Assembly: GCA_024689505.1 (NCBI GenBank) | Contig: JAILDJ010000157.1 | Location: forward strand, 1-56,840 | Reading direction: 5' to 3' | From: Clostridiales bacterium | Lineage (GTDB): Bacteria > Bacillota > Clostridia > Lachnospirales > Bianqueaceae | DNA: 56,840 nt | Part shown: piece after piece, positions 1 to 56,840 of the stretch | How positions within the stretch are numbered: the stretch's first letter is position 1 | Layout: the number at the start of each line of letters is the position of its first letter | Notes under the pieces: model-generated | The model's database searches: none | Seen by the model: the letters and a program-made list of their open reading frames with translations, nothing else | What the model was told of the DNA's origin: nothing | Position numbers and translations under genes: made by a program

Positions 1-456
1 GGTCAGTACGGATATGGTTATGGTATCAGTTATCTGAAAGATGCGCTTGCCAGGATCCTTGGCATCGATCACACCTATGAAGTCATCATTATAGGTGCTG
101 GCTTTTTGGGAAAGGCGATCGCTAATCATGCACCTACGGAGAAACCAACGTTCATCGTCCAAGCTCTTTTTGATATAGATCCACAATGCATCGGTACAGT
201 CACGGGAGGCGTGCCGATCCTGGATATGCAGGAACTTGAAGAATATCTTTCCAAGCATCATATCGATATTGCGGTCCTTACATTGCCGCCCGGCGCTGCT
301 CCGGGTGCGGCAGAGCGGCTTGCGCGGGCCGGGGTATCCGGAATATGGAATTTCTCATCTGTCGATCTTAAAGTAACTGTTCCAGAAGTCGTGATCGAAA
401 ACGTTCACCTTTCAGACAGCTTGATGACATTATCTTACTATCTGAATCACAAATAA
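1..456 (+). CDS. rex: Redox-sensing transcriptional repressor Rex, C-terminal part
   Basis: The reading frame is open from the first base, so the N-terminal winged-helix DNA-binding domain lies outside the window. What remains is the NAD(H)-binding Rossmann domain: the glycine motif GAGFLGKAI follows a short beta strand, and the family's C-terminal block is present ([13 protein letters not shown], then [10 protein letters not shown] and a VPEVVIEN strand). Rex represses fermentative and NADH-reoxidising genes when the NAD+/NADH ratio is high and leaves DNA when NADH binds. The residues seen agree with this family through to its usual C-terminal end. A strong terminator follows directly, so rex ends its own transcript. 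No gene in the window shows a convincing Rex box. Confidence 0.9.
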
Positions 457-460
457 ACAT

Positions 461-487
461 CGCTATATCGTATGATATAGCGTTTTT
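461..487 (+). terminator. Intrinsic terminator after rex
   Basis: A perfect 9-bp stem (CGCTATATC / GATATAGCG) with a 4-nt loop is followed by five T residues. It lies between the rex stop and the queA ribosome binding site. Confidence 0.85.
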
Positions 488-506
488 GATGAATACAGGA
501 GAATGT

Positions 507-1562
507 ATGGAAACAAAAGACTTTTATTTTGATCTGCCTGAGGAGCTGATCGCGCAGACCCCGCTCAAGACCCGGTCTGACTCGCGGCTGCTGGTCCTTG
601 ACAGGAAAAGCGGAGCCCTCAGGCATGATCATTTCTATCATATCGCTTCCTATCTGAAGGCGGGCGACTGCCTGGTCTTGAACGATACGAAAGTCCTTCC
701 GGCGCGGTTATTAGGTGCGCGTGAGGATACCGGTACACATGTTGAACTGCTTCTCTTGAAAAGGCTCAGCAGAGATGAGTTGTTGGAGGAAGCATATCAG
801 AGTGATTGCTGGGAAGTCCTGGTCCGCCCGGGCAAGCGAGTCCGTCCCGGACATCGCCTGACCTTCGGAGAAGGGCTTCTGAAGGCTGAAGTCCTCAAGG
901 TCATGGAGGGTGGCAACCGTATCGTCCATTTCGAATTTGACGGCATCTTCGAAGAGATCCTGGATCGATTAGGACAGATGCCGCTTCCTCCCTATATCCA
1001 CGAACGGCTCGAGGATCCGGACCGCTATCAGACGGTCTATGCCAGGGAAGAAGGTTCCGCGGCGGCACCTACGGCCGGCCTGCATTTTACTAAAGAACTC
1101 CTGGAACAATTGAAAGAAAAAGGGATCCGGATCGCTTTTATCACCCTGCATGTGGGACTCGGTACGTTCCGACCCGTAAAGGTCGAGAAGATCGAAGATC
1201 ATGAAATGCATAGTGAATATTACCAGATCAGTCAGGAGACCGCCGATATCATCAATGAAACCAGGCGAGAGGGCGGTCGAGTGATCGCGGTTGGTACGAC
1301 CAGCTGCCGTACGCTTGAATCCGCTGCTTTGGAAGATGGCACTGTTCCTGCCTCCAGCGGTTGGACACAGATCTTTATTTATCCGGGATATCGTTTCAAA
1401 GTGCTGGATGGCCTGATCACGAATTTCCATTTGCCGGAATCCACGCTGATCATGCTGGTCAGTGCGTTTGCCGGCCGGGAACATGTACTGCATGCTTACG
1501 CAGAAGCTGTGCGCGAACGGTATCGTTTCTTTTCCTTCGGAGACTGTATGTTGATCCAATAG
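507..1562 (+). CDS. queA: S-adenosylmethionine:tRNA ribosyltransferase-isomerase
   Basis: QueA transfers and isomerises the ribosyl moiety of AdoMet onto 7-aminomethyl-7-deazaguanine in the anticodon of GUN tRNAs, giving epoxyqueuosine. The start is the ATG at 507, because AGGAG lies 5 nt upstream; an in-frame TTG and ATG further upstream fall in or next to the rex terminator. The 351-residue product is the usual length. Family blocks are visible: [13 protein letters not shown] at the N-terminus, a PTAGLHFT segment near residue 187, [11 protein letters not shown], and the C-terminal [19 protein letters not shown]. Its pathway partner tgt lies 7.4 kb downstream on the same strand, whereas the two are usually adjacent. 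I see no promoter between the rex terminator and this gene. Confidence 0.96.
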
Positions 1563-1571
1563 GTAACTGTG

Positions 1572-3053
1572 ATGAAGTATTTCCAGAAACTCGGCAAGTC
1601 TATCATGCTTCCGGTGGCCTGTCTGCCATTGTGCGGCCTGTTGATGGGCATCGGCTATCTGTTATGCCCGGCATCCATGCAGGGCGGTGCTGTCTCAGGT
1701 TTCGGTCCGGTGATCGGCATGTTTCTTGTCAAAGCCGGAGGGGCATTGATCGATCATATTGCCTTGCTGTTTGCTGTCGGTATAGGCGTCGGCATGTCAG
1801 ACGATCAGAATGGCACGGCCGGTATGACAGCTCTGGTTTCCTGGCTCATCATCACATCACTTCTGCACGTGGATTTCATCAAGACCATCATGCCATCGGT
1901 GGCTGAGCGCCCTACGAGGCTGCTGGCGTTCCAGAAGATCGAGAATCCGTTCATCGGTATCCTTTGCGGTTTGATCGGTGCGCATAGTTACAATCGTTTC
2001 AAGAACACCGACCTGCCGGAATGGATGGCTTTCTTCAGCAGAAGGCGCAGCACGGTCATCATGTCAGGGATCTTCTCTTTGCTTGCAGCAGCCGTTTTAT
2101 TCTTTGTCTGGCCTGTCCTTTTTGAAGGACTTGTCTGGCTGGGGCAGAGCATCGCGCATATGGGGGCGATCGGCGCCGGCATCTATGCGTTTCTGAACCG
2201 GATCCTGATCCCTTTGGGGCTGCATCACGCGCTAAATAACGTGTTCTGGTTCGACACCATAGGTCTCGGGGATCTGACCCATTTCTGGGCTGGCCATACC
2301 AGTGCTGACGTCAGATGGTCGCTGGGAATGTATATGTCCGGATTCTTCCCTTGCATGATGTTCGGTATACCCGGTGCGGCACTTGCCATGATCCAGTCGG
2401 CAAAAAGCAGCCGACGCAAATACGCGATCGGTATCCTTTCTTCCGCGGCGATCTGCGCGTTTGTATGCGGGATCACGGAACCTTTTGAATTTGCGTTTAT
2501 GTTTACCGCCCCTGTTTTATATGCAATCTATGCGTTGCTATACGGCATTTTCACATACATAGCGGCTATCGTAGGATTCAGGGCCGGTTTCTCCTTTTCC
2601 GCCGGAGCGGCTGATCTTCTGTTTTCAGCTTCTTTGCCTGCAGCCGCTAAAACGTGGCTCATCATTCCGTTGGGAATCACGGCTTTTGTCGTATTCTATA
2701 TCGTATTTCGCGTCCTGATCCGTGTTTTTCATTTCCATACACCCGGTAATGAAGCGGAAGAGCACGAAGAGGCTGAAACTACGACTGTACCATCCACAAA
2801 GCGAGGGGATATCGATACTGACGCTATATTATCAGGACTTGGCGGTGCTGGTAATATCGTCTCTCTGGACCATTGCGCGACCCGCCTTCGTATCGAAGTC
2901 AAGGACGGTACTTGGATCGATGATGCTGCCTTGAAAACGGCCGGTGCCAGAGGTGTGATGCATCTGGGGCAGACATCCGTACAGGTCGTGATCGGCATGA
3001 AGGTGCAGGCTGCTGCGGATGCATTGCAGGAATCTATCAGAAAGAACAGATGA
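1572..3053 (+). CDS. PTS transporter EIICB, glucose/N-acetylglucosamine type
   Basis: This is a sugar permease of the phosphoenolpyruvate phosphotransferase system. Residues 1 to about 385 are a hydrophobic EIIC domain with the family's LNRILIPLGLHHALNN segment and the GITEPFEFAFMF sugar-site motif. After a charged linker (about 390-410) comes an EIIB domain with the phosphocysteine in LDHCATRLR. There is no EIIA domain, so phosphate must come from an EIIA encoded elsewhere. It starts 9 nt after queA; an in-frame GTG lies one codon upstream of the chosen ATG. The next gene overlaps its stop by 4 nt (ATGA). Substrate is inferred at family level only: N-acetylglucosamine, glucose and maltose permeases all share this layout. 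Confidence 0.85.
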   Translation: MKYFQKLGKSIMLPVACLPLCGLLMGIGYLLCPASMQGGAVSGFGPVIGMFLVKAGGALIDHIALLFAVGIGVGMSDDQNGTAGMTALVSWLIITSLLHVDFIKTIMPSVAERPTRLLAFQKIENPFIGILCGLIGAHSYNRFKNTDLPEWMAFFSRRRSTVIMSGIFSLLAAAVLFFVWPVLFEGLVWLGQSIAHMGAIGAGIYAFLNRILIPLGLHHALNNVFWFDTIGLGDLTHFWAGHTSADVRWSLGMYMSGFFPCMMFGIPGAALAMIQSAKSSRRKYAIGILSSAAICAFVCGITEPFEFAFMFTAPVLYAIYALLYGIFTYIAAIVGFRAGFSFSAGAADLLFSASLPAAAKTWLIIPLGITAFVVFYIVFRVLIRVFHFHTPGNEAEEHEEAETTTVPSTKRGDIDTDAILSGLGGAGNIVSLDHCATRLRIEVKDGTWIDDAALKTAGARGVMHLGQTSVQVVIGMKVQAAADALQESIRKNR

Positions 3054-4207
3054 TCATGGAAGAACAGAGTTTCGAAAAAGAGGCAAGAAGACGCAAACGC
3101 GCCTGGCGTATCCTCCATCCCTTAGTGCGGCTGTATTTCCGGAGATTCCATTGTTCCATGGAAACGGTCAATGTGGAAGGGCCATATCTGCTGATCGCCA
3201 ATCACGCGTGTGATCTGGATCCGATCTTTGTAGGACTGGCAAGTCCGGATCGGCCGCTCGCTTATGTTGCGAGTGAGCATCTGATGCGGATGGGATTCAT
3301 TACGAAACTGTTGACGCGGTATCTCTCCGTGATACCGCGGCCCAAGGCGTCCATGGCTATCGATACCATCCGCGCGGTGACCAAAGTGCTGAGGCAAGGT
3401 GAACCTGTCGTCCTCTTTGCAGAAGGAGATAATACCTGGAACGGCATTTCGGGTTCGATCTTTCCGGCAACAGGAAAACTTGCGAAAATCATGAAAGTAC
3501 CGCTGGTGACCTACCGTATGGAAGGAAATTACTTGACGAAACCGCGGTGGGCGGCGGTTACAAGACGAGGCCGCGTCAAAGGGATCATCTCTCATGTCTA
3601 CATGCCGGAGGAACTTTCTAGAATGCGTCCGGAAGCGATCGATAACTGCATCGATCAGGATATCCATGTCGATATTCGGGAAGTGCAGAAGCACGATCCT
3701 GTACGTTATAAGGGTAAGCATCTAGCAGAGCATATGGAAAAAGCGGTCTTCATTTGCCCGGAATGTAAAAAGGTCGGTACTATCTATACCAAGGGTCCTA
3801 AAGTCTTCTGTTCCGATTGCGGTCCGCTGACAGAGATCGATCCTTACGGCAACTTTACGAAGGGACGTTTCTTTCATATCTCTGAGTGGGATCAATGGCA
3901 GCAGGAAGCCTACCGTGCCTGCATACAGGAAGGAAAGAAGAAAGATCTTTTTGCTTTTGATGGCGCGATGACGAATCTCACGACTAAGGAAGAACGGCCT
4001 GTGCGTGTCTCGCTGGATCTAGTGGCTCGGACGATCCGCGTCAATGATGATCAGATCCTGCTGTCACAGATCACCGATCTTTCTATGGTCAGGACCAATC
4101 GCCTTCTATATACGTACCAAGATGGGTATTTTGAGATCAGGACCGATACAGGGGTCCTGCGTCCCTATCTCCTGGCTTGGCAGGAAATCAAGAAAGAAGT
4201 GGAGTAA
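3050..4207 (+). CDS. PlsC-like acyltransferase with C-terminal zinc ribbon
   Basis: The N-terminal ~200 residues look like a glycerophosphate/lysophospholipid acyltransferase: NHACDLD near residues 51-57 is the HX4D catalytic motif, and VVLFAEGDNTWNG stands where the family has FPEGTR. The Glu-Gly pair is kept but the following Thr-Arg is not. A zinc ribbon follows (CPEC near residue 236, CSDC about 20 residues later). The last ~90 residues (VRVSLDLVARTIRVNDDQILLSQITDLS...) are beta-rich and may form a PH-like domain. No transmembrane anchor is obvious. The ATGA overlap with the PTS gene suggests translational coupling. The acyl acceptor cannot be read from sequence; membrane phospholipid synthesis is the default inference. 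Confidence 0.75.
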   Translation: MIMEEQSFEKEARRRKRAWRILHPLVRLYFRRFHCSMETVNVEGPYLLIANHACDLDPIFVGLASPDRPLAYVASEHLMRMGFITKLLTRYLSVIPRPKASMAIDTIRAVTKVLRQGEPVVLFAEGDNTWNGISGSIFPATGKLAKIMKVPLVTYRMEGNYLTKPRWAAVTRRGRVKGIISHVYMPEELSRMRPEAIDNCIDQDIHVDIREVQKHDPVRYKGKHLAEHMEKAVFICPECKKVGTIYTKGPKVFCSDCGPLTEIDPYGNFTKGRFFHISEWDQWQQEAYRACIQEGKKKDLFAFDGAMTNLTTKEERPVRVSLDLVARTIRVNDDQILLSQITDLSMVRTNRLLYTYQDGYFEIRTDTGVLRPYLLAWQEIKKEVE

Positions 4208-4212
4208 TCGCT

Positions 4213-5640
4213 ATGATATTATGCAATGCGGCTGGATCGGAAATACAGCAGATCTTTTATGAAACCGCAGGTGTTTGGAATCTGATCATGCAGTTGGGGA
4301 TCATCGCGGTCATCGTATTGTTTTCCAATATGCTGCGTCGTTGTATTCCTTTCATCCGTAAGACATTGATGCCCGTCTCCGTTCTGGCTGGATTCATCAT
4401 GCTGGGTCTGAAGCTTCTTCTGCAGCGCGTATTTGGTATCGATGATCTGTTCGATATCGAGGTGCTGGATACTTTGGTCTATCATTGTATCGCGCTGGGT
4501 TTTATCGCCATGAGCCTTCGTGTCAATGCCAAGACGGAAGAGAGCCATTCCGCAGCCGGTATCAAATCCGGTGCTGCTATCGTAGGTTCTTATCTGATCC
4601 AGGGATTGACTGGCTTGGTGATCACCATCTTGCTTTCCTTCACGATCAAGCCCGGCCTGTTCAAAGCTGCTGGCCTTCTGCTGCCCATGGGCTATGGACA
4701 GGGCCCTGGTCAGGCGAATAACATCGGTACGACCTATGAGACTTTCGGATTCGTAGGCGGGCAGAGCTTTGGCTTAGCGATCGCCGCAGCCGGTTATATC
4801 TGTGCCTGTACGGTCGGCGTCGTGGTTCTGAACTATTGGAAGAACCATCATCAGATCGGCGTTTCCGGTGATGAAAAGCAAAAGGAAGAGACGTATACCA
4901 TCGATTTCTTCCAGGATAAAAACGAGATCCGTGTTTCTGACTCCATCGATAAGCTTTCGGTTCAGGTAGCGATGATGCTTGGCGTATATCTGCTGACCTT
5001 CCTTGTGACCAAGGGTATCACATCCGCGCTTACGCTTTGGGCTCCCGGCCTTGCCAAGATGCTCAATTCGATGCTTTGGGGCTTCAATTTTATCATCGGT
5101 TCCGCATTGGCCATGCTGGTGAAGACCATCCTTGGCAAGTGTGAGAAACGCGGCTGGATGAAGCTGCGCTATCAAAACAATTATCTGCTGAACCGCCTTT
5201 CCGGATTTTTCTTTGATCTTATGATCGTGGCGGGTATCGCTTGTATCGATCCGGAGGATCTGTCCGGGCTGTGGCTGCCGTTCGTTCTTATGGCCGTTGC
5301 TGGCGGCGTCGTGACCTGGTTCTATCTGAAGAAGATCAGCAAAAAGATCTACAAAGGATACTACCATGAAGGTCTGATCTCCATGTATGGTATGATGACG
5401 GGTACGATCGGTTCCGGTATCCTGCTGCTCAGGCAGATCGATCCGGATTTCGAGACCCCGGCAGCGAACCATCTGGTGGTAGGCTCCAGTTACGCCATCG
5501 TTTTCGGCGCACCGCTTTTGATCCTGATCACTATGGCAGCGCGATCCGACGTGATGTGCTATCTGGTCACTGGGATCATCGTCGTATACTTCACGCTTCT
5601 CATGCTGTTCATTCATTTCTACAAGAAAGGGAAATCCTGA
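4213..5640 (+). CDS. Sodium:glutamate symporter-like (GltS/ESS) membrane protein
   Basis: This 475-residue integral membrane protein has ten or more hydrophobic segments in two halves. Each half holds a Gly-rich motif (MGYGQGPGQANNIG in the first, YGMMTGTIGSG in the second), the arrangement expected of GltS-type sodium:glutamate symporters with two re-entrant loops. The start is the ATG at 4213, with GGAG 8 nt upstream; a longer in-frame start would run back into the acyltransferase gene. It probably imports glutamate or a related anion with sodium. A distantly related organic-anion symporter is possible, because the GltS motifs are only approximate. Confidence 0.6.
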   Translation: MILCNAAGSEIQQIFYETAGVWNLIMQLGIIAVIVLFSNMLRRCIPFIRKTLMPVSVLAGFIMLGLKLLLQRVFGIDDLFDIEVLDTLVYHCIALGFIAMSLRVNAKTEESHSAAGIKSGAAIVGSYLIQGLTGLVITILLSFTIKPGLFKAAGLLLPMGYGQGPGQANNIGTTYETFGFVGGQSFGLAIAAAGYICACTVGVVVLNYWKNHHQIGVSGDEKQKEETYTIDFFQDKNEIRVSDSIDKLSVQVAMMLGVYLLTFLVTKGITSALTLWAPGLAKMLNSMLWGFNFIIGSALAMLVKTILGKCEKRGWMKLRYQNNYLLNRLSGFFFDLMIVAGIACIDPEDLSGLWLPFVLMAVAGGVVTWFYLKKISKKIYKGYYHEGLISMYGMMTGTIGSGILLLRQIDPDFETPAANHLVVGSSYAIVFGAPLLILITMAARSDVMCYLVTGIIVVYFTLLMLFIHFYKKGKS

Positions 5641-5648
5641 TACTGAAT

Positions 5649-8003
5649 ATGAAAAAGTATGGGTATTTACATGTTTTCCTGATCGCTTTCGGGGCTGCGC
5701 TCCTGATCTTTCTTCCAGCCATGATCTGGGACGGGGGATACCTTATCTTTTTGGGGGATTTCAACTCCCAGCAGATACCGTTCTATCATGTGGCGCACAG
5801 AGCCATCCGGTCCGGACAGTGGGGATGGAACTGGCAGACCGATCTGGGCGTAAGCTTTATCGGCAGTTATAGTTTCTACCTGTTGGGCAGTCCTTTTTTC
5901 TGGCTGACGGTACCGTTTCCTGAAAGTATCATCTCATATTTCATGGGACCGCTTCTGATCCTGAAATTTGCCTGTGCGGCGGTGACGTCCTATGCATGGC
6001 TCAAGCGACACGTCAAGTCTCCCCAGGCGGCAGTTTTAGGAGCGCTTCTGTACGCTTTTTCCGGGTTTTCGATCTATAACATCTTCTTCAACCATTTCCA
6101 TGAAGCGATGGTGTTTTTCCCGTTACTGCTTATCGGATTGGACGAACTCATGGAGGACGGTTCGAAAGGGGTATTTGCACTTGCGGTCTTGATCAACGCC
6201 GTAGTCAGCTATTTCTTTTTTGTTGGAGAAGTCGTCTTTACGATCGTTTACTTTTTTGTTCGTGTTTTTACGTATGGCTATGCTTTCAGTTGGAAAAAGC
6301 TGGGCCTTGTGGCCTTGGAGGCCGTACTCGGATTTCTTTTGAGCCAGTTTCTGTTCCTGCCGTCCTTGGTCGTTATGCTTTCCAATGGCCGCGTCAACAA
6401 TTTTGCGGATGGCCTGGACATCTGGATCTACGTCAATAATCAGCGGATCTTCGTCATCCTGGCAAGTTTCTTGTTCCCGAACGAGCTGCCCTCCAAGCAG
6501 GTCCTGTTCCCGGACGCCAGTGTCCGCTGGACGTCCTTAAGCGCATATCTGCCGCTTTTCGGTGTGAGTGGAGCACTGGCATACTTGCGGACACATAAGA
6601 AAAATTGGCTGAGCGTTCTTCTGAAAGTATTGCTCGTGATGGCTTTAGTACCAGGACTCAACAGTTTGTTCGTAGCGTTCAACCGTTCGTTCTATACACG
6701 ATGGTTCTATATGTTCGTGCTGATGCTTTCGCTTGCGACGGTCAAGGTCGTTGACGAGGGCAAGGTGCGCGTCCTGGAACGATCAGCGATGCACGTGCTG
6801 ATCGTGACAGGCGTCATAGTATTGTTGATCGGTCTCACGCCAGACAAGGTGCGTGAAGACACATGGCGGCTCGGTTTATTCGCCGAGGACTGCGTATGGC
6901 AGTTCGCTGTGATCGTAGGTACGGCACTCATCTCCTTGGGCGTACTGCTCATGCTGCTGGACGGTATGCGGCAGGATCCGGATCGAGTGGTGCGGCATAT
7001 GATCGTTGCAGTGCTGGTGATCTCTGTGCTCTATGGCAATTTCTATATGGTCTGGGGCAAGATGCGTTCCTATGATACGCATGAATACTTCATTCCTGAC
7101 GTGCTCGAAGGTACGTTGGAAACAGAAGAAAAGCGATTCTTCCGCATCGATCAGGACGATTCCTGCATCAATTTGGGTATGTTCTGGAACGTGGCCGATA
7201 TCCGCGCTTTCCATAGCTTGGTGCCGGCTTCCATCTTCGATTTTTATGAATTCATCAACGAGGAACGCAGTGTCAAGTCTGCGCCATCTTATGATAACTA
7301 TGCCATTCGTGCGCTTTTGTCCGTGAAATACTTCGCGGATTCGCATGATGAGGGCGATGATTTCCAAAGTTCACAAGAAATCGATGGGGAGATCGAGTAT
7401 AAAAACCGGATGCCGGGATTCGCTTTGATCGGTACGCAGAACGACCATGATATCTATGAGAATCAGTATTATCTGCCGATCGGATTTACGTACCACAGGT
7501 TCTGCACCCGATCGGAGGCGGAGGATATTTCTGAGAACAACAGGGCTCTTTTGATGCTGCATACCCTGGTGCTCGAAGATGACGTCCCGATCGAATACCG
7601 TGCAATGCTGCGTCACGATCTGAATCTTCCGGACCACGATTATTCAGAAGAAGGCTATTTCGCGGCGTGCAGTGAACTGCGTCAACATACGACGGATACG
7701 TTCAAAACAACGCGGACCGGTTTCACGGCCTCTATCTATACGGACACAGATGATCTTGTGTTCTTCAGTGTCCCCTATGAGGAAGGCTGGAGCGCAAAAG
7801 TGAATGGCCAGCCGGTCGAGATCGCGAAGGCAAATGTTGGGTTTATGGCGGTCCCTGTCACAAAAGGATCTTCTACGATCACCTTTACATATCATACACC
7901 TGGGCTTAAGCCGGGCATCCTGATCTCGGCTGGGGCTGTATTGCTGATGATCACATATTTGCTCTTTGCCAGGATCTTATCTAGAAGGAAGGTGCAGTCT
8001 TGA
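5649..8003 (+). CDS. yfhO: YfhO family GT-C membrane glycosyltransferase
   Basis: The product (about 784 residues) has a dozen or so membrane segments and a large C-terminal extracytoplasmic part ending in a last membrane helix. The first external loop, after TM1, holds GGYLIFLGDFNSQQIPFY, matching the Asp- and Gln-rich catalytic loop of YfhO/GT-C enzymes. In Bacillus, YfhO moves a GlcNAc from undecaprenyl phosphate onto lipoteichoic acid. The next gene is a CsbB-type glycosyltransferase that would make that lipid-linked sugar, and the two overlap by 4 nt. The chosen ATG has a purine-rich AAAGGGA 16 nt upstream; CTG codons nearer to it are alternative starts. The GtcA-type flippase used by this pathway is not in the window. 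Confidence 0.8.
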   Translation: MKKYGYLHVFLIAFGAALLIFLPAMIWDGGYLIFLGDFNSQQIPFYHVAHRAIRSGQWGWNWQTDLGVSFIGSYSFYLLGSPFFWLTVPFPESIISYFMGPLLILKFACAAVTSYAWLKRHVKSPQAAVLGALLYAFSGFSIYNIFFNHFHEAMVFFPLLLIGLDELMEDGSKGVFALAVLINAVVSYFFFVGEVVFTIVYFFVRVFTYGYAFSWKKLGLVALEAVLGFLLSQFLFLPSLVVMLSNGRVNNFADGLDIWIYVNNQRIFVILASFLFPNELPSKQVLFPDASVRWTSLSAYLPLFGVSGALAYLRTHKKNWLSVLLKVLLVMALVPGLNSLFVAFNRSFYTRWFYMFVLMLSLATVKVVDEGKVRVLERSAMHVLIVTGVIVLLIGLTPDKVREDTWRLGLFAEDCVWQFAVIVGTALISLGVLLMLLDGMRQDPDRVVRHMIVAVLVISVLYGNFYMVWGKMRSYDTHEYFIPDVLEGTLETEEKRFFRIDQDDSCINLGMFWNVADIRAFHSLVPASIFDFYEFINEERSVKSAPSYDNYAIRALLSVKYFADSHDEGDDFQSSQEIDGEIEYKNRMPGFALIGTQNDHDIYENQYYLPIGFTYHRFCTRSEAEDISENNRALLMLHTLVLEDDVPIEYRAMLRHDLNLPDHDYSEEGYFAACSELRQHTTDTFKTTRTGFTASIYTDTDDLVFFSVPYEEGWSAKVNGQPVEIAKANVGFMAVPVTKGSSTITFTYHTPGLKPGILISAGAVLLMITYLLFARILSRRKVQS

Positions 8004-8962
8004 CTTGTCTGTACGTTGTCATTCCCTGTTACAATGAACAGGAAGTCCTGCCGGAGACCGCCAGGCGGCTGAAAGACAAGATCATTGCGCTCACAGAGAA
8101 GGGCATGATCAGTGCTGAAAGCCGCGTTCTGCTGGTGGATGATGGCAGCGTGGATGAGACCTGGACATTGATCCGTGCCTTACACGATGTGGATGACCTT
8201 TTCGAAGGTATCAAGCTTTCCCACAACCGGGGTCAGCAGAATGCTTTTCTTGCTGGGCTTCAGGCAGCTTCCGGTAAAGCGGACTGCGTCATTACCATGG
8301 ATGCGGATCTGCAGGATGATATCGATGCCATGGATGCCATGCTGGCATCCTATCATAACGGGTCGGACATCGTCTTCGGTGTGCGGTCCAACCGCGATAC
8401 GGATTCTTTCTTTAAGCGTCATTCCGCGCAAGGATATTACAAAGTCATGCGCAAGATGGGGATCGAATTGGTATACAACCATGCGGATTATCGTTTGATG
8501 AGCCGCAGAGCGCTGGAAGCGTTGAACGAGTATACGGAAGTCAACCTCTTTTTGCGTGGCATCGTACCGGAACTCGGATTCAAGACGGATGTTGTATACT
8601 ATAAACGCGCCGAACGATTCGCGGGTGAGACAAAGTATCCGCTGAAGAAGATGATCGCGCTGGCGGTGGAAGGGGTCACATCCTTCAGTGTTCAGCCGCT
8701 GAAGATCATTTCTCGGCTCGGGATCCTGTTGGCCTTTCTAAGTTTGGCTGGCCTCGTCTACGCGTTGATCTCCAAGATCTCCGGATCGGCTGTGTCCGGA
8801 TGGACGACCATCATCCTATCGATCTGGTTCCTGGGCGGTTTGCAGCTTTTGTGCATTGGTGTCGTCGGGACTTATATCGGCAGGATCTATAGCGAAGTAA
8901 AGGCAAGACCCAGGTATATCATCGAGGAAACGACCTGGCAGGAGGAAGAAAAGAATGTATGA
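8000..8962 (+). CDS. csbB: CsbB/GtrB-like undecaprenyl-phosphate glycosyltransferase (GT2)
   Basis: An N-terminal GT2 domain (VVIPCYNEQEVLPE, then LLVDDGSVDET, MDADLQDD with the metal-binding DAD, and HADYRLMSRRA) is followed by two transmembrane helices in the last ~80 residues, the GtrB/CsbB layout. Such enzymes load a sugar (GlcNAc in CsbB, glucose in GtrB) onto undecaprenyl phosphate at the inner membrane face. The TTG start is supported by AGGAAGG 7 nt upstream and overlaps the yfhO stop as TTGA. The coupling with yfhO argues that both act in one glycosylation route, probably on lipoteichoic acid. The sugar is not determined by the sequence. Confidence 0.8.
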   Translation: MTCLYVVIPCYNEQEVLPETARRLKDKIIALTEKGMISAESRVLLVDDGSVDETWTLIRALHDVDDLFEGIKLSHNRGQQNAFLAGLQAASGKADCVITMDADLQDDIDAMDAMLASYHNGSDIVFGVRSNRDTDSFFKRHSAQGYYKVMRKMGIELVYNHADYRLMSRRALEALNEYTEVNLFLRGIVPELGFKTDVVYYKRAERFAGETKYPLKKMIALAVEGVTSFSVQPLKIISRLGILLAFLSLAGLVYALISKISGSAVSGWTTIILSIWFLGGLQLLCIGVVGTYIGRIYSEVKARPRYIIEETTWQEEEKNV

Positions 8963-10103
8963 GTTGCTGAAGACCGAAGGCAAGGCCAGACGCGGCCGTT
9001 TGTATACACGGCACGGTGTGGTCGAAACGCCGGTTTTCATGAATGTAGGTACGGTCGGCGCGATCAAAGGGGCGGTATCCGCGGATGATCTCAAAGAGAT
9101 CGGATGTCAGGTCGAATTGTCCAACACCTATCATCTTCATGTGCGTACCGGTGATACGGCGATCAAAGCAATGGGCGGGCTGCACAAGTTCATGCATTGG
9201 GATCGTCCGATCCTTACGGATTCCGGAGGGTTCCAGGTGTTTTCATTGTCCCAGCTGCGAGGTAAGATCCGCGAGGAGGGAGTCACCTTCGCCTCCCACA
9301 TCGATGGGCGCCGCATCTTCATGGGACCGGAAGAGAGTATGCAGATCCAGTCCAATCTTGGGTCTACGATCGCCATGGCGTTTGATGAATGTCCCCCCAG
9401 TAAAGCGGACCGCAGCTATATCCTGCCATCCGTAGAGCGCACCACCAGGTGGCTGGAGCGCTGTGTCAAGGAAATGGAGCGTCTCAATGCTTTGGAGGAT
9501 ACGATCAATCCGGAGCAGATGCTTTTCGGTATCAACCAGGGCGGCATCGAAGAGGATATCCGCATCGGTCATGCGAAGAGGATCGCGGAACTGGATCTGC
9601 CTGGATATGCGATCGGAGGCCTTGCTGTGGGCGAGACGCATGAGGAGATGTACCGCATCCTTGACGTCACAGTGCCGCATCTGCCGCAGAACAAACCGAT
9701 CTATCTGATGGGCGTCGGTACACCGGAAAACATATTGGAGGCCGTGGACCGTGGTGTAGATTTCTTCGACTGTGTTCTGCCTGCACGAAACGGTCGTCAT
9801 GGCCAGGTCTTCACCCGCAAAGGCCGCCTGAAACTGAAAAACGCGAAATATATGTACGATATGGCCCCGATCGACGAGACCTGTACCTGTCCCGCCTGCC
9901 GCAGTTTTTCCAGAGCCTATATCCGACATCTGCTGACGGCAGGAGAAATGCTGGGCATGCGTCTGTGCGTGCTGCACAATCTGTTTTTCTACAACCGCAT
10001 GATGCAGGAGATCCGAGATGCCTTGGATGCAGGATGCTTTGCGGAGTACAAAAAGAAGACTTTGGAAGGCTTCAAAGAGTTGGAGAGCACACAAAACTCT
10101 TGA
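8955..10103 (+). CDS. tgt: tRNA-guanine transglycosylase
   Basis: Tgt exchanges guanine-34 of GUN tRNAs for preQ1. All the family marks are present in 382 residues: the catalytic Asp region LTDSGGFQVFSL, the substrate loop GGLAVGE, the RNA-binding FFDCVLPARNGRHG, and the zinc site CTCPACRSFSRAYIRHL with a later His (VLHNLFFYN). The ATG is preceded by GGAGG 9 nt upstream and overlaps the csbB-like gene by 8 nt. Its partner queA lies upstream across the inserted envelope and transport genes. The stop codon is part of the -35 element of the yajC promoter. Confidence 0.97.
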   Translation: MYELLKTEGKARRGRLYTRHGVVETPVFMNVGTVGAIKGAVSADDLKEIGCQVELSNTYHLHVRTGDTAIKAMGGLHKFMHWDRPILTDSGGFQVFSLSQLRGKIREEGVTFASHIDGRRIFMGPEESMQIQSNLGSTIAMAFDECPPSKADRSYILPSVERTTRWLERCVKEMERLNALEDTINPEQMLFGINQGGIEEDIRIGHAKRIAELDLPGYAIGGLAVGETHEEMYRILDVTVPHLPQNKPIYLMGVGTPENILEAVDRGVDFFDCVLPARNGRHGQVFTRKGRLKLKNAKYMYDMAPIDETCTCPACRSFSRAYIRHLLTAGEMLGMRLCVLHNLFFYNRMMQEIRDALDAGCFAEYKKKTLEGFKELESTQNS

Positions 10104-10128
10104 CCACAACAGGGGTTTTTGCTATAAT
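10100..10128 (+). promoter_or_regulatory. Sigma-A promoter for yajC
   Basis: TTGACC, a 17-nt spacer and TATAAT. The -35 hexamer contains the tgt stop codon (TGA at 10101-10103). Confidence 0.8.
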
Positions 10129-10159
10129 ATTTATATTCTTAATCCTAGGAGGAACTACT

Positions 10160-10630
10160 ATGTTGTTTTTATTCAGCGCTGATGCAGCCGCAACGCCGGG
10201 AGGCGGAAGTCTGCTTCCTATGCTTGCCGTGTATGCGGTCTTTATCGTGGTCCTGTACTTCATCATGATCCGTCCGCAGCGCAGGCGCCAGAAAGAAACT
10301 GACAAAATGCAGAATTCCATCAGCATCGGCAACTGGGTGCTGTTGAATAACGGTATGTACGGCAAAGTCGTCAATATCGTCAACGACTGCCTGATGGTCG
10401 AATTCGGAACCAATAAGAGCGTCATCATTCCTGTACGCCGCGATCAGATCCTTGGCATCACTGAACCGGACCTGACGCAGAAAACGGTCGATGAGACCGC
10501 CATCGCTCCGAAAGATGAGCTTGTCGGTGAGGACCTGGAAGAGGACGGCCTGGACGATTATGACAAGTATTTGATCGAACAGGAAGAGAAAAAGAACGGC
10601 AAAAAGGGAGTTTTCAAGAAAAAGAACTAA
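10160..10630 (+). CDS. yajC: Preprotein translocase subunit YajC
   Basis: The product is 156 residues: a short N-terminal stretch, one transmembrane helix (LPMLAVYAVFIVVLYFIMI, about residues 19-37), the family signature IRPQRRRQKE directly after it, and a small cytoplasmic domain (GNWVLLNNGMYGKVV...). The C-terminus is an acidic then lysine-rich tail, longer than in many homologues. The ATG has a perfect AGGAGG 7 nt upstream. YajC associates with SecDF at the Sec translocon, but no secD/secF follows here; rpsU does. Next to tgt is its classical position. The gene has its own promoter. Confidence 0.95.
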   Translation: MLFLFSADAAATPGGGSLLPMLAVYAVFIVVLYFIMIRPQRRRQKETDKMQNSISIGNWVLLNNGMYGKVVNIVNDCLMVEFGTNKSVIIPVRRDQILGITEPDLTQKTVDETAIAPKDELVGEDLEEDGLDDYDKYLIEQEEKKNGKKGVFKKKN

Positions 10631-10674
10631 AAAAAGGGTTGACGGCTGGAAATCCAGCGATTATAATCCTTTTT
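10631..10674 (+). terminator. Terminator-like nested inverted repeat after yajC
   Basis: The outer arms AAAAAGGGTT and AATCCTTTTT pair over 10 bp with one G-U. An inner 5-bp stem, GCTGG/CCAGC, sits inside. Transcription from yajC would end in a U-run. The rpsU promoter lies within the same repeat, so the terminator role is inferred. Confidence 0.6.
10639..10667 (+). promoter_or_regulatory. Sigma-A promoter for rpsU
   Basis: TTGACG, a 17-nt spacer and TATAAT. The spacer holds the palindrome GCTGG-AAAT-CCAGC, an operator-like feature. Confidence 0.75.
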
Positions 10675-10739
10675 AGTGCTTATTAAAATGCCCCTATGCT
10701 TGAAAGCACAATTTGCAACTGAGGGGAGGGTGGAGTTGA

Positions 10740-10916
10740 ATGTCTAACGTAGTCGTAAAAGAGAATGAGTCTCTGGACAGCGCGCTTCGTCGTTTCAAGA
10801 GAAACTGCGCCAAAGCGGGTATCATGCAGGAAGTCCGTAAAAGAGAACACTATGAAAAGCCCAGCGTAAAGCGCAAGAAGAAGTCTGAGGCTGCCAGAAA
10901 GAGAAAGTACAACTAA
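10740..10916 (+). CDS. rpsU: Small ribosomal subunit protein bS21
   Basis: The 58-residue product begins [19 protein letters not shown] and ends in a Lys/Arg-rich tail ([15 protein letters not shown]), the full bS21 pattern and usual length. bS21 binds the 30S platform next to the anti-Shine-Dalgarno end of 16S rRNA. Purine-rich GGGGAGGG and GGAG lie just upstream of the ATG. The gene stands alone, with its own promoter and a strong terminator, between yajC and topB. Confidence 0.95.
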
Positions 10917-10932
10917 TTGTCGATTCAGACAT

Positions 10933-10963
10933 GAGCCTTGGTCCGTTTGGACCGAGGCTCTTT
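10933..10963 (+). terminator. Intrinsic terminator after rpsU
   Basis: A 12-bp stem (GAGCCTTGGTCC / GGACCGAGGCTC, one T-G pair) with a GTTT loop is followed by TTTAGTTGTT. Confidence 0.85.
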
Positions 10964-10975
10964 AGTTGTTATAGT
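10947..10975 (+). promoter_or_regulatory. Possible extended -10 promoter for topB
   Basis: TGTTATAGT forms an extended -10 (hexamer TATAGT). A weak TTGGAC lies 17 nt upstream, inside the rpsU terminator hairpin. Confidence 0.4.
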
Positions 10976-11026
10976 ATTTGTTTTCCAAAAACCTTAGGTC
11001 CAATCAACCCCATAATTATCATAAAT

Positions 11027-13216
11027 ATGCCGAAAACATTAGTTATTGCTGAAAAACCATCTGTAGCGCGGGATTATGCCCGCGTACTCAAGTGTACGCA
11101 AAAAGGCGAAGGCTGCCTGTACAACGACAAATATGTCGTTACCTGGGCCATCGGTCATCTGATCGAGCTTTGCGAGCCGGAAGCCTATGATGAAAAGTAT
11201 AAACGTTGGAACCGGGCGGATCTTCCCATCATTCCGGAACAGATGAAACTGCGCGTGATCCGCGGCAGCGGTCCACAGTTCAAGATCGTGAAAAAGTGGA
11301 TGCGGGATGACGATATCGATCGTATCATCTGCGGTACTGATAGCGGACGGGAAGGGGAACTGATCTTCCGGTATATCTATCAAATGGCCGGGTGTAAAAA
11401 GCCCTTCGACCGTCTCTGGGTCTCCAGTATGACCAACGAAGCGATCCAGGAAGGCTTTAGTACGTTGAAAGACGGCCGGGCATACGATTCCTTATATGAA
11501 AGCGCCAGATGCCGGTCGGAGGCAGACTGGCTCGTGGGCATGAACGGCAGCCGCGCTTTTACGATCCATTACCACGCGTTGCTTTCCATCGGCCGGGTGC
11601 AGACGCCGACGTTGGCGATCATCGCCAGACGGGATGAGGAGATCAAAGCCTTCGTACCCAAGGACTACTGGGAAGTTGAGATCGGTCTGAACAAGGATGA
11701 GACTCCTTTCAACGCAAAGTGGTTCGATTGGGAGACGGTCGAAGAAGAGGGAAAAACGACGCGCCGCCGCACGACGCAGATCAGTGAAAAGGCCAGGGCG
11801 GAGGAGATCCTTGCCAGATCCGGTAAAGGGACAAAAGTCACTGTGACCGAAATCGAACGGCAGACGAAAAAACAGCTTCCGCCACTGTTATACGATCTTA
11901 CGGAACTGCAGCGTGAAGGCAATCGTAAATACGGATACTCTGCGGCTAAGGTCCTTTCTATAGCCCAGAACTTGTACGAGAAGCATAAGCTGATCACATA
12001 TCCAAGAACGGACAGCCGTTATCTGAGCCACGATATGAAGGAAACCGTGCGCAAGACGCTGCATGCTATGGACACGCCGGAATTCCATCCCTGGCTCATG
12101 AAGATCCCGGGGCTGAACTTCAATGGACGCATCATCGATGACAGCAAGATCACGGATCATCATGCGATCATTCCTACACCGCGAAAACCCGATCTTTCGT
12201 CTCTATCAGAAGAAGAATCAAGGATCTATCGCTTGATCGCCTATCGTTTGATCAGTGTCTTCTATCCCGCATATGAATACGAGACAACGACGGTCACTTT
12301 GGCTTCTGAGCAGGATCGATTCCTGGCGCGGGGACGGCATGTACTCGTGCAGGGATATATGGAACTCCCAACGAATTCCGGGGGAACGAAGAAAAAGAAA
12401 ACGCAGGAGGCGGATCTGCCGGAACTTGCAGAAGGCATGGAACTGACCGTCCTTTCTTCTAAAGTCATCGCCAACCAGACGAATCCGCCAGCACCTTTCA
12501 CGGAAGCGACGTTGCTCAGCGCTATGGAATATGCCGGGAAATATATCGAAGATGAAGCACTGCAGGAATTGATGAAAAAGACGTCTTTGGGTACGCCTGC
12601 GACACGGGCGGCGACCATCGAGCGCCTGATCAAAGTCGGCTACGTCAAGCGAGCCGGGAAAACACTTCGAGCGACGGACAAAGGGATCGCTTTGATCCAC
12701 ATCCTGCCGAAAGAGCTTACCTCTCCGGAGATGACGGCAAAATGGGAAAGAGCGCTGGATAAGATCTACCAAGGCGGAATGGATCCCCAGGCCTTCATGA
12801 ATAGTATCAAGCGTTATGTGGAATTCATCGTTGGCGCGGCGGACCAGGCACCGCAGGAGGCAGACGATACCTTCAGTAAAGCGGAAGAGGCCAGAAAGTC
12901 ACGAAAGAAAAAAGCGCCTTCCGTAGGATTGGGCACATGTCCCGTGTGTAAAAAGGGTACGATCTTACGCAACTCTAAGGCGTATTACTGCACTGAATGG
13001 AAACAGGGGTGTAAGTGCACTGTCTGGCTGGACAGCCTGTCACGCTACGGGGACATCCTGAATGATGATTTGATCCGAGAAGTCCTTGCAAAAGGTTCCG
13101 CCGTGCGTCCTGTGACCATGCCACAGACGTTCGAAAAGGGAACGGCCACGTTCTATTTTACGGAAAAAGGTGCCTTGGAAATGAAGGACTTCAAGAAAGA
13201 TGAAGGTGCCGTATGA
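11027..13216 (+). CDS. topB: DNA topoisomerase III
   Basis: This type IA topoisomerase decatenates DNA and relaxes negative supercoils through a transient 5'-phosphotyrosine. The product is 729 residues. The TOPRIM domain opens with TLVIAEKPSVARDYARVL and has GTDSGREGELIFRYIY. The active-site Tyr is in LITYPRTDSRYL, near residue 325. A C-terminal zinc-finger-like module (CPVCKKG...YYCTEWKQGCKC) follows residue ~640. The start is chosen because homology begins at MPKTLVIAEK; no Shine-Dalgarno is visible before it. The downstream araC-type gene overlaps its stop by 4 nt, an odd functional pairing that may simply be read-through. Confidence 0.95.
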   Translation: MPKTLVIAEKPSVARDYARVLKCTQKGEGCLYNDKYVVTWAIGHLIELCEPEAYDEKYKRWNRADLPIIPEQMKLRVIRGSGPQFKIVKKWMRDDDIDRIICGTDSGREGELIFRYIYQMAGCKKPFDRLWVSSMTNEAIQEGFSTLKDGRAYDSLYESARCRSEADWLVGMNGSRAFTIHYHALLSIGRVQTPTLAIIARRDEEIKAFVPKDYWEVEIGLNKDETPFNAKWFDWETVEEEGKTTRRRTTQISEKARAEEILARSGKGTKVTVTEIERQTKKQLPPLLYDLTELQREGNRKYGYSAAKVLSIAQNLYEKHKLITYPRTDSRYLSHDMKETVRKTLHAMDTPEFHPWLMKIPGLNFNGRIIDDSKITDHHAIIPTPRKPDLSSLSEEESRIYRLIAYRLISVFYPAYEYETTTVTLASEQDRFLARGRHVLVQGYMELPTNSGGTKKKKTQEADLPELAEGMELTVLSSKVIANQTNPPAPFTEATLLSAMEYAGKYIEDEALQELMKKTSLGTPATRAATIERLIKVGYVKRAGKTLRATDKGIALIHILPKELTSPEMTAKWERALDKIYQGGMDPQAFMNSIKRYVEFIVGAADQAPQEADDTFSKAEEARKSRKKKAPSVGLGTCPVCKKGTILRNSKAYYCTEWKQGCKCTVWLDSLSRYGDILNDDLIREVLAKGSAVRPVTMPQTFEKGTATFYFTEKGALEMKDFKKDEGAV

Positions 13217-14040
13217 AGCCGTTGAACCCGGGGCAGAATCTTAAGGTCCAGGTTCTGGTGGCCGGATATACACATGTGGGGACCGGTTGGAAATACCACA
13301 TGCATCGGCCTTCCTATAATCGCCTGTATTATATCCGGTCCGGGCACGGTTTTGTAGAGATCAATGGTGTCCGCTATTTGCCGGGGCAGGGGCAGCTGCT
13401 GCTCGTTCCGGCTGGAGCAAGAGTATCTTTCGGAACATTGCCCGGCAAGGATACATTTACCAAATATTGGATGCATTTTGATGCGCGTCTGGGGGACACT
13501 CCGTTGTTCGACCTGATCTCAGTTCCATGGCTGATGCAGGTAGAAGATCCTGCGTTCGTCCTTGCACATTTTCAGACGATCCTGGATGGGGAGAAAAATA
13601 AAGAGGATTTCCCCTCTGTCTTACGGCAGCAGGCGGCAGTGATGGAATTCATCGCCTGGATCCTGGACCAACATCCTGTGGACAGAGCGTATGGTGTAGG
13701 AACTGGAAAACTTGATGCGATCCTTGCATTTATCCATGAAAACATTGGTGAAGAAATATCGGTCGGTATGCTGAGCCAAATGATCGGCCTGCACCCCAAC
13801 CACTTTATCAAAGTCTTTCACATGCAAATGGGTACGTCGCCAGGGCAATATATCAACAAACTGCGTCTGGAACAAGCGAAGGAGCTGCTGTTACAGGAAG
13901 ATCTGACGATCCGTGAGGTCGCGTCTTTGGTAGGGTTTCGGGATGAAAGCTATTTCTCCCGCGCTTTCAAAAAATATATTGGCCGGACGCCGCGGGAATA
14001 CCGGCGGGAGAGCTTGTGTACACATCTCATGGAACATTAA
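13213..14040 (+). CDS. AraC family transcriptional regulator
   Basis: The 275-residue product has an N-terminal cupin-type ligand pocket (about 1-150, with HMHRPSYNRLYYIRSGHGFVE) and two C-terminal helix-turn-helix motifs: ISVGMLSQMIGLHPNHFIKVF, then LTIREVASLVGFRDESYFSRAFKKYIGRTPREYR. The ATGA overlap with topB makes the start certain. A promoter and two fucosidase genes follow directly, so it most likely senses a sugar and activates that operon; this is inferred from position, and the effector is unknown. Confidence 0.85.
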   Translation: MKPLNPGQNLKVQVLVAGYTHVGTGWKYHMHRPSYNRLYYIRSGHGFVEINGVRYLPGQGQLLLVPAGARVSFGTLPGKDTFTKYWMHFDARLGDTPLFDLISVPWLMQVEDPAFVLAHFQTILDGEKNKEDFPSVLRQQAAVMEFIAWILDQHPVDRAYGVGTGKLDAILAFIHENIGEEISVGMLSQMIGLHPNHFIKVFHMQMGTSPGQYINKLRLEQAKELLLQEDLTIREVASLVGFRDESYFSRAFKKYIGRTPREYRRESLCTHLMEH

Positions 14041-14045
14041 TATCA

Positions 14046-14074
14046 TTGCTTTTTATATGGCAGTACGATATAAT
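14046..14074 (+). promoter_or_regulatory. Sigma-A promoter for the fucosidase operon
   Basis: TTGCTT, a 17-nt spacer and TATAAT, just after the araC-type gene. It is the probable target of that regulator. Confidence 0.75.
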
Positions 14075-14120
14075 CCGAAGTAACGATTTCTTATCTAAGA
14101 ACAAGGAGGATACAGCAATC

Positions 14121-15413
14121 ATGGATGTCGTAAAACCGTTGCCGACGCCAGGCAATACCGAATGGTTCACCGCGGATCGTTTTGGATTGTTCATCCACTT
14201 CGGTTTGTACGCGGAAGCTGCCCGTCATGAATGGGTCAAGAGTCGCGAGCAGATCTCCAACGAGGAGTATCAGAAGTATTTTGATCATTTCGATCCGGAT
14301 CTGTACGATCCAAAGGCTTGGGCGAAAGCTGCCAAGGATGCGGGCATGAAGTATTTCATCATCACGACCAAGCATCATGAAGGTTTTTGCCTTTGGGACA
14401 GCAAATATACGGATTATAAAGTCACCAACACACCTTATGGCAAGGATATCCTGAAGCCTATGGTCGAAGCCTTCCGTGCAGAAGGCTTGAAGGTCGGTTT
14501 TTATCATTCTCTGCTGGATTGGCATCATCCGGATTACACGGTCGATGCCTGCCATCCTATGCGCAATAACGAAGCGTATATCGCCGAGGATAAGAACCGT
14601 GATATCACCCGATACGCGGATTATCTGTATAACCAGGTCGAGGAGCTTATGACACAGTTCGGCAAGATCGATATCATCTGGTTCGATTTTTCTGTAAGCC
14701 CGGGTATGGGTTTCGAAGGCAAGGGCAAGGAGATCTGGCAGTCAGAGCGCCTGCTGAAGATGATCCGTGGCTATCAGCCGGATATCATCATCAACGACCG
14801 CCTGCAGATCGATCAGGATGTCAAGACGCCGGAGCAGTATCAGCCGCGTGAATGGCTGAAGGTCAACGGACAGCCTGTAGTATGGGAAGCCTGTCAGACC
14901 CTGTCCGGTTCCTGGGGCTACTATCGTGATGAAGAAAGCTGGAAGAGCGTGGAAATGCTCATCAAGATGCTGGTCGATTCCGTAAGCAAAGGCGGCAATA
15001 TGATCCTCAACGTGGGACCGACAGGCCGTGGAGAATTCGACTATCGTGCGCTCAACGCGCTGAAGGGCATTGGAGCTTGGATGCATTACAACAGCAGGTC
15101 GATCTATGGCTGCACCGCGGCTCCTGCGGAGCTGAAATGCCCTGAGGACTGCCGGTTCACCTACAATCCTAAGACGAACCGCTTGTATGTGCATGTATTC
15201 AGCTGGCCGTTCCGTCATTTGCATCTGGATGGTTTCGTAGGCAAAGTCGCCTATGCGCAGCTGCTGAACGATGCTTCCGAGATCAAAATGGAAGTGGGCA
15301 AGGACCAGAATTCCGGCACGGTCGATACTGCTTTTGGCTCCAACACACTGTCCTTGATCCTGCCGATCAAGAAGCCCAACGAAGTACCCGTGATCGAACT
15401 GTTCCTGAAATAA
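14121..15413 (+). CDS. Alpha-L-fucosidase, GH29 (A-like)
   Basis: The 430-residue product starts at an ATG with AAGGAGG 11 nt upstream. GH29 barrel signatures are clear: RFGLFIHFGLYA near the N-terminus, KYFIITTKHHEGFCLWDSKYTDY, GFYHSLLDWHHPDY, and IDIIWFDFSVSP, where the Asp of WFD is the expected nucleophile. SKGGNMILNVGPTGRGEF precedes a short C-terminal beta domain. No signal peptide is seen, so the enzyme should act in the cytoplasm on imported fucosylated oligosaccharides. It lacks the longer CGEGPNG motif of its neighbour, which suggests a subfamily A-like enzyme with broader aryl or alpha-1,2/1,6 activity; subfamily assignment from sequence alone is moderate. Confidence 0.9.
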   Translation: MDVVKPLPTPGNTEWFTADRFGLFIHFGLYAEAARHEWVKSREQISNEEYQKYFDHFDPDLYDPKAWAKAAKDAGMKYFIITTKHHEGFCLWDSKYTDYKVTNTPYGKDILKPMVEAFRAEGLKVGFYHSLLDWHHPDYTVDACHPMRNNEAYIAEDKNRDITRYADYLYNQVEELMTQFGKIDIIWFDFSVSPGMGFEGKGKEIWQSERLLKMIRGYQPDIIINDRLQIDQDVKTPEQYQPREWLKVNGQPVVWEACQTLSGSWGYYRDEESWKSVEMLIKMLVDSVSKGGNMILNVGPTGRGEFDYRALNALKGIGAWMHYNSRSIYGCTAAPAELKCPEDCRFTYNPKTNRLYVHVFSWPFRHLHLDGFVGKVAYAQLLNDASEIKMEVGKDQNSGTVDTAFGSNTLSLILPIKKPNEVPVIELFLK

Positions 15414-15426
15414 AAGGAGGACACTC

Positions 15427-16803
15427 ATGAAAGCGTTCTTAAAAGAAGCAGCAAATGTCAAACCCTCTCAGCGTCAGCTGGACTGGTATGAACTGGGCTC
15501 CTATGCCTTCGTACATTTCAGCCCGAATACGTTTACAGACCGTGAATGGGGTCTGGGAGATGAAGATGAAAAGATCTTCAACCCAGTCAAACTGGACTGT
15601 GACCAGTGGGTGCGTGCCATCAAGTCTGCCGGCATGAAGGGCATGGTCCTTACAGCCAAGCATCATGATGGTTTCTGCTTATGGCCGTCCAAATATACCG
15701 AGCACAGTGTCAAAAATTGCCCGTTGGATATCGATGTAGTGAAAGAGGCTTCTGAAGCCTGCCGCCGCGGCGGGATCAAATTCGGCTTCTACCTTTCGCC
15801 CTGGGATCGTAACAACGCGTTGTATGGGACGGATGCCTATAACGACTATTTCTGCAACCAGCTCAGAGAGCTGCTGACCGGATATGGGGATATATTCTAC
15901 GTCTGGTTCGATAATGCCTGCGGCGAAGGGCCGAACGGCAAGAAACAGGTGTATGATTTCCCACGTTATATCAAATTGATCCGCGAACTGCAGCCCGGCG
16001 CTGTGATCTTCAATGATTTTGGCCCTGACATTCGTTGGTGCGGTAATGAAGCCGGTGTCGCCCGCCATTCCGAATGGGCTGTCGTTCCGAAGGAGCTTTG
16101 CTTCTACAGCGACGTGCAGACCGGTCCTGCGCCGATGGCCGACGAGGGTGACCTTTCTTATATCTACAATACCGACCAGGAGATCGGTACCCTGCCGACG
16201 ATCATGTTCTCCAAGGGACTTACCTTTACCCCGGCGGAGATCAATATGTCGATCCGTCCCGGCTGGTTCTGGCATGAGCAGGAGGAGCCTCATTCATTGG
16301 AGCGTTTGTTCCGCACGTACATTACTTCCTACGGAGCCAATGCCTGTATGCATTTGAATCTGCCCCCGAACCGGGATGGTCTGATCGATGAACGCGACGT
16401 GGCACGTCTTCAGGAATTCGGTGATCTGATCCGCAGAGAATTCGGTACACCGATCCCTTGTACGGTGGAGAAAGAAGAGGGTACCAGTGCCCTTCAGCCC
16501 AAGTATCATATCCATTTCGATCAGGTCCGCAAAGACGTGAAATACATCGTCATCCGCGAAGATATCGCTAAAGGCCAACGGGTGGAGAGTTTCAAGATCC
16601 TGGCGCATTTCGGCTCCGGCGCACAGTATCCGCTGTATCAGGGGACTGTGATCGGTAACCGCCGCATCTGCATGCTGCAGGATCCCTTCGCACTGCAGAA
16701 TCCGTTGATCGATGATCGTCGTTTCCCGGGCTTCCAGGATCTGACGGTCCATATCACTTCCGCACGTGACGAAGTCATGATCAAAGATATCCAGGTGTTT
16801 TAA
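15427..16803 (+). CDS. Alpha-L-fucosidase, GH29 (B-like)
   Basis: The 458-residue product starts 13 nt after the first fucosidase, with AAAGGAGG 6 nt before the ATG. It is not a recent duplicate: the shared motifs (AKHHDGFCLWPSKYTEHSV, FGFYLSPWDR) diverge, and the nucleophile segment VWFDNACGEGPNGKKQ is the kind seen in GH29 subfamily B enzymes, which prefer branched alpha-1,3/1,4-fucose as in Lewis structures. MSIRPGWFWHEQEE and HLNLPPNRDGLI also fit that group. No signal peptide is seen. A fucosidase of each type in one operon suggests stepwise trimming of host or milk glycans inside the cell. Confidence 0.9.
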   Translation: MKAFLKEAANVKPSQRQLDWYELGSYAFVHFSPNTFTDREWGLGDEDEKIFNPVKLDCDQWVRAIKSAGMKGMVLTAKHHDGFCLWPSKYTEHSVKNCPLDIDVVKEASEACRRGGIKFGFYLSPWDRNNALYGTDAYNDYFCNQLRELLTGYGDIFYVWFDNACGEGPNGKKQVYDFPRYIKLIRELQPGAVIFNDFGPDIRWCGNEAGVARHSEWAVVPKELCFYSDVQTGPAPMADEGDLSYIYNTDQEIGTLPTIMFSKGLTFTPAEINMSIRPGWFWHEQEEPHSLERLFRTYITSYGANACMHLNLPPNRDGLIDERDVARLQEFGDLIRREFGTPIPCTVEKEEGTSALQPKYHIHFDQVRKDVKYIVIREDIAKGQRVESFKILAHFGSGAQYPLYQGTVIGNRRICMLQDPFALQNPLIDDRRFPGFQDLTVHITSARDEVMIKDIQVF

Positions 16804-17856
16804 ATGAATAGAGAATTTTTACATGAACTGCTGAACACTCCTTCCGTGAGCGGCCATGAGGAGGAGATCCAGCGAAAGACGATACAGTATACGGCTGATT
16901 TCTGCGATAAGCAGGAAGCAGATGCGACAGGAAACGTGCTGCACCGTATCAATCCGGATGCGCCGTTCCAAGTGTTGATGATGGGCCATATCGATGAGAT
17001 CGGTTTTCTTGTCACGCACATCGACGAGAGCGGCATGATCAAAGTCATGAGCAATGGTGGACTTAGACTGCCGCTTTACGTAGGAGCACGTGTCCAGATC
17101 ATCCATGATGGTAAAAAAGTACCAGGCGTCGTCAGTGTTGCGAGAGACCTTGTTGGTAATAAGGAGATCAAAGCTAACGATCTTACCATCGACATTGGGG
17201 CAGGATCTAAAGAAGAGGCGCTTCAATATGCTGCGCCGGGAGATCCGGTCTGTGCGGATACGTTGGTCGAGGATCTGGTGGGCGAGAAGTTCACTTCCAG
17301 AGCCATGGACAACCGCACTGGTGCTTTCGTGGTCATGGAAGCGCTGAAACGGGCCAAGGAACTTGGCGCCACCATCGGTGTTACCGCCGCTACGACGGTA
17401 GGAGAGGAGACTTCCATGCGCGGAGCTGCCTGGGCAGCCGCCAGCCATGCTTGGGATCTCGCGATCGCGGTAGATGTGACTTACGTCAGTGATTGCCCTG
17501 GTACAAATCCTGCTGATACCGGTGATGTCAAACTGGGCGGAGGTCCGGTGCTTTGTACCGCGACGACCGTCAATAAGAAAGCGAACCACATGTTTGTGGA
17601 AACGGCGGAGGAGAAGGGCATCCAGATCCAGTGGGAAGTCGCTTCCGGCCATACAGGTACGGATGCGGATCGCGCACATATATCCGGAAAGGGGATCCCG
17701 GTGGCATTGGTCTCGATCCCGCTGCGCTATATGCATTCCAGTGTGGAAGTCGCGGACTATCGCGATATTGAGAACGCGATCGAACTATTGGGTGCCTTTA
17801 TGTTGAAAGTTGGCCCAGGAGTGGAGTGGAAAAATCTTTCCGTTCTGAAGAAATAA
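16804..17856 (+). CDS. M42 family metallo-aminopeptidase
   Basis: The 350-residue product begins immediately after the fucosidase stop (TAAATG) and reads as a co-transcribed last gene. M42 zinc ligands are visible in order: His in GHIDEIGFLV, Asp in AMDNRTGAF, the Glu pair in VGEETSMRGA, Asp in AVDVTYVSDCPG, and His in RYMHSSVE. These cytoplasmic dodecameric peptidases trim N-terminal residues from short peptides. The link with fucosidases may reflect processing of glycopeptide-derived peptides, but co-transcription alone is weak evidence for that. Confidence 0.9.
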   Translation: MNREFLHELLNTPSVSGHEEEIQRKTIQYTADFCDKQEADATGNVLHRINPDAPFQVLMMGHIDEIGFLVTHIDESGMIKVMSNGGLRLPLYVGARVQIIHDGKKVPGVVSVARDLVGNKEIKANDLTIDIGAGSKEEALQYAAPGDPVCADTLVEDLVGEKFTSRAMDNRTGAFVVMEALKRAKELGATIGVTAATTVGEETSMRGAAWAAASHAWDLAIAVDVTYVSDCPGTNPADTGDVKLGGGPVLCTATTVNKKANHMFVETAEEKGIQIQWEVASGHTGTDADRAHISGKGIPVALVSIPLRYMHSSVEVADYRDIENAIELLGAFMLKVGPGVEWKNLSVLKK

Positions 17857-17912
17857 AGCTCGCAATTCGATGAAGGGCAATCAAATGTTCACAATTTAGT
17901 AACACATCATTC

Positions 17913-17930
17913 ATATTATGTTCATAATAT
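17913..17930. repeat. AT-only inverted repeat after the M42 gene
   Basis: ATATTATG and CATAATAT are separated by TT and followed by TCTATTATTTTTT. It may be a weak terminator or an operator; base composition alone could also produce it. Confidence 0.35.
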
Positions 17931-17990
17931 TCTATTATTTTTTAGCTACCTTTCTTTAATGACAAGATCCCCTCTTACATTTAAAGAAGC

Positions 17991-18037
17991 AAAAAGTACC
18001 CGGACTCTTCTTCTCCCCTTGAGTCCGGGTGCTTTTT
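17991..18037. terminator. Bidirectional terminator upstream of relA
   Basis: A 17-bp stem (AAAAAGTACCCGGACTC paired with GAGTCCGGGTGCTTTTT, one G-T pair) with a 13-nt loop ends in a T-run. It closes the fucosidase operon. Confidence 0.85.
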
Positions 18038-18066
18038 ATTATTTTCGACCCTCTTGGAAAAGAAAC

Positions 18067-18096
18067 TTGCATCTTGTATATGATCTTTGGTATAAT
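18067..18096 (+). promoter_or_regulatory. Promoter for relA
   Basis: TTGCAT, an 18-nt spacer and TATAAT, with an extended -10 (TGG before the hexamer). Confidence 0.75.
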
Positions 18097-18132
18097 GTAA
18101 GTTGGTTTATTATTATACAGGGAAGTGATCTC

Positions 18133-20367
18133 ATGGATTATTCATTGCAAAGCTTGGAAGATAAGATTCGTTTATATCACCCAGCTAAAGATCTGTCTAA
18201 AGTCGAGCTTGCCTATCATCTTGCGGAAAAGGCGCATGATGGGCAGCTGCGGCAATCCGGAGAGCCGTATGTCATCCATCCCATCCGGGTCGCTCAATAT
18301 CTTGCGGACCTGGAATTGGATCTGGAATCGATCATCGCGGGTCTCCTTCATGACGTGATCGAAGATACTTATCTCACAACGGAAGACATCGAGAGCATGT
18401 TCGGCGAGGACGTGGCGGCTCTTGTCAATGGTGTCACGAAGTTGAAGCAGTTGAAATACGAGACCACGGACAAAGAAGAGATCCAGGCAGAAAATTACCG
18501 TAAACTGTTCCTTGCAATGGCTAAGGATATCCGCGTTATCCTGATCAAGCTGGCAGATCGCCTGCATAACATGCAGACACTGGAGTATAAGAGCCGCGCC
18601 AAACAGATCGATATCGCACGAGAAACATTGGATATCTATGCGCCGATCGCACACCGTCTTGGTATTTCCAAGATCCAGGTCGAACTTGAAGATCTGGCTT
18701 TGAAGTATCTGGAGCCGGACATTTATTATGATCTGGTACAGAAGATCAATAAGAAGCGTTCAGAACGTGAATCGTTCATGTCGCATATCGTCGAGCAGAT
18801 CCATAAAGCGCTGGAAGAAGTCGATATCCCTTCGCAGGTCTATGGACGTCCCAAGCATTTCTTCAGCATCTATCGTAAAATGGTCAAGAAAAGCTACAGC
18901 CTCGACCAGATCTATGATCTTTTTGCCGTGCGCATCATCGTGGATTCCGTTAAAGACTGCTATGGGGCGCTTGGCATCATCCATGACATGTATACACCCA
19001 TGCCCGGACGTTTCAAAGACTATATCGCCATGCCCAAGGCAAATATGTATCAATCTTTGCATACGACGCTGATCAGTCATGATGGTCAGCCTTTCGAGGT
19101 GCAGATCCGTACGGTCGAAATGCACCGTACCGCTGAGTATGGTATCGCCGCGCATTGGAAATATAAGGAACAGAATGGGTCCGTGGCCGTCTCTGAAGAG
19201 GAGAAGATGAACTGGCTGCAGAAAGTCCTGGAGTGGCAGCAGGATCTCTCCGACAATAAGGACTTCCTGAATGCTTTGCGTGTGGACTTTGATGCGTTCC
19301 AGGAACAGGTCTATGCTTTCTCACCAAAAGGTGACGTCATCGAGCTGGCGGCGGGTTCCACACCTATCGATTTTGCGTATCAGATCCACAGCGCTGTCGG
19401 CAATAAGATGGTCGGTGCCAGGGTCAATGGTCGCATCGTGACTTTGAACTATGAGATCAAGAACGGTGACCGGGTCGAGATCATCACTTCGCAGAATTCC
19501 AAAGGCCCCAGCCGGGATTGGCTGAACATCGTCGCCACGTCCCAGGCACGCAATAAAATCAATCAATGGTTCAAAAAGGAATCCAAGCAGGACAATATCG
19601 CGCGCGGTCATGAAGCGATCGAACGTTACGCAAAGTCCAAAGGCCTTGTACTGGCGGATCTTCTGCGTCCGGAATGGATGGAGATCGTGCAGCACAAATA
19701 CGGTTTCCAGGATTGGGACGCCATACAGGCAGCTGTTGGTCACGGAGGCCTGAAAGAGGGGCAGGTCGTCAACCGTCTGTACCAGGAGTACATGAAGGAA
19801 AAGAACGATCTGATGGAAGAGGACGACATCATCGCGAGCCTCACCGACCGGATCCAGCGGCACCAGGAGAACGAGAACGAATACCAAAGACATCATAAGA
19901 TCAACAATCCGATCACGGTCCATGGGATCAACGATATCGCCGTGCACTTTTCCAAGTGCTGCAATCCGGTCCCGGGCGATGAGATCATCGGTTATGTGAC
20001 CCGTGGCCGCGGTGTTTCCATACACCGTACGGATTGTCAGAACATCATCCAACTGTCTGAAGAGGAGCGCAGACGTCTCCTGGACGCTGAGTGGGAAGTC
20101 GGTTCCGAAAACACCAAGGGTATGAAGTTCATCACGAGCGTGCAGGTAGTGGCTGAGGACCGTAAGGGTATCCTGATGGATATCACGAGTGTCATCAGCA
20201 ATGCTGACATCATGCTTACACAGATGAACGCCCGAAGGAAAAAGGATTCCAACGAGGCGATCTTCAATATGTCCTTCGAGATCACGTCTAAAGAACAACT
20301 GCATCTTGTGGCCACGAAGATCCAGCAGGTGCCTGGAGTCTATGAGGTCATCCGCAGTACGAATTAA
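18133..20367 (+). CDS. relA: Bifunctional (p)ppGpp synthetase/hydrolase RelA/SpoT
   Basis: The 744-residue product has the complete long-RSH layout. The HD hydrolase domain has HDVIEDT near residue 73. The synthetase domain (about 240-350) includes FKDYIAMPKANMYQSLHTT. A TGS domain follows (VYAFSPKGDVIELAAGSTPIDFAY). A Cys-containing conserved region (FSKCCNPVPGDEIIGYVTRG) and an ACT domain close the protein. Both catalytic parts look intact, so it should make and degrade the alarmone. The ATG at 18133 has GGAAG upstream and lies about 30 nt downstream of its promoter's start site. It heads an operon with dtd, an MBL hydrolase and hemZ, a common Bacillota arrangement. Confidence 0.96.
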   Translation: MDYSLQSLEDKIRLYHPAKDLSKVELAYHLAEKAHDGQLRQSGEPYVIHPIRVAQYLADLELDLESIIAGLLHDVIEDTYLTTEDIESMFGEDVAALVNGVTKLKQLKYETTDKEEIQAENYRKLFLAMAKDIRVILIKLADRLHNMQTLEYKSRAKQIDIARETLDIYAPIAHRLGISKIQVELEDLALKYLEPDIYYDLVQKINKKRSERESFMSHIVEQIHKALEEVDIPSQVYGRPKHFFSIYRKMVKKSYSLDQIYDLFAVRIIVDSVKDCYGALGIIHDMYTPMPGRFKDYIAMPKANMYQSLHTTLISHDGQPFEVQIRTVEMHRTAEYGIAAHWKYKEQNGSVAVSEEEKMNWLQKVLEWQQDLSDNKDFLNALRVDFDAFQEQVYAFSPKGDVIELAAGSTPIDFAYQIHSAVGNKMVGARVNGRIVTLNYEIKNGDRVEIITSQNSKGPSRDWLNIVATSQARNKINQWFKKESKQDNIARGHEAIERYAKSKGLVLADLLRPEWMEIVQHKYGFQDWDAIQAAVGHGGLKEGQVVNRLYQEYMKEKNDLMEEDDIIASLTDRIQRHQENENEYQRHHKINNPITVHGINDIAVHFSKCCNPVPGDEIIGYVTRGRGVSIHRTDCQNIIQLSEEERRRLLDAEWEVGSENTKGMKFITSVQVVAEDRKGILMDITSVISNADIMLTQMNARRKKDSNEAIFNMSFEITSKEQLHLVATKIQQVPGVYEVIRSTN

Positions 20368-20389
20368 AGAAAATACGAGGTAATATAGA

Positions 20390-20842
20390 ATGCGCGCAGT
20401 GATCCAACGCGTGTCATCCGCAGCTCTGATGGCGGACGGCATTCCACAAGGAGAAATGGGCAAGGGACTGCTGGTCCTGGTGGGCGTAAAAGAATCGGAC
20501 GACCTGTCTGTCATGCGCTATATGCTGGAAAAGATCGCCTCCATGCGGATCTTCGAAGATGAGAATGATCATATGAATCTATCCGCCAGGGATCTTTCTT
20601 ACAGCCTGTATCTTGTACCTAATTTCACATTATATGGGGATTGCCGTCATGGACGCCGTCCGGGATTTACCGCCGGCGCTCCGGTACGCGTCGCGGAAAC
20701 GTTGTTCGCGCAGTTTGTGGAACTGGCGAAAAAAGAAGCCGGTGTACCTGTCTATACCGGGGTCTTTCAGGCCCATATGATCATAACCCCTACGCTGGAC
20801 GGCCCGGTCACGCTGCTGCTGGACAGCGATAAACTTTTCTGA
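20390..20842 (+). CDS. dtd: D-aminoacyl-tRNA deacylase with an altered SQFTL motif
   Basis: DTD removes D-amino acids (and glycine) from mischarged tRNAs. Length (150 residues), the N-terminal MRAVIQRVSSAAL and the C-terminal DGPVTLLLDSDK match the family, including the cross-subunit Gly-Pro dipeptide. The active-site motif, normally Ser-Gln-Phe-Thr-Leu at 77-81, reads Pro-Asn-Phe-Thr-Leu here. Thr80 is retained, but the Ser and Gln are replaced. The following YGDCRHGRRPGFTAGAP keeps the RPSFTxAAP block only in part. It follows relA by 22 nt. The fold is confident; full activity is less certain. Confidence 0.93.
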   Translation: MRAVIQRVSSAALMADGIPQGEMGKGLLVLVGVKESDDLSVMRYMLEKIASMRIFEDENDHMNLSARDLSYSLYLVPNFTLYGDCRHGRRPGFTAGAPVRVAETLFAQFVELAKKEAGVPVYTGVFQAHMIITPTLDGPVTLLLDSDKLF

Positions 20843-20855
20843 AAGAAGGCAGTAC

Positions 20856-21503
20856 ATGGAGATCAGCGTACACGTTGTTGGCATACTGTCAACCAACTGC
20901 TACCTTTTGAAAGATCCGGATACCGCTTCCTGCTGGATCATCGATCCCGGAGGGAACACAGAGGATCTGATCCATCTCATCCAAGAGCAACAGCTCACGC
21001 TGAAGAAAATATTGATCACCCATGGGCACATGGACCATTTCCAGAGCGCCGCACGGCTGAAAGAGCAATTCGACTGTCCGATCGTATTTCATCCTGAGGA
21101 AGTCGCTTATCTGAACTCGGAACGCCTGCAGCGTTCTTTGTACGCACCGAACGTCTTTCGACACTTTAAGGAAGCCCTTTCCGATGCGGTCTGGGTCCGA
21201 GACGGAGAGCGCTTGACAGATGGAGCTTTGGATCTTCAGGTCATCGAGGTGCCCGGCCACACGGCCCATAGCATCTGCTTTTTCGATGCGGCGGACAAAG
21301 TGGTCTTCTGTGGTGATACACTTTTTGCGGACAGCATCGGCCGGACCGATCTATACGAGGGCGATCCGCGGGAACTCATCGGTTCCATCAAAAATAAACT
21401 GATGGTCCTGCCGGATGATACGATCGTCGCTCCCGGACATGGGCCTTTGTCCACGATCGGTGATGAGCGTAAGCATAATTATTACGTTGGTGAAAACGCA
21501 TGA
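20856..21503 (+). CDS. Metallo-beta-lactamase fold hydrolase (glyoxalase II-like)
   Basis: The 215-residue single-domain MBL protein has the metal motif THGHMDH near residue 55, further ligands in VPGHTAHS and FCGDTLF, and a terminal APGHGPLSTIGDERKHN. The length and motifs match the YqgX-type group often annotated as hydroxyacylglutathione hydrolase. It is too short to hold the C-terminal helical domain of true glyoxalase II, so the thioester substrate is open. It sits between dtd and hemZ, overlapping hemZ by 4 nt. Confidence 0.85.
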   Translation: MEISVHVVGILSTNCYLLKDPDTASCWIIDPGGNTEDLIHLIQEQQLTLKKILITHGHMDHFQSAARLKEQFDCPIVFHPEEVAYLNSERLQRSLYAPNVFRHFKEALSDAVWVRDGERLTDGALDLQVIEVPGHTAHSICFFDAADKVVFCGDTLFADSIGRTDLYEGDPRELIGSIKNKLMVLPDDTIVAPGHGPLSTIGDERKHNYYVGENA

Positions 21504-22936
21504 GGACCGCTAAGATCGAATTGCTGCTGCAAGGGATCGAGGAGCGGATGCGGTATGAGCTGCAAATGCTCATACGGGAATTCTTGCCTTTTGCGGCGTT
21601 TGACGCGCCAGTGCCAGACATTCGGATCACGATACGCCAGGACCAGATCCTTTGGGAAGAGAACGGAGTGACGCAGGTGCGGCCTGTCGTTCTCATGGAG
21701 GATCACAGTGCGGATCCTCTGAAAAATCGCATCAAATCGGTCCTGTATGATCTTTTGACAGGATCCACCGGTTATAAGGTCCCTTGGGGCACATTGACAG
21801 GCGTACGGCCGACCAAGATCGCCTGGTCGCTTCTGGATCTTGGATTTACACCGACGGAAGTAAAGGATCACATGCAAAAGGCGTATCGCCTGTCAGAGGA
21901 TAAGGCCGATCTTATGACCCGGACGGCTGTGCGGGAACGCAGTCTGATGTCCGACCGCAGTGGGAATGATGTCAGCGTATACATCGGCATACCGTTCTGT
22001 CCGACACGGTGTGCCTATTGTTCTTTTGTTTCTTATGATCATCGTTCCTATGAAAAGCTGTCAGAGGCTTATATGGAGGCCTTGCTTCACGAACTGGAAG
22101 CTTGCGCTCCGATGCTCCAGGGACGAAAACTGCAGAGCTTCTACATGGGCGGCGGCACACCCACGACCTTGCAGCCTGCGCAGATGGACCGTCTTTTGAC
22201 GGCGGTGGACAGGATCTACGGTCTGGATTCCTTTACCGAGCGGACCGTAGAGGCTGGTCGTCCGGATACCATCCATCCGGAGATCCTACGGGTTCTGAAA
22301 GATCATGGCATCGATCGGATCAGTATCAATCCGCAGACGATGCATCAAAAAACGTTGGATCTGATCGGTCGGTATCATACCGTGGAAGATGTAGTGCGTG
22401 CCTACGAACTTGCCCGAAAAGAAGGATTTGACAATATCAATATGGATCTGATCCTCGGACTCCCTGAAGAGACCGTGGACGATGTTTCCGCAACGATGGA
22501 ATGCGTCCGTGCACTTGGACCGGACAGCCTCACAGTGCATACGCTCGCGATCAAACGTTCTTCGAAATTCTACCAGGAAGATGGAGAACAGGATCTTGTG
22601 GCGCAGGCACCGCTGATTGGAGAAATGATCGATATTTCCAGAAAAACGGCGGCTTCTATGGGTCTGGAACCATATTACATGTACAGACAGAAAAACATGG
22701 CAGGGAATTTCGAGAACGTGGGATACAGTCAGCCAAGGAAAGAATGCTTGTATAACATCGAGATCATGGAAGAGCGCCAGTCCATCGTGGCCTTCGGAGC
22801 AGGTGGTGTCAGCAAGATCTATTATCCGACCGAGAACCGCCTGGAACGAGCACCGAACGTCAAAAACGTCAGTGAATACATCGCGCGTGTGGACGAAATG
22901 ATCGAACGTAAGAGAAAGGAATTGCTTCATGGATAA
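21500..22936 (+). CDS. hemZ: HemZ-type radical SAM coproporphyrinogen dehydrogenase homologue
   Basis: The 478-residue product has an N-terminal domain ending in VPWGTLTGVRPTKI, typical of HemZ. The radical SAM core follows: PFCPTRCAYCSF (CX3CX2C for the 4Fe-4S cluster), YMGGGTPTTL, EAGRPDTI and DLILGLPEET. The family performs oxygen-independent oxidation in the heme pathway or acts as a HemW-like protein. No other heme genes are in the window, so its role here is uncertain and may concern radical chemistry or heme handling rather than synthesis. Confidence 0.85.
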   Translation: MRTAKIELLLQGIEERMRYELQMLIREFLPFAAFDAPVPDIRITIRQDQILWEENGVTQVRPVVLMEDHSADPLKNRIKSVLYDLLTGSTGYKVPWGTLTGVRPTKIAWSLLDLGFTPTEVKDHMQKAYRLSEDKADLMTRTAVRERSLMSDRSGNDVSVYIGIPFCPTRCAYCSFVSYDHRSYEKLSEAYMEALLHELEACAPMLQGRKLQSFYMGGGTPTTLQPAQMDRLLTAVDRIYGLDSFTERTVEAGRPDTIHPEILRVLKDHGIDRISINPQTMHQKTLDLIGRYHTVEDVVRAYELARKEGFDNINMDLILGLPEETVDDVSATMECVRALGPDSLTVHTLAIKRSSKFYQEDGEQDLVAQAPLIGEMIDISRKTAASMGLEPYYMYRQKNMAGNFENVGYSQPRKECLYNIEIMEERQSIVAFGAGGVSKIYYPTENRLERAPNVKNVSEYIARVDEMIERKRKELLHG

Positions 22937-23753
22937 ACAATGGGTCCGCCAAAATCTTGCACAGCGGGAAGTCCGTTTTCGGGATATCTTCGTTTGGTCC
23001 TTTGAACTTCTGCGCGAGCGGATCGGGCAGTACATCTTCCTTACGATTGCCGTATTCCTTCCCTCGAACCTGCTGGTCAGCCTTCTGCTGCAGAAACTTC
23101 CGGATGCTGTCACATTGAATCAATATGTGCAGGTAAGTGCATTGCAGTTGTTGGCCAACCTTTTCGCAATGATCGCATGCAGCGTATGCGTGATCATGGT
23201 CGATGATCAGCTCTCGGAAGAAAAAGAGGAGAAGCCTTTTGGATTGTCCTTCTATGAGGGGATCCGGACCTGGCCTATGTTTCTGTTGACCACGGTGATG
23301 CTCATGGCCGCGTTGTTCGGTATCGTTCTCGTGATCATGATGCTGTCATCGTTCTTGCCGATCCTCATGCTGCCGGCGATGATCGCTGTCGTCATACTGG
23401 CCTTGCTGCTGGTCGTTTTCATGTATGGCGCCAATGTCACCGCGGCCAGACACAGCATCATGCTGCGGCGGAATCTGGAAATGGTCCTGCTGTCCCTGAA
23501 GGACCATCTGGGCAAGACTGTTGGTTTATTGCTGCTCGTTACATTGATCGGTTTAGGCTTAAGTGCACCTTTGATGACCTTATTCGATATGTTGATCGGT
23601 GGTCGTCTGACAGGGATCCCGCTGTTGGTCATCGAGACGGCACTGCAGACCGTACTCAGCATCGTCAATATATATGCAGACATTGCTGTTTGCCTGCGTT
23701 TTCTCAATCTGGAACAGATCCGGACGGAGTCCCGTTCCACGACAATTATGTAG
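22929..23753 (+). CDS. Uncharacterised six-helix membrane protein
   Basis: I do not recognise a specific family. The 274-residue protein has a cytoplasmic N-terminus (about 35 residues, charged) and about six hydrophobic segments. The charged segment RHSIMLRRNLEMVLLSLKDHLGKTVG before the last helices resembles the membrane domain attached to some glycerophosphodiester phosphodiesterases, such as the GDPD gene at 53.4 kb. The ATG overlaps the hemZ end by 8 nt, so it is translated with that operon. It may be a membrane-domain relative without a catalytic part; this is a guess from pattern only. Confidence 0.75.
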   Translation: MDKQWVRQNLAQREVRFRDIFVWSFELLRERIGQYIFLTIAVFLPSNLLVSLLLQKLPDAVTLNQYVQVSALQLLANLFAMIACSVCVIMVDDQLSEEKEEKPFGLSFYEGIRTWPMFLLTTVMLMAALFGIVLVIMMLSSFLPILMLPAMIAVVILALLLVVFMYGANVTAARHSIMLRRNLEMVLLSLKDHLGKTVGLLLLVTLIGLGLSAPLMTLFDMLIGGRLTGIPLLVIETALQTVLSIVNIYADIAVCLRFLNLEQIRTESRSTTIM

Positions 23754-23772
23754 AATCTTTTATATATTTCAC

Positions 23773-23802
23773 TTGACGAAAATACCACTTATAAGTTATA
23801 AT
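23773..23802 (+). promoter_or_regulatory. Promoter for tig
   Basis: TTGACG, an 18-nt spacer and TATAAT. Confidence 0.75.
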
Positions 23803-23858
23803 AGATAACTGTGTATGAAGATACTTTTCGCTATGAATTCTCAAGGAGGACAAAATAC

Positions 23859-25133
23859 ATGAGCAACAAGTTGGAACAGTTAGAGCACAATATGGTGAAG
23901 ATCACCATGGAGATCGCGCCGGACGTTTTTGAGAATGCAATCAATACAGTATATAACAAAAACCGCGGCCGCATCCAGCTCCCTGGTTTCCGTAAGGGTA
24001 AAGCACCCCGTAAAATGATCGAGCGTATGTACGGCAAGGAAGTCTTCTACGAAGACGCCATCAACGAGTGCCTGCCGGAAGCATACGAAGCAGCGCTGAA
24101 AGAGCTGGAAGTCGAGCCCGCGTCCCGTCCGCAGTTCGATGTTGAAAATATCGAAGATGGCAAAGTGACCGTCAACGCACTGGTCGCTGTCCGTCCGGAA
24201 GTCACACTGGGTCAGTATAAGGGCCTTGACGTTGCTAGGGATGCCGTCATCGTCACCGAGGACGATGTGGATGAGGATATCCGCAAAACGGCCGAGCGCA
24301 ATGCTCGTATGGTCACCATTACCGATCGTCCCGCCCAGATGGGTGACACCGTGACCATCGATTTCGAAGGTTTCGTCGATGGCGAAGCGTTCGAGGGCGG
24401 CAAGGGTACGGATCACGCGCTGGAACTGGGTTCCCATTCCTTCATCGATACCTTCGAAGACCAGCTGATCGGCAAGAACGTCGGTGAGCATGTCGAAGTC
24501 AACGTGACTTTCCCCGAAAACTATCATGCAGCTGATCTGGCAGGCAAACCGGCACTGTTCCAGGTCGACGTCAAAGAGATCAAGAACAAGGAGATCCCGG
24601 CTATTGATGATGAGCTGGCCAAGGATGTTTCCGAGTTCGATACTCTGGAAGAATACAAAGCAAGTGTCCGTACCCGTCTGACCGAGTCCAAGCAGCGTCA
24701 GGCCGACAGCAAATATCGTCAGGACGTTCTGGCCAAGGTCGTCGAGAACGCCGAGATGGATATTCCGGATGCCATGATCGAGTCCCAGTGCGAGCAGATG
24801 GTGCAGAACTTTGCCCAGTCTCTCAGCCAGCAGGGCATGAGCATGGATCAGTACATGAAGATGACAGGCGGCAACATGCAGAACCTGTACAATATGGTCC
24901 GTCCGGATGCTGAGAAGCAGATCAAAGAATCTCTGGTACTGGAAGCCATCGCCAAAGCAGAAGGCATCGAAGTGACCGATGAAGACATCGACAACGAAGT
25001 TGCTGAAATGGCAAAAATGTATGGCATGGAAGTAGAGCAGGTCAAGAACATCCTCGATGAGAGCGGCAGCATCGCTTCTGTCAAGGAAACCATCCTGAAC
25101 CGCAAAGCCTACGACGTGCTGGCAAACGCATAA
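23859..25133 (+). CDS. tig: Trigger factor
   Basis: This ribosome-bound chaperone has 424 residues. The N-terminal ribosome-binding domain carries the signature [15 protein letters not shown] in place of the usual GFRxGKxP. The central FKBP-type prolyl isomerase domain (about 150-240) starts at [20 protein letters not shown]. The C-terminal helical cradle is Gln/Met-rich ([20 protein letters not shown]). The ATG has AAGGAGG 9 nt upstream. tig-clpP-clpX is a conserved protein-folding and turnover cluster. Confidence 0.97.
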
Positions 25134-25152
25134 TTCAAAGAATCCAATCAGT

Positions 25153-25180
25153 CCCGTGCTCATCCCAGGGTGAGCATGGG
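25153..25180 (+). other. Hairpin between tig and clpP
   Basis: A 10-bp stem (CCCGTGCTCA / TGAGCATGGG, one G-T pair) with an 8-nt loop. No real T-run follows, so it is either a weak terminator or a binding site for a clpP regulator. Confidence 0.5.
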
Positions 25181-25213
25181 CGTTCTGTTATAAGAAATAC
25201 GGAGGTACTTATT

Positions 25214-25804
25214 ATGTTTAAGGACGCATTAGTTCCCTACGTGCTCGAACAGACCAGTCATGGTGAGCGCTCCTATGATATCTATTCCCGCCTTCTCAAG
25301 GATCGTATCATCTTCCTTTCCGAGGAAGTGAATGATGTTACTGCTTCCCTTGTGGTAGCGCAGCTTTTGTTCCTTGATTCCGAAGACACTGAGAAGGACA
25401 TCCACTTCTATATCAACAGCCCCGGCGGTTCTGTTTCCGCTGGCCTTGCCATCTACGATACCATGCAGCATGTGCGTGCTGACGTTTCTACCGTTTGTGT
25501 CGGTATGGCGGCCAGCATGGGGGCATTCCTGCTGTCCGGCGGTGCCAAGGGCAAACGCTTCATCCTGCCCAATGCCGAAGTCATGATCCATCAGCCGATG
25601 GGCGGGGCTCAGGGTCAGGCTACCGATATCAAGATCACGGCCGATCATATCCTGAAGACCCGAGAGCGTCTGAACCGTATCCTCAGCGAGAATACCGGTA
25701 AACCACTGGAAGTGATCGAGGCGGATACGGAGCGCGATAATTGGCTCAGTGCTGAAGAAGCAGTCGCCTACGGTCTGGTAGACAAGGTCATCGAAAAACG
25801 CTGA
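25214..25804 (+). CDS. clpP: ATP-dependent Clp protease proteolytic subunit
   Basis: This is the serine protease of the ClpXP machine. The 196-residue product has a complete catalytic triad: Ser101 in GMAASMGAF, His126 in MIHQPMGG, and Asp175 in [10 protein letters not shown]. The N-terminal region ([22 protein letters not shown]) matches the axial loop and processing region. GGAGG lies 8 nt before the ATG. clpX follows after 23 nt, as in many bacteria. Confidence 0.97.
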
Positions 25805-25827
25805 AAACTATCATTTAGAGGTGCATA

Positions 25828-27099
25828 ATGGCTGATAACAAGCACTTTACCTGTTCCTTCTGTGGTAAAAGCCAGGACCAGGTCCGCAGGCTTCTTGCGG
25901 GCAACGGCGTCTATATCTGCGACGAATGCGTAGAGCTGTGCGCGGATATCATCGAGCGTGAGCTTGCTGAAACCGAAGACCAGGTCTTTGATGAGAAACT
26001 GCCGCGTCCGCGCGAGATCAAGGCCTTCCTTGATGAATATGTCATCGGCCAGGATCGTGCCAAGAAAGCACTTTCTGTCGCTGTGTACAATCATTACAAG
26101 CGGGTCTATACACATAACCGCATCGACGACGTGGAACTGCAGAAAAGCAATATCATCATGATCGGTCCAACGGGTTCCGGTAAAACATTCCTGGCGCAGA
26201 CGCTCGCAAAGATCCTGAACGTTCCCTTCGCGATCGCGGATGCTACCAGTCTTACGGAAGCCGGCTATGTTGGTGAAGACGTTGAGAATATTCTTCTCAA
26301 ACTGATCCAGGCTGCAGATCATGATATCGAACGGGCGGAACATGGCATCATCTATATCGATGAGATCGATAAGATCTCCCGTAAAAGCGAGAATCCGTCC
26401 ATCACCCGCGACGTCAGCGGTGAAGGTGTACAGCAGGCTCTGCTGAAGATCCTGGAAAGCACAGTAGCCAACGTCCCTCCGACCGGAGGCCGCAAACATC
26501 CGCAGCATGAGTTTATTCAGATCGATACCACGAACATCCTCTTTATCTGCGGCGGTGCTTTTGATGGGCTGGAGCGGATCGTCAAGAATCGTACCAATCA
26601 GCAGATGATCGGTTTCGATGCCGAGCACGCTGTGAAGAACGAGAAAGATCCGGATGCGTTGAAGGATCTGATGCCGCAGGATCTGATCAAGTATGGTCTG
26701 ATCCCCGAGTTCGTCGGCCGTCTTCCGGTCGTAGTTACGCTGGAAGGTCTGACCGAAGAGGCTTTGGTCCGCATCCTGAAAGAGCCGCGTAATTCGCTTG
26801 TCAAGCAGTACGAGACATTGTTTGCCATGGATGATGTGGACTTGCAGTTCGAGGATGAGGCTTTGCAGGAGATCGCCCATCTGGCGATGGAGCGCAAGAC
26901 CGGTGCCCGCGGTTTGAAAGCGGTCATCGAGGACGTCATGCAGGATCTCATGTTCGAGATCCCTTCCATGGATCATGTAGATCGTGTTACGATCACGAAA
27001 AAAGTGGTGGAGAAGCTTGCCGATCCGGAAATCGTTTTTGGAACGGCAGACAAGGAGAACTCTGCCAGAGACCGCGTTCTGAAAGGTCAGAGCGCCTGA
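25828..27099 (+). CDS. clpX: ClpX ATPase, unfoldase of ClpXP
   Basis: The 423-residue product has the N-terminal C4 zinc-binding domain (Cys9, Cys12, Cys31, Cys34), a Walker A at GPTGSGKT (residues 113-120), a Walker B at [10 protein letters not shown], the sensor region LFICGGAF, and the pore and ClpP-docking segments including [10 protein letters not shown] for the IGF loop. It recognises tagged substrates, unfolds them and feeds ClpP. A GC hairpin follows. Confidence 0.97.
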
Positions 27100-27120
27100 T
27101 CGATCTAAATAAAAAGAAAA

Positions 27121-27147
27121 GGCCGGGTATCTTGCCCGGCCCTCATT
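27121..27147 (+). terminator. GC-rich hairpin after clpX
   Basis: GGCCGGG and CCCGGCC pair perfectly around a 7-nt loop. The downstream tract CTCATTTAT is only moderately T-rich, so termination may be partial and engB may be read through. Confidence 0.5.
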
Positions 27148-27162
27148 TATAAAGGAGTCCAT

Positions 27163-27795
27163 ATGAAACTGCGTACCGTTGCTTTGGAAGCTGTCTGCGG
27201 GCGAAAGGATCAATTCCCGGAACCGCGTCTTCCTGAGATCTGCTTCATCGGCAGGTCCAACGTGGGTAAATCTTCACTGATCAATGCGTTGACCGGCAGA
27301 AAGGCTTTGGCGCGCACCAGTCAGTCGCCTGGAAAAACACGCACCATTAATTTCTACAGCGTCAACGATACGTTATATCTGGTAGACCTTCCCGGCTATG
27401 GATATGCTAAGGTCTCACAAGCGGAGCAGAAACGCTGGGGGCAGATCATCGAATCTTATCTTAAAGAGAGAGAATCCCTGTGTCTTGCCGTTCTGCTGGT
27501 CGATATCCGGCATGAGCCCGGAGAAGCGGACCGTATGATGTTCGACTGGATGCGCTATTATGGGATCGAGCCATTGATCGTTCTGACAAAGCTGGATAAG
27601 ATCAAAAAGAACCAGCTGCAGAAGCAGCTGGCTTTGATCGCACGTGGGCTTGGTGTTGAGGATCGAAACAACATCTTAGCCGTATCCTCCGAAACAAAAA
27701 CAGGGATCGATGCGCTTTGGCAGCGCATGGAAAGCGTGGCTTTTGAAGAAGAAGCTATTGACGAAGCTCCGACATCAGATTCCGAAAGATCGTAA
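27163..27795 (+). CDS. engB: Ribosome biogenesis GTPase EngB (YsxC/YihA)
   Basis: This 210-residue GTPase is needed for late 50S assembly. The G motifs are in order: G1 GRSNVGKS at 30-37, the G2 region SPGKTRTINFY, G3 DLPGYGYAK, and G4 TKLDK, with a G5-like AVSSETKTG. The C-terminus is slightly extended and acidic (EEEAIDEAPTSDSERS). AAAGGAG precedes the ATG. Its last 41 nt overlap, tail to tail, the opposing DUF4364 gene, and there is no terminator between them. Confidence 0.95.
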   Translation: MKLRTVALEAVCGRKDQFPEPRLPEICFIGRSNVGKSSLINALTGRKALARTSQSPGKTRTINFYSVNDTLYLVDLPGYGYAKVSQAEQKRWGQIIESYLKERESLCLAVLLVDIRHEPGEADRMMFDWMRYYGIEPLIVLTKLDKIKKNQLQKQLALIARGLGVEDRNNILAVSSETKTGIDALWQRMESVAFEEEAIDEAPTSDSERS

Positions 27796-28261
27796 GGCCG
27801 CGCTGCTGCCAACGGTTGCGCACAGCGAAGGCTTTTTCCTCATCCGGCGCATGTAGGCTCAACGAAAAGACGACGTGGTCATAATCACGGATGATGCAGT
27901 TCAAAGCGTATCCTTGCTCCGTCCGTTCGATCTCACAGTCGGCCTCCAGCATGGAAGAGCGTCGATAGGCTGAAGTCCTTGCATATTCGTTGATCTCATC
28001 TCGGATACTATTGGGGATGCGATACCGGAACGTGGTTACCACTTCGTCGCCCATAGGAGTAAGGGTATAGGAACCATCCATATCCAGAATGAGCTCGGCA
28101 TACAGGAGTTCCTCGATCAGCTCCTGCATGGTGAAATAATCCATATAGCCTTTAAAAACGATAAAGTCCGAAAGTTCGATGGCAGAAACGGTATCTTTCT
28201 GCTGAAGAATGTATAGAATGGTCAGTTTGTTTTCTGTAAGCTGTTGATCCGGTGTATTCAT
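27755..28261 (-). CDS. DUF4364 family winged-helix-like protein
   Basis: The 168-residue product starts MNTPDQQLTENKLTILYILQQ and has an N-terminal winged-helix-like half (LSDFIVFKGYMDYFTMQELIEELLYAELI, then a wing DGSYTLTPMGDEVV). The second half carries SIRDEINEYARTSAYRRSSM and a beta-rich end. This pattern is that of DUF4364, a clostridial/erysipelotrichial family with no agreed function. It overlaps the HPr-like gene upstream by 4 nt (ATGA), so the two are probably translated together, and a regulator that partners that protein is a reasonable guess. Confidence 0.8.
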   Translation of the reverse strand: MNTPDQQLTENKLTILYILQQKDTVSAIELSDFIVFKGYMDYFTMQELIEELLYAELILDMDGSYTLTPMGDEVVTTFRYRIPNSIRDEINEYARTSAYRRSSMLEADCEIERTEQGYALNCIIRDYDHVVFSLSLHAPDEEKAFAVRNRWQQRGLTIFRNLMSELRQ

Positions 28262-28506
28262 GCGTTGTCTGGCTCCTTTATCAAGAAACTGTCCAAAGCT
28301 TCCCGGATCGAGGGAACAGCTTTCTCATCATGGATGATCAGATCGAGCGGAGCGCTGATGTCCAGGCTGAAGATCCCCATGATGGATTTGGCATCGATGG
28401 TATAACGCCCTGTAGAGAGATCCATTTCGCAGGGGAAGCCGGAAACGATCTGCACGAACTGCTTTACTTTTTCGATCGTGTCGATGAGAACAGGCATCCT
28501 TGTCAC
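28258..28506 (-). CDS. HPr-like protein lacking the phosphorylatable histidine
   Basis: The 82-residue product fits the HPr fold: AKSIMGIFSLDI with Ser41 matches the Ser-46 regulatory motif of HPr, and a C-terminal helix follows. The active-site block Gly-Leu-His-Ala-Arg-Pro is missing; its place is taken by LIDTIEKVKQF, and there is no His in the first half of the protein. It cannot relay phosphate from EI to EIIA in the usual way. The start is GTG, because AGGAGG lies 10 nt upstream; an ATG three codons later is less well placed. It is coupled to the DUF4364 gene. A sensor or decoy for HPr kinase or CcpA-type signalling is possible but unproved. Confidence 0.75.
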   Translation of the reverse strand: MTRMPVLIDTIEKVKQFVQIVSGFPCEMDLSTGRYTIDAKSIMGIFSLDISAPLDLIIHDEKAVPSIREALDSFLIKEPDNA

Positions 28507-28544
28507 AGGTCTGACACCTCCTTTTGTAGAATTGCAACGATAAT

Positions 28545-28573
28545 ATTATCTAACAATTCAAAATATGTGTCAA
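28545..28573 (-). promoter_or_regulatory. Promoter for the HPr-like/DUF4364 pair
   Basis: On the minus strand, TTGACA, a 17-nt spacer and GATAAT. Confidence 0.7.
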
Positions 28574-28595
28574 TTGCCAAAATGATAAAAATGAG

Positions 28596-28624
28596 TTGAA
28601 AACAGGCCTGAATTTATATATAAT
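28596..28624 (+). promoter_or_regulatory. Promoter for mtaB
   Basis: TTGAAA, a 17-nt spacer and TATAAT, back to back with the minus-strand promoter. Confidence 0.75.
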
Positions 28625-28640
28625 AGAATAAGATTATTCT
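28625..28640. repeat. Palindrome at the mtaB transcription start
   Basis: AGAATAA-GA-TTATTCT begins right after the -10 hexamer and would cover the start site. It is an operator candidate. Confidence 0.45.
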
Positions 28641-28699
28641 GGCAGATCAGGGCTTGTACTGCGTTTTCCAGCAGTATGGGACGGAAAGGAGCGCATATA

Positions 28700-30004
28700 G
28701 TGAACGAACAGCGGGTACCGTACCGCGTCGCCTGTTATACCTTGGGCTGTAAAGTCAATGGGTACGAATCCCAGGCCATGCTCGAGCAGTTCGAGCGGGC
28801 GGGGTGGACCATTGTGGAAGCCGATCAGGCAGCGGACGTGTATCTTGTCAATACATGTACGGTCACGCAGATCGCCGCTCATAAGTCCAGACAGATCCTG
28901 AACCGTATCGCGCGGCTGAATCCGGATGCGCTGGTCGTTGCCTGCGGATGTTACGTGGATCAGAAGGAGCGTCAGCAGGAGCCATTGGGCGGAGCCTGCG
29001 GTCTCATTGTCACGAACCGTGAAAAACCGCATATCGTTCAGTTGGTGGAAGCACGTTTGGACCTTCCCGCGGATGAAGGCCGGGATTTCTATATTTCTTC
29101 CAGCGGTGCTCATACACGTGCCTTTTTAAAAGTCCAGGATGGCTGCAGGCAGTTTTGCTCCTATTGCATCATTCCTTATGTACGCGGCCCATTGGTCAGC
29201 AAACCTCTGGAGCAAGCAATGCAGGAAGCACGAATGCTTTCGGAGAGCGGCTGCAGGGAGATCGTCCTCACCGGGATCCATCTAAGCTCCTACGGCAGAG
29301 ATCTGCCGGAAGATATCGGCCTTGCGGATCTCATCCTAGCGTTGGAAGCCGTTGAGGGCTTGGACAGGATCCGGCTCGGGTCTCTGGAAGTCGGGCTCAT
29401 CGATGATGCTTTCATAGCAAGGGTCAGGGATTGCCGTAAATTATGTCCGCATTTCCATCTGTCCCTGCAGAGCGGATGTGAGAAAACATTGAAAGCCATG
29501 AACCGTCGCTATACACCGGACCAGTTCATGGAGGCAGTACAGAGGATCCGTGCAGCATTTCCTGACGCTGCAATTACGACGGATGTCATCACGGGTTTTC
29601 CGGGAGAAACCGATAAGGATTTTGAAGAATCATTGCAGTTCGTTCATGACGTCTCCTTCGCGGATCTTCATGTCTTCCCATATTCGCCACGGGAGGGCAC
29701 AGCGGCGGCGCAAAGGAAGGATCAGATCGATAAGTCGGTCAAACAGGAGCGCAGCAGCCGGATGATCGAGCTTGGAGCCGCCTTACAGCGGCAGTTTGGA
29801 GCCGCCTATTCCGGTAAGGACGTGGAAGTCCTGACGGAAGAATATGACCCGGAACAGGATGTATGGGTCGGTTATACGCCCAATTACCTGCGTGTACACG
29901 TCCATGGTATGATTCAACGGAATCAATTGATTCCGGTCCATATAGAAAATGTGCATCAAACAAACAACGGGATCTATGCAGAGGGGTTTTATGATGAACG
30001 ATAA
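28700..30004 (+). CDS. mtaB: tRNA t6A37 methylthiotransferase
   Basis: MtaB converts t6A37 to ms2t6A37 in tRNAs that read ANN codons. The 434-residue product has an N-terminal domain with three cluster cysteines (TLGCKVNGYESQAM, VNTCTVTQ, VACGCYVDQ), a radical SAM core with CRQFCSYC, and a C-terminal TRAM-like region. The GTG start is chosen because AAAGGAG lies 8 nt upstream; an in-frame ATG 24 nt earlier lacks such a site. The family resemblance is closer to MtaB than to MiaB (CKVN rather than CQMN). The next gene overlaps by 11 nt. Confidence 0.9.
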   Translation: MNEQRVPYRVACYTLGCKVNGYESQAMLEQFERAGWTIVEADQAADVYLVNTCTVTQIAAHKSRQILNRIARLNPDALVVACGCYVDQKERQQEPLGGACGLIVTNREKPHIVQLVEARLDLPADEGRDFYISSSGAHTRAFLKVQDGCRQFCSYCIIPYVRGPLVSKPLEQAMQEARMLSESGCREIVLTGIHLSSYGRDLPEDIGLADLILALEAVEGLDRIRLGSLEVGLIDDAFIARVRDCRKLCPHFHLSLQSGCEKTLKAMNRRYTPDQFMEAVQRIRAAFPDAAITTDVITGFPGETDKDFEESLQFVHDVSFADLHVFPYSPREGTAAAQRKDQIDKSVKQERSSRMIELGAALQRQFGAAYSGKDVEVLTEEYDPEQDVWVGYTPNYLRVHVHGMIQRNQLIPVHIENVHQTNNGIYAEGFYDER

Positions 30005-30269
30005 CAGAACTCAGTACTTCAGTGTGATCAATGAATCGGAAAACAGAGTTTCCAATATCCTGATCGATGTGTATCAGGCGCTGATCCAGAAGGGCTACAA
30101 CCCTGTCAATCAGATGACGGGCTATATCATGTCCGGAGACCCGACTTATATCACCGGATATAATAACTCACGCAGCAAGATCACACAGATCAATCGTGAT
30201 GATATCGTCGAGGAGCTGGTACGCGCCTTCGTCGAATACCATCATCTTAATGATGCAAAGGATCGCTGA
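29994..30269 (+). CDS. ireB: IreB family regulatory phosphoprotein (UPF0297)
   Basis: The 91-residue product has FSVINESENRVSNILIDVYQAL, QKGYNPVNQMTGYIMSGDPTYITGYNNSRSKI and a terminal DIVEELVRAFVEYHH, matching IreB/YrzL along its whole length. In enterococci IreB is phosphorylated by the PASTA kinase IreK and restrains intrinsic cephalosporin resistance. GAGGGG lies 7 nt before the chosen ATG; an ATG one codon earlier is possible. As usual it is followed directly by ruvX; the kinase is not in the window. Confidence 0.85.
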   Translation: MNDNRTQYFSVINESENRVSNILIDVYQALIQKGYNPVNQMTGYIMSGDPTYITGYNNSRSKITQINRDDIVEELVRAFVEYHHLNDAKDR

Positions 30270-31048
30270 TGCGTGTCCTGGGACTTGATTACGGTGAGAA
30301 GACCGTAGGGGTTGCTATCTCCGACCCGGATCGAAAGATCTCAGTGCCTTTGGAAACGATCAAGCGTGAGGATCCGGCAGCGTTGAAGCAGACCATCCAG
30401 CGGATCCGTTCCATCGTTACCGCAGAGGGTGTGGATACGATCGTACTGGGTCTTCCGCGCAATATGGATGGTTCTGAAGGAGAACGAGCGGAGAAGACCC
30501 GCGCTTTTAAGAAACGTCTTGAGCGCGATGTGTACCGCGTTACAGTGGTATTATGGGACGAGCGGCTGACTACCGTTGCGGCTGAACGCCCTTTAAAAGA
30601 ACTGCACAAAAACCGTTTTGAGCGAAAAGAAGTCGTGGACAGCATGGCTGCCGCACTCATCCTGCAAGGATATCTGGACAGCCTGCAAAGAAAAGAGGAG
30701 ATCGTCATGGAACAGGAAGAGCGTCAGATCATCTTATATGAACCCGAAGAACAGTTGAAATCCACGATGAATGTCTTTGCGTCTCTTACTCTTGAAGATA
30801 CGCAGTATTTTCTCGCCGCGGTCGCCTATGAGGATGACGACCTCGATGAGGAGGAAGATTTTGATGAAGAAGATGGTGTATTCATCTTTCGGATCTGCGG
30901 TGCAGAAGAAGCAGAATTTATGGTCCTGAAAGAGGATGGCATCACAGATTATTACGTAACGACTGAACTGGGAGATAGGATGCAGGAAGTCATTGAAGCG
31001 TTCCAGGATATGGACGATGATTTTGACCTTATTACCGACGAGGACTGA
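30269..31048 (+). CDS. ruvX: RuvX (YqgF) resolvase-like nuclease fused to a DUF1292 domain
   Basis: Residues 1 to about 140 are RuvX/YqgF: LGLDYGEKTVGVAISD with the catalytic Asp, VLGLPRNMDGSEGERA, LWDERLTTVAAE and DSMAAALILQGYLD. YqgF acts in 16S rRNA 5' end maturation and is related to Holliday junction resolvases. Without a stop, the frame runs on into a DUF1292 (YrzB-like) domain from about residue 147: an acidic stretch (EDDDLDEEEDFDEEDG), then FIFRICGAEEAEFMVL. These are normally two genes. An ATG at 30707 begins the second domain and has AGAGGAG 6 nt upstream, so the DUF1292 part may also be made alone. The start follows ireB with a one-base overlap. Confidence 0.88.
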   Translation: MRVLGLDYGEKTVGVAISDPDRKISVPLETIKREDPAALKQTIQRIRSIVTAEGVDTIVLGLPRNMDGSEGERAEKTRAFKKRLERDVYRVTVVLWDERLTTVAAERPLKELHKNRFERKEVVDSMAAALILQGYLDSLQRKEEIVMEQEERQIILYEPEEQLKSTMNVFASLTLEDTQYFLAAVAYEDDDLDEEEDFDEEDGVFIFRICGAEEAEFMVLKEDGITDYYVTTELGDRMQEVIEAFQDMDDDFDLITDED

Positions 31049-31097
31049 AGGCATCCCGTCTCCATAAACACGAAATATTACTATAGAGGAGAGCAAT

Positions 31098-32750
31098 TTG
31101 TCTAGAAATAAAGTTAAGATCATCCCCTTGGGGGGATTGGATCAGATCGGACAGAATATGACCTTGATCGAGTGTGAGGATGAGATCCTGATCATCGACT
31201 GTGGTCTTGCCTTTCCGGAAACGGACATGCTGGGCATCGATCTGATCATACCGAATTTTGATTATTTACGGAAAAATACTGAAAAGATCAAAGGCGTTGT
31301 TCTGACCCATGGACATGAGGATCATATCGGTTCCTTGCCGTATTTTCTTAGGGAATTCCATGTGCCGGTCTTTGGGACACGTCTTACCAATTGTCTTGTA
31401 GAAAACAAAATGCAAGAATTCGGCCTGCAGCAGTACAGCCTCACCACGGTCAAATATGGTGACGTTGTAAAGCTGGGGGTGTTTAGTGTGGAATTCATCC
31501 GCACCAATCATAGCATCGCGGATGCGGCTGCTTTGGCCATCACTACGCCGGCAGGCGTCATCCTGCATACGGGTGACTTCAAAGTCGATTATACGCCGAT
31601 CCATGGAGATATGATCGATCTGCAGCGTATGGCCTATCTGGGCCGTCGTAAGGTACTGGCTCTGATGAGCGACAGTACCAACGCGCGCCGCAGCGGCTTC
31701 ACCATGTCCGAGCGCAGTGTGCGCAGCATGTTCATGGATACCTTTGCGAAAGCAGAAGGACGGATCCTGGTCGCGACCTTCGCTTCGAATGTCGACCGCG
31801 TGCAGCAGATCATCAACGCTGCTTCTGAATATGGCCGTAAAGTTGTCGTCGTAGGCCGCAGCATGGTCAACGTCGTGCAGGTGGCTATGGATATCGGTTA
31901 TCTCGACATAGAAGACGACGTGATGATCGATGTGGCGGATATGGACCTGTACGATGATGACGAGCTTGTCGTGATCACCACCGGCAGTCAGGGAGAACCA
32001 ATGGCAGCGCTCTCCCGTATGGCTTCGGGCGAACATCGCAACATCGTTATCAAGCCGGGCGATACCGTCATTTTCAGCTCCAAGCCTGTTCCGGGCAATG
32101 AAAAAGCAGTCACACGCGTCATCAACGAACTGATGGAACGCGGAGCGACCGTCATTTCCGAAGATACTCATGTATCCGGCCACGCCAGTCAGGAAGAACT
32201 TAAAATGATCTACAGCCTGGTACGGCCTAAGTATTTCATACCTGTGCATGGTGAGTATCAGCATCTTAGATCGCATGCGGACCTGATCATCGGCCTTGGT
32301 CATGATGAGCGCAACACCTTCCTGCTGCGCAACGGAAATGTTCTGGAACTGGATGCGTACAGCGGCAAAGTTGTGGACAATGTCGAGGTGGAGCCGCTGC
32401 TGGTCGATGGCCTTGGAGTGGGTGACGTTGGCAATATCGTCCTTCGGGACCGAAAACTGCTTTCGGAAAATGGTCTTTTGATCGTCGTTATGACGTTGAA
32501 ATATCAAACCGGCGAACTGCTTGCCGGACCGGATATCGTATCCCGTGGATTTGTATATGTACGGGAATCTGAAGAATTGCTGGAGCAGTGCAGGAATGTC
32601 GTTTTGGATGCATTCGACGCCTGCAAAGAAATGCATATCACGGACTGGAGCAGTATCAAAAATGAGATCCGCGACAACCTGCGAGCCTATCTGTGGAAAG
32701 AGATGAAGCGCAGTCCTGTCATTCTGCCGATCATCATGGAGGTGCGTTGA
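31098..32750 (+). CDS. rnj: Ribonuclease J
   Basis: The 550-residue beta-CASP metallo-beta-lactamase nuclease does 5'-3' exo- and endonucleolytic RNA decay. The metal motif THGHEDHIGSL is at residue ~72, HTGDFKVDYTP follows, and beta-CASP parts include FASNVDRVQQI, TGSQGEPMAAL and SGHASQEELK. The C-terminal domain is complete. The TTG start is supported by AGGAG about 6 nt upstream and by homology beginning MSRNKVKIIPLGG. mltG follows after 3 nt. Whether a second RNase J exists cannot be seen here. Confidence 0.93.
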   Translation: MSRNKVKIIPLGGLDQIGQNMTLIECEDEILIIDCGLAFPETDMLGIDLIIPNFDYLRKNTEKIKGVVLTHGHEDHIGSLPYFLREFHVPVFGTRLTNCLVENKMQEFGLQQYSLTTVKYGDVVKLGVFSVEFIRTNHSIADAAALAITTPAGVILHTGDFKVDYTPIHGDMIDLQRMAYLGRRKVLALMSDSTNARRSGFTMSERSVRSMFMDTFAKAEGRILVATFASNVDRVQQIINAASEYGRKVVVVGRSMVNVVQVAMDIGYLDIEDDVMIDVADMDLYDDDELVVITTGSQGEPMAALSRMASGEHRNIVIKPGDTVIFSSKPVPGNEKAVTRVINELMERGATVISEDTHVSGHASQEELKMIYSLVRPKYFIPVHGEYQHLRSHADLIIGLGHDERNTFLLRNGNVLELDAYSGKVVDNVEVEPLLVDGLGVGDVGNIVLRDRKLLSENGLLIVVMTLKYQTGELLAGPDIVSRGFVYVRESEELLEQCRNVVLDAFDACKEMHITDWSSIKNEIRDNLRAYLWKEMKRSPVILPIIMEVR

Positions 32751-32753
32751 TCC

Positions 32754-33872
32754 ATGTATTATATCAATAAATTTCTGGCGTTGATCGCCCGCAATATCAA
32801 GAAAGTGATCGTCTTTGCTGTAGTCCTGGTGGGGATCGCGTTATGTACGATCATGGCCTATGATTTTGCGTTTGATTTTGTCACCGGTGATCCGAACGAA
32901 GCCTATGATCCGAACGGTGAGACCATCATGCTGACGATCCCGGCAGGTGCCACGTCAACAGAGATCGCTGCACTTCTGGAAGAAAAGGGCATCGTATCGA
33001 GCGCTCGTCATTTCCGTTGGCGCGCGAAACTGCTGGGCAAGGAAAACGACTTCAAATTTGGAACATATGCTTTTGTCAAAGGCATGCCAGAGGAAATGAT
33101 CATGGATATGCTTCGTGATGGCTCGAAGCAGGAAAGCGTCCGTATCACCATTCCCGAAGGCTGGACGATCGATCAGATCGCCGAATACCTGCAGGAAAAG
33201 GAGATCTGCCTGAAGGAGGACTTCCTGGCAGCCTGTGAGGATACGTCCTACGATTTCGACTACTACACGAAGAAGATGAAGAAGGGTACCGCTGGACGCC
33301 GGCATATGTTGGAAGGCTACCTTTTCCCGGATACCTACGACGTGATCCCAGAAGACGGCGCGGTCAGCGTCGTCAAACGTCTGCTGCGTCAGTTCGAGGT
33401 CGAATGGTCAGAGGACGATCTGGAGCGTATCGATGAGCTGGGGCTGACAATGGATAAAGTCGTCATCATGGCGTCTGTCATCGAAAAAGAGGCTAAGCTG
33501 GACGAAGAACGTCCTATGATGGCGGCGGTCCTGTACAATCGTATGGAACAGGGTATGCCTTGGCAGCTGAACAGTACGGTTCTGTACGCACTTGGAATCG
33601 AAAGCGGCGGTGAGGACAATCTGACGTACGATGATCTGGAGATCGATTCCGGATATAATACCTATAAATACGAAGGGTATCCGATCGGCCCGATCTGCAA
33701 TCCCGGCTATTCCTCATTGCAGGCAGTATTGTATCCGGCAGATACGGATGCGATCTACTTCGTCCTTAAGGAAGATGGTTCTGGCAGTCACTTCTTCACC
33801 GATGATTATGATGAATTCCTGGCGGCCGCCGACGGGAACTACCCGGATGAAAACGATTATGACGAATACTGA
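32754..33872 (+). CDS. mltG: Endolytic transglycosylase MltG
   Basis: MltG cleaves nascent peptidoglycan glycan strands near the membrane. The 372-residue product has one N-terminal transmembrane helix (about 18-36), a LysM-like domain (LTIPAGATSTEIAALLEEKGIV...), and the YceG catalytic domain with LEGYLFPDTYDV, the active Glu246 in ASVIEKEA, NSTVLYALG, and YPIGPICNPGYSSLQAVLYP. A Asp/Tyr-rich tail (PDENDYDEY) closes it. A second MltG-like protein, a lipoprotein, lies 2.2 kb away on the other strand. Confidence 0.92.
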   Translation: MYYINKFLALIARNIKKVIVFAVVLVGIALCTIMAYDFAFDFVTGDPNEAYDPNGETIMLTIPAGATSTEIAALLEEKGIVSSARHFRWRAKLLGKENDFKFGTYAFVKGMPEEMIMDMLRDGSKQESVRITIPEGWTIDQIAEYLQEKEICLKEDFLAACEDTSYDFDYYTKKMKKGTAGRRHMLEGYLFPDTYDVIPEDGAVSVVKRLLRQFEVEWSEDDLERIDELGLTMDKVVIMASVIEKEAKLDEERPMMAAVLYNRMEQGMPWQLNSTVLYALGIESGGEDNLTYDDLEIDSGYNTYKYEGYPIGPICNPGYSSLQAVLYPADTDAIYFVLKEDGSGSHFFTDDYDEFLAAADGNYPDENDYDEY

Positions 33873-33912
33873 TCGGACGAACAAACGATAAACTTAAGAA
33901 AAGCAGGAATCT

Positions 33913-35148
33913 ATGAGTACAAGTTGGAAGCCGGAACTACTGGTTCCGGCGGGCAGTTATGAAGCATTACAGACGGCGGTCCTCTACGGAGCAGACGCCG
34001 TCTATTTAGGAGGAACCAGTTACGGACTTCGGGCACGCGCGAAGAACTTTGATAAGGAAGAACTTGAAAAAGGTGTCGCTTTTGCCCATGCGCATGGGGT
34101 CAAAGTTTATGTCACAGTCAATATCATTGCTCATAATGATCAATTGATCGGCCTAGAGGACTATCTGCGGTATCTGCAGCAGATTCAGGTTGATGCACTG
34201 ATCATCTCCGATGCGGGCATCCTGGATATTGCGAGAGAAACAGTGCCTGATATGGAACTGCACTTAAGTACGCAGGCCAGCGCGACGAATTATCGCACCA
34301 TGAATTTTTGGCACCGCCAGGGTGTCAAGCGGATCGTGTGTGCACGGGAGATGGATCTGGATGAACTGAAGGAGACCCGGGAGAAGATCGATCCGGATCT
34401 GGATCTGGAAGCTTTCGTACATGGTGCCATGTGTATGTCGATCTCCGGCCGCTGTGTGCTGAGTAATTACATGGCGGGCAGAGATGCCAACCAAGGGGCT
34501 TGTGTCCATCCCTGCCGGTGGAAATATGTATTGATGGAGGAGTCCCGACCGGGAGAATATATGCCTGTCTACGAAGATGAAAACGGGTCTTACATTTTCA
34601 ACTCCAAAGATCTGTGCATGATCGAGTATATCCCGGAGATGGTACAGGCGGGCATCATGAGTTTCAAGATCGAGGGACGCATGAAGACACCTTTGTACGT
34701 GGCCATGGTAGCTAAAGCCTATAGAGAGGCGATCGACGACTGGTATTATGATCCTGAGCGGTATCAAGAAAAGCTCCCATATTACAGGGAGCTGCTGAGG
34801 CTGGTGAGCCACCGGGATTACAGTACGGGTTTTTACCTGGGAAAGCCTGATGCGGAGTCGCAGATCTATGATCAGGCACAGTATATCCAGAATGCCACTT
34901 TCGTTGGCAAGGTCCTTGAGACTGGTACGCCAGCTCTGGTGGAACAGCGCAACAAGTTTTCAGTAGGGGATACACTTTTCCTGCTGATGCCAGAGGGTCC
35001 ATTGAAGCCGGTCAAAGTCGAATCGATCACAAATGAGCAGGGAGAGGCGCAGGAAAGTGCGCCGCATGCCAGACAGAAAGTCCATATTGCTTTGCCGGAG
35101 GCTGCGGCTTCGGGCATGATCTTACTCAAAATAAAGCCGGGTCAATAG
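33913..35148 (+). CDS. U32 family peptidase/tRNA hydroxylation protein (TrhP-like)
   Basis: The 411-residue product has the U32 N-terminal barrel (ELLVPAGSYEALQTAVLYGADAVYLGG cut by family pattern, then STQASATNYRTMNFW), the family signature EAFVHGAMCMSISGRCVLS, and the cysteine cluster completed by NQGACVHPCRW. Members of this type (TrhP, YrrO) make 5-hydroxyuridine at position 34 of some tRNAs; others are called collagenase-like. mltG upstream is the typical Bacillota context. The coding sequence ends inside a bidirectional terminator. The assignment to tRNA modification is by family. Confidence 0.85.
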   Translation: MSTSWKPELLVPAGSYEALQTAVLYGADAVYLGGTSYGLRARAKNFDKEELEKGVAFAHAHGVKVYVTVNIIAHNDQLIGLEDYLRYLQQIQVDALIISDAGILDIARETVPDMELHLSTQASATNYRTMNFWHRQGVKRIVCAREMDLDELKETREKIDPDLDLEAFVHGAMCMSISGRCVLSNYMAGRDANQGACVHPCRWKYVLMEESRPGEYMPVYEDENGSYIFNSKDLCMIEYIPEMVQAGIMSFKIEGRMKTPLYVAMVAKAYREAIDDWYYDPERYQEKLPYYRELLRLVSHRDYSTGFYLGKPDAESQIYDQAQYIQNATFVGKVLETGTPALVEQRNKFSVGDTLFLLMPEGPLKPVKVESITNEQGEAQESAPHARQKVHIALPEAAASGMILLKIKPGQ

Positions 35149-35162
35149 ATCCCGGCTTTTTC
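35133..35162. terminator. Bidirectional terminator shared by two convergent genes
   Basis: AAAGCCGGG and CCCGGCTTT (9 bp, perfect) enclose a 9-nt loop that holds the stop codons of both genes: TAG of the U32 gene and, on the other strand, TGA of the lipoprotein gene. T-runs follow on the plus side. Confidence 0.85.
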
Positions 35163-36041
35163 GCAATTTGCTAAATGCTCATCATAGGTTGCGGCGAAAT
35201 AATAGTTTCCATCCACATCATACACAAAGAAGAAATCATCTGTTTCCGCTGGGTGGAGCACCGCCTGCACCGCTTCGACTGAGGGCATGCAAATGGGTCC
35301 CGGAGGCAGTGCGGAGGCTTCGTACGTATCATATGCAAGAGCATCTTCTTCTGACAGTCCGGCTGTTTCGATCAGGAATTGGGCGTAGCGATACGTTACA
35401 TCCATCTGTAGTGGCGTACCATCCGCCAAGCGATTCTCAATCACGGAAGCGATCTGCGGCATGACTTCTGGATACGCGATCTCGCTTTCACCGCCGCGCA
35501 TGGCCTCGATCTGAACGATAGAAGCCCGCGTCAGCACTTCATGCAGACTCATATCGGTATCAGCTTCCGCCATACATGTATCGAGCACCGCAAGGGACTG
35601 ATCCACCAATTGAGGCAGTTTCAAGATCTCTTCATCCACCGCGTATTGCATGGGAAGCAGATATCCTTCCAGAGGATAAGGGCATCCGGCAGCTTCCTCA
35701 GGAAGCAGATTGGTCATACCCTCCGGGATCACACCGAGGTCATCGATGATGTCCATGTAACGCTTGCCCGCCCAGGTCTCCGTCGTGTCGATCTCAGTGA
35801 GGACAGATTCTTCGATATCTTCAACCGAACTCTCTTCGGTATAAGTCTCAGGGCGTTCTTCTTCAGGAGAGGATTCGATAGAACTTTCTTCCGCAATTGA
35901 AGATGTTTCAGACTGTTCAGGACTCTCGGACTCTGATTCTGCCGCCATGGAAGTTGTTTCAACGGGCGGCTTTTCCTTTTCTTCATGGCCGCAGGCTACG
36001 AGAAAGACCATAAGGATCAATACAATAAACGATCGTTTCAT
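35142..36041 (-). CDS. MltG/YceG-like lipoprotein
   Basis: The 299-residue product has a lipoprotein signal (LMVFLVAC, lipidated Cys17), then a Ser/Glu-rich linker (about 30-90), then a YceG-type domain: LEGYLLPMQY parallels LEGYLFPDTY of MltG, TRASIVQIEAM holds Glu179 at the place of the MltG catalytic Glu, and LPPGPICMPSVEAVQAVLHP matches the C-terminal motif. Compared with MltG, the transmembrane helix and LysM-like domain are absent and the first Glu of the EKE motif is Gln. It would sit outside the cell on the membrane. Activity is plausible, because the key Glu is kept. It could also be a catalytically weak regulator of MltG. Confidence 0.75.
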   Translation of the reverse strand: MKRSFIVLILMVFLVACGHEEKEKPPVETTSMAAESESESPEQSETSSIAEESSIESSPEEERPETYTEESSVEDIEESVLTEIDTTETWAGKRYMDIIDDLGVIPEGMTNLLPEEAAGCPYPLEGYLLPMQYAVDEEILKLPQLVDQSLAVLDTCMAEADTDMSLHEVLTRASIVQIEAMRGGESEIAYPEVMPQIASVIENRLADGTPLQMDVTYRYAQFLIETAGLSEEDALAYDTYEASALPPGPICMPSVEAVQAVLHPAETDDFFFVYDVDGNYYFAATYDEHLANCEKAGIY

Positions 36042-36058
36042 ACATCATGTCTCCAGAT

Positions 36059-36087
36059 TTGATTTTTATCGATGATTTGATTATAAT
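36059..36087 (+). promoter_or_regulatory. Promoter for lysA
   Basis: TTGATT, a 17-nt spacer and TATAAT. The -10 overlaps the minus-strand -10 of the lipoprotein gene (shared ATTATAAT). Confidence 0.7.
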
Positions 36088-36108
36088 ACATGGACAGAGG
36101 TTTGGAAA
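36080..36108 (-). promoter_or_regulatory. Possible promoter for the MltG-like lipoprotein
   Basis: On the minus strand, TTTCCA, a 17-nt spacer and TATAAT. The -10 is good and the -35 is weak (4 of 6). Confidence 0.4.
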
Positions 36109-36160
36109 GAGGGTATAGTTGTTACACCTTAACTCCATCCCAAAGAATCGGAGGTTTTAT

Positions 36161-37432
36161 ATGGAAAAGCGACCTTTTGTTACCAAGGAGCAGCTGGAGA
36201 AGATCACACAGCAGTATCCGACTCCTTTTCACATTTATGATGAAGCAGGGATCCGATCCAATGCGAAACGGCTGAAAGAAGCCTTTGCATGGAATCCTGG
36301 ATTTCGTGAATACTTTGCCGTAAAAGCAACACCGAATCCTTACATCCTTAATATCCTGAAGGACCTGGACTGCGGCACGGACTGTTCTTCCATGACAGAA
36401 CTGATGCTTTCCAAAGCACTGGATTTCCCGGGCGATCACATCATGTTTTCTTCCAACGATACGCCTGAAGGTGAATTCCGCTATGCAGCTGAGATCGGCG
36501 CGATCATCAATCTGGACGATATCACTCATATCGATATGTTAGAGCAGGCCGCCGGAAAGATCCCGGAAACGATTTGCTGCAGATTCAACCCTGGCGGGAA
36601 TTTCACGATCCATAACAACATCATGGACAACCCGGGTGAGGCAAAATATGGCATGACCGAACCACAGATCATGGAGGCATACCGGATCCTGAGGGACAAA
36701 GGTGCGAAGCATTTTGGTATCCATGCGTTCCTGGCCAGCAACACTGTCACCAATGAATATTATCCAACACTCGCGGCCACACTGTTTGATCTGGCTGTGC
36801 GCATCCTGAAAGAGACCGGCATCCGCGTCGAATTCATTAATCTTTCCGGTGGGATCGGCATTCCCTATCGTCCGGAGCAGGAGCCGAACGATATCATGGT
36901 CATCGGTGCCGGTGTACATCAGCAGTATGATGAGATCCTTGTACCTGCAGGCCTGGATGACGTAAGGATCTATACAGAGTTAGGACGATTCATGCTGGCT
37001 CCGTATGGGCATCTGATCACGCGTGTGATCCATGAGAAGCATACGCATAAGGAATATATCGGTGTTGATGCATGCGCCGTCAATCTGATGCGTCCTGCAA
37101 TGTACGGGGCATATCATCATATCACTGTATCCGGCAAGGAGGATGCGCCGTGCGACCATGTGTACGATGTGACCGGATCCTTGTGTGAAAACAATGACAA
37201 GTTCGCCATCGATCGGGCGCTGCCAGAGATCAACATTGGGGATCTGCTTGTCATCCATGATACAGGCGCTCATGGATTTTCCATGGGCTACAACTACAAT
37301 GGAAAGCTTCGTTCCGCGGAACTGCTTCTCAAAGAAGATGGTTCTGTTCAATTGATCCGCAGAGCGGAGACGCCGAAGGATTATTTCGCGACGTTCGATT
37401 TTTCCGACATCCTGAGCAGTCTTGATCTTTGA
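36161..37432 (+). CDS. lysA: Diaminopimelate decarboxylase
   Basis: This PLP enzyme makes L-lysine from meso-diaminopimelate. The 423-residue product has the PLP-lysine in YFAVKATPNPYILN, a glycine-rich phosphate site (NLSGGIGIPY), CSSMTELMLSKAL, and the C-terminal active-site pieces DVTGSLCENNDKFA (the catalytic Cys region) and HDTGAHGFSMGYNYN. The ATG has GGAGG 6 nt upstream. The gene has its own promoter and stands alone. The phosphate-site variation (GGIGIPY for GGLGIPY) is ordinary for clostridial-type LysA; another group IV decarboxylase is the less likely alternative. Confidence 0.85.
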   Translation: MEKRPFVTKEQLEKITQQYPTPFHIYDEAGIRSNAKRLKEAFAWNPGFREYFAVKATPNPYILNILKDLDCGTDCSSMTELMLSKALDFPGDHIMFSSNDTPEGEFRYAAEIGAIINLDDITHIDMLEQAAGKIPETICCRFNPGGNFTIHNNIMDNPGEAKYGMTEPQIMEAYRILRDKGAKHFGIHAFLASNTVTNEYYPTLAATLFDLAVRILKETGIRVEFINLSGGIGIPYRPEQEPNDIMVIGAGVHQQYDEILVPAGLDDVRIYTELGRFMLAPYGHLITRVIHEKHTHKEYIGVDACAVNLMRPAMYGAYHHITVSGKEDAPCDHVYDVTGSLCENNDKFAIDRALPEINIGDLLVIHDTGAHGFSMGYNYNGKLRSAELLLKEDGSVQLIRRAETPKDYFATFDFSDILSSLDL

Positions 37433-37447
37433 TCTGTTCAATACTTA

Positions 37448-37476
37448 TTGAAAATGCACAACTCGTGTGTTATAAT
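37448..37476 (+). promoter_or_regulatory. Strong promoter for pspA
   Basis: TTGAAA, a 17-nt spacer and TATAAT, with an extended -10 (TGT). Confidence 0.8.
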
Positions 37477-37509
37477 AAGAAAAAATATGCTTCAAGGAGG
37501 GTATTTATC

Positions 37510-38184
37510 ATGGGAATTTTAGCTCGGTTCAAAGCAATTATGGAAGCGAATCTTAACGCTCTGTTGGATAAAGCGGAAGATCCGGAAAAAATGGTCGACC
37601 AGATCCTGCGTGATCTGCAGGACGATCTGGGCAAAGTCAAGGCTGAGACCGCTGGTATCATGGCCGAAGAGGCGCGTGCACAGCGTGTTTATGACGAGGC
37701 TGTCGATGAAGTCGCAAAGCTCCAGTCCTATGCTGAAAAGGCTGTCCTGGCCGGCAACGATGACGATGCCAGAGCTTTCCTGCAGCAGAAACAGCGCAAG
37801 GTAGAGCAGGTCGAGTCCCTGAAGGCCGCATACGATGCAGCGCACGAGAACTCCAACAAGATGAAAGCCATGCACGATCATCTTACCCAGGAGATCCAGG
37901 ATATGTATGCTCGCCGTGATGCCATCAAGGCGAAGCTGGCTGTTGCCAAGACCCAGGAAAAGATCAACGAGATCAGTTCCAGTGTCGACAAGACCAAGGC
38001 TGGCATGAGCGAGTTCGAGCGTATGGAAGCGAAAGTCGACAATATGCTGGATACCGCCAATGCTATGGCAGAACTCAATGCTGCAGAAGGTTCCGTCAAC
38101 GATCTGATGAAGAAGTACGACGAAGCTCCGTCTGTCGAGGTCGAGGACGAGCTGGCTGCGTTGAAAGCACGTATGGGCAAGTAA
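37510..38184 (+). CDS. pspA: PspA/IM30 family membrane-stress protein
   Basis: The 224-residue product is almost entirely helical coiled coil, beginning MGILARFKAIMEANLNALLDKAEDP, the amphipathic helix and first repeat of PspA/IM30/Vipp1. Such proteins are ESCRT-III-like and polymerise on damaged membranes to seal them and hold the proton-motive force. AAGGAGGG precedes the ATG. The next gene starts one base after its stop and encodes a YdjI-like partner, as in the Bacillus pspA-ydjGHI operon, although here only two genes are present. Confidence 0.92.
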   Translation: MGILARFKAIMEANLNALLDKAEDPEKMVDQILRDLQDDLGKVKAETAGIMAEEARAQRVYDEAVDEVAKLQSYAEKAVLAGNDDDARAFLQQKQRKVEQVESLKAAYDAAHENSNKMKAMHDHLTQEIQDMYARRDAIKAKLAVAKTQEKINEISSSVDKTKAGMSEFERMEAKVDNMLDTANAMAELNAAEGSVNDLMKKYDEAPSVEVEDELAALKARMGK

Positions 38185-38185
38185 G

Positions 38186-39157
38186 ATGGGCATTTTCTCA
38201 GGGCAGCTTGCCAACATCGTCGAGTGGTCGGAGTTTCGCGACGATGTGATCTTCTGGAAATGGCACAATGCGGAATTGAAACGGGACAGCCGTCTCATCA
38301 TCCGGCCGGGCCAGGATGCGGTCTTCATGTACAATGGCCGTATCGAAGGCGTCTTCCGTGATGAAGGCAATTTCGAGATCAATTCCGATATCATTCCGTT
38401 TCTGAGCACGCTGAAAGGTTATAAATTCGGCTTCAAATCAGGTTTGAGAGCGGAAGTGCTGTATGTCAACACCAGAGAGTTTACGATCAAATGGGGCACC
38501 AATGGCCCGATCAATATTCCTTCCCAGAACCTGCCGGGCGGTCTGCCGATCCGCTGCTATGGTACCTGTGTCGTCAAGGTCAGTGATTATGTTTCCTTGA
38601 TCGATCAGGTCGCCGGCGTTCGTGATATCTACCGTGTCGCGGATCTGGAACAGCGTATCACAAGCATGCTGAATCAGTATCTGATCAGTGCCATCGTCCG
38701 TGAAGGCAAGGATATGTTCAATCTGCAGGCCAACAGCCAGGCGATCTGTGAGGCTGTGCGTACAGATCTGGATATGGAGATGCACAAGATCGGTATGAGT
38801 GTGACCGGTTTCTACATCCAGAACTTCAGTTATCCGAAGGAGATCCAGGATCGTATCGATGACGTTGCATCCACCGCTATGGTCGGTGATATGCAGCAGT
38901 ATCAGCATGTCCATATGATCGATTCCATGACGAACGGGGAAGGCGGCAATACCAGCGCCGGTGCGTTCGCTTCGGATATGGTCGGTATGATGGCTGGCAT
39001 GCAAATGGCCGGACAGATGATGAATCAGGCCGGTCAGATGTTCAATCCGCAAGAAGCTGGCAAAGAGGATGTGGAGGGCGGTTTCTGCCCGAACTGTGGC
39101 GCAAAAGTCGCAAAAGACGCAGCGTTCTGCTCGAAATGCGGAACTAAGCTCTCATAA
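38186..39157 (+). CDS. SPFH-domain protein with C-terminal zinc ribbon (YdjI-like)
   Basis: The 323-residue product has an SPFH-like (virion core) domain in residues 1 to ~230: IIRPGQDAVFMYNGRIEGVF, then YVNTREFTIKWGT and IRCYGTCVVKVSDYVSLI. A Met/Gly/Gln-rich low-complexity stretch follows (MAGMQMAGQMMNQAGQMF), and a C-terminal zinc ribbon, CPNCGAKVAKDAAFCSKCG. In Bacillus, YdjI is needed to keep PspA at the membrane. Co-transcription with pspA points to the same role. A terminator follows. Confidence 0.85.
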   Translation: MGIFSGQLANIVEWSEFRDDVIFWKWHNAELKRDSRLIIRPGQDAVFMYNGRIEGVFRDEGNFEINSDIIPFLSTLKGYKFGFKSGLRAEVLYVNTREFTIKWGTNGPINIPSQNLPGGLPIRCYGTCVVKVSDYVSLIDQVAGVRDIYRVADLEQRITSMLNQYLISAIVREGKDMFNLQANSQAICEAVRTDLDMEMHKIGMSVTGFYIQNFSYPKEIQDRIDDVASTAMVGDMQQYQHVHMIDSMTNGEGGNTSAGAFASDMVGMMAGMQMAGQMMNQAGQMFNPQEAGKEDVEGGFCPNCGAKVAKDAAFCSKCGTKLS

Positions 39158-39162
39158 AAAAC

Positions 39163-39194
39163 AAGGCCTGGATGCGAATATGTCCGGGCCTTTT
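39163..39194 (+). terminator. Intrinsic terminator of the pspA operon
   Basis: AAGGCCTGGA / TCCGGGCCTT (10 bp, one T-G pair), a 10-nt loop and a TTTT end. Confidence 0.85.
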
Positions 39195-39207
39195 CGCATT
39201 ATGTCAT

Positions 39208-39256
39208 AAAAAAGCTTTGATCCATTCACAAACGCGAGAAGATGGATCAAAGCTTT
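39208..39256 (-). terminator. Terminator of the metF-metH operon
   Basis: A perfect 15-bp stem (AAAGCTTTGATCCAT / ATGGATCAAAGCTTT) with a 16-nt loop; on the minus strand it runs into six T residues. Confidence 0.85.
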
Positions 39257-39259
39257 CTT

Positions 39260-41653
39260 TTAGTTTCCGAATACTTTTTCTGCATATCTTACACTGGCCA
39301 TAGCGTCTTTTCCGTAGAAATCCGCGTGGATCTCATCTGCGTAATCCTGCGTCAGGACAGCACCGCCGACCATGATTTTACAATAGGGAGCCCTTTCATG
39401 CAGCAGTCGTATTGTTTCCTCCATATGAGGTACGGTCGTGGTCATCAGAGCACTGAGACCGCAGAGACGTGCCTGATGGGCTTCTACGGCCTCAAGAATG
39501 GCTTCAGGGGGCACGTCACGGCCCAGATCGATCACATTGTACCCGTAGTTCTCCAGCAGCGTACGCACAATGTTTTTACCGATGTCATGTATATCGTCCT
39601 TGACAGTAGCGATAACGATGGTGCCTTTGGATTCCTGAGGGCCGCCTTGAGAGCGGACATAGTTCCGGATCACATCGAAGGCTGTCTTTGCTGCATCCGC
39701 GCTCATCAAAAGCTGTGGCAGGAACAATGTTTTCTTCTCGAAAGCATCGCCGACCGCATTCAAAGCTGGGATCAGATCGTTATCGATGATCGTCAAAGGT
39801 TCCAACTGTGTCAGAGCCCGTTTTGCGGCCTCTGCAGCAGCTTCTTTTAAACCATTACGGATCGCTTCCGAAAGGGTGATCTCATTTGATGTGATCTTAA
39901 GTTTAGAGGCAGGAGCAGCATCAGCATATTGCCTGATGTAATCCATGCTGTTATCGTCGAGACCGGCAAGGGCGCGGAACGCGTAGTACGACGTCATCAT
40001 GGATTCTGAAGACGGATTGATGATCGCCGCGGACAGACCGTTCTGAAGCGCCATCGTCAGGAAGTGACTGTTGATGTTTTCTCTTGCAGGAAGACCGAAA
40101 GAGATATTGGACACACCAAGGATCGAATGCATCCCCAGTTCTTCCGTGGTGCGCCGTACCGTTTCCAAAGTAGTCAAAGCGGACTGACTGTTCGCTGAGA
40201 TCGTCATTGCCAGGCCGTCCACGATCAGATCCTTAGGCTGGATGCCATAAGAGACGGCCGTATCACGTACTTTGCGGGCGATCGCGATCCTTTCTTCTGC
40301 GGTCTGCGGGATCCCGGCATCGTCGAGACATAGACAGACGACCACACCGCCGTATTTGTGTACCAGCGGGAAGATCTTTTCCATGGTTTCAGTTTTTCCA
40401 CTGACGGAATTGATCATAGGCTTTCCGTTGTAGTAGCGCAGGGCTTGTTCCATGGCTTCCGGATTCGAAGTATCAAGCTGCAGCGGCAGATCACTGACAG
40501 ACTGTACTTCCCGCATCACGGTCGTGAGCATCTGGACTTCATCGAGCCCAGGCAGCCCCACGTTGATATCCAGTATATGTGCACCGGCCTGCTGCTGACG
40601 TACAGCCTCGTTCAGGATATAGCCAAGATCATTTTCTTTCAAAGCTGCTTTCAGTTTTTTCTTCCCCGTTGGGTTGATCCGTTCTCCGATGATCACCGGA
40701 TCCTTGCTGATCACAACGCTCCTGGCATAGGAGGAGACCAGTGTATCATCTTTGGGAGCGATCTCCAAAGGTGTGGACAGAGCCCGACAGCGCTTTGTCA
40801 AAGAAGCGATATACTCGGGTGTGGTACCGCAGCAGCCTCCGGCGATCCGTACGCCCTTGCGGACCATCTGTTCCATCTCCCGTGTATAGGTGTCGATATC
40901 GATATCGTAGATCGTAACACCATTTTCCGTACGGGGCAGACCGGCATTGGGATTCATGATGACGGGGAGAGAAGCGTAAGAAAGAAACGTATCCAGCAGG
41001 GGCTGCATCTGCACCGGACCGAGCCCGCAGTTCATGCCGATGGCATCTACATGCAGGCCTTCCAGCATGGCGATGACACCTTTGATATCGCAGCCCGTCA
41101 ACAATTGACCATTCTCATCGAAAGTCACAGTCACGAATACGGGAAGATCCGAATTCTCTTTTGCCGCAAGAACCGCGGCCTTGATCTCGTAGGTATCGTT
41201 CATGGTCTCGATTAAGACCAGATCAGCACCAGCTTTTACACCGGCGCGAACGTTGCGGGCGAAGATATCATAAGCATGATCAAAGGAAAGATCCCCTAAA
41301 GGCTGGAGCAATTTGCCCGTCGGACCGATATCCAGCGCGACGAAACGGTCCCGCTTAGAAGGCACACGCTGCATGGCTTCCCGTGCGTTATGAATGGCAG
41401 CTGTGATGATAGATTCAACGGAATAAACACCGGCATCCGGGAATTTCAGCACATTGGTATTGAATGTGTTGGAGGTCAGGATGTCCGATCCGGCGGCCAG
41501 GTATTCTGACTGGATCTCGATGATGTCTTCCGGACGATCGATGTTCCAGGTATCGCCGTTCTTTCCTGGATCCAGACCGCGGGACTGCAGCAGAGATCCC
41601 ATACCGCCATCAGCAAATAAGAGGCGTTCTTTCATGGTTTCCAATATGGACAT
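39260..41653 (-). CDS. metH: B12-dependent methionine synthase without the activation domain
   Basis: The 797-residue product is three-module: a homocysteine-binding domain with zinc cysteines (GMNCGLG and GGCCGTTPEYI, to about 290), a pterin-binding domain from IIGERINPTGKKKLKAAL (about 310-570), and the cobalamin cap and binding domain with DDIHDIGKNIVRTLLENYG, where His ligates cobalt. The AdoMet-binding reactivation domain of long MetH is missing and is supplied by the gene 6 nt upstream. AAGGAG in the last codons of that gene is its ribosome binding site. It methylates homocysteine, including that released by LuxS (56 kb). Confidence 0.9.
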   Translation of the reverse strand: MSILETMKERLLFADGGMGSLLQSRGLDPGKNGDTWNIDRPEDIIEIQSEYLAAGSDILTSNTFNTNVLKFPDAGVYSVESIITAAIHNAREAMQRVPSKRDRFVALDIGPTGKLLQPLGDLSFDHAYDIFARNVRAGVKAGADLVLIETMNDTYEIKAAVLAAKENSDLPVFVTVTFDENGQLLTGCDIKGVIAMLEGLHVDAIGMNCGLGPVQMQPLLDTFLSYASLPVIMNPNAGLPRTENGVTIYDIDIDTYTREMEQMVRKGVRIAGGCCGTTPEYIASLTKRCRALSTPLEIAPKDDTLVSSYARSVVISKDPVIIGERINPTGKKKLKAALKENDLGYILNEAVRQQQAGAHILDINVGLPGLDEVQMLTTVMREVQSVSDLPLQLDTSNPEAMEQALRYYNGKPMINSVSGKTETMEKIFPLVHKYGGVVVCLCLDDAGIPQTAEERIAIARKVRDTAVSYGIQPKDLIVDGLAMTISANSQSALTTLETVRRTTEELGMHSILGVSNISFGLPARENINSHFLTMALQNGLSAAIINPSSESMMTSYYAFRALAGLDDNSMDYIRQYADAAPASKLKITSNEITLSEAIRNGLKEAAAEAAKRALTQLEPLTIIDNDLIPALNAVGDAFEKKTLFLPQLLMSADAAKTAFDVIRNYVRSQGGPQESKGTIVIATVKDDIHDIGKNIVRTLLENYGYNVIDLGRDVPPEAILEAVEAHQARLCGLSALMTTTVPHMEETIRLLHERAPYCKIMVGGAVLTQDYADEIHADFYGKDAMASVRYAEKVFGN

Positions 41654-41659
41654 GGAATC

Positions 41660-42307
41660 TCACTCCTTTCGATACAGGCAGTTTTCTTTTCCACAAAGCT
41701 GGCAGGATAGAGTATCACAATGATAGGGGCGTTCTGCAAGACCAATGAACGCGGTAATGGATTTGGAAGGGATCATCAAGAGGCCATCCGTCAACGTCAC
41801 ACCTAGATGTTTGGGCATCTGCAGGACAGCGAGCATATCCGATTGTACCTCCAGTGACAGATCCCCATAACCGGGCGAAAAGCGAGGCCGCATGTACAGC
41901 CCTTGCTTACGATATATTTGCTCCAATTTCCCCTGTTCCGCATCCAGATAGGCTTCGATCATGGCTGCTGCGACCGCCTGCGCGATCGAGGCTTTCAGCA
42001 TGTCGGTTGCCTCATACCGGCGGATCAATTGGTCTGGAGCTGCGCCTAACGTAGCACCGATCAATATGACATGGGTACATCCGTCCAGGTTTTTCTTAAG
42101 ATCTAAAGATCTGATCGTGATGGGACCCGAATGAAGCCGGCCTTCCGCATCTATAGAGAAGGGCTCCATGCGATAGAGACAGCCTGGCCGGACCGATCGC
42201 TGCAATTCTTGCTGTACCTGATCTATGATCCGCTGCACCTGCGGATCCGGCGCGATACCGTGGTAACCCAGATATCGGGCGATCTCACGGTTGGATACTT
42301 CGATCAT
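41660..42307 (-). CDS. Separate methionine synthase activation-domain protein
   Basis: The 215-residue product resembles the C-terminal AdoMet-binding activation domain of MetH, with RFSPGYGDLSLEVQ in the place of the family's RxxPGYG motif and a downstream GVTLTDGLLMIPSKS region. It would reductively methylate inactive cob(II)alamin. The last 20 residues hold a four-cysteine cluster (CDTLSCQLCGKENC) that may bind zinc or iron-sulfur. The start overlaps the metF stop (ATGA). It sits between metF and metH, so the split synthase is made from one operon. Confidence 0.8.
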   Translation of the reverse strand: MIEVSNREIARYLGYHGIAPDPQVQRIIDQVQQELQRSVRPGCLYRMEPFSIDAEGRLHSGPITIRSLDLKKNLDGCTHVILIGATLGAAPDQLIRRYEATDMLKASIAQAVAAAMIEAYLDAEQGKLEQIYRKQGLYMRPRFSPGYGDLSLEVQSDMLAVLQMPKHLGVTLTDGLLMIPSKSITAFIGLAERPYHCDTLSCQLCGKENCLYRKE

Positions 42308-43173
42308 GAAAGGATCTCCGAAAGGTTAGCACAGATCGCTGCCGCGACCTGAGGTTTGTTCATCGTATAGACGTGGATGTGTTCGACACCGTTAGCGATC
42401 AGGTCGATGATCTGATCCGTCGCGTAAGCGATACCGGCCTGTCGCATGGCCTTCGGATCATCACCGAAACGGTCCACGATGGCAAGAAAACGGGTGGGAA
42501 CATAGGTGCCGGACATCATCCGGGCACGCTCCAGCTGCCGTTTTTGTGTGATCGGCATGATGCCTGCAAGGACCGGAACATGGATCCCGGCTTCTCTGGC
42601 ACGATACAGGAAATTGTACAGGATATTGTTATCGAAAAACATCTGCGTCGTCAGGAAGTCTACGCCGGCATCGACCTTTTCTTTTAAAAATCGGATATCG
42701 TCTGATTTATGCTCGGTTTCCACATGTCCCTCCGGATAACAAGCGGCACCGATGCAGAACGAAGGATCGTAGGCTTTGATATCATAGATCAGCTCGCTGG
42801 CATGATGGTAATCCCTCGGCGCCGAAGCGTCAAATCCTTCAGGGAAATCGCCCCGAAGCGCCATGATGTTTTCGATGCGGTTCTTTTTGAGAAGATCCAG
42901 TTGGTCATGGATGGTCTTGCGGGTGGAAGTAACACAGGTCAGATGAGCAAGAGAAGGGACATTCCAATCATCCTGGATCGAACGGGAGATATCAGCCGTA
43001 TACAGACTTGTCCCACCGCCGGCACCATAGGTCACGCTCATGAATGAAGGTTTGAGCGCGGCGATCTTCTCGACCGCCTTGGTCACAGATTCCAATGAAT
43101 CGCTCGTTTTGGGCGGAAAGACTTCAAAGGATAAGGTAGGTTTTCGTGAAGCAAGGATTTCAGAGATCTTCAT
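42304..43173 (-). CDS. metF: 5,10-methylenetetrahydrofolate reductase
   Basis: The 289-residue product supplies 5-methyl-THF to MetH. MetF marks are in order: FEVFPPKT, SVTYGAGG, THLTC-like AHLTCVTSTRKT, ALRGDFPEG, GAACYPEGH and DFLTTQMFFDN. FAD would bind the barrel. The ribosome binding site AAGGAG lies 6 nt before the ATG. The trpS terminator ends only about 14 nt upstream, leaving no room for a separate promoter between, so the operon must be transcribed by read-through or from within trpS. Confidence 0.93.
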   Translation of the reverse strand: MKISEILASRKPTLSFEVFPPKTSDSLESVTKAVEKIAALKPSFMSVTYGAGGGTSLYTADISRSIQDDWNVPSLAHLTCVTSTRKTIHDQLDLLKKNRIENIMALRGDFPEGFDASAPRDYHHASELIYDIKAYDPSFCIGAACYPEGHVETEHKSDDIRFLKEKVDAGVDFLTTQMFFDNNILYNFLYRAREAGIHVPVLAGIMPITQKRQLERARMMSGTYVPTRFLAIVDRFGDDPKAMRQAGIAYATDQIIDLIANGVEHIHVYTMNKPQVAAAICANLSEILS

Positions 43174-43187
43174 AATTGGCTCCTTAG

Positions 43188-43217
43188 AAAAAACCGGCCG
43201 GTGCGGATCCGGCCGGT
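43188..43217 (-). terminator. Terminator after trpS, just before metF
   Basis: ACCGGCCGG / CCGGCCGGT (9 bp, perfect) with a 7-nt loop; six T residues follow on the minus strand. Confidence 0.8.
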
Positions 43218-43230
43218 GACTCTTTGTAGA

Positions 43231-44226
43231 TCAAATCAGGATGCTCATGGCTTCGCGCATCTGCCGTACGGTCTCGTCGCCGATCTCGTTGGCCTTTCTG
43301 CTGCCGGTATCGATGATGTCCTTGACTTCATCGACATGGGCTTCATAGTACGCGCGTTTTTCACGGAATGGATCCATAAGACCGTTCAGTTTTTCAGTCA
43401 AGAGCTTCTTGCAGGCCACACAGCCGATCTGAGCATTTTTGCACATGGAGCAGATGTTCTCGTGTTCACCAGGGTTGAAGACCTGATGATACTTGCTGAC
43501 CATGCAAACGTCCGGATTGCCCGGGATCTTCACGGAAATGCGGTTGGTGTCCGTGACAGCGGAGCGGACCTTCTTGGCGACCGTGTCCGCATCGTCGGAT
43601 AGATAGATGGCGTTGCCCAGGGATTTACCCATTTTGGCATTACCGTCCAGGCCCGGAAGACGCGGGGTATCCGACAATTTGGCGTAAGGCTCGACCAGGA
43701 TGCTGGTCTTGTACTGGTCGTTGAAACGGCGCACCAGCTTGCGCGCGACTTCCATATGCGGCAGCTGATCCTCGCCGACGGGGACGAGTTCGGCCTTACA
43801 GAAAGTGATATCCGCGGCCTGAGAGACAGGATAGCCCAGGAAACCATAGCTCAGATCGCTGTAACCGTAATTGGCAGCCTCCGTCTTGATGGTAGGGTTG
43901 TGACGCAGGGTATTGACAGAAATGAGCATGGAGTAGAAGACGGTCATTTCAGCGATCGCGTGGATCTGCGACTGCTGGAAGATGGTGACGCGTTCCGGGT
44001 CCAGACCGACGGAAAGGTTGTCCATCGCCACGTCCAGGATACTGCCCTGGATCAGCTCCGGATGCTCAAAGTGCGTAGTCAGTGCCTGCACGTCGGCCAA
44101 AAGAATAAATGTATCATAGTCGTATTGCAGCGCGACACGGTTCTGCAGGCTGCCCACATAATGGCCAAGGTGCAGTTTGCCTGTCGTGCGGTCTCCGGTG
44201 AGGATACGTTTCTGGTTTTCACTCAT
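43231..44226 (-). CDS. trpS: Tryptophanyl-tRNA synthetase with a cysteine cluster
   Basis: The 331-residue class Ic synthetase has HLGH at 19-22 as the HIGH motif and KMGKS near residue 197. Near the C-terminal domain it has Cys241-x20-Cys262-x6-Cys269-x2-Cys272 (with an extra Cys259), closely matching the 4Fe-4S site known in Thermotoga TrpRS, where the cluster lies near the anticodon site. AGGAG lies about 10 nt before the ATG. Its leader from the divergent promoter is only about 30 nt, too short for a T-box. It is divergent from glnS. Confidence 0.95.
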   Translation of the reverse strand: MSENQKRILTGDRTTGKLHLGHYVGSLQNRVALQYDYDTFILLADVQALTTHFEHPELIQGSILDVAMDNLSVGLDPERVTIFQQSQIHAIAEMTVFYSMLISVNTLRHNPTIKTEAANYGYSDLSYGFLGYPVSQAADITFCKAELVPVGEDQLPHMEVARKLVRRFNDQYKTSILVEPYAKLSDTPRLPGLDGNAKMGKSLGNAIYLSDDADTVAKKVRSAVTDTNRISVKIPGNPDVCMVSKYHQVFNPGEHENICSMCKNAQIGCVACKKLLTEKLNGLMDPFREKRAYYEAHVDEVKDIIDTGSRKANEIGDETVRQMREAMSILI

Positions 44227-44264
44227 TGTATAAATTCTCCTTGTTGATCACTACATGTATGGAT

Positions 44265-44293
44265 ATTATAGATGAAAGAAGGACAAAAAGCAA
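44265..44293 (-). promoter_or_regulatory. Promoter for trpS
   Basis: On the minus strand, TTGCTT, a 17-nt spacer and TATAAT. Confidence 0.75.
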
Positions 44294-44330
44294 GCGTTAT
44301 GTGTGTTTTCCGACTATTGCAATTTGTCCT
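44280..44330. repeat. Mirrored 14-nt repeat in the trpS/glnS promoters
   Basis: AGGACAAAAAGCAA (44280-44293) is the inverse of TTGCAATTTGTCCT (44317-44330) except for two central bases. Each copy covers a -35 element and the adjacent spacer in the same register. Confidence 0.4.
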
Positions 44331-44345
44331 GCGATTGGGTATAAT
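44317..44345 (+). promoter_or_regulatory. Promoter for glnS
   Basis: TTGCAA, a 17-nt spacer and TATAAT. Confidence 0.75.
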
Positions 44346-44382
44346 AACTTGAATACTGAATGAAGCAAGAGGGAGAAACAAC

Positions 44383-46026
44383 ATGTACCTGCCAGAAGCT
44401 GAAAACTTTATCGAGCGCGAGATCAACAAAGACCTGACGGAAGGTGTATACGATCACGTACAAACTCGTTTTCCGCCGGAACCGAACGGCTATATGCATA
44501 TCGGTCATATCAAAGCCATGTTCGTGGACTTCGCGACCGCGGCCAAATATGGCGGCAAATGCAATCTGCGTTTCGATGATACGAATCCGACCAAAGAGGA
44601 CACGGAATACGTGGATTCCATCATGGACGACATCCACTGGATGGGGTTCGACTGGGATCATCTGTACTATGCGTCCGATTATTACGATAAACTGTATGAA
44701 TTTGCCAAGATCTTCATCCGGAAGGGACTGGCTTACGTCGATGATCTTACCCAGGAAGAAATGCGCGAGTACCGCGGCACATTGACGGAACCGGGTAAGA
44801 ACAGTCCCTATCGTGACCGTACACCGGAAGAGAACATGGATCTGTTCGAGCGCATGAAAAATGGTGAATTCAAAGAAGGCGAAAAGGTCCTGCGCGCCAA
44901 GATCGATATGGCTTCACCGAATATCAATATGCGAGATCCTGCCATGTACCGCATCACCTATGCGACCCATCACCGTACAGGGAATAAGTGGTGCATCTAT
45001 CCAATGTATGACTACGCCCATCCCATTTCCGACGCGATCGAAGGTGTTACCCATTCCCTTTGCAGTTTCGAATTTGAGGATCACAGACCGCTGTACAACT
45101 GGTTTGTGGAGCAGGTGGGTCAGTTTACCAATCCGCCGCGTCAGATCGAATTCTCTCGTATGGAGATCACCAATATCGTTACAAGCAAGCGCAAACTGCG
45201 TGCCCTTGTGGAAAATGGTGTCGTCGATGGATGGGACGATCCTCGCATGCCCACGCTGGCAGGTCTGCGGAAACGCGGTTATACGCCCGACGCGATCAAA
45301 GAATTCATCACCAGCACTGGCGTAGCGAAATCCAGAGGCGCTACCATCGATTATTCCTATCTGGAGCACTGCGTGCGTGAGGATCTGAAGATGGGCAACA
45401 AGCGTATCATGGCGGTCCTGGATCCGATCAAAGTCGTCATCACAAACTATCCGGAAGGGCAGATCGAATATTTCGATACCGTGAACAATCCGGAGAACGA
45501 GTCCTTGGGAAGCCGCAAGGTCGCCTTCGAGCGCGAACTGTACATCGAGCGCAGTGACTTCATGGAAGAGCCTGAAAAGAAGTTCTTCCGTCTGGCACCA
45601 GGCCGTGAAGTCCGTTTCATGAATTCCTATTTTGTCACGTGCCAGGAAGTGGTCAAGGATGAAGAAGGCAATATCGTCCAGCTCAATTGCACGTACGATC
45701 CTGAGACCCGCAGCGGCTCCGGTTTCACCGGTCGCAAGGTCAAAGGTACGATCCACTGGGTCGGCGCTTCCACAGCGGTTCCCGCCGTCGTCCGTTTGTA
45801 CGACCATCTTTTCGAACTGAACGAGGAGACCGGAGAGTACGAGCAGAATCCGGATTCCGTCACGATCATGGATCATGCTTTGATCGAAGCATCGGTCCGG
45901 GACGAAGTACTTGGTTCCAGATTCCAGTTCGTCCGCAATGGCTATTTTATTACGGATCCGCAGGATTCGACACCGGACCGGCTGGTCGTCAACCGGATCG
46001 TTTCTTTGAAAAGTTCTTACAAGTAA
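44383..46026 (+). CDS. glnS: Glutaminyl-tRNA synthetase
   Basis: The 547-residue product is a true Gln[17 protein letters not shown] holds the HIGH motif (39-42), [15 protein letters not shown] follows, and [10 protein letters not shown] is the KMSKS-equivalent region. [14 protein letters not shown] and the C-terminal anticodon-binding beta barrels are present. Discriminating from GluRS: the length, [16 protein letters not shown] and the two-barrel C-terminus are GlnRS features. Most Bacillota lack GlnRS and make Gln-tRNA by GatCAB, so this gene suggests old transfer or a lineage trait. The start ATG has GAGGGAGA upstream. A shared terminator follows. Confidence 0.95.
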
Positions 46027-46031
46027 AAGAT

Positions 46032-46058
46032 AAAAGCCACTCAGATGAGTGGCTTTTT
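46032..46058. terminator. Bidirectional terminator after glnS
   Basis: AAAAGCCACTC / GAGTGGCTTTT (11 bp, perfect), a 4-nt loop and a T-run. It lies directly at the stop of the opposing gene. Confidence 0.85.
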
Positions 46059-47029
46059 CATTCTTCGCTTTTAAACGTTTTATACACCAACGCCGGATCA
46101 TCCGCCGTGTGGATCGTCTTTCTTGTAAATTCGATGGACGTAGTAGCTTTTGTGTTGTTCTCTGTGATCATGCGCCAGCTGTAGAGCATGCCCAATGCCA
46201 GGAACAAGATCTGCGTCCAGCTTTGGGAAAGAAGTTCTTTAAAGAAATCACCTTCCAGGAAGAGCTGCAGGCAGTCGGAGAAGAGCCAAAGCCCATATGT
46301 GTTGTGCACATTGAATACCAGCAGCATATAGTTCATAAAGAACAGGAAGAAAACGGAAAGTACCAGGGTGATGACGACAGCAGCGTTGTTCATTTTGCCC
46401 CGGCATACTTTATACCCATAGAAGATGCAGATGGGGATCAGGGCGAACAGGATGACGAAGATCCTTTCCATGCCGAGGATCGTCAGGATACTGGGGAGGA
46501 TGCCGCAGAAACCGCCGAGCAGTGCGCCGATCAGACCGGTGAAGTAGTTGCCGTGCATTTCGTTTTTTTCGATCTGCTCGTGCCGTGTGGTCAGCTTTTG
46601 ATCGATACAGCTTAAATGCAGCCGTTGAAAGTTGCCGGCATAAAAGGCAAGCCCATCGGTTTCGAATCGCCCGCAGATCGGACAGCGGATGGATTCCTGG
46701 ATACTGTTGGTGCGCAAATAATTGACAAGAGAGACCAGTGTCTGCGTGAATTCATAGGGATACTGCATATGGCCGGCCTGAACGGTCAGGGTAAGAGTCG
46801 TGCCCATATAGGAGACGACACCCTTATGCTTCAGCAGTTCACGTATTTCCTTGCGGTAATTCTTCTTAAGTGCTGCGGCCAGTTGGATCCTGACAACGAT
46901 GGATGTAACAGCGGTCGTACCATTGAGTACCACGGAAACCGGATACCGGTCAACGATACAGAACCCCTGATTGTCGATCATGTGAAAGCCGCGGGAACCT
47001 AAGAATTGCGACCATTCGGAACTGTTCAT
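46058..47029 (-). CDS. Unrecognised membrane protein with a CPIC zinc-finger-like site
   Basis: I do not recognise this 323-residue protein. Residues 1 to ~120 are soluble, beta-rich and open with NSSEWSQFLGSRGFHMIDNQGF. A possible metal site follows: CPIC, then HLSC 18 residues on (C-x2-C-x18-H-x2-C). The second half has about four transmembrane helices, from GNYFTGLIGALLGGFCGILP to a last helix near residue 290. The start is the ATG with GGAGG 5 nt upstream; a TTG four codons earlier is unlikely. It has its own promoter, a 16-bp palindrome just before the ribosome binding site, and no operon partner. Topology is predicted by eye. Confidence 0.6.
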   Translation of the reverse strand: MNSSEWSQFLGSRGFHMIDNQGFCIVDRYPVSVVLNGTTAVTSIVVRIQLAAALKKNYRKEIRELLKHKGVVSYMGTTLTLTVQAGHMQYPYEFTQTLVSLVNYLRTNSIQESIRCPICGRFETDGLAFYAGNFQRLHLSCIDQKLTTRHEQIEKNEMHGNYFTGLIGALLGGFCGILPSILTILGMERIFVILFALIPICIFYGYKVCRGKMNNAAVVITLVLSVFFLFFMNYMLLVFNVHNTYGLWLFSDCLQLFLEGDFFKELLSQSWTQILFLALGMLYSWRMITENNTKATTSIEFTRKTIHTADDPALVYKTFKSEE

Positions 47030-47041
47030 AATGACCTCCAA

Positions 47042-47057
47042 ATAAACATATGTTTAT
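47042..47057. repeat. 16-bp perfect palindrome in the 5' UTR of the membrane-protein gene
   Basis: ATAAACATATGTTTAT lies between the expected start site (about 47063) and the ribosome binding site. It is an operator candidate. Confidence 0.5.
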
Positions 47058-47069
47058 AAAGACCATAAT

Positions 47070-47098
47070 AGTATAACATATCATTCAAAAAAAAGCAA
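47070..47098 (-). promoter_or_regulatory. Promoter for the CPIC membrane protein
   Basis: On the minus strand, TTGCTT, a 17-nt spacer and TATACT with an extended -10 (TGT). Confidence 0.7.
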
Positions 47099-47124
47099 GT
47101 CTTGAATAGTGAATGCAGTCTGAT

Positions 47125-47145
47125 ACCCAAAATTTGTGGGTTTTT
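47125..47145 (+). terminator. Orphan terminator-like hairpin
   Basis: ACCCA / TGGGT around a 7-nt loop followed by five T. No gene precedes it on this strand after the glnS terminator. Confidence 0.35.
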
Positions 47146-47194
47146 CATTCTATTTGCATACACAAAGAGCATACTGCTGCATCCAAATTGAGAC

Positions 47195-47223
47195 TTGCAT
47201 TTTCATCGTCGGTATCATATAAT
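47195..47223 (+). promoter_or_regulatory. Promoter for fba
   Basis: TTGCAT, a 17-nt spacer and TATAAT. Confidence 0.75.
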
Positions 47224-47257
47224 ACAGATAACAAATCCATCAATAGGAGGCTTTCCC

Positions 47258-48121
47258 ATGTTAGTATCTGCAACAGAAATGTTAAAGAAAGCAAAAGCCG
47301 GTCACTATGCGGTCGGTCAGTTCAATATCAATAACCTTGAGTGGACCAAGGCAGTCCTGCAGACGGCTCAGGAGCTCAATTCTCCTGTGATCCTTGGTGT
47401 TTCCGAAGGTGCCGGTAAATATATGACCGGTTTCAAGACCGTTGCGGCTATGGTCAAGGCCATGGACGAATCTCTGGGTATCACTGTTCCGGTCGCGCTG
47501 CATCTGGATCATGGTTCCTATGAAGGCGCAAAAGCCTGCATCGAAGCTGGTTTTTCTTCTATCATGTTTGATGGTTCTCATTTCCCGCTGGAGGAGAACA
47601 TTGCCAAGTCCAAGGAGATCATCGAGATCTGCCACAGCAAGGGTATTTCCGTGGAGTGCGAAGTCGGCACCATCGGCGGCGAGGAAGATGGCGTTATCGG
47701 CGCCGGTGAAGTTGCGGATCCGGAAGAGTGCAAGATGATCGCTGATCTGGGTGTGGATATGCTGGCTGCCGGTATCGGCAACATCCATGGCGTATATCCC
47801 GCAAACTGGGCCGGACTTAATTTCGATGCGCTGGATGCGATCCAGCAGAAGACCGGCGAGATGCCGCTGGTTCTGCATGGTGGTACCGGTATTCCGGACG
47901 ACATGATCAAGAAGGCCGTTACCCTCGGCGTTTCCAAGATCAACGTCAACACTGAATGCCAGCTGGTATTTGCGGAAGCCACTCGTGGATATATCGAAGC
48001 CGGCAAGGATCTGCAGGGCAAGGGCTTTGATCCTCGTAAGCTTCTGGCGCCTGGTACCGAAGCCATCAAGGCAAAGGTCAAAGAGAAAATGGAATTGTTC
48101 GGTTCCGTCGGCAAAGCCTGA
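47258..48121 (+). CDS. fba: Class II fructose-1,6-bisphosphate aldolase
   Basis: This zinc enzyme of glycolysis cleaves fructose-1,6-bisphosphate to GAP and DHAP. The 287-residue product has HLDHGSYEGA (zinc His and catalytic Asp), FDGSHFPLEENI, EVGTIGGEEDG, GIGNIHGVY and LHGGTGIPDDM, a class IIB aldolase. The start ATG has AGGAGG 7 nt upstream, and the frame is open further 5' without a start site that fits. The gene has its own promoter and a strong terminator, which suits a high-expression housekeeping enzyme. Confidence 0.95.
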   Translation: MLVSATEMLKKAKAGHYAVGQFNINNLEWTKAVLQTAQELNSPVILGVSEGAGKYMTGFKTVAAMVKAMDESLGITVPVALHLDHGSYEGAKACIEAGFSSIMFDGSHFPLEENIAKSKEIIEICHSKGISVECEVGTIGGEEDGVIGAGEVADPEECKMIADLGVDMLAAGIGNIHGVYPANWAGLNFDALDAIQQKTGEMPLVLHGGTGIPDDMIKKAVTLGVSKINVNTECQLVFAEATRGYIEAGKDLQGKGFDPRKLLAPGTEAIKAKVKEKMELFGSVGKA

Positions 48122-48143
48122 TCCAAAGCAATGATTTATAAGC

Positions 48144-48179
48144 AAAATTGCCGCCCGCTATATGCGGACGGCAATTTTT
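48144..48179. terminator. Bidirectional terminator after fba
   Basis: A 15-bp stem with one mismatch (AAAATTGCCGCCCGC / GCGGACGGCAATTTT), a 5-nt loop and a T-run; it also closes the opposing flavin reductase gene. Confidence 0.85.
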
Positions 48180-48182
48180 GTA

Positions 48183-48770
48183 TCAGGAATTACGGCGCGG
48201 TTTCTTTTTCTTTGGTTTTCTTACGGTCCATCCAAAGGTCCCGATCGCTTTGCCCAGTTCATAATAGGTGCCATGAGAGTAAGCTAACAGGCCGGCCTGT
48301 TCCATATGGAAACGCCCTTGTTCGTCCAGAAGCGCGGGATCGATATCGACGGCTTCTACCTTGCCGATGAACATATCGTGGGATCCCAGCCGCAGGATCT
48401 GTGTCACGCGGCATTCGATATTCACCGGAGACTCCGTAAGGATCGGAAGATCAAGGCCGGTGCCGTCCTCGATCAGAAGATGCGCGGTCTCGAACTTGTT
48501 CTCTTCACGGCCGCTTTTCACGCCGCAGTAATCCACTGCGCGACGCAGGGCACGACAGGGCAGGTTGATTGCAAAGCAGCCGCTGTTTTCGATCAGATCA
48601 TGGGAAAACCTTTCTTTGCGGATCGAAACATAACACATCGGCGGTTCGGAACAGATGGTGCCTGTCCAGGCTGCAGTCATAACGTCATCCTGGTCCTGAT
48701 ATCTGCAGGTCACGAGTACCGGCGGCACAGGGTAGACCATATTCCCCGGTTTCCATACGATTCTACTCAT
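48183..48770 (-). CDS. Flavin reductase family protein
   Basis: The 195-residue FMN-binding split-barrel protein has VYPVPPVLVTCRYQDQDDVMTAAW, SEPPMCYVSIRKERFSHDLI and FAINLP, which match the flavin reductase-like (DIM6/NTAB) family. It probably reduces or carries FMN for another enzyme; no partner is adjacent. The ATG is chosen because AAAGGGA precedes it and homology begins there; a longer frame upstream lacks a ribosome binding site. The C-terminus is strongly basic (RKPKKKKPRRNS), an unusual tail for this family that could bind nucleic acid or be disordered. Confidence 0.8.
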   Translation of the reverse strand: MSRIVWKPGNMVYPVPPVLVTCRYQDQDDVMTAAWTGTICSEPPMCYVSIRKERFSHDLIENSGCFAINLPCRALRRAVDYCGVKSGREENKFETAHLLIEDGTGLDLPILTESPVNIECRVTQILRLGSHDMFIGKVEAVDIDPALLDEQGRFHMEQAGLLAYSHGTYYELGKAIGTFGWTVRKPKKKKPRRNS

Positions 48771-48833
48771 GAGAAGTCCCTTTCCTGCTGTATTTTTGGC
48801 ACAGTATACCATATAATTTTTTGAAAATAAAGC

Positions 48834-48862
48834 TTGAAAACGAAACACGGCTGTGCTATAAT
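48834..48862 (+). promoter_or_regulatory. Promoter for rpmE
   Basis: TTGAAA, a 17-nt spacer and TATAAT, with an extended -10 (TGC). Confidence 0.85.
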
Positions 48863-48868
48863 CTCAAA

Positions 48869-48938
48869 GGTTTATCATTCACGTGGTTATGGGTCGGAAA
48901 TCTATAACACACGAATTTCCATGAAAGAGGTGAATCAC
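48869..48938 (+). promoter_or_regulatory. Structured rpmE leader, possible L31 autoregulatory element
   Basis: The ~70-nt leader can fold an H-type pseudoknot: stem 1 pairs 48882-48890 with 48904-48913 (9 bp, one bulged A), and stem 2 pairs GGAAAT (48896-48901) in the stem-1 loop with ATTTCC (48915-48920). The ribosome binding site follows at about 48927. Leader elements bound by L31 are known in Firmicutes; whether this is one of them is inference. Confidence 0.55.
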
Positions 48939-49148
48939 ATGAGAGAAGGCATTCATCCGAAGTATTATCAGGCTAAGGTCCGCTGCCATTGCGGTAACGA
49001 GTTTACCGTAGGTTCTACCATGCCGGAGATCACGGTTGAAATCTGCTCCAAGTGTCATCCGTTCTATACCGGAACACAGAAGGCAGTTGCTGCGCGCGGA
49101 CGTATCGATAAGTTCAATCGTAAATACGGTCTGGGCAACAATAAGTAA
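48939..49148 (+). CDS. rpmE: Large ribosomal subunit protein bL31, zinc form
   Basis: The 69-residue product begins [22 protein letters not shown] and has the zinc ligands CHC and CSKCHPF, so it is the zinc-containing type rather than the Zn-independent paralogue. bL31 bridges 50S and 30S. The start ATG has GAGGTGA 5 nt upstream. It lies before yqhQ-prmC-prfA, a conserved Bacillota order, but its own terminator separates it from them. Confidence 0.95.
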
Positions 49149-49163
49149 TCCATGTACAAACCT

Positions 49164-49193
49164 AACCGGCCGGAGATATCTCTGGCCGGTTTT
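49164..49193 (+). terminator. Intrinsic terminator after rpmE
   Basis: AACCGGCCGGAGA / TCTCTGGCCGGTT (13 bp, one G-T pair) followed by T residues. Confidence 0.85.
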
Positions 49194-49223
49194 GTTATAG
49201 CAACGTAGAAAAGAGGGATCCCC

Positions 49224-50132
49224 ATGCCAAAATCCTGCTATTCGATCGGCGGCCAGGCTGTCATCGAAGGTGTCATGATGAAAGGCAGACATGAGTACGC
49301 AGTCGCAGTGCGTACGCCCGAGGGTGATATCAAAACGGAACTCATCCCTTACGAGTCCTTATCGGCCCGACATAAAATTCTTGGTATTCCATTCATCCGA
49401 GGTATCGTCGGGTTTGTGGAATCTTTATATATCGGCATGAAGACGCTTACCTATTCCGCGGAGATCGGTATGACGGAGGAAGAGCGCGCGGCGGAGAAGC
49501 AGCACGCACCGATCGTCAATAAACTGCTCATGACAGGCACCGTCATTCTTTCCGTCTGTATCGCGCTTGGGATTTTCGTCGCACTGCCCAGTCTGATCGG
49601 GAGCCTGCTGGAAAAGGCGATCCCTGTTTTATGGGTCACCAATCTTCTGGAAGGCTTGCTTCGTATGATCATCTTCCTCCTGTATATCGTTCTGATCTCT
49701 CGGATGAAGGATATACAGCGGGTGTTTCAATATCATGGAGCTGAACATAAAACGATCAATTGTTATGAGTCCGGCCGTCCTTTGACACCGGAGGATGCAC
49801 TTCAGTGCACCCGGCTGCACAAACGTTGCGGTACCAGTTTCCTGTTCATCATCATGCTGATCAGCATCCTGCTGTTTATGGTCATTCAGGTGAAGAATCC
49901 GCTGCTGAAGATCGGCTATCGGCTCCTGCTCGTGCCTGCGGTCGCTTCCATTTCGTATGAAGTCCTGAAGCTGTCCGCCAAGTACGATAACAAATTCGTC
50001 AATGCTTTGGTATATCCGGGGCTTCTGCTGCAGAAGCTGACGACACGGGAACCAGATAAGGACCAGCTGGCGGTCGCCATCAGTTCCTTTTCAGCGGTTT
50101 TAGAAAAAGAGCTGGAACATGATGCGGCTTGA
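49224..50132 (+). CDS. yqhQ: DUF1385 family membrane protein (YqhQ-like)
   Basis: The 302-residue product has the family's GGQAVIEGVMMKGRHEYAVAVR at the N-terminus, YHGAEHKTINCYE in the middle, and RCGTSFLFIIML, with about five hydrophobic segments. The family is widely conserved next to rpmE, prmC and prfA, and its function is not established. AGAGGGAT lies 6 nt before the ATG. The last 14 nt overlap prmC, so prmC is probably translated by coupling. Confidence 0.85.
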   Translation: MPKSCYSIGGQAVIEGVMMKGRHEYAVAVRTPEGDIKTELIPYESLSARHKILGIPFIRGIVGFVESLYIGMKTLTYSAEIGMTEEERAAEKQHAPIVNKLLMTGTVILSVCIALGIFVALPSLIGSLLEKAIPVLWVTNLLEGLLRMIIFLLYIVLISRMKDIQRVFQYHGAEHKTINCYESGRPLTPEDALQCTRLHKRCGTSFLFIIMLISILLFMVIQVKNPLLKIGYRLLLVPAVASISYEVLKLSAKYDNKFVNALVYPGLLLQKLTTREPDKDQLAVAISSFSAVLEKELEHDAA

Positions 50133-50952
50133 TCGTTTATTCTCTGAACAAAAACAGCGTCTGCTCCAGGATGGTCAGGATGATGCAGAAGCAGCCCTTT
50201 CGATCTTGTGTGAGGAGTATTTGCACGTAACAAGGGCCCAACGTCTGACGCATCCCGAAATGGAAGTCGAAGAAGCACAGATCTGTGCTGCGGTCGACAG
50301 GATGCTTTCCGGGGAGCCGTTGGCCTATATCCTGGGCAGCACAGAATTCATGGGGCTTACGTTCCAATGTACACCAGGCGTTCTGATCCCCAGACCGGAA
50401 ACGGAACTGCTGGTCGAGTGGGCATTGCAGGATCAAGGGACCCATACTGTCCGCTTCCTGGATATTGGAACGGGTACCGGATGCATCGCCTTGAGCCTGG
50501 CGAAATACGCGGATCGATGGACCGGCATCGGTGTCGATCTGTCGGATTCAGCTTTGCAGTTAGCGAAACACAATGCCGATGTGTTAGGGGTCAAGTCGGT
50601 CGAGTTGCGGTCCAGTGATCTTTGTGCCGCGGTGGAAGGAGAGTGTTTCGATCTTATCATCTCCAACCCGCCTTACATCACAGCGGCCGATATGGAACAA
50701 TTGGACCCAAGGGTCCGCAGGGAGCCGGAGCTGGCTTTGTACGGCGGTCCTGATGGCCTGGATGTGTATCGCCGCATCGCCGTGGAAACGCCGAAGGTCC
50801 TGAAAAACGGTGGTACATTATACCTGGAGATCGGTTATGACCAAGGCAAAAGCGTTCCGCAAATATTAAAGGATGCTGGTTTTTCTCAAATAGAAGTGCG
50901 TAAAGACCTGGCCGGTCTGGACCGGTGTGTGAAAGGATATTATTATGTTTGA
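50119..50952 (+). CDS. prmC: Release factor glutamine methyltransferase
   Basis: PrmC methylates the Gln of the GGQ loop in release factors, and its target prfA follows. The 277-residue product has an N-terminal helical domain ([25 protein letters not shown]), a Rossmann methyltransferase domain with [16 protein letters not shown], and the catalytic NPPY in LIISNPPYI. Two ATG codons stand at 50119 and 50122; either could be used. prfA starts inside its end (8-nt overlap). Confidence 0.93.
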
Positions 50953-52018
50953 ACGAATGGACGCGCTTTGCGGCCATTATGAAGAACTTGGGATGCGGCT
51001 GAACGATCCATCCGTCATCAGTGATCAGGCGATGTGGCAGAAGATCATGAAGGAACATGCGCAGCTCACACCTTTGATCACCAAATATAACGAATGGAAA
51101 AAAGCTTGTCAGGACATAGCCGATGCGCAGGTCATGCTGCAGGAAGAATCCGACGAGGACATGCGTGCCATGATCCGGGAAGACCTGGAACAGACAGAAC
51201 TGTTATGCCGGACGGCGGAGCAGGAATTGAAGATCCTGTTGCTGCCCAAGGATCCCAATGACGATAAAAACGTTTTTGTTGAGATCCGTGCAGGCGCCGG
51301 TGGGGATGAAGCCGCGTTGTTCGGCGCAGAACTTTTCCGCATGTACAGTCGATACGCGGAACGTGTCCACTGGAAAGTCGAAGTGATCTCCGTCAATGAA
51401 AACGGGATCGGCGGCTTCAAAGAGATCGTATTCATGGTACAGGGGCAGGGCGCCTATTCCAGGTTGAAGTATGAAAGCGGTGTGCATAGGGTACAGCGCG
51501 TACCGGCGACGGAATCCGGCGGCCGCATCCATACGTCCACTGCAACAGTCGCCGTTCTTCCGGAAGTCGAAGAGGTCGATGTAGCGATCGATCCCAATGA
51601 TCTTAGGATCGACGTCTATCGTGCCTCAGGCAATGGTGGACAATGCGTCAATACGACGGATTCCGCCGTGCGCATCACGCATTTCCCTACCGGATTGGTC
51701 GTCACCTGTCAGGACGAGAAATCGCAGCTGCGCAACAAAGAGAAGGCCATGCAGGTCCTGCGCGCCAGACTATATGAAATAGAGCTGAAGAAGCAGCAGG
51801 ACAGTGTTTCTGCGGATCGCCGCAGTCAGGTAGGTACCGGAGACCGCAGTGAAAAGATCCGCACCTATAATTTCCCGCAGTCCCGTGTTACGGATCATCG
51901 GGTCAAATGGACGACGCACCGCATCACCGAGATCCTCGATGGGGATCTGGATGAGATGCTGGATTATATCATCACAACGGATCAGGCGGAACGTCTGAAA
52001 GCCAATGAACCATCATGA
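50945..52018 (+). CDS. prfA: Peptide chain release factor 1
   Basis: RF1 reads UAA and UAG. The 357-residue product has the stop-codon PAT motif in [16 protein letters not shown] and the GGQ loop [19 protein letters not shown]. The Gln for PrmC methylation is present; the residue after it is Cys where many RF1 have His or Ser. The rest ([25 protein letters not shown]) is standard. AAAGGA lies about 7 nt before the ATG. It overlaps prmC by 8 nt, and pepC follows. Confidence 0.96.
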
Positions 52019-52031
52019 AAGGAGCAGTATC

Positions 52032-53366
52032 ATGAAACCAATCGAACTGGCAAACCTTACGACCTATGAGGAGAATTTCCGAGCCAATCCTGTCTTGAAA
52101 GCAGTCAGCAACGCTCTTACGGACAATGCGGTGGATACGATCTGCAGTGTCTCCGAGGCACGCAATGCGGAGCGCTTTTACTTTTCCATCGAGGCGAAGA
52201 CCCTGCCTGTCGCCAATCAGATGGCCAGCGGTCGCTGCTGGCTGTTCGCCGGTCTGAATGTACTGCGCGAAAAGATCGCTGAGAAATATGAACTTGAAAA
52301 CTTTGAGCTTTCACAGAACTATACAGCATTTTGGGATAAATTCGAAAAGATCAACTACTTCCTGGAGACGGTGATCACTCTGGCGGATCGTCCGACAGAC
52401 GACCGTGTGATGACGTGGCTCCTGCAGACGGGGATCCAGGATGGCGGTCAGTGGGATATGCTGATCAATGTCATTGAAAAATATGGTGTCGTACCGCAGG
52501 ATGCCATGAAGGAGACCTATCAGAGCAGTCATACCGGTCGCATGAACCGGTTGATCAATCGCCGTCTGAGCATCTATGCTTCCGAGATCCAACGCGCCTA
52601 TCGCAAAGGGGCTACGGCGGAGGAACTGCACGAGCGCAAGGAAAGCATGCTCAATGAGATGTACGGTTTCCTGTGCACCAATTTCGGAGTGCCGCCGAAG
52701 ACGTTCGACTTCGAATACACGAACAAGGATGGCGCCTATGGTATCATTCGTGATCTTACGCCGCAGACCTTCCTGAAAGAGTACGTTGGTGTCGATCTGA
52801 CCGAGTATATCAGCATCATCAACGCGCCGACCTTCAATAAACCCTTCGGACGCACCTACACAGTCGATTATCTGGGCAACATTGTGGGAGGATATCCTGT
52901 TTGCTATCTGAATCTGACGATGGAGCGCATGAAGGAACTCATCGTGGAGCAGCTGAAGGCAGGCGAGATCGTTTGGTTCGGCAGTGATGTTGGGTACGAT
53001 GGACAGCGCAAGGCCGGTGTCTGGGACGATAAAGCCTTCGACTATGAAAGTGCTTTTGGCATGAATTTCGATCTGTCGAAGGAAGATGGCCTTCTGTACT
53101 GGCGCAGCGCCATGAACCATGCCATGGTCATCACCGGTGTCAATCTTGATGAAAATGGTCAGCCGAACCGTTGGAAGATCGAGAACAGCTGGGGCGATGA
53201 AAATGGTAAGAAGGGGTATTACCTGATGACCCCGACCTGGTTCGACCGTTTTGTCTACCAGGCTGTGATCCGCAAAGACTATTTGTCAGAAGAAGAGAAG
53301 AGTGCTCTTATGACCGAACCGATCCATCTGGATCCGTGGGACCCGATGGGGACATTGGCCGACTAA
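52032..53366 (+). CDS. pepC: Aminopeptidase C/bleomycin hydrolase, peptidase family C1
   Basis: The 444-residue product has the complete papain-type triad: Cys in MASGRCWLFAGLN, His in RSAMNHAMVITG, and Asn in WKIENSWGDENGKKG. The family forms hexamers and cleaves N-terminal residues from peptides in the cytoplasm. The C-terminus ends as in other PepC proteins, where the last residues reach the active site. The start ATG has AAAGGAG 7 nt upstream. Adjacent to prfA it looks like a housekeeping operon tail gene. Confidence 0.93.
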   Translation: MKPIELANLTTYEENFRANPVLKAVSNALTDNAVDTICSVSEARNAERFYFSIEAKTLPVANQMASGRCWLFAGLNVLREKIAEKYELENFELSQNYTAFWDKFEKINYFLETVITLADRPTDDRVMTWLLQTGIQDGGQWDMLINVIEKYGVVPQDAMKETYQSSHTGRMNRLINRRLSIYASEIQRAYRKGATAEELHERKESMLNEMYGFLCTNFGVPPKTFDFEYTNKDGAYGIIRDLTPQTFLKEYVGVDLTEYISIINAPTFNKPFGRTYTVDYLGNIVGGYPVCYLNLTMERMKELIVEQLKAGEIVWFGSDVGYDGQRKAGVWDDKAFDYESAFGMNFDLSKEDGLLYWRSAMNHAMVITGVNLDENGQPNRWKIENSWGDENGKKGYYLMTPTWFDRFVYQAVIRKDYLSEEEKSALMTEPIHLDPWDPMGTLAD

Positions 53367-53394
53367 GGTACAGGCATCAGCCTTACGCGATATC

Positions 53395-55191
53395 ATGAAA
53401 CAAACCATCAAACAGGTATCCCGATTGTTTACCAGCAGTCTGGGATACCTGACATTCCTGGAGATCATTTATAAAACGATAGGCGCAGTGGTCTGGTTTC
53501 CGCTGTGCGAAGTTTTGCTGCACTTGGCACTGCGTTTTTCGCGTGTCTATTACATCTCGTCGCAGAACATACGCACGGCATTGACAGATCCTTTGATCCT
53601 TATCGCTTTATTGGTGATCTTCTTCCTTTTAGTCGTTTTTCAAGGGTTTGCTGTCAATTCTCTTGCGATCAGTTACCAACAGTCTTTTTACAAGAAAAAG
53701 ATCGGATGGTTCCAGTTGGTCAAAGAAGGATTCAGAAGGACCATCGAACTGATGAAGCCCGGCAACTGGATCATGATCCCGATACTGGTGGTCCTGTTCC
53801 CTATACTGTTGTACTTTATTGAGAACTCAACGAACAACTATGTAGCACTTGTCAATTCACTCTTGCGTACGGCATTTGACAAGTTCCCATTCAACTTGAT
53901 CATCATCGTTGTGGGCGTCGTGTTCGTATTGCTGGCATTATGCGGTCTGTTTGCGTTTCAGATCCACCTTGCCGAACATACGAGCGGCCTCCAGTCGATC
54001 CGCAGGTCGCTTGCATTGTTCCGTAAGCACTGGGTCCAGATCTTACTGGGTCTGATCCTGTGGGAAGCCATGATCCTGGGTGTGCTTTGGTTCATCAATT
54101 ACTCGATCTATACGATCATCCGTATCGCCACAAGGCTGCTGGTGCGTGAAGAAGTCCGTAAGGCTATGACCCTTACGTTCCTGCATTATGCCCGTCTGTT
54201 CTTGAATTTCATCAATTTCAGCCTCATTATTTTTGCAGGATATGCTTTTGTAGCGTCGTATTATTATCAAACGGTCGCACCGGAAGTCCATCTGAAGGCG
54301 ACTCCTTTGATCCGGACGAAGGATCCCAACGCCAGAAGGCAAGGCAGATTTACCGTAAGTATGCTTCTTCTTGCAGTCTTATTAACATTTCTGGTAAACT
54401 TGCTGATGCTGTATTCTGTCCGGCGCAACGGTTTGAGCCATGCACTTTTTTCCGAGAAGACAGCCATCATCTCACATCGAGGCTATACTACAAATTACCG
54501 CGAAAATACTCTGGGAGCGATCCAGGATGGTATCGATGCAGAAGCGGATATGATCGAGATCGATGTGCAGTTTACCAAGGATGGTGTCGTCTGCGTGCAT
54601 CATGACAAGACATTGCGGCGCTGCTGGGGCATCAACCAGGTAGTCAGTGACTTCACAGCAGAAGAATTATCAGCGTTGACGGATCCAGACGGCCAGCATC
54701 TTCCGATGTTCTCCGAGGTGCTGGAACTCTGCAAAGAGCAGAACATATCATTGCTCGTAGAGCTGAAAGTCAATGCATATAATAAAGCAGAGGATCTGGC
54801 CAGAGCCACGATGGAAGTGATCCAGGAATATGAGATGGAGGATCGGTGTATCATCCAATCCTTCAGTTACAATGCGCTGAAAACGATCAAGAGTATGGAT
54901 GAAAACATGTATTGCGGATATCTCATGCGCGGTTCCGTAGGCATGTTCTATGATCTGGAATATGCTGATTTCTTCAGTATGAATATTGCCTATGTCACAT
55001 CCAACACGGTTTCGACTGTCCATCTGCGCGATAAAACGATCATTGTATGGACGGTCAATCGAGCGGACACGTTTGAAAAATCTGTTGAACTCAATGTAGA
55101 CGGTGTGATCACCGACAAACCCATCGAAGCCCGTGAACACATTTATGGCGACGAAATGCTGGAATCTATTGAAGAAGCCGGAACTCAATAA
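53395..55191 (+). CDS. Membrane-anchored glycerophosphodiester phosphodiesterase
   Basis: The 598-residue product has an N-terminal membrane half (about 1-345) with roughly eight helices and a C-terminal GDPD domain. The GDPD signatures are AIISHRGYTTNYRENTLGAI with the catalytic His and Arg, MIEIDVQFTKDGVVCVHHD, and LLVELKVNAYN. The catalytic domain follows the last helix and probably faces outside, hydrolysing glycerophosphodiesters or teichoic acid fragments. No clear Shine-Dalgarno precedes the ATG, which begins 28 nt after pepC. A related membrane half may exist as a separate gene at 22.9 kb. Confidence 0.85.
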   Translation: MKQTIKQVSRLFTSSLGYLTFLEIIYKTIGAVVWFPLCEVLLHLALRFSRVYYISSQNIRTALTDPLILIALLVIFFLLVVFQGFAVNSLAISYQQSFYKKKIGWFQLVKEGFRRTIELMKPGNWIMIPILVVLFPILLYFIENSTNNYVALVNSLLRTAFDKFPFNLIIIVVGVVFVLLALCGLFAFQIHLAEHTSGLQSIRRSLALFRKHWVQILLGLILWEAMILGVLWFINYSIYTIIRIATRLLVREEVRKAMTLTFLHYARLFLNFINFSLIIFAGYAFVASYYYQTVAPEVHLKATPLIRTKDPNARRQGRFTVSMLLLAVLLTFLVNLLMLYSVRRNGLSHALFSEKTAIISHRGYTTNYRENTLGAIQDGIDAEADMIEIDVQFTKDGVVCVHHDKTLRRCWGINQVVSDFTAEELSALTDPDGQHLPMFSEVLELCKEQNISLLVELKVNAYNKAEDLARATMEVIQEYEMEDRCIIQSFSYNALKTIKSMDENMYCGYLMRGSVGMFYDLEYADFFSMNIAYVTSNTVSTVHLRDKTIIVWTVNRADTFEKSVELNVDGVITDKPIEAREHIYGDEMLESIEEAGTQ

Positions 55192-55205
55192 GAGCTCCGG
55201 CTTTT
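55175..55205 (+). terminator. Intrinsic terminator after the GDPD gene
   Basis: AAGCCGGA / TCCGGCTT (8 bp) around a 13-nt loop, then TTTT; the left arm lies in the last codons of the gene. Confidence 0.7.
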
Positions 55206-55218
55206 CGGTGTACAAGGC

Positions 55219-55245
55219 AAAGAAACCGCCGGTTCAGCCGGCGGT
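55219..55245 (-). terminator. Terminator of the luxS/hydrolase operon
   Basis: On the minus strand, ACCGCCGG / CCGGCGGT (8 bp, perfect) with a 5-nt loop, followed by TTCTTTG. Confidence 0.7.
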
Positions 55246-55254
55246 CATACTATT

Positions 55255-56013
55255 TTAGTGGCTTTCGATAAAACTGATGAGTGGTTCCATGATCGGGAAT
55301 CTTCCATCCGCATCCGGCAGCATGTAGCTGACGTGATCATGTCCCTGCAAGGTGATGAAGGAAATGTCCGATGCGTAGGAGAACGCCTTCATAGACGCGA
55401 CCAGAAGTTCATTCTGCAGCAGACGGTTCGGGATATCGTTGTCAGAGCAAAGGATGAGCATCGGTGCTCCTTCGGAACGGTTCACATGGTACAAGGGAGC
55501 GCGATCGTCGATGATGACCCGCCGTGGATCCGTGCCTTCAAACTTCATGATATTGAAATGCAGCGTAGGTTGTCCGCTGAGCATCAGCCAGCCTGCGATA
55601 TCCTGATCCGGATCGATGTCATAAGGACTCAGGAACCGTTTGTCGAACGCCAGCATCATGCTGAGATACGCTCCGGCAGAATGGCCTCCGACGAAGATCT
55701 TCCCGGAACCACCATAATTCGTGATGGAGCGGCGGACCCAATGCAATGCTGCGGCAGCATCCTGCACAGGTGTTGGGAAAGGGTAGTCCGGATAATATCG
55801 ATAGTTGGGTGTTACGACACCATATCCCTCCGCGGTCAACGCTTCCGCAAGTTTCGCCAGATCTTCCTTAGCACCTGCGGTCAGTCCGCCGCCGAAGAAG
55901 AGCACGATCGTAGTGAAATCCTCTTTGCCCTCTGGTACGAACAGGTCCAGACGGAGTCGTTCACGATCGGTCCCGTAGAAAACCACATCTTCGATGAATT
56001 GAATCGTGTACAT
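55255..56013 (-). CDS. Alpha/beta hydrolase (esterase-like)
   Basis: The 252-residue product has the alpha/beta-hydrolase oxyanion region FFGGGLTAGAKEDLAKLAEAL, the YGVVTPNYRYYPDYPFPTPVQD segment of the hormone-sensitive lipase/carboxylesterase group, and the nucleophile elbow GGHSAGAYLSMM. An Asp in LILCSDNDIP and His in LQGHDHVSYM complete the triad. No signal peptide is visible. It follows luxS by 42 nt and shares its terminator. The substrate cannot be assigned; a small carbohydrate or acyl ester is likely. Confidence 0.75.
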   Translation of the reverse strand: MYTIQFIEDVVFYGTDRERLRLDLFVPEGKEDFTTIVLFFGGGLTAGAKEDLAKLAEALTAEGYGVVTPNYRYYPDYPFPTPVQDAAAALHWVRRSITNYGGSGKIFVGGHSAGAYLSMMLAFDKRFLSPYDIDPDQDIAGWLMLSGQPTLHFNIMKFEGTDPRRVIIDDRAPLYHVNRSEGAPMLILCSDNDIPNRLLQNELLVASMKAFSYASDISFITLQGHDHVSYMLPDADGRFPIMEPLISFIESH

Positions 56014-56055
56014 ATAAGTTCCTTTCCAGGCCGTTAAAAGGCCGTAGATCTCTTT

Positions 56056-56529
56056 TTACGGGTAACAGGTGGTCGAATCATCTAAATGTACCAATACATC
56101 GATAAAACGCGCTGCAGCAGCCTTAGCGCCTTCCAGATCCATATCTGAATAGTTGCCGCAGTCCTTCGGATGCGCCCCGGGGATCTCACCCTCGAAGGAA
56201 GCAGCGAACCGATAGGCACCGAGCAGCAGGCCCTGAATGTCCAGCGGCTTAAGATCGCCCGCCAGGATCAGATAAAAACCGGTGCGGCAGCCCATGGGGC
56301 CCCAATAGATATCTTTGGAAGCCCACACCGGGTCATTGCGCAGATAGGTAGCGATCAGATGTTCCAATGTGTGGCATACGCCGGTAGACATGACGGGTTC
56401 GCGGTTCGGCGCTGTCATGCGAACATCGAACGTAGTCAAAGTAACATCACCGATCCGGTCCTTGCGGGAGACGTAAACACCGGGCAAAAGACGCAGATGA
56501 TCAACAGTAAAACTGGGTATCTTTTCCAT
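56056..56529 (-). CDS. luxS: S-ribosylhomocysteine lyase
   Basis: LuxS cleaves S-ribosylhomocysteine to homocysteine and DPD, the AI-2 precursor. The 157-residue product has the metal-binding HTLEH (53-57), GPMGCRTGFYL with the catalytic Cys, and CGNYSDMDLEGAK with the third metal ligand. The start is the ATG with AGGAG 7 nt upstream. It feeds homocysteine to the MetH system at 39-43 kb. The minus-strand promoter is upstream and divergent from the lactonase gene. Confidence 0.96.
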   Translation of the reverse strand: MEKIPSFTVDHLRLLPGVYVSRKDRIGDVTLTTFDVRMTAPNREPVMSTGVCHTLEHLIATYLRNDPVWASKDIYWGPMGCRTGFYLILAGDLKPLDIQGLLLGAYRFAASFEGEIPGAHPKDCGNYSDMDLEGAKAAAARFIDVLVHLDDSTTCYP

Positions 56530-56561
56530 AAACAGGCTCCTTTTTTGTTCACTCTTTAGAT

Positions 56562-56590
56562 AGTATACCAAACCTGTTTTGGAAAGTCGA
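56562..56590 (-). promoter_or_regulatory. Promoter for luxS
   Basis: On the minus strand, TCGACT, a 17-nt spacer and TATACT, with an extended -10 (TGG). Confidence 0.6.
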
Positions 56591-56597
56591 TAGAAAA

Positions 56598-56626
56598 TTG
56601 ACTTCTTTAAATAGATGAAGTAAAAT
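56598..56626 (+). promoter_or_regulatory. Promoter for the lactonase gene
   Basis: TTGACT, a 17-nt spacer and TAAAAT. Confidence 0.6.
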
Positions 56627-56655
56627 ATATAAGATAAAATATACAGGAGGCAGCC

Positions 56656-56840
56656 ATGAAAGAATATGTATTTGTCGGTACGTATACCAATACGACGAGC
56701 AAAGGCATCTATGGATTCGCGCAGGAAAACGGTTATATCACCGAACCAGTGTTGTTGGCGGTAGAAGAGTCCCCGACCTATCTTTGCGTCAATAAGGCCG
56801 GTACGATCTTGTACAGCGTGGAAGAACCGGAAACCGGCTG
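56656..56840 (+). CDS. Lactonase family (6-phosphogluconolactonase-like) protein, N-terminal part
   Basis: Only the first 61 codons are in the window. MKEYVFVGTYTN, then SKGIYGF and SPTYLCVNKAGTILYSVEE match the first blades of the seven-bladed beta-propeller lactonases (PF10282, YkgB/Pgl). Full members are about 340 residues, so the rest lies beyond the edge. AGGAGG is 5 nt before the ATG. The family hydrolyses 6-phosphogluconolactone in some bacteria; activity here is by family only. Confidence 0.8.
   Translation, partial: MKEYVFVGTYTNTTSKGIYGFAQENGYITEPVLLAVEESPTYLCVNKAGTILYSVEEPETG

Follow-up and report, generated by a model that had tools for sequence, protein, structure and literature searches.

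HPrL, an HPr-like protein encoded in the window (the whole stretch of 56,840 nucleotides analysed here), is most likely a Crh-like protein, though not Crh itself, that serves as a serine-only regulatory substrate of HPr kinase/phosphorylase (HprK). We infer this function from the predicted fold of HPrL, the loss of the loop with His15 and Arg17, the conserved serine motif, the single clade formed by HPrL proteins and their co-distribution with HprK. On the same grounds, we consider it rather likely that HPrL is an HPr paralogue that has departed from the PTS and become dedicated to HprK. It belongs to a widespread, apparently unstudied bacterial protein family. The features of the locus are the following.

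28258..28506, minus strand: HPr-like gene (HPrL), GTG start, 82 aa, predicted HPr fold, no phosphotransfer His
28375..28389, minus strand: K-S-I-M-G motif, residues 40-44, invariant in 40/40 aligned sequences (for the relatives' loci partly an ascertainment effect, because KSIMGIFS was one of the six search patterns)
28384..28386, minus strand: codon of Ser41, the equivalent of HPr Ser46 and presumed HprK target
28471..28488, minus strand: residues 7-12, comprising the shortened active-site loop and the first part of helix 1, with Thr10 near the place of His15
28517..28525, minus strand: ribosome binding site AAAAGGAGG ahead of the HPrL GTG, read from the sequence
28545..28573, minus strand: promoter-like TTGACA-17-GATAAT for HPrL, 11/12 positions matching
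28596..28624, plus strand: promoter-like TTGAAA-17-TATAAT for the divergent mtaB, from a promoter scan
28676..30004, plus strand: mtaB (tRNA methylthiotransferase), the divergent neighbour, beside HPrL in 72/80 relatives' loci
27755..28261, minus strand: DUF4364 protein, 168 aa, probable winged helix (PF14277, E 1.9e-34; HTH_45, E 2.3e-4, below its cut-off)
28258..28261, minus strand: ATGA stop/start overlap of HPrL and DUF4364

The sequence D-A-K-S-I-M-G-I-F-S is intact in HPrL. The Ser46 equivalent was found in all 138 distinct HPrL sequences, the class loci among which were gathered with a pattern that requires Ser; all 38 class loci (L151-L188) nonetheless carry Ser. The N-terminal region of HPrL contains no His, Thr10 being the nearest equivalent of His15, and none of the 138 sequences has His at the His15 position. 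The residue near this place is Ser in 123 relatives, Thr in 12, Gln in two and Met in one, and in five of the 138 a His lies one residue before it. The preliminary description had stated that the serine site is kept and the phosphotransfer His lost, and both statements hold. The conservation of this pattern also shows that the HPrL gene is real. The same description had the Gly-Leu-His-Ala-Arg-Pro block replaced by another sequence. The His is indeed gone, but alignment with 24 full-length HPr and Crh-type proteins revealed a deletion of three residues in HPrL (LNS---IDKVK versus SGLHARPA), so that the loop is better described as shortened. In this alignment, the Arg17 stretch of HPrL proteins is deleted or has Asp, Glu or Asn. 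Because the gap falls at G-L-H-A-R-P, the phosphotransfer centre, His15 together with Arg17, has been cut out and not merely mutated. As had been proposed, HPrL cannot act as a normal PTS phosphocarrier, since both residues are missing. The position of HPr Met51 is Phe in HPrL.

Pfam PTS-HPr (PF00381) matches residues 15-51 of HPrL (E 6.3e-6, 26.6 bits, cut-off 23) and all 40 members of the relatives' alignment; a caution follows for annotation, as Pfam HPr-family matches include proteins unable to carry PTS phosphate. NCBIfam HPr models scored below their cut-offs on HPrL (TIGR01003, 23.1 bits versus a curated 47.9), a PHROGs search with HPrL gave nothing, and no Rfam family was found in 26500-30500. 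An own TTGACA promoter had also been claimed for HPrL. The two promoter-like sites are positioned as expected for the promoters of two divergent genes, but the scan found 2 such sites versus 1.7 expected by shuffling; therefore, the HPrL promoter is well placed and weak by count.

Structure prediction also places HPrL in the HPr family. The AlphaFold model, calculated with 40 sequences (the window and relatives), has a mean pLDDT of 91.7 and a pTM of 0.80, and shows the HPr fold along the full length. The top Foldseek matches, and their ranking by VIA-align, are HPr and Crh structures; E. coli HPr superimposes with Z 9.9 over 75 residues at 2.2 A. In the model, only a short link joins strand 1 (residues 2-6) to helix 1 (residues 11-21). 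Profile matches of HPrL in the PDB are headed by 3ihs (Bacillus anthracis HPr) and Bacillus subtilis Crh, followed by other HPr structures.

HPrL proteins form one clade. When 142 HPr-type proteins were placed in a tree, the 46 rows of HPrL and its variants grouped together with branch support 100/99, and a smaller tree agreed (36 HPrL among 60 rows, support 100/100); both trees were built from short rows, leave many inner forks unresolved and do not contain B. subtilis Crh. Three of the 38 class loci were left out of the first tree by an exact-motif criterion and are included in the second, from which the straggler L259 is omitted. The relatives' locus set was reduced to 102 by removal of duplicates and of L098, L105 and L107 (no ORF), and the HPrL profile and alignment consist of 39 of 80 loci plus the window, with L089 and L101 (stop codon in the matched range), L098 and L107 omitted. 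By protein search, HPrL is present in 42 of 58 related genomes. A profile search detected it at E 1e-15 or better in 83 of 147 genomes of the class, which are a single sample of genomes at least 90% complete (146 of the 147 have a family label); 10 of the 93 genomes with any match had only weak ones (E > 1e-15) and were not counted as carriers. Some members have particular surroundings. HPrL variants with KSILG (L262, L263, L264, L269, L270) adjoin genes that by eye encode 2-hydroxyacyl-CoA dehydratase-like components and an activase, and in family f36 (L165, L181, L186) the HPrL gene is followed directly by ireB and ruvX, all in one orientation. No description of a loop-deleted, separate HPr clade was found by searches of the open-licence PubMed Central literature. 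His-less HPr proteins such as Crh are already known; a loop-deleted HPr clade with its own distribution would be new.

The distribution of HPrL follows that of HprK. HprK was found in 80 of the 83 HPrL genomes of the class versus 35 of 64 non-carriers (Fisher p 1e-9), and by family in 34/34 with HPrL versus 17/25 without (p 5e-4); these statistics ignore phylogeny, and the association could come partly from shared ancestry. A count by eye in the 58 relatives gave HprK in 41 of the 42 carriers and in 12 of the 16 genomes without HPrL. The HPrL genomes without HprK are G143, G176 and G193 in the class, which are drafts 90-94% complete, and G024 among the relatives, which is 80% complete. B. subtilis possesses HprK. 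The HprK search gave no match in B. subtilis, one of its 14 control genomes, and some of the HprK absences may therefore be false. Among the class genomes listed without any PF00381 match, 20/20 have neither HPrL nor HprK. Furthermore, HPrL is the sole HPr-family protein detected beside HprK in nine genomes of families f5, f36 and f57: the relatives G022 and G056 and the class genomes G068, G145, G166, G089, G114, G137 and G158 (f36, f57), in which the lone PF00381 match was assigned to HPrL by E-value. No Crh-type gene was found in the retrieved hprK surroundings of these nine genomes; in G056, the region contains hprK, murB, rapZ and whiA (named by eye) and no HPr gene. Linkage of HPrL genes to hprK was not found. 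Reading of the protein by HPr kinase, which had been put forward as a possibility, is the best explanation of this distribution. HPr also contacts HPr kinase near the His15 side, so that recognition of HPrL by HprK is not assured.

His15 and Ser46 were also surveyed in the PF00381 proteins other than HPrL in the 58 relatives, three divergent stragglers among them. Where such a protein is encoded no more than 6 kb from Enzyme I, His15 is always there (34/34), and 21 of the 34 keep Ser46. Within 40 kb of hprK, 38 of 39 other proteins lack His15 (34 have Glu, two Asp, one Ile and one Val), the exception sitting 39.8 kb away, and Ser46 is kept in 39/39. Enzyme I itself is absent from 28 of the 58 relatives and from 21 of the 42 with HPrL, and is present in the window's own genome. 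In the window's family (f1), Ser46 is replaced by Gln, Lys or Arg in 10/10 HPr proteins linked to Enzyme I (L142, L144, L146, L219 and others); thus, if HPr-type proteins are its targets, HprK would be limited in this family to the hprK-linked protein and HPrL. The labour looks to be split three ways here, among an Enzyme I-linked HPr with His15 and no Ser46, an hprK-linked HPr with Ser46 and no His15, and HPrL. In the window's genome, the HPr linked to hprK (L001, G000:C9:13081-13317) was considered as a canonical HPr and rejected, as it reads GMEAAA, with no His, while NAKSIMG is kept. Enzyme I of this genome (G000:C10:14-379) begins 14 bases into its contig, on the side on which ptsH lies in relatives. 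The lack of a His-type HPr in this genome is for this reason probably an assembly artefact at the contig end and not a true absence, ptsH being probably missing from the assembly.

A second proposal concerned the adjacent gene. HPrL and DUF4364 are coupled by ATGA, as had been described; the 4-base overlap recurs in the congener L034, and the gap is about 14 bases in the congener L006. It had been suggested that the two form a regulatory pair, which could be looked for in other genomes. From 80 loci collected by tblastn and the 58 relatives (three adjacent pairs and six more within less than 4 kb, all f1), the pairing seemed confined to the window's genus, but the class sample overturned this view. 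DUF4364 is present in 75 of the 83 HPrL genomes; in 13 of these 75, from 6 of 33 families (f1, f27, f39, f40, f59, f78), it directly follows HPrL in the same orientation. The adjacent pairs come from no fewer than three parts of the HPrL tree. The flanks of the adjacent pair differ by eye, with mtaB in f1, f39 and f40 and 2-hydroxyacyl-CoA dehydratase/activase-like genes in f27, f59 and f78, which favours function over frozen gene order. It is thus possible, although we would not bet on it, that HPrL and DUF4364 are a two-part regulator in which Ser-phosphorylated HPrL binds the winged-helix protein and thereby governs how it binds DNA. The remaining counts speak against it. In 62 of the 75 genomes with both genes the two are not adjacent: they lie within 15 kb in 10 (downstream and on the same strand in seven of those), far apart on one contig in seven and on separate contigs in 45, where, the genomes being drafts, closeness is sometimes still possible. 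Only one of 80 mostly Lachnospiraceae loci has DUF4364 in the retrieved flank of HPrL (6 kb or less). Moreover, DUF4364 occurs without HPrL in 58 genomes, and eight HPrL genomes lack DUF4364, including three of the four f57 genomes with HPrL as their only HPr; therefore, the two are not an obligate pair. The preliminary description had named unlinked genes in most genomes as the finding that would speak against its pair, and these counts do so; the linkage survives in a minority of genomes and in several families. The AlphaFold model of DUF4364, made with two sequences, had a pLDDT of 44.5 and was set aside, PHROGs gave an unknown family only, and the word DUF4364 was not found in the open-licence PubMed Central literature.

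The other neighbours raise a further explanation, namely that HPrL is a phosphorylation-independent helper of tRNA thiolation genes (mtaB, thiI). A divergent mtaB lies within 900 nt in 72/80 loci and a convergent thiI-like gene within 3 kb in 60/80, but these genes are on opposite strands, neighbours vary among families, yet the Ser motif stays and so does the association with HprK; we regard this explanation as very improbable. In the window, engB converges toward the HPrL-DUF4364 side and mtaB diverges; the 3' ends of engB and DUF4364, which lie on opposite strands, share 41 bases (27755-27795). It is also unlikely, if less so, that HPrL is a second Crh, acting via some LacI-family regulator, be it a divergent CcpA or another. 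The place of Crh near the head of the PDB profile matches is in line with this, and Crh likewise lacks His15 (PMC3526391). CcpA-profile candidates below cut-off were seen in many genomes at a first look. Against these points, classical CcpA (NCBIfam TIGR01481 over cut-off) was found in none of the 58 relatives by a search that was positive in B. subtilis and Lactococcus lactis, and HPrL has neither the loop nor Arg17. Arg17 of HPr is a CcpA contact. The hprK-linked paralogue, with 38/39 proteins lacking His15, is in addition the more obvious Crh. A CcpA-like partner, which had been suggested for HPrL, is accordingly weakened: with the loop and Arg17 lost and no match to classical CcpA over the cut-off, the partner is probably not CcpA, although LacI-family relatives could do the job of CcpA.

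HPrL as an HprK substrate would work as follows. It is established how HprK works chemically and that it responds to ATP and fructose-1,6-bisphosphate. At high levels of ATP and glycolytic intermediates, Ser41 of HPrL would be phosphorylated by HprK; phosphorylated (or plain) HPrL may then bind a regulator and alter gene expression or enzyme activity; and when energy drops, HprK would take the phosphate off again. As a broader and more speculative proposal, which we put forward tentatively, HPrL might be the effector arm of a PTS- and CcpA-independent catabolite control across Clostridia, in which HprK writes the energy state on a loop-deleted HPr that acts via a regulator of a new class; in some lineages this would be DUF4364. 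HPrL bears on how gut and rumen Clostridia without Enzyme I or classical CcpA use HprK to sense their carbon status. Lineages in which the HprK-associated, serine-only HPrL is the sole HPr make this question directly testable.

HPrL can be compared with three known systems. The PTS phosphocarrier HPr shares the fold and the Ser46 site with HPrL, whereas HPrL lacks His15 and Arg17, is unlinked to Enzyme I and is found where Enzyme I is absent. The HPr-family structure 7ff5 from Ruminiclostridium cellulolyticum, which may be the Crh-like Ccel_0806, is clostridial like HPrL, but its match to the hprK-linked type (E 1.2e-15) is far stronger than that to HPrL (E 9.4e-4). Its organism is reported to have no HPr ortholog or cognate PTS EII (PMC3656788). 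Crh is a His-less HPr-type protein (PMC3526391), and B. subtilis Crh resembles HPrL in its HPr fold, the absence of His15, the KSIMG serine motif and a presumed role as HprK substrate outside the PTS. The two differ in that the alignment of the HPrL profile with Crh starts only at helix 1 and that HPrL has the shortened loop and no Arg17. In addition, HPrL is not at the hprK-linked position, which another His-less paralogue occupies, and it forms a clade of its own apart from that hprK-linked type, in trees that held no B. subtilis Crh.
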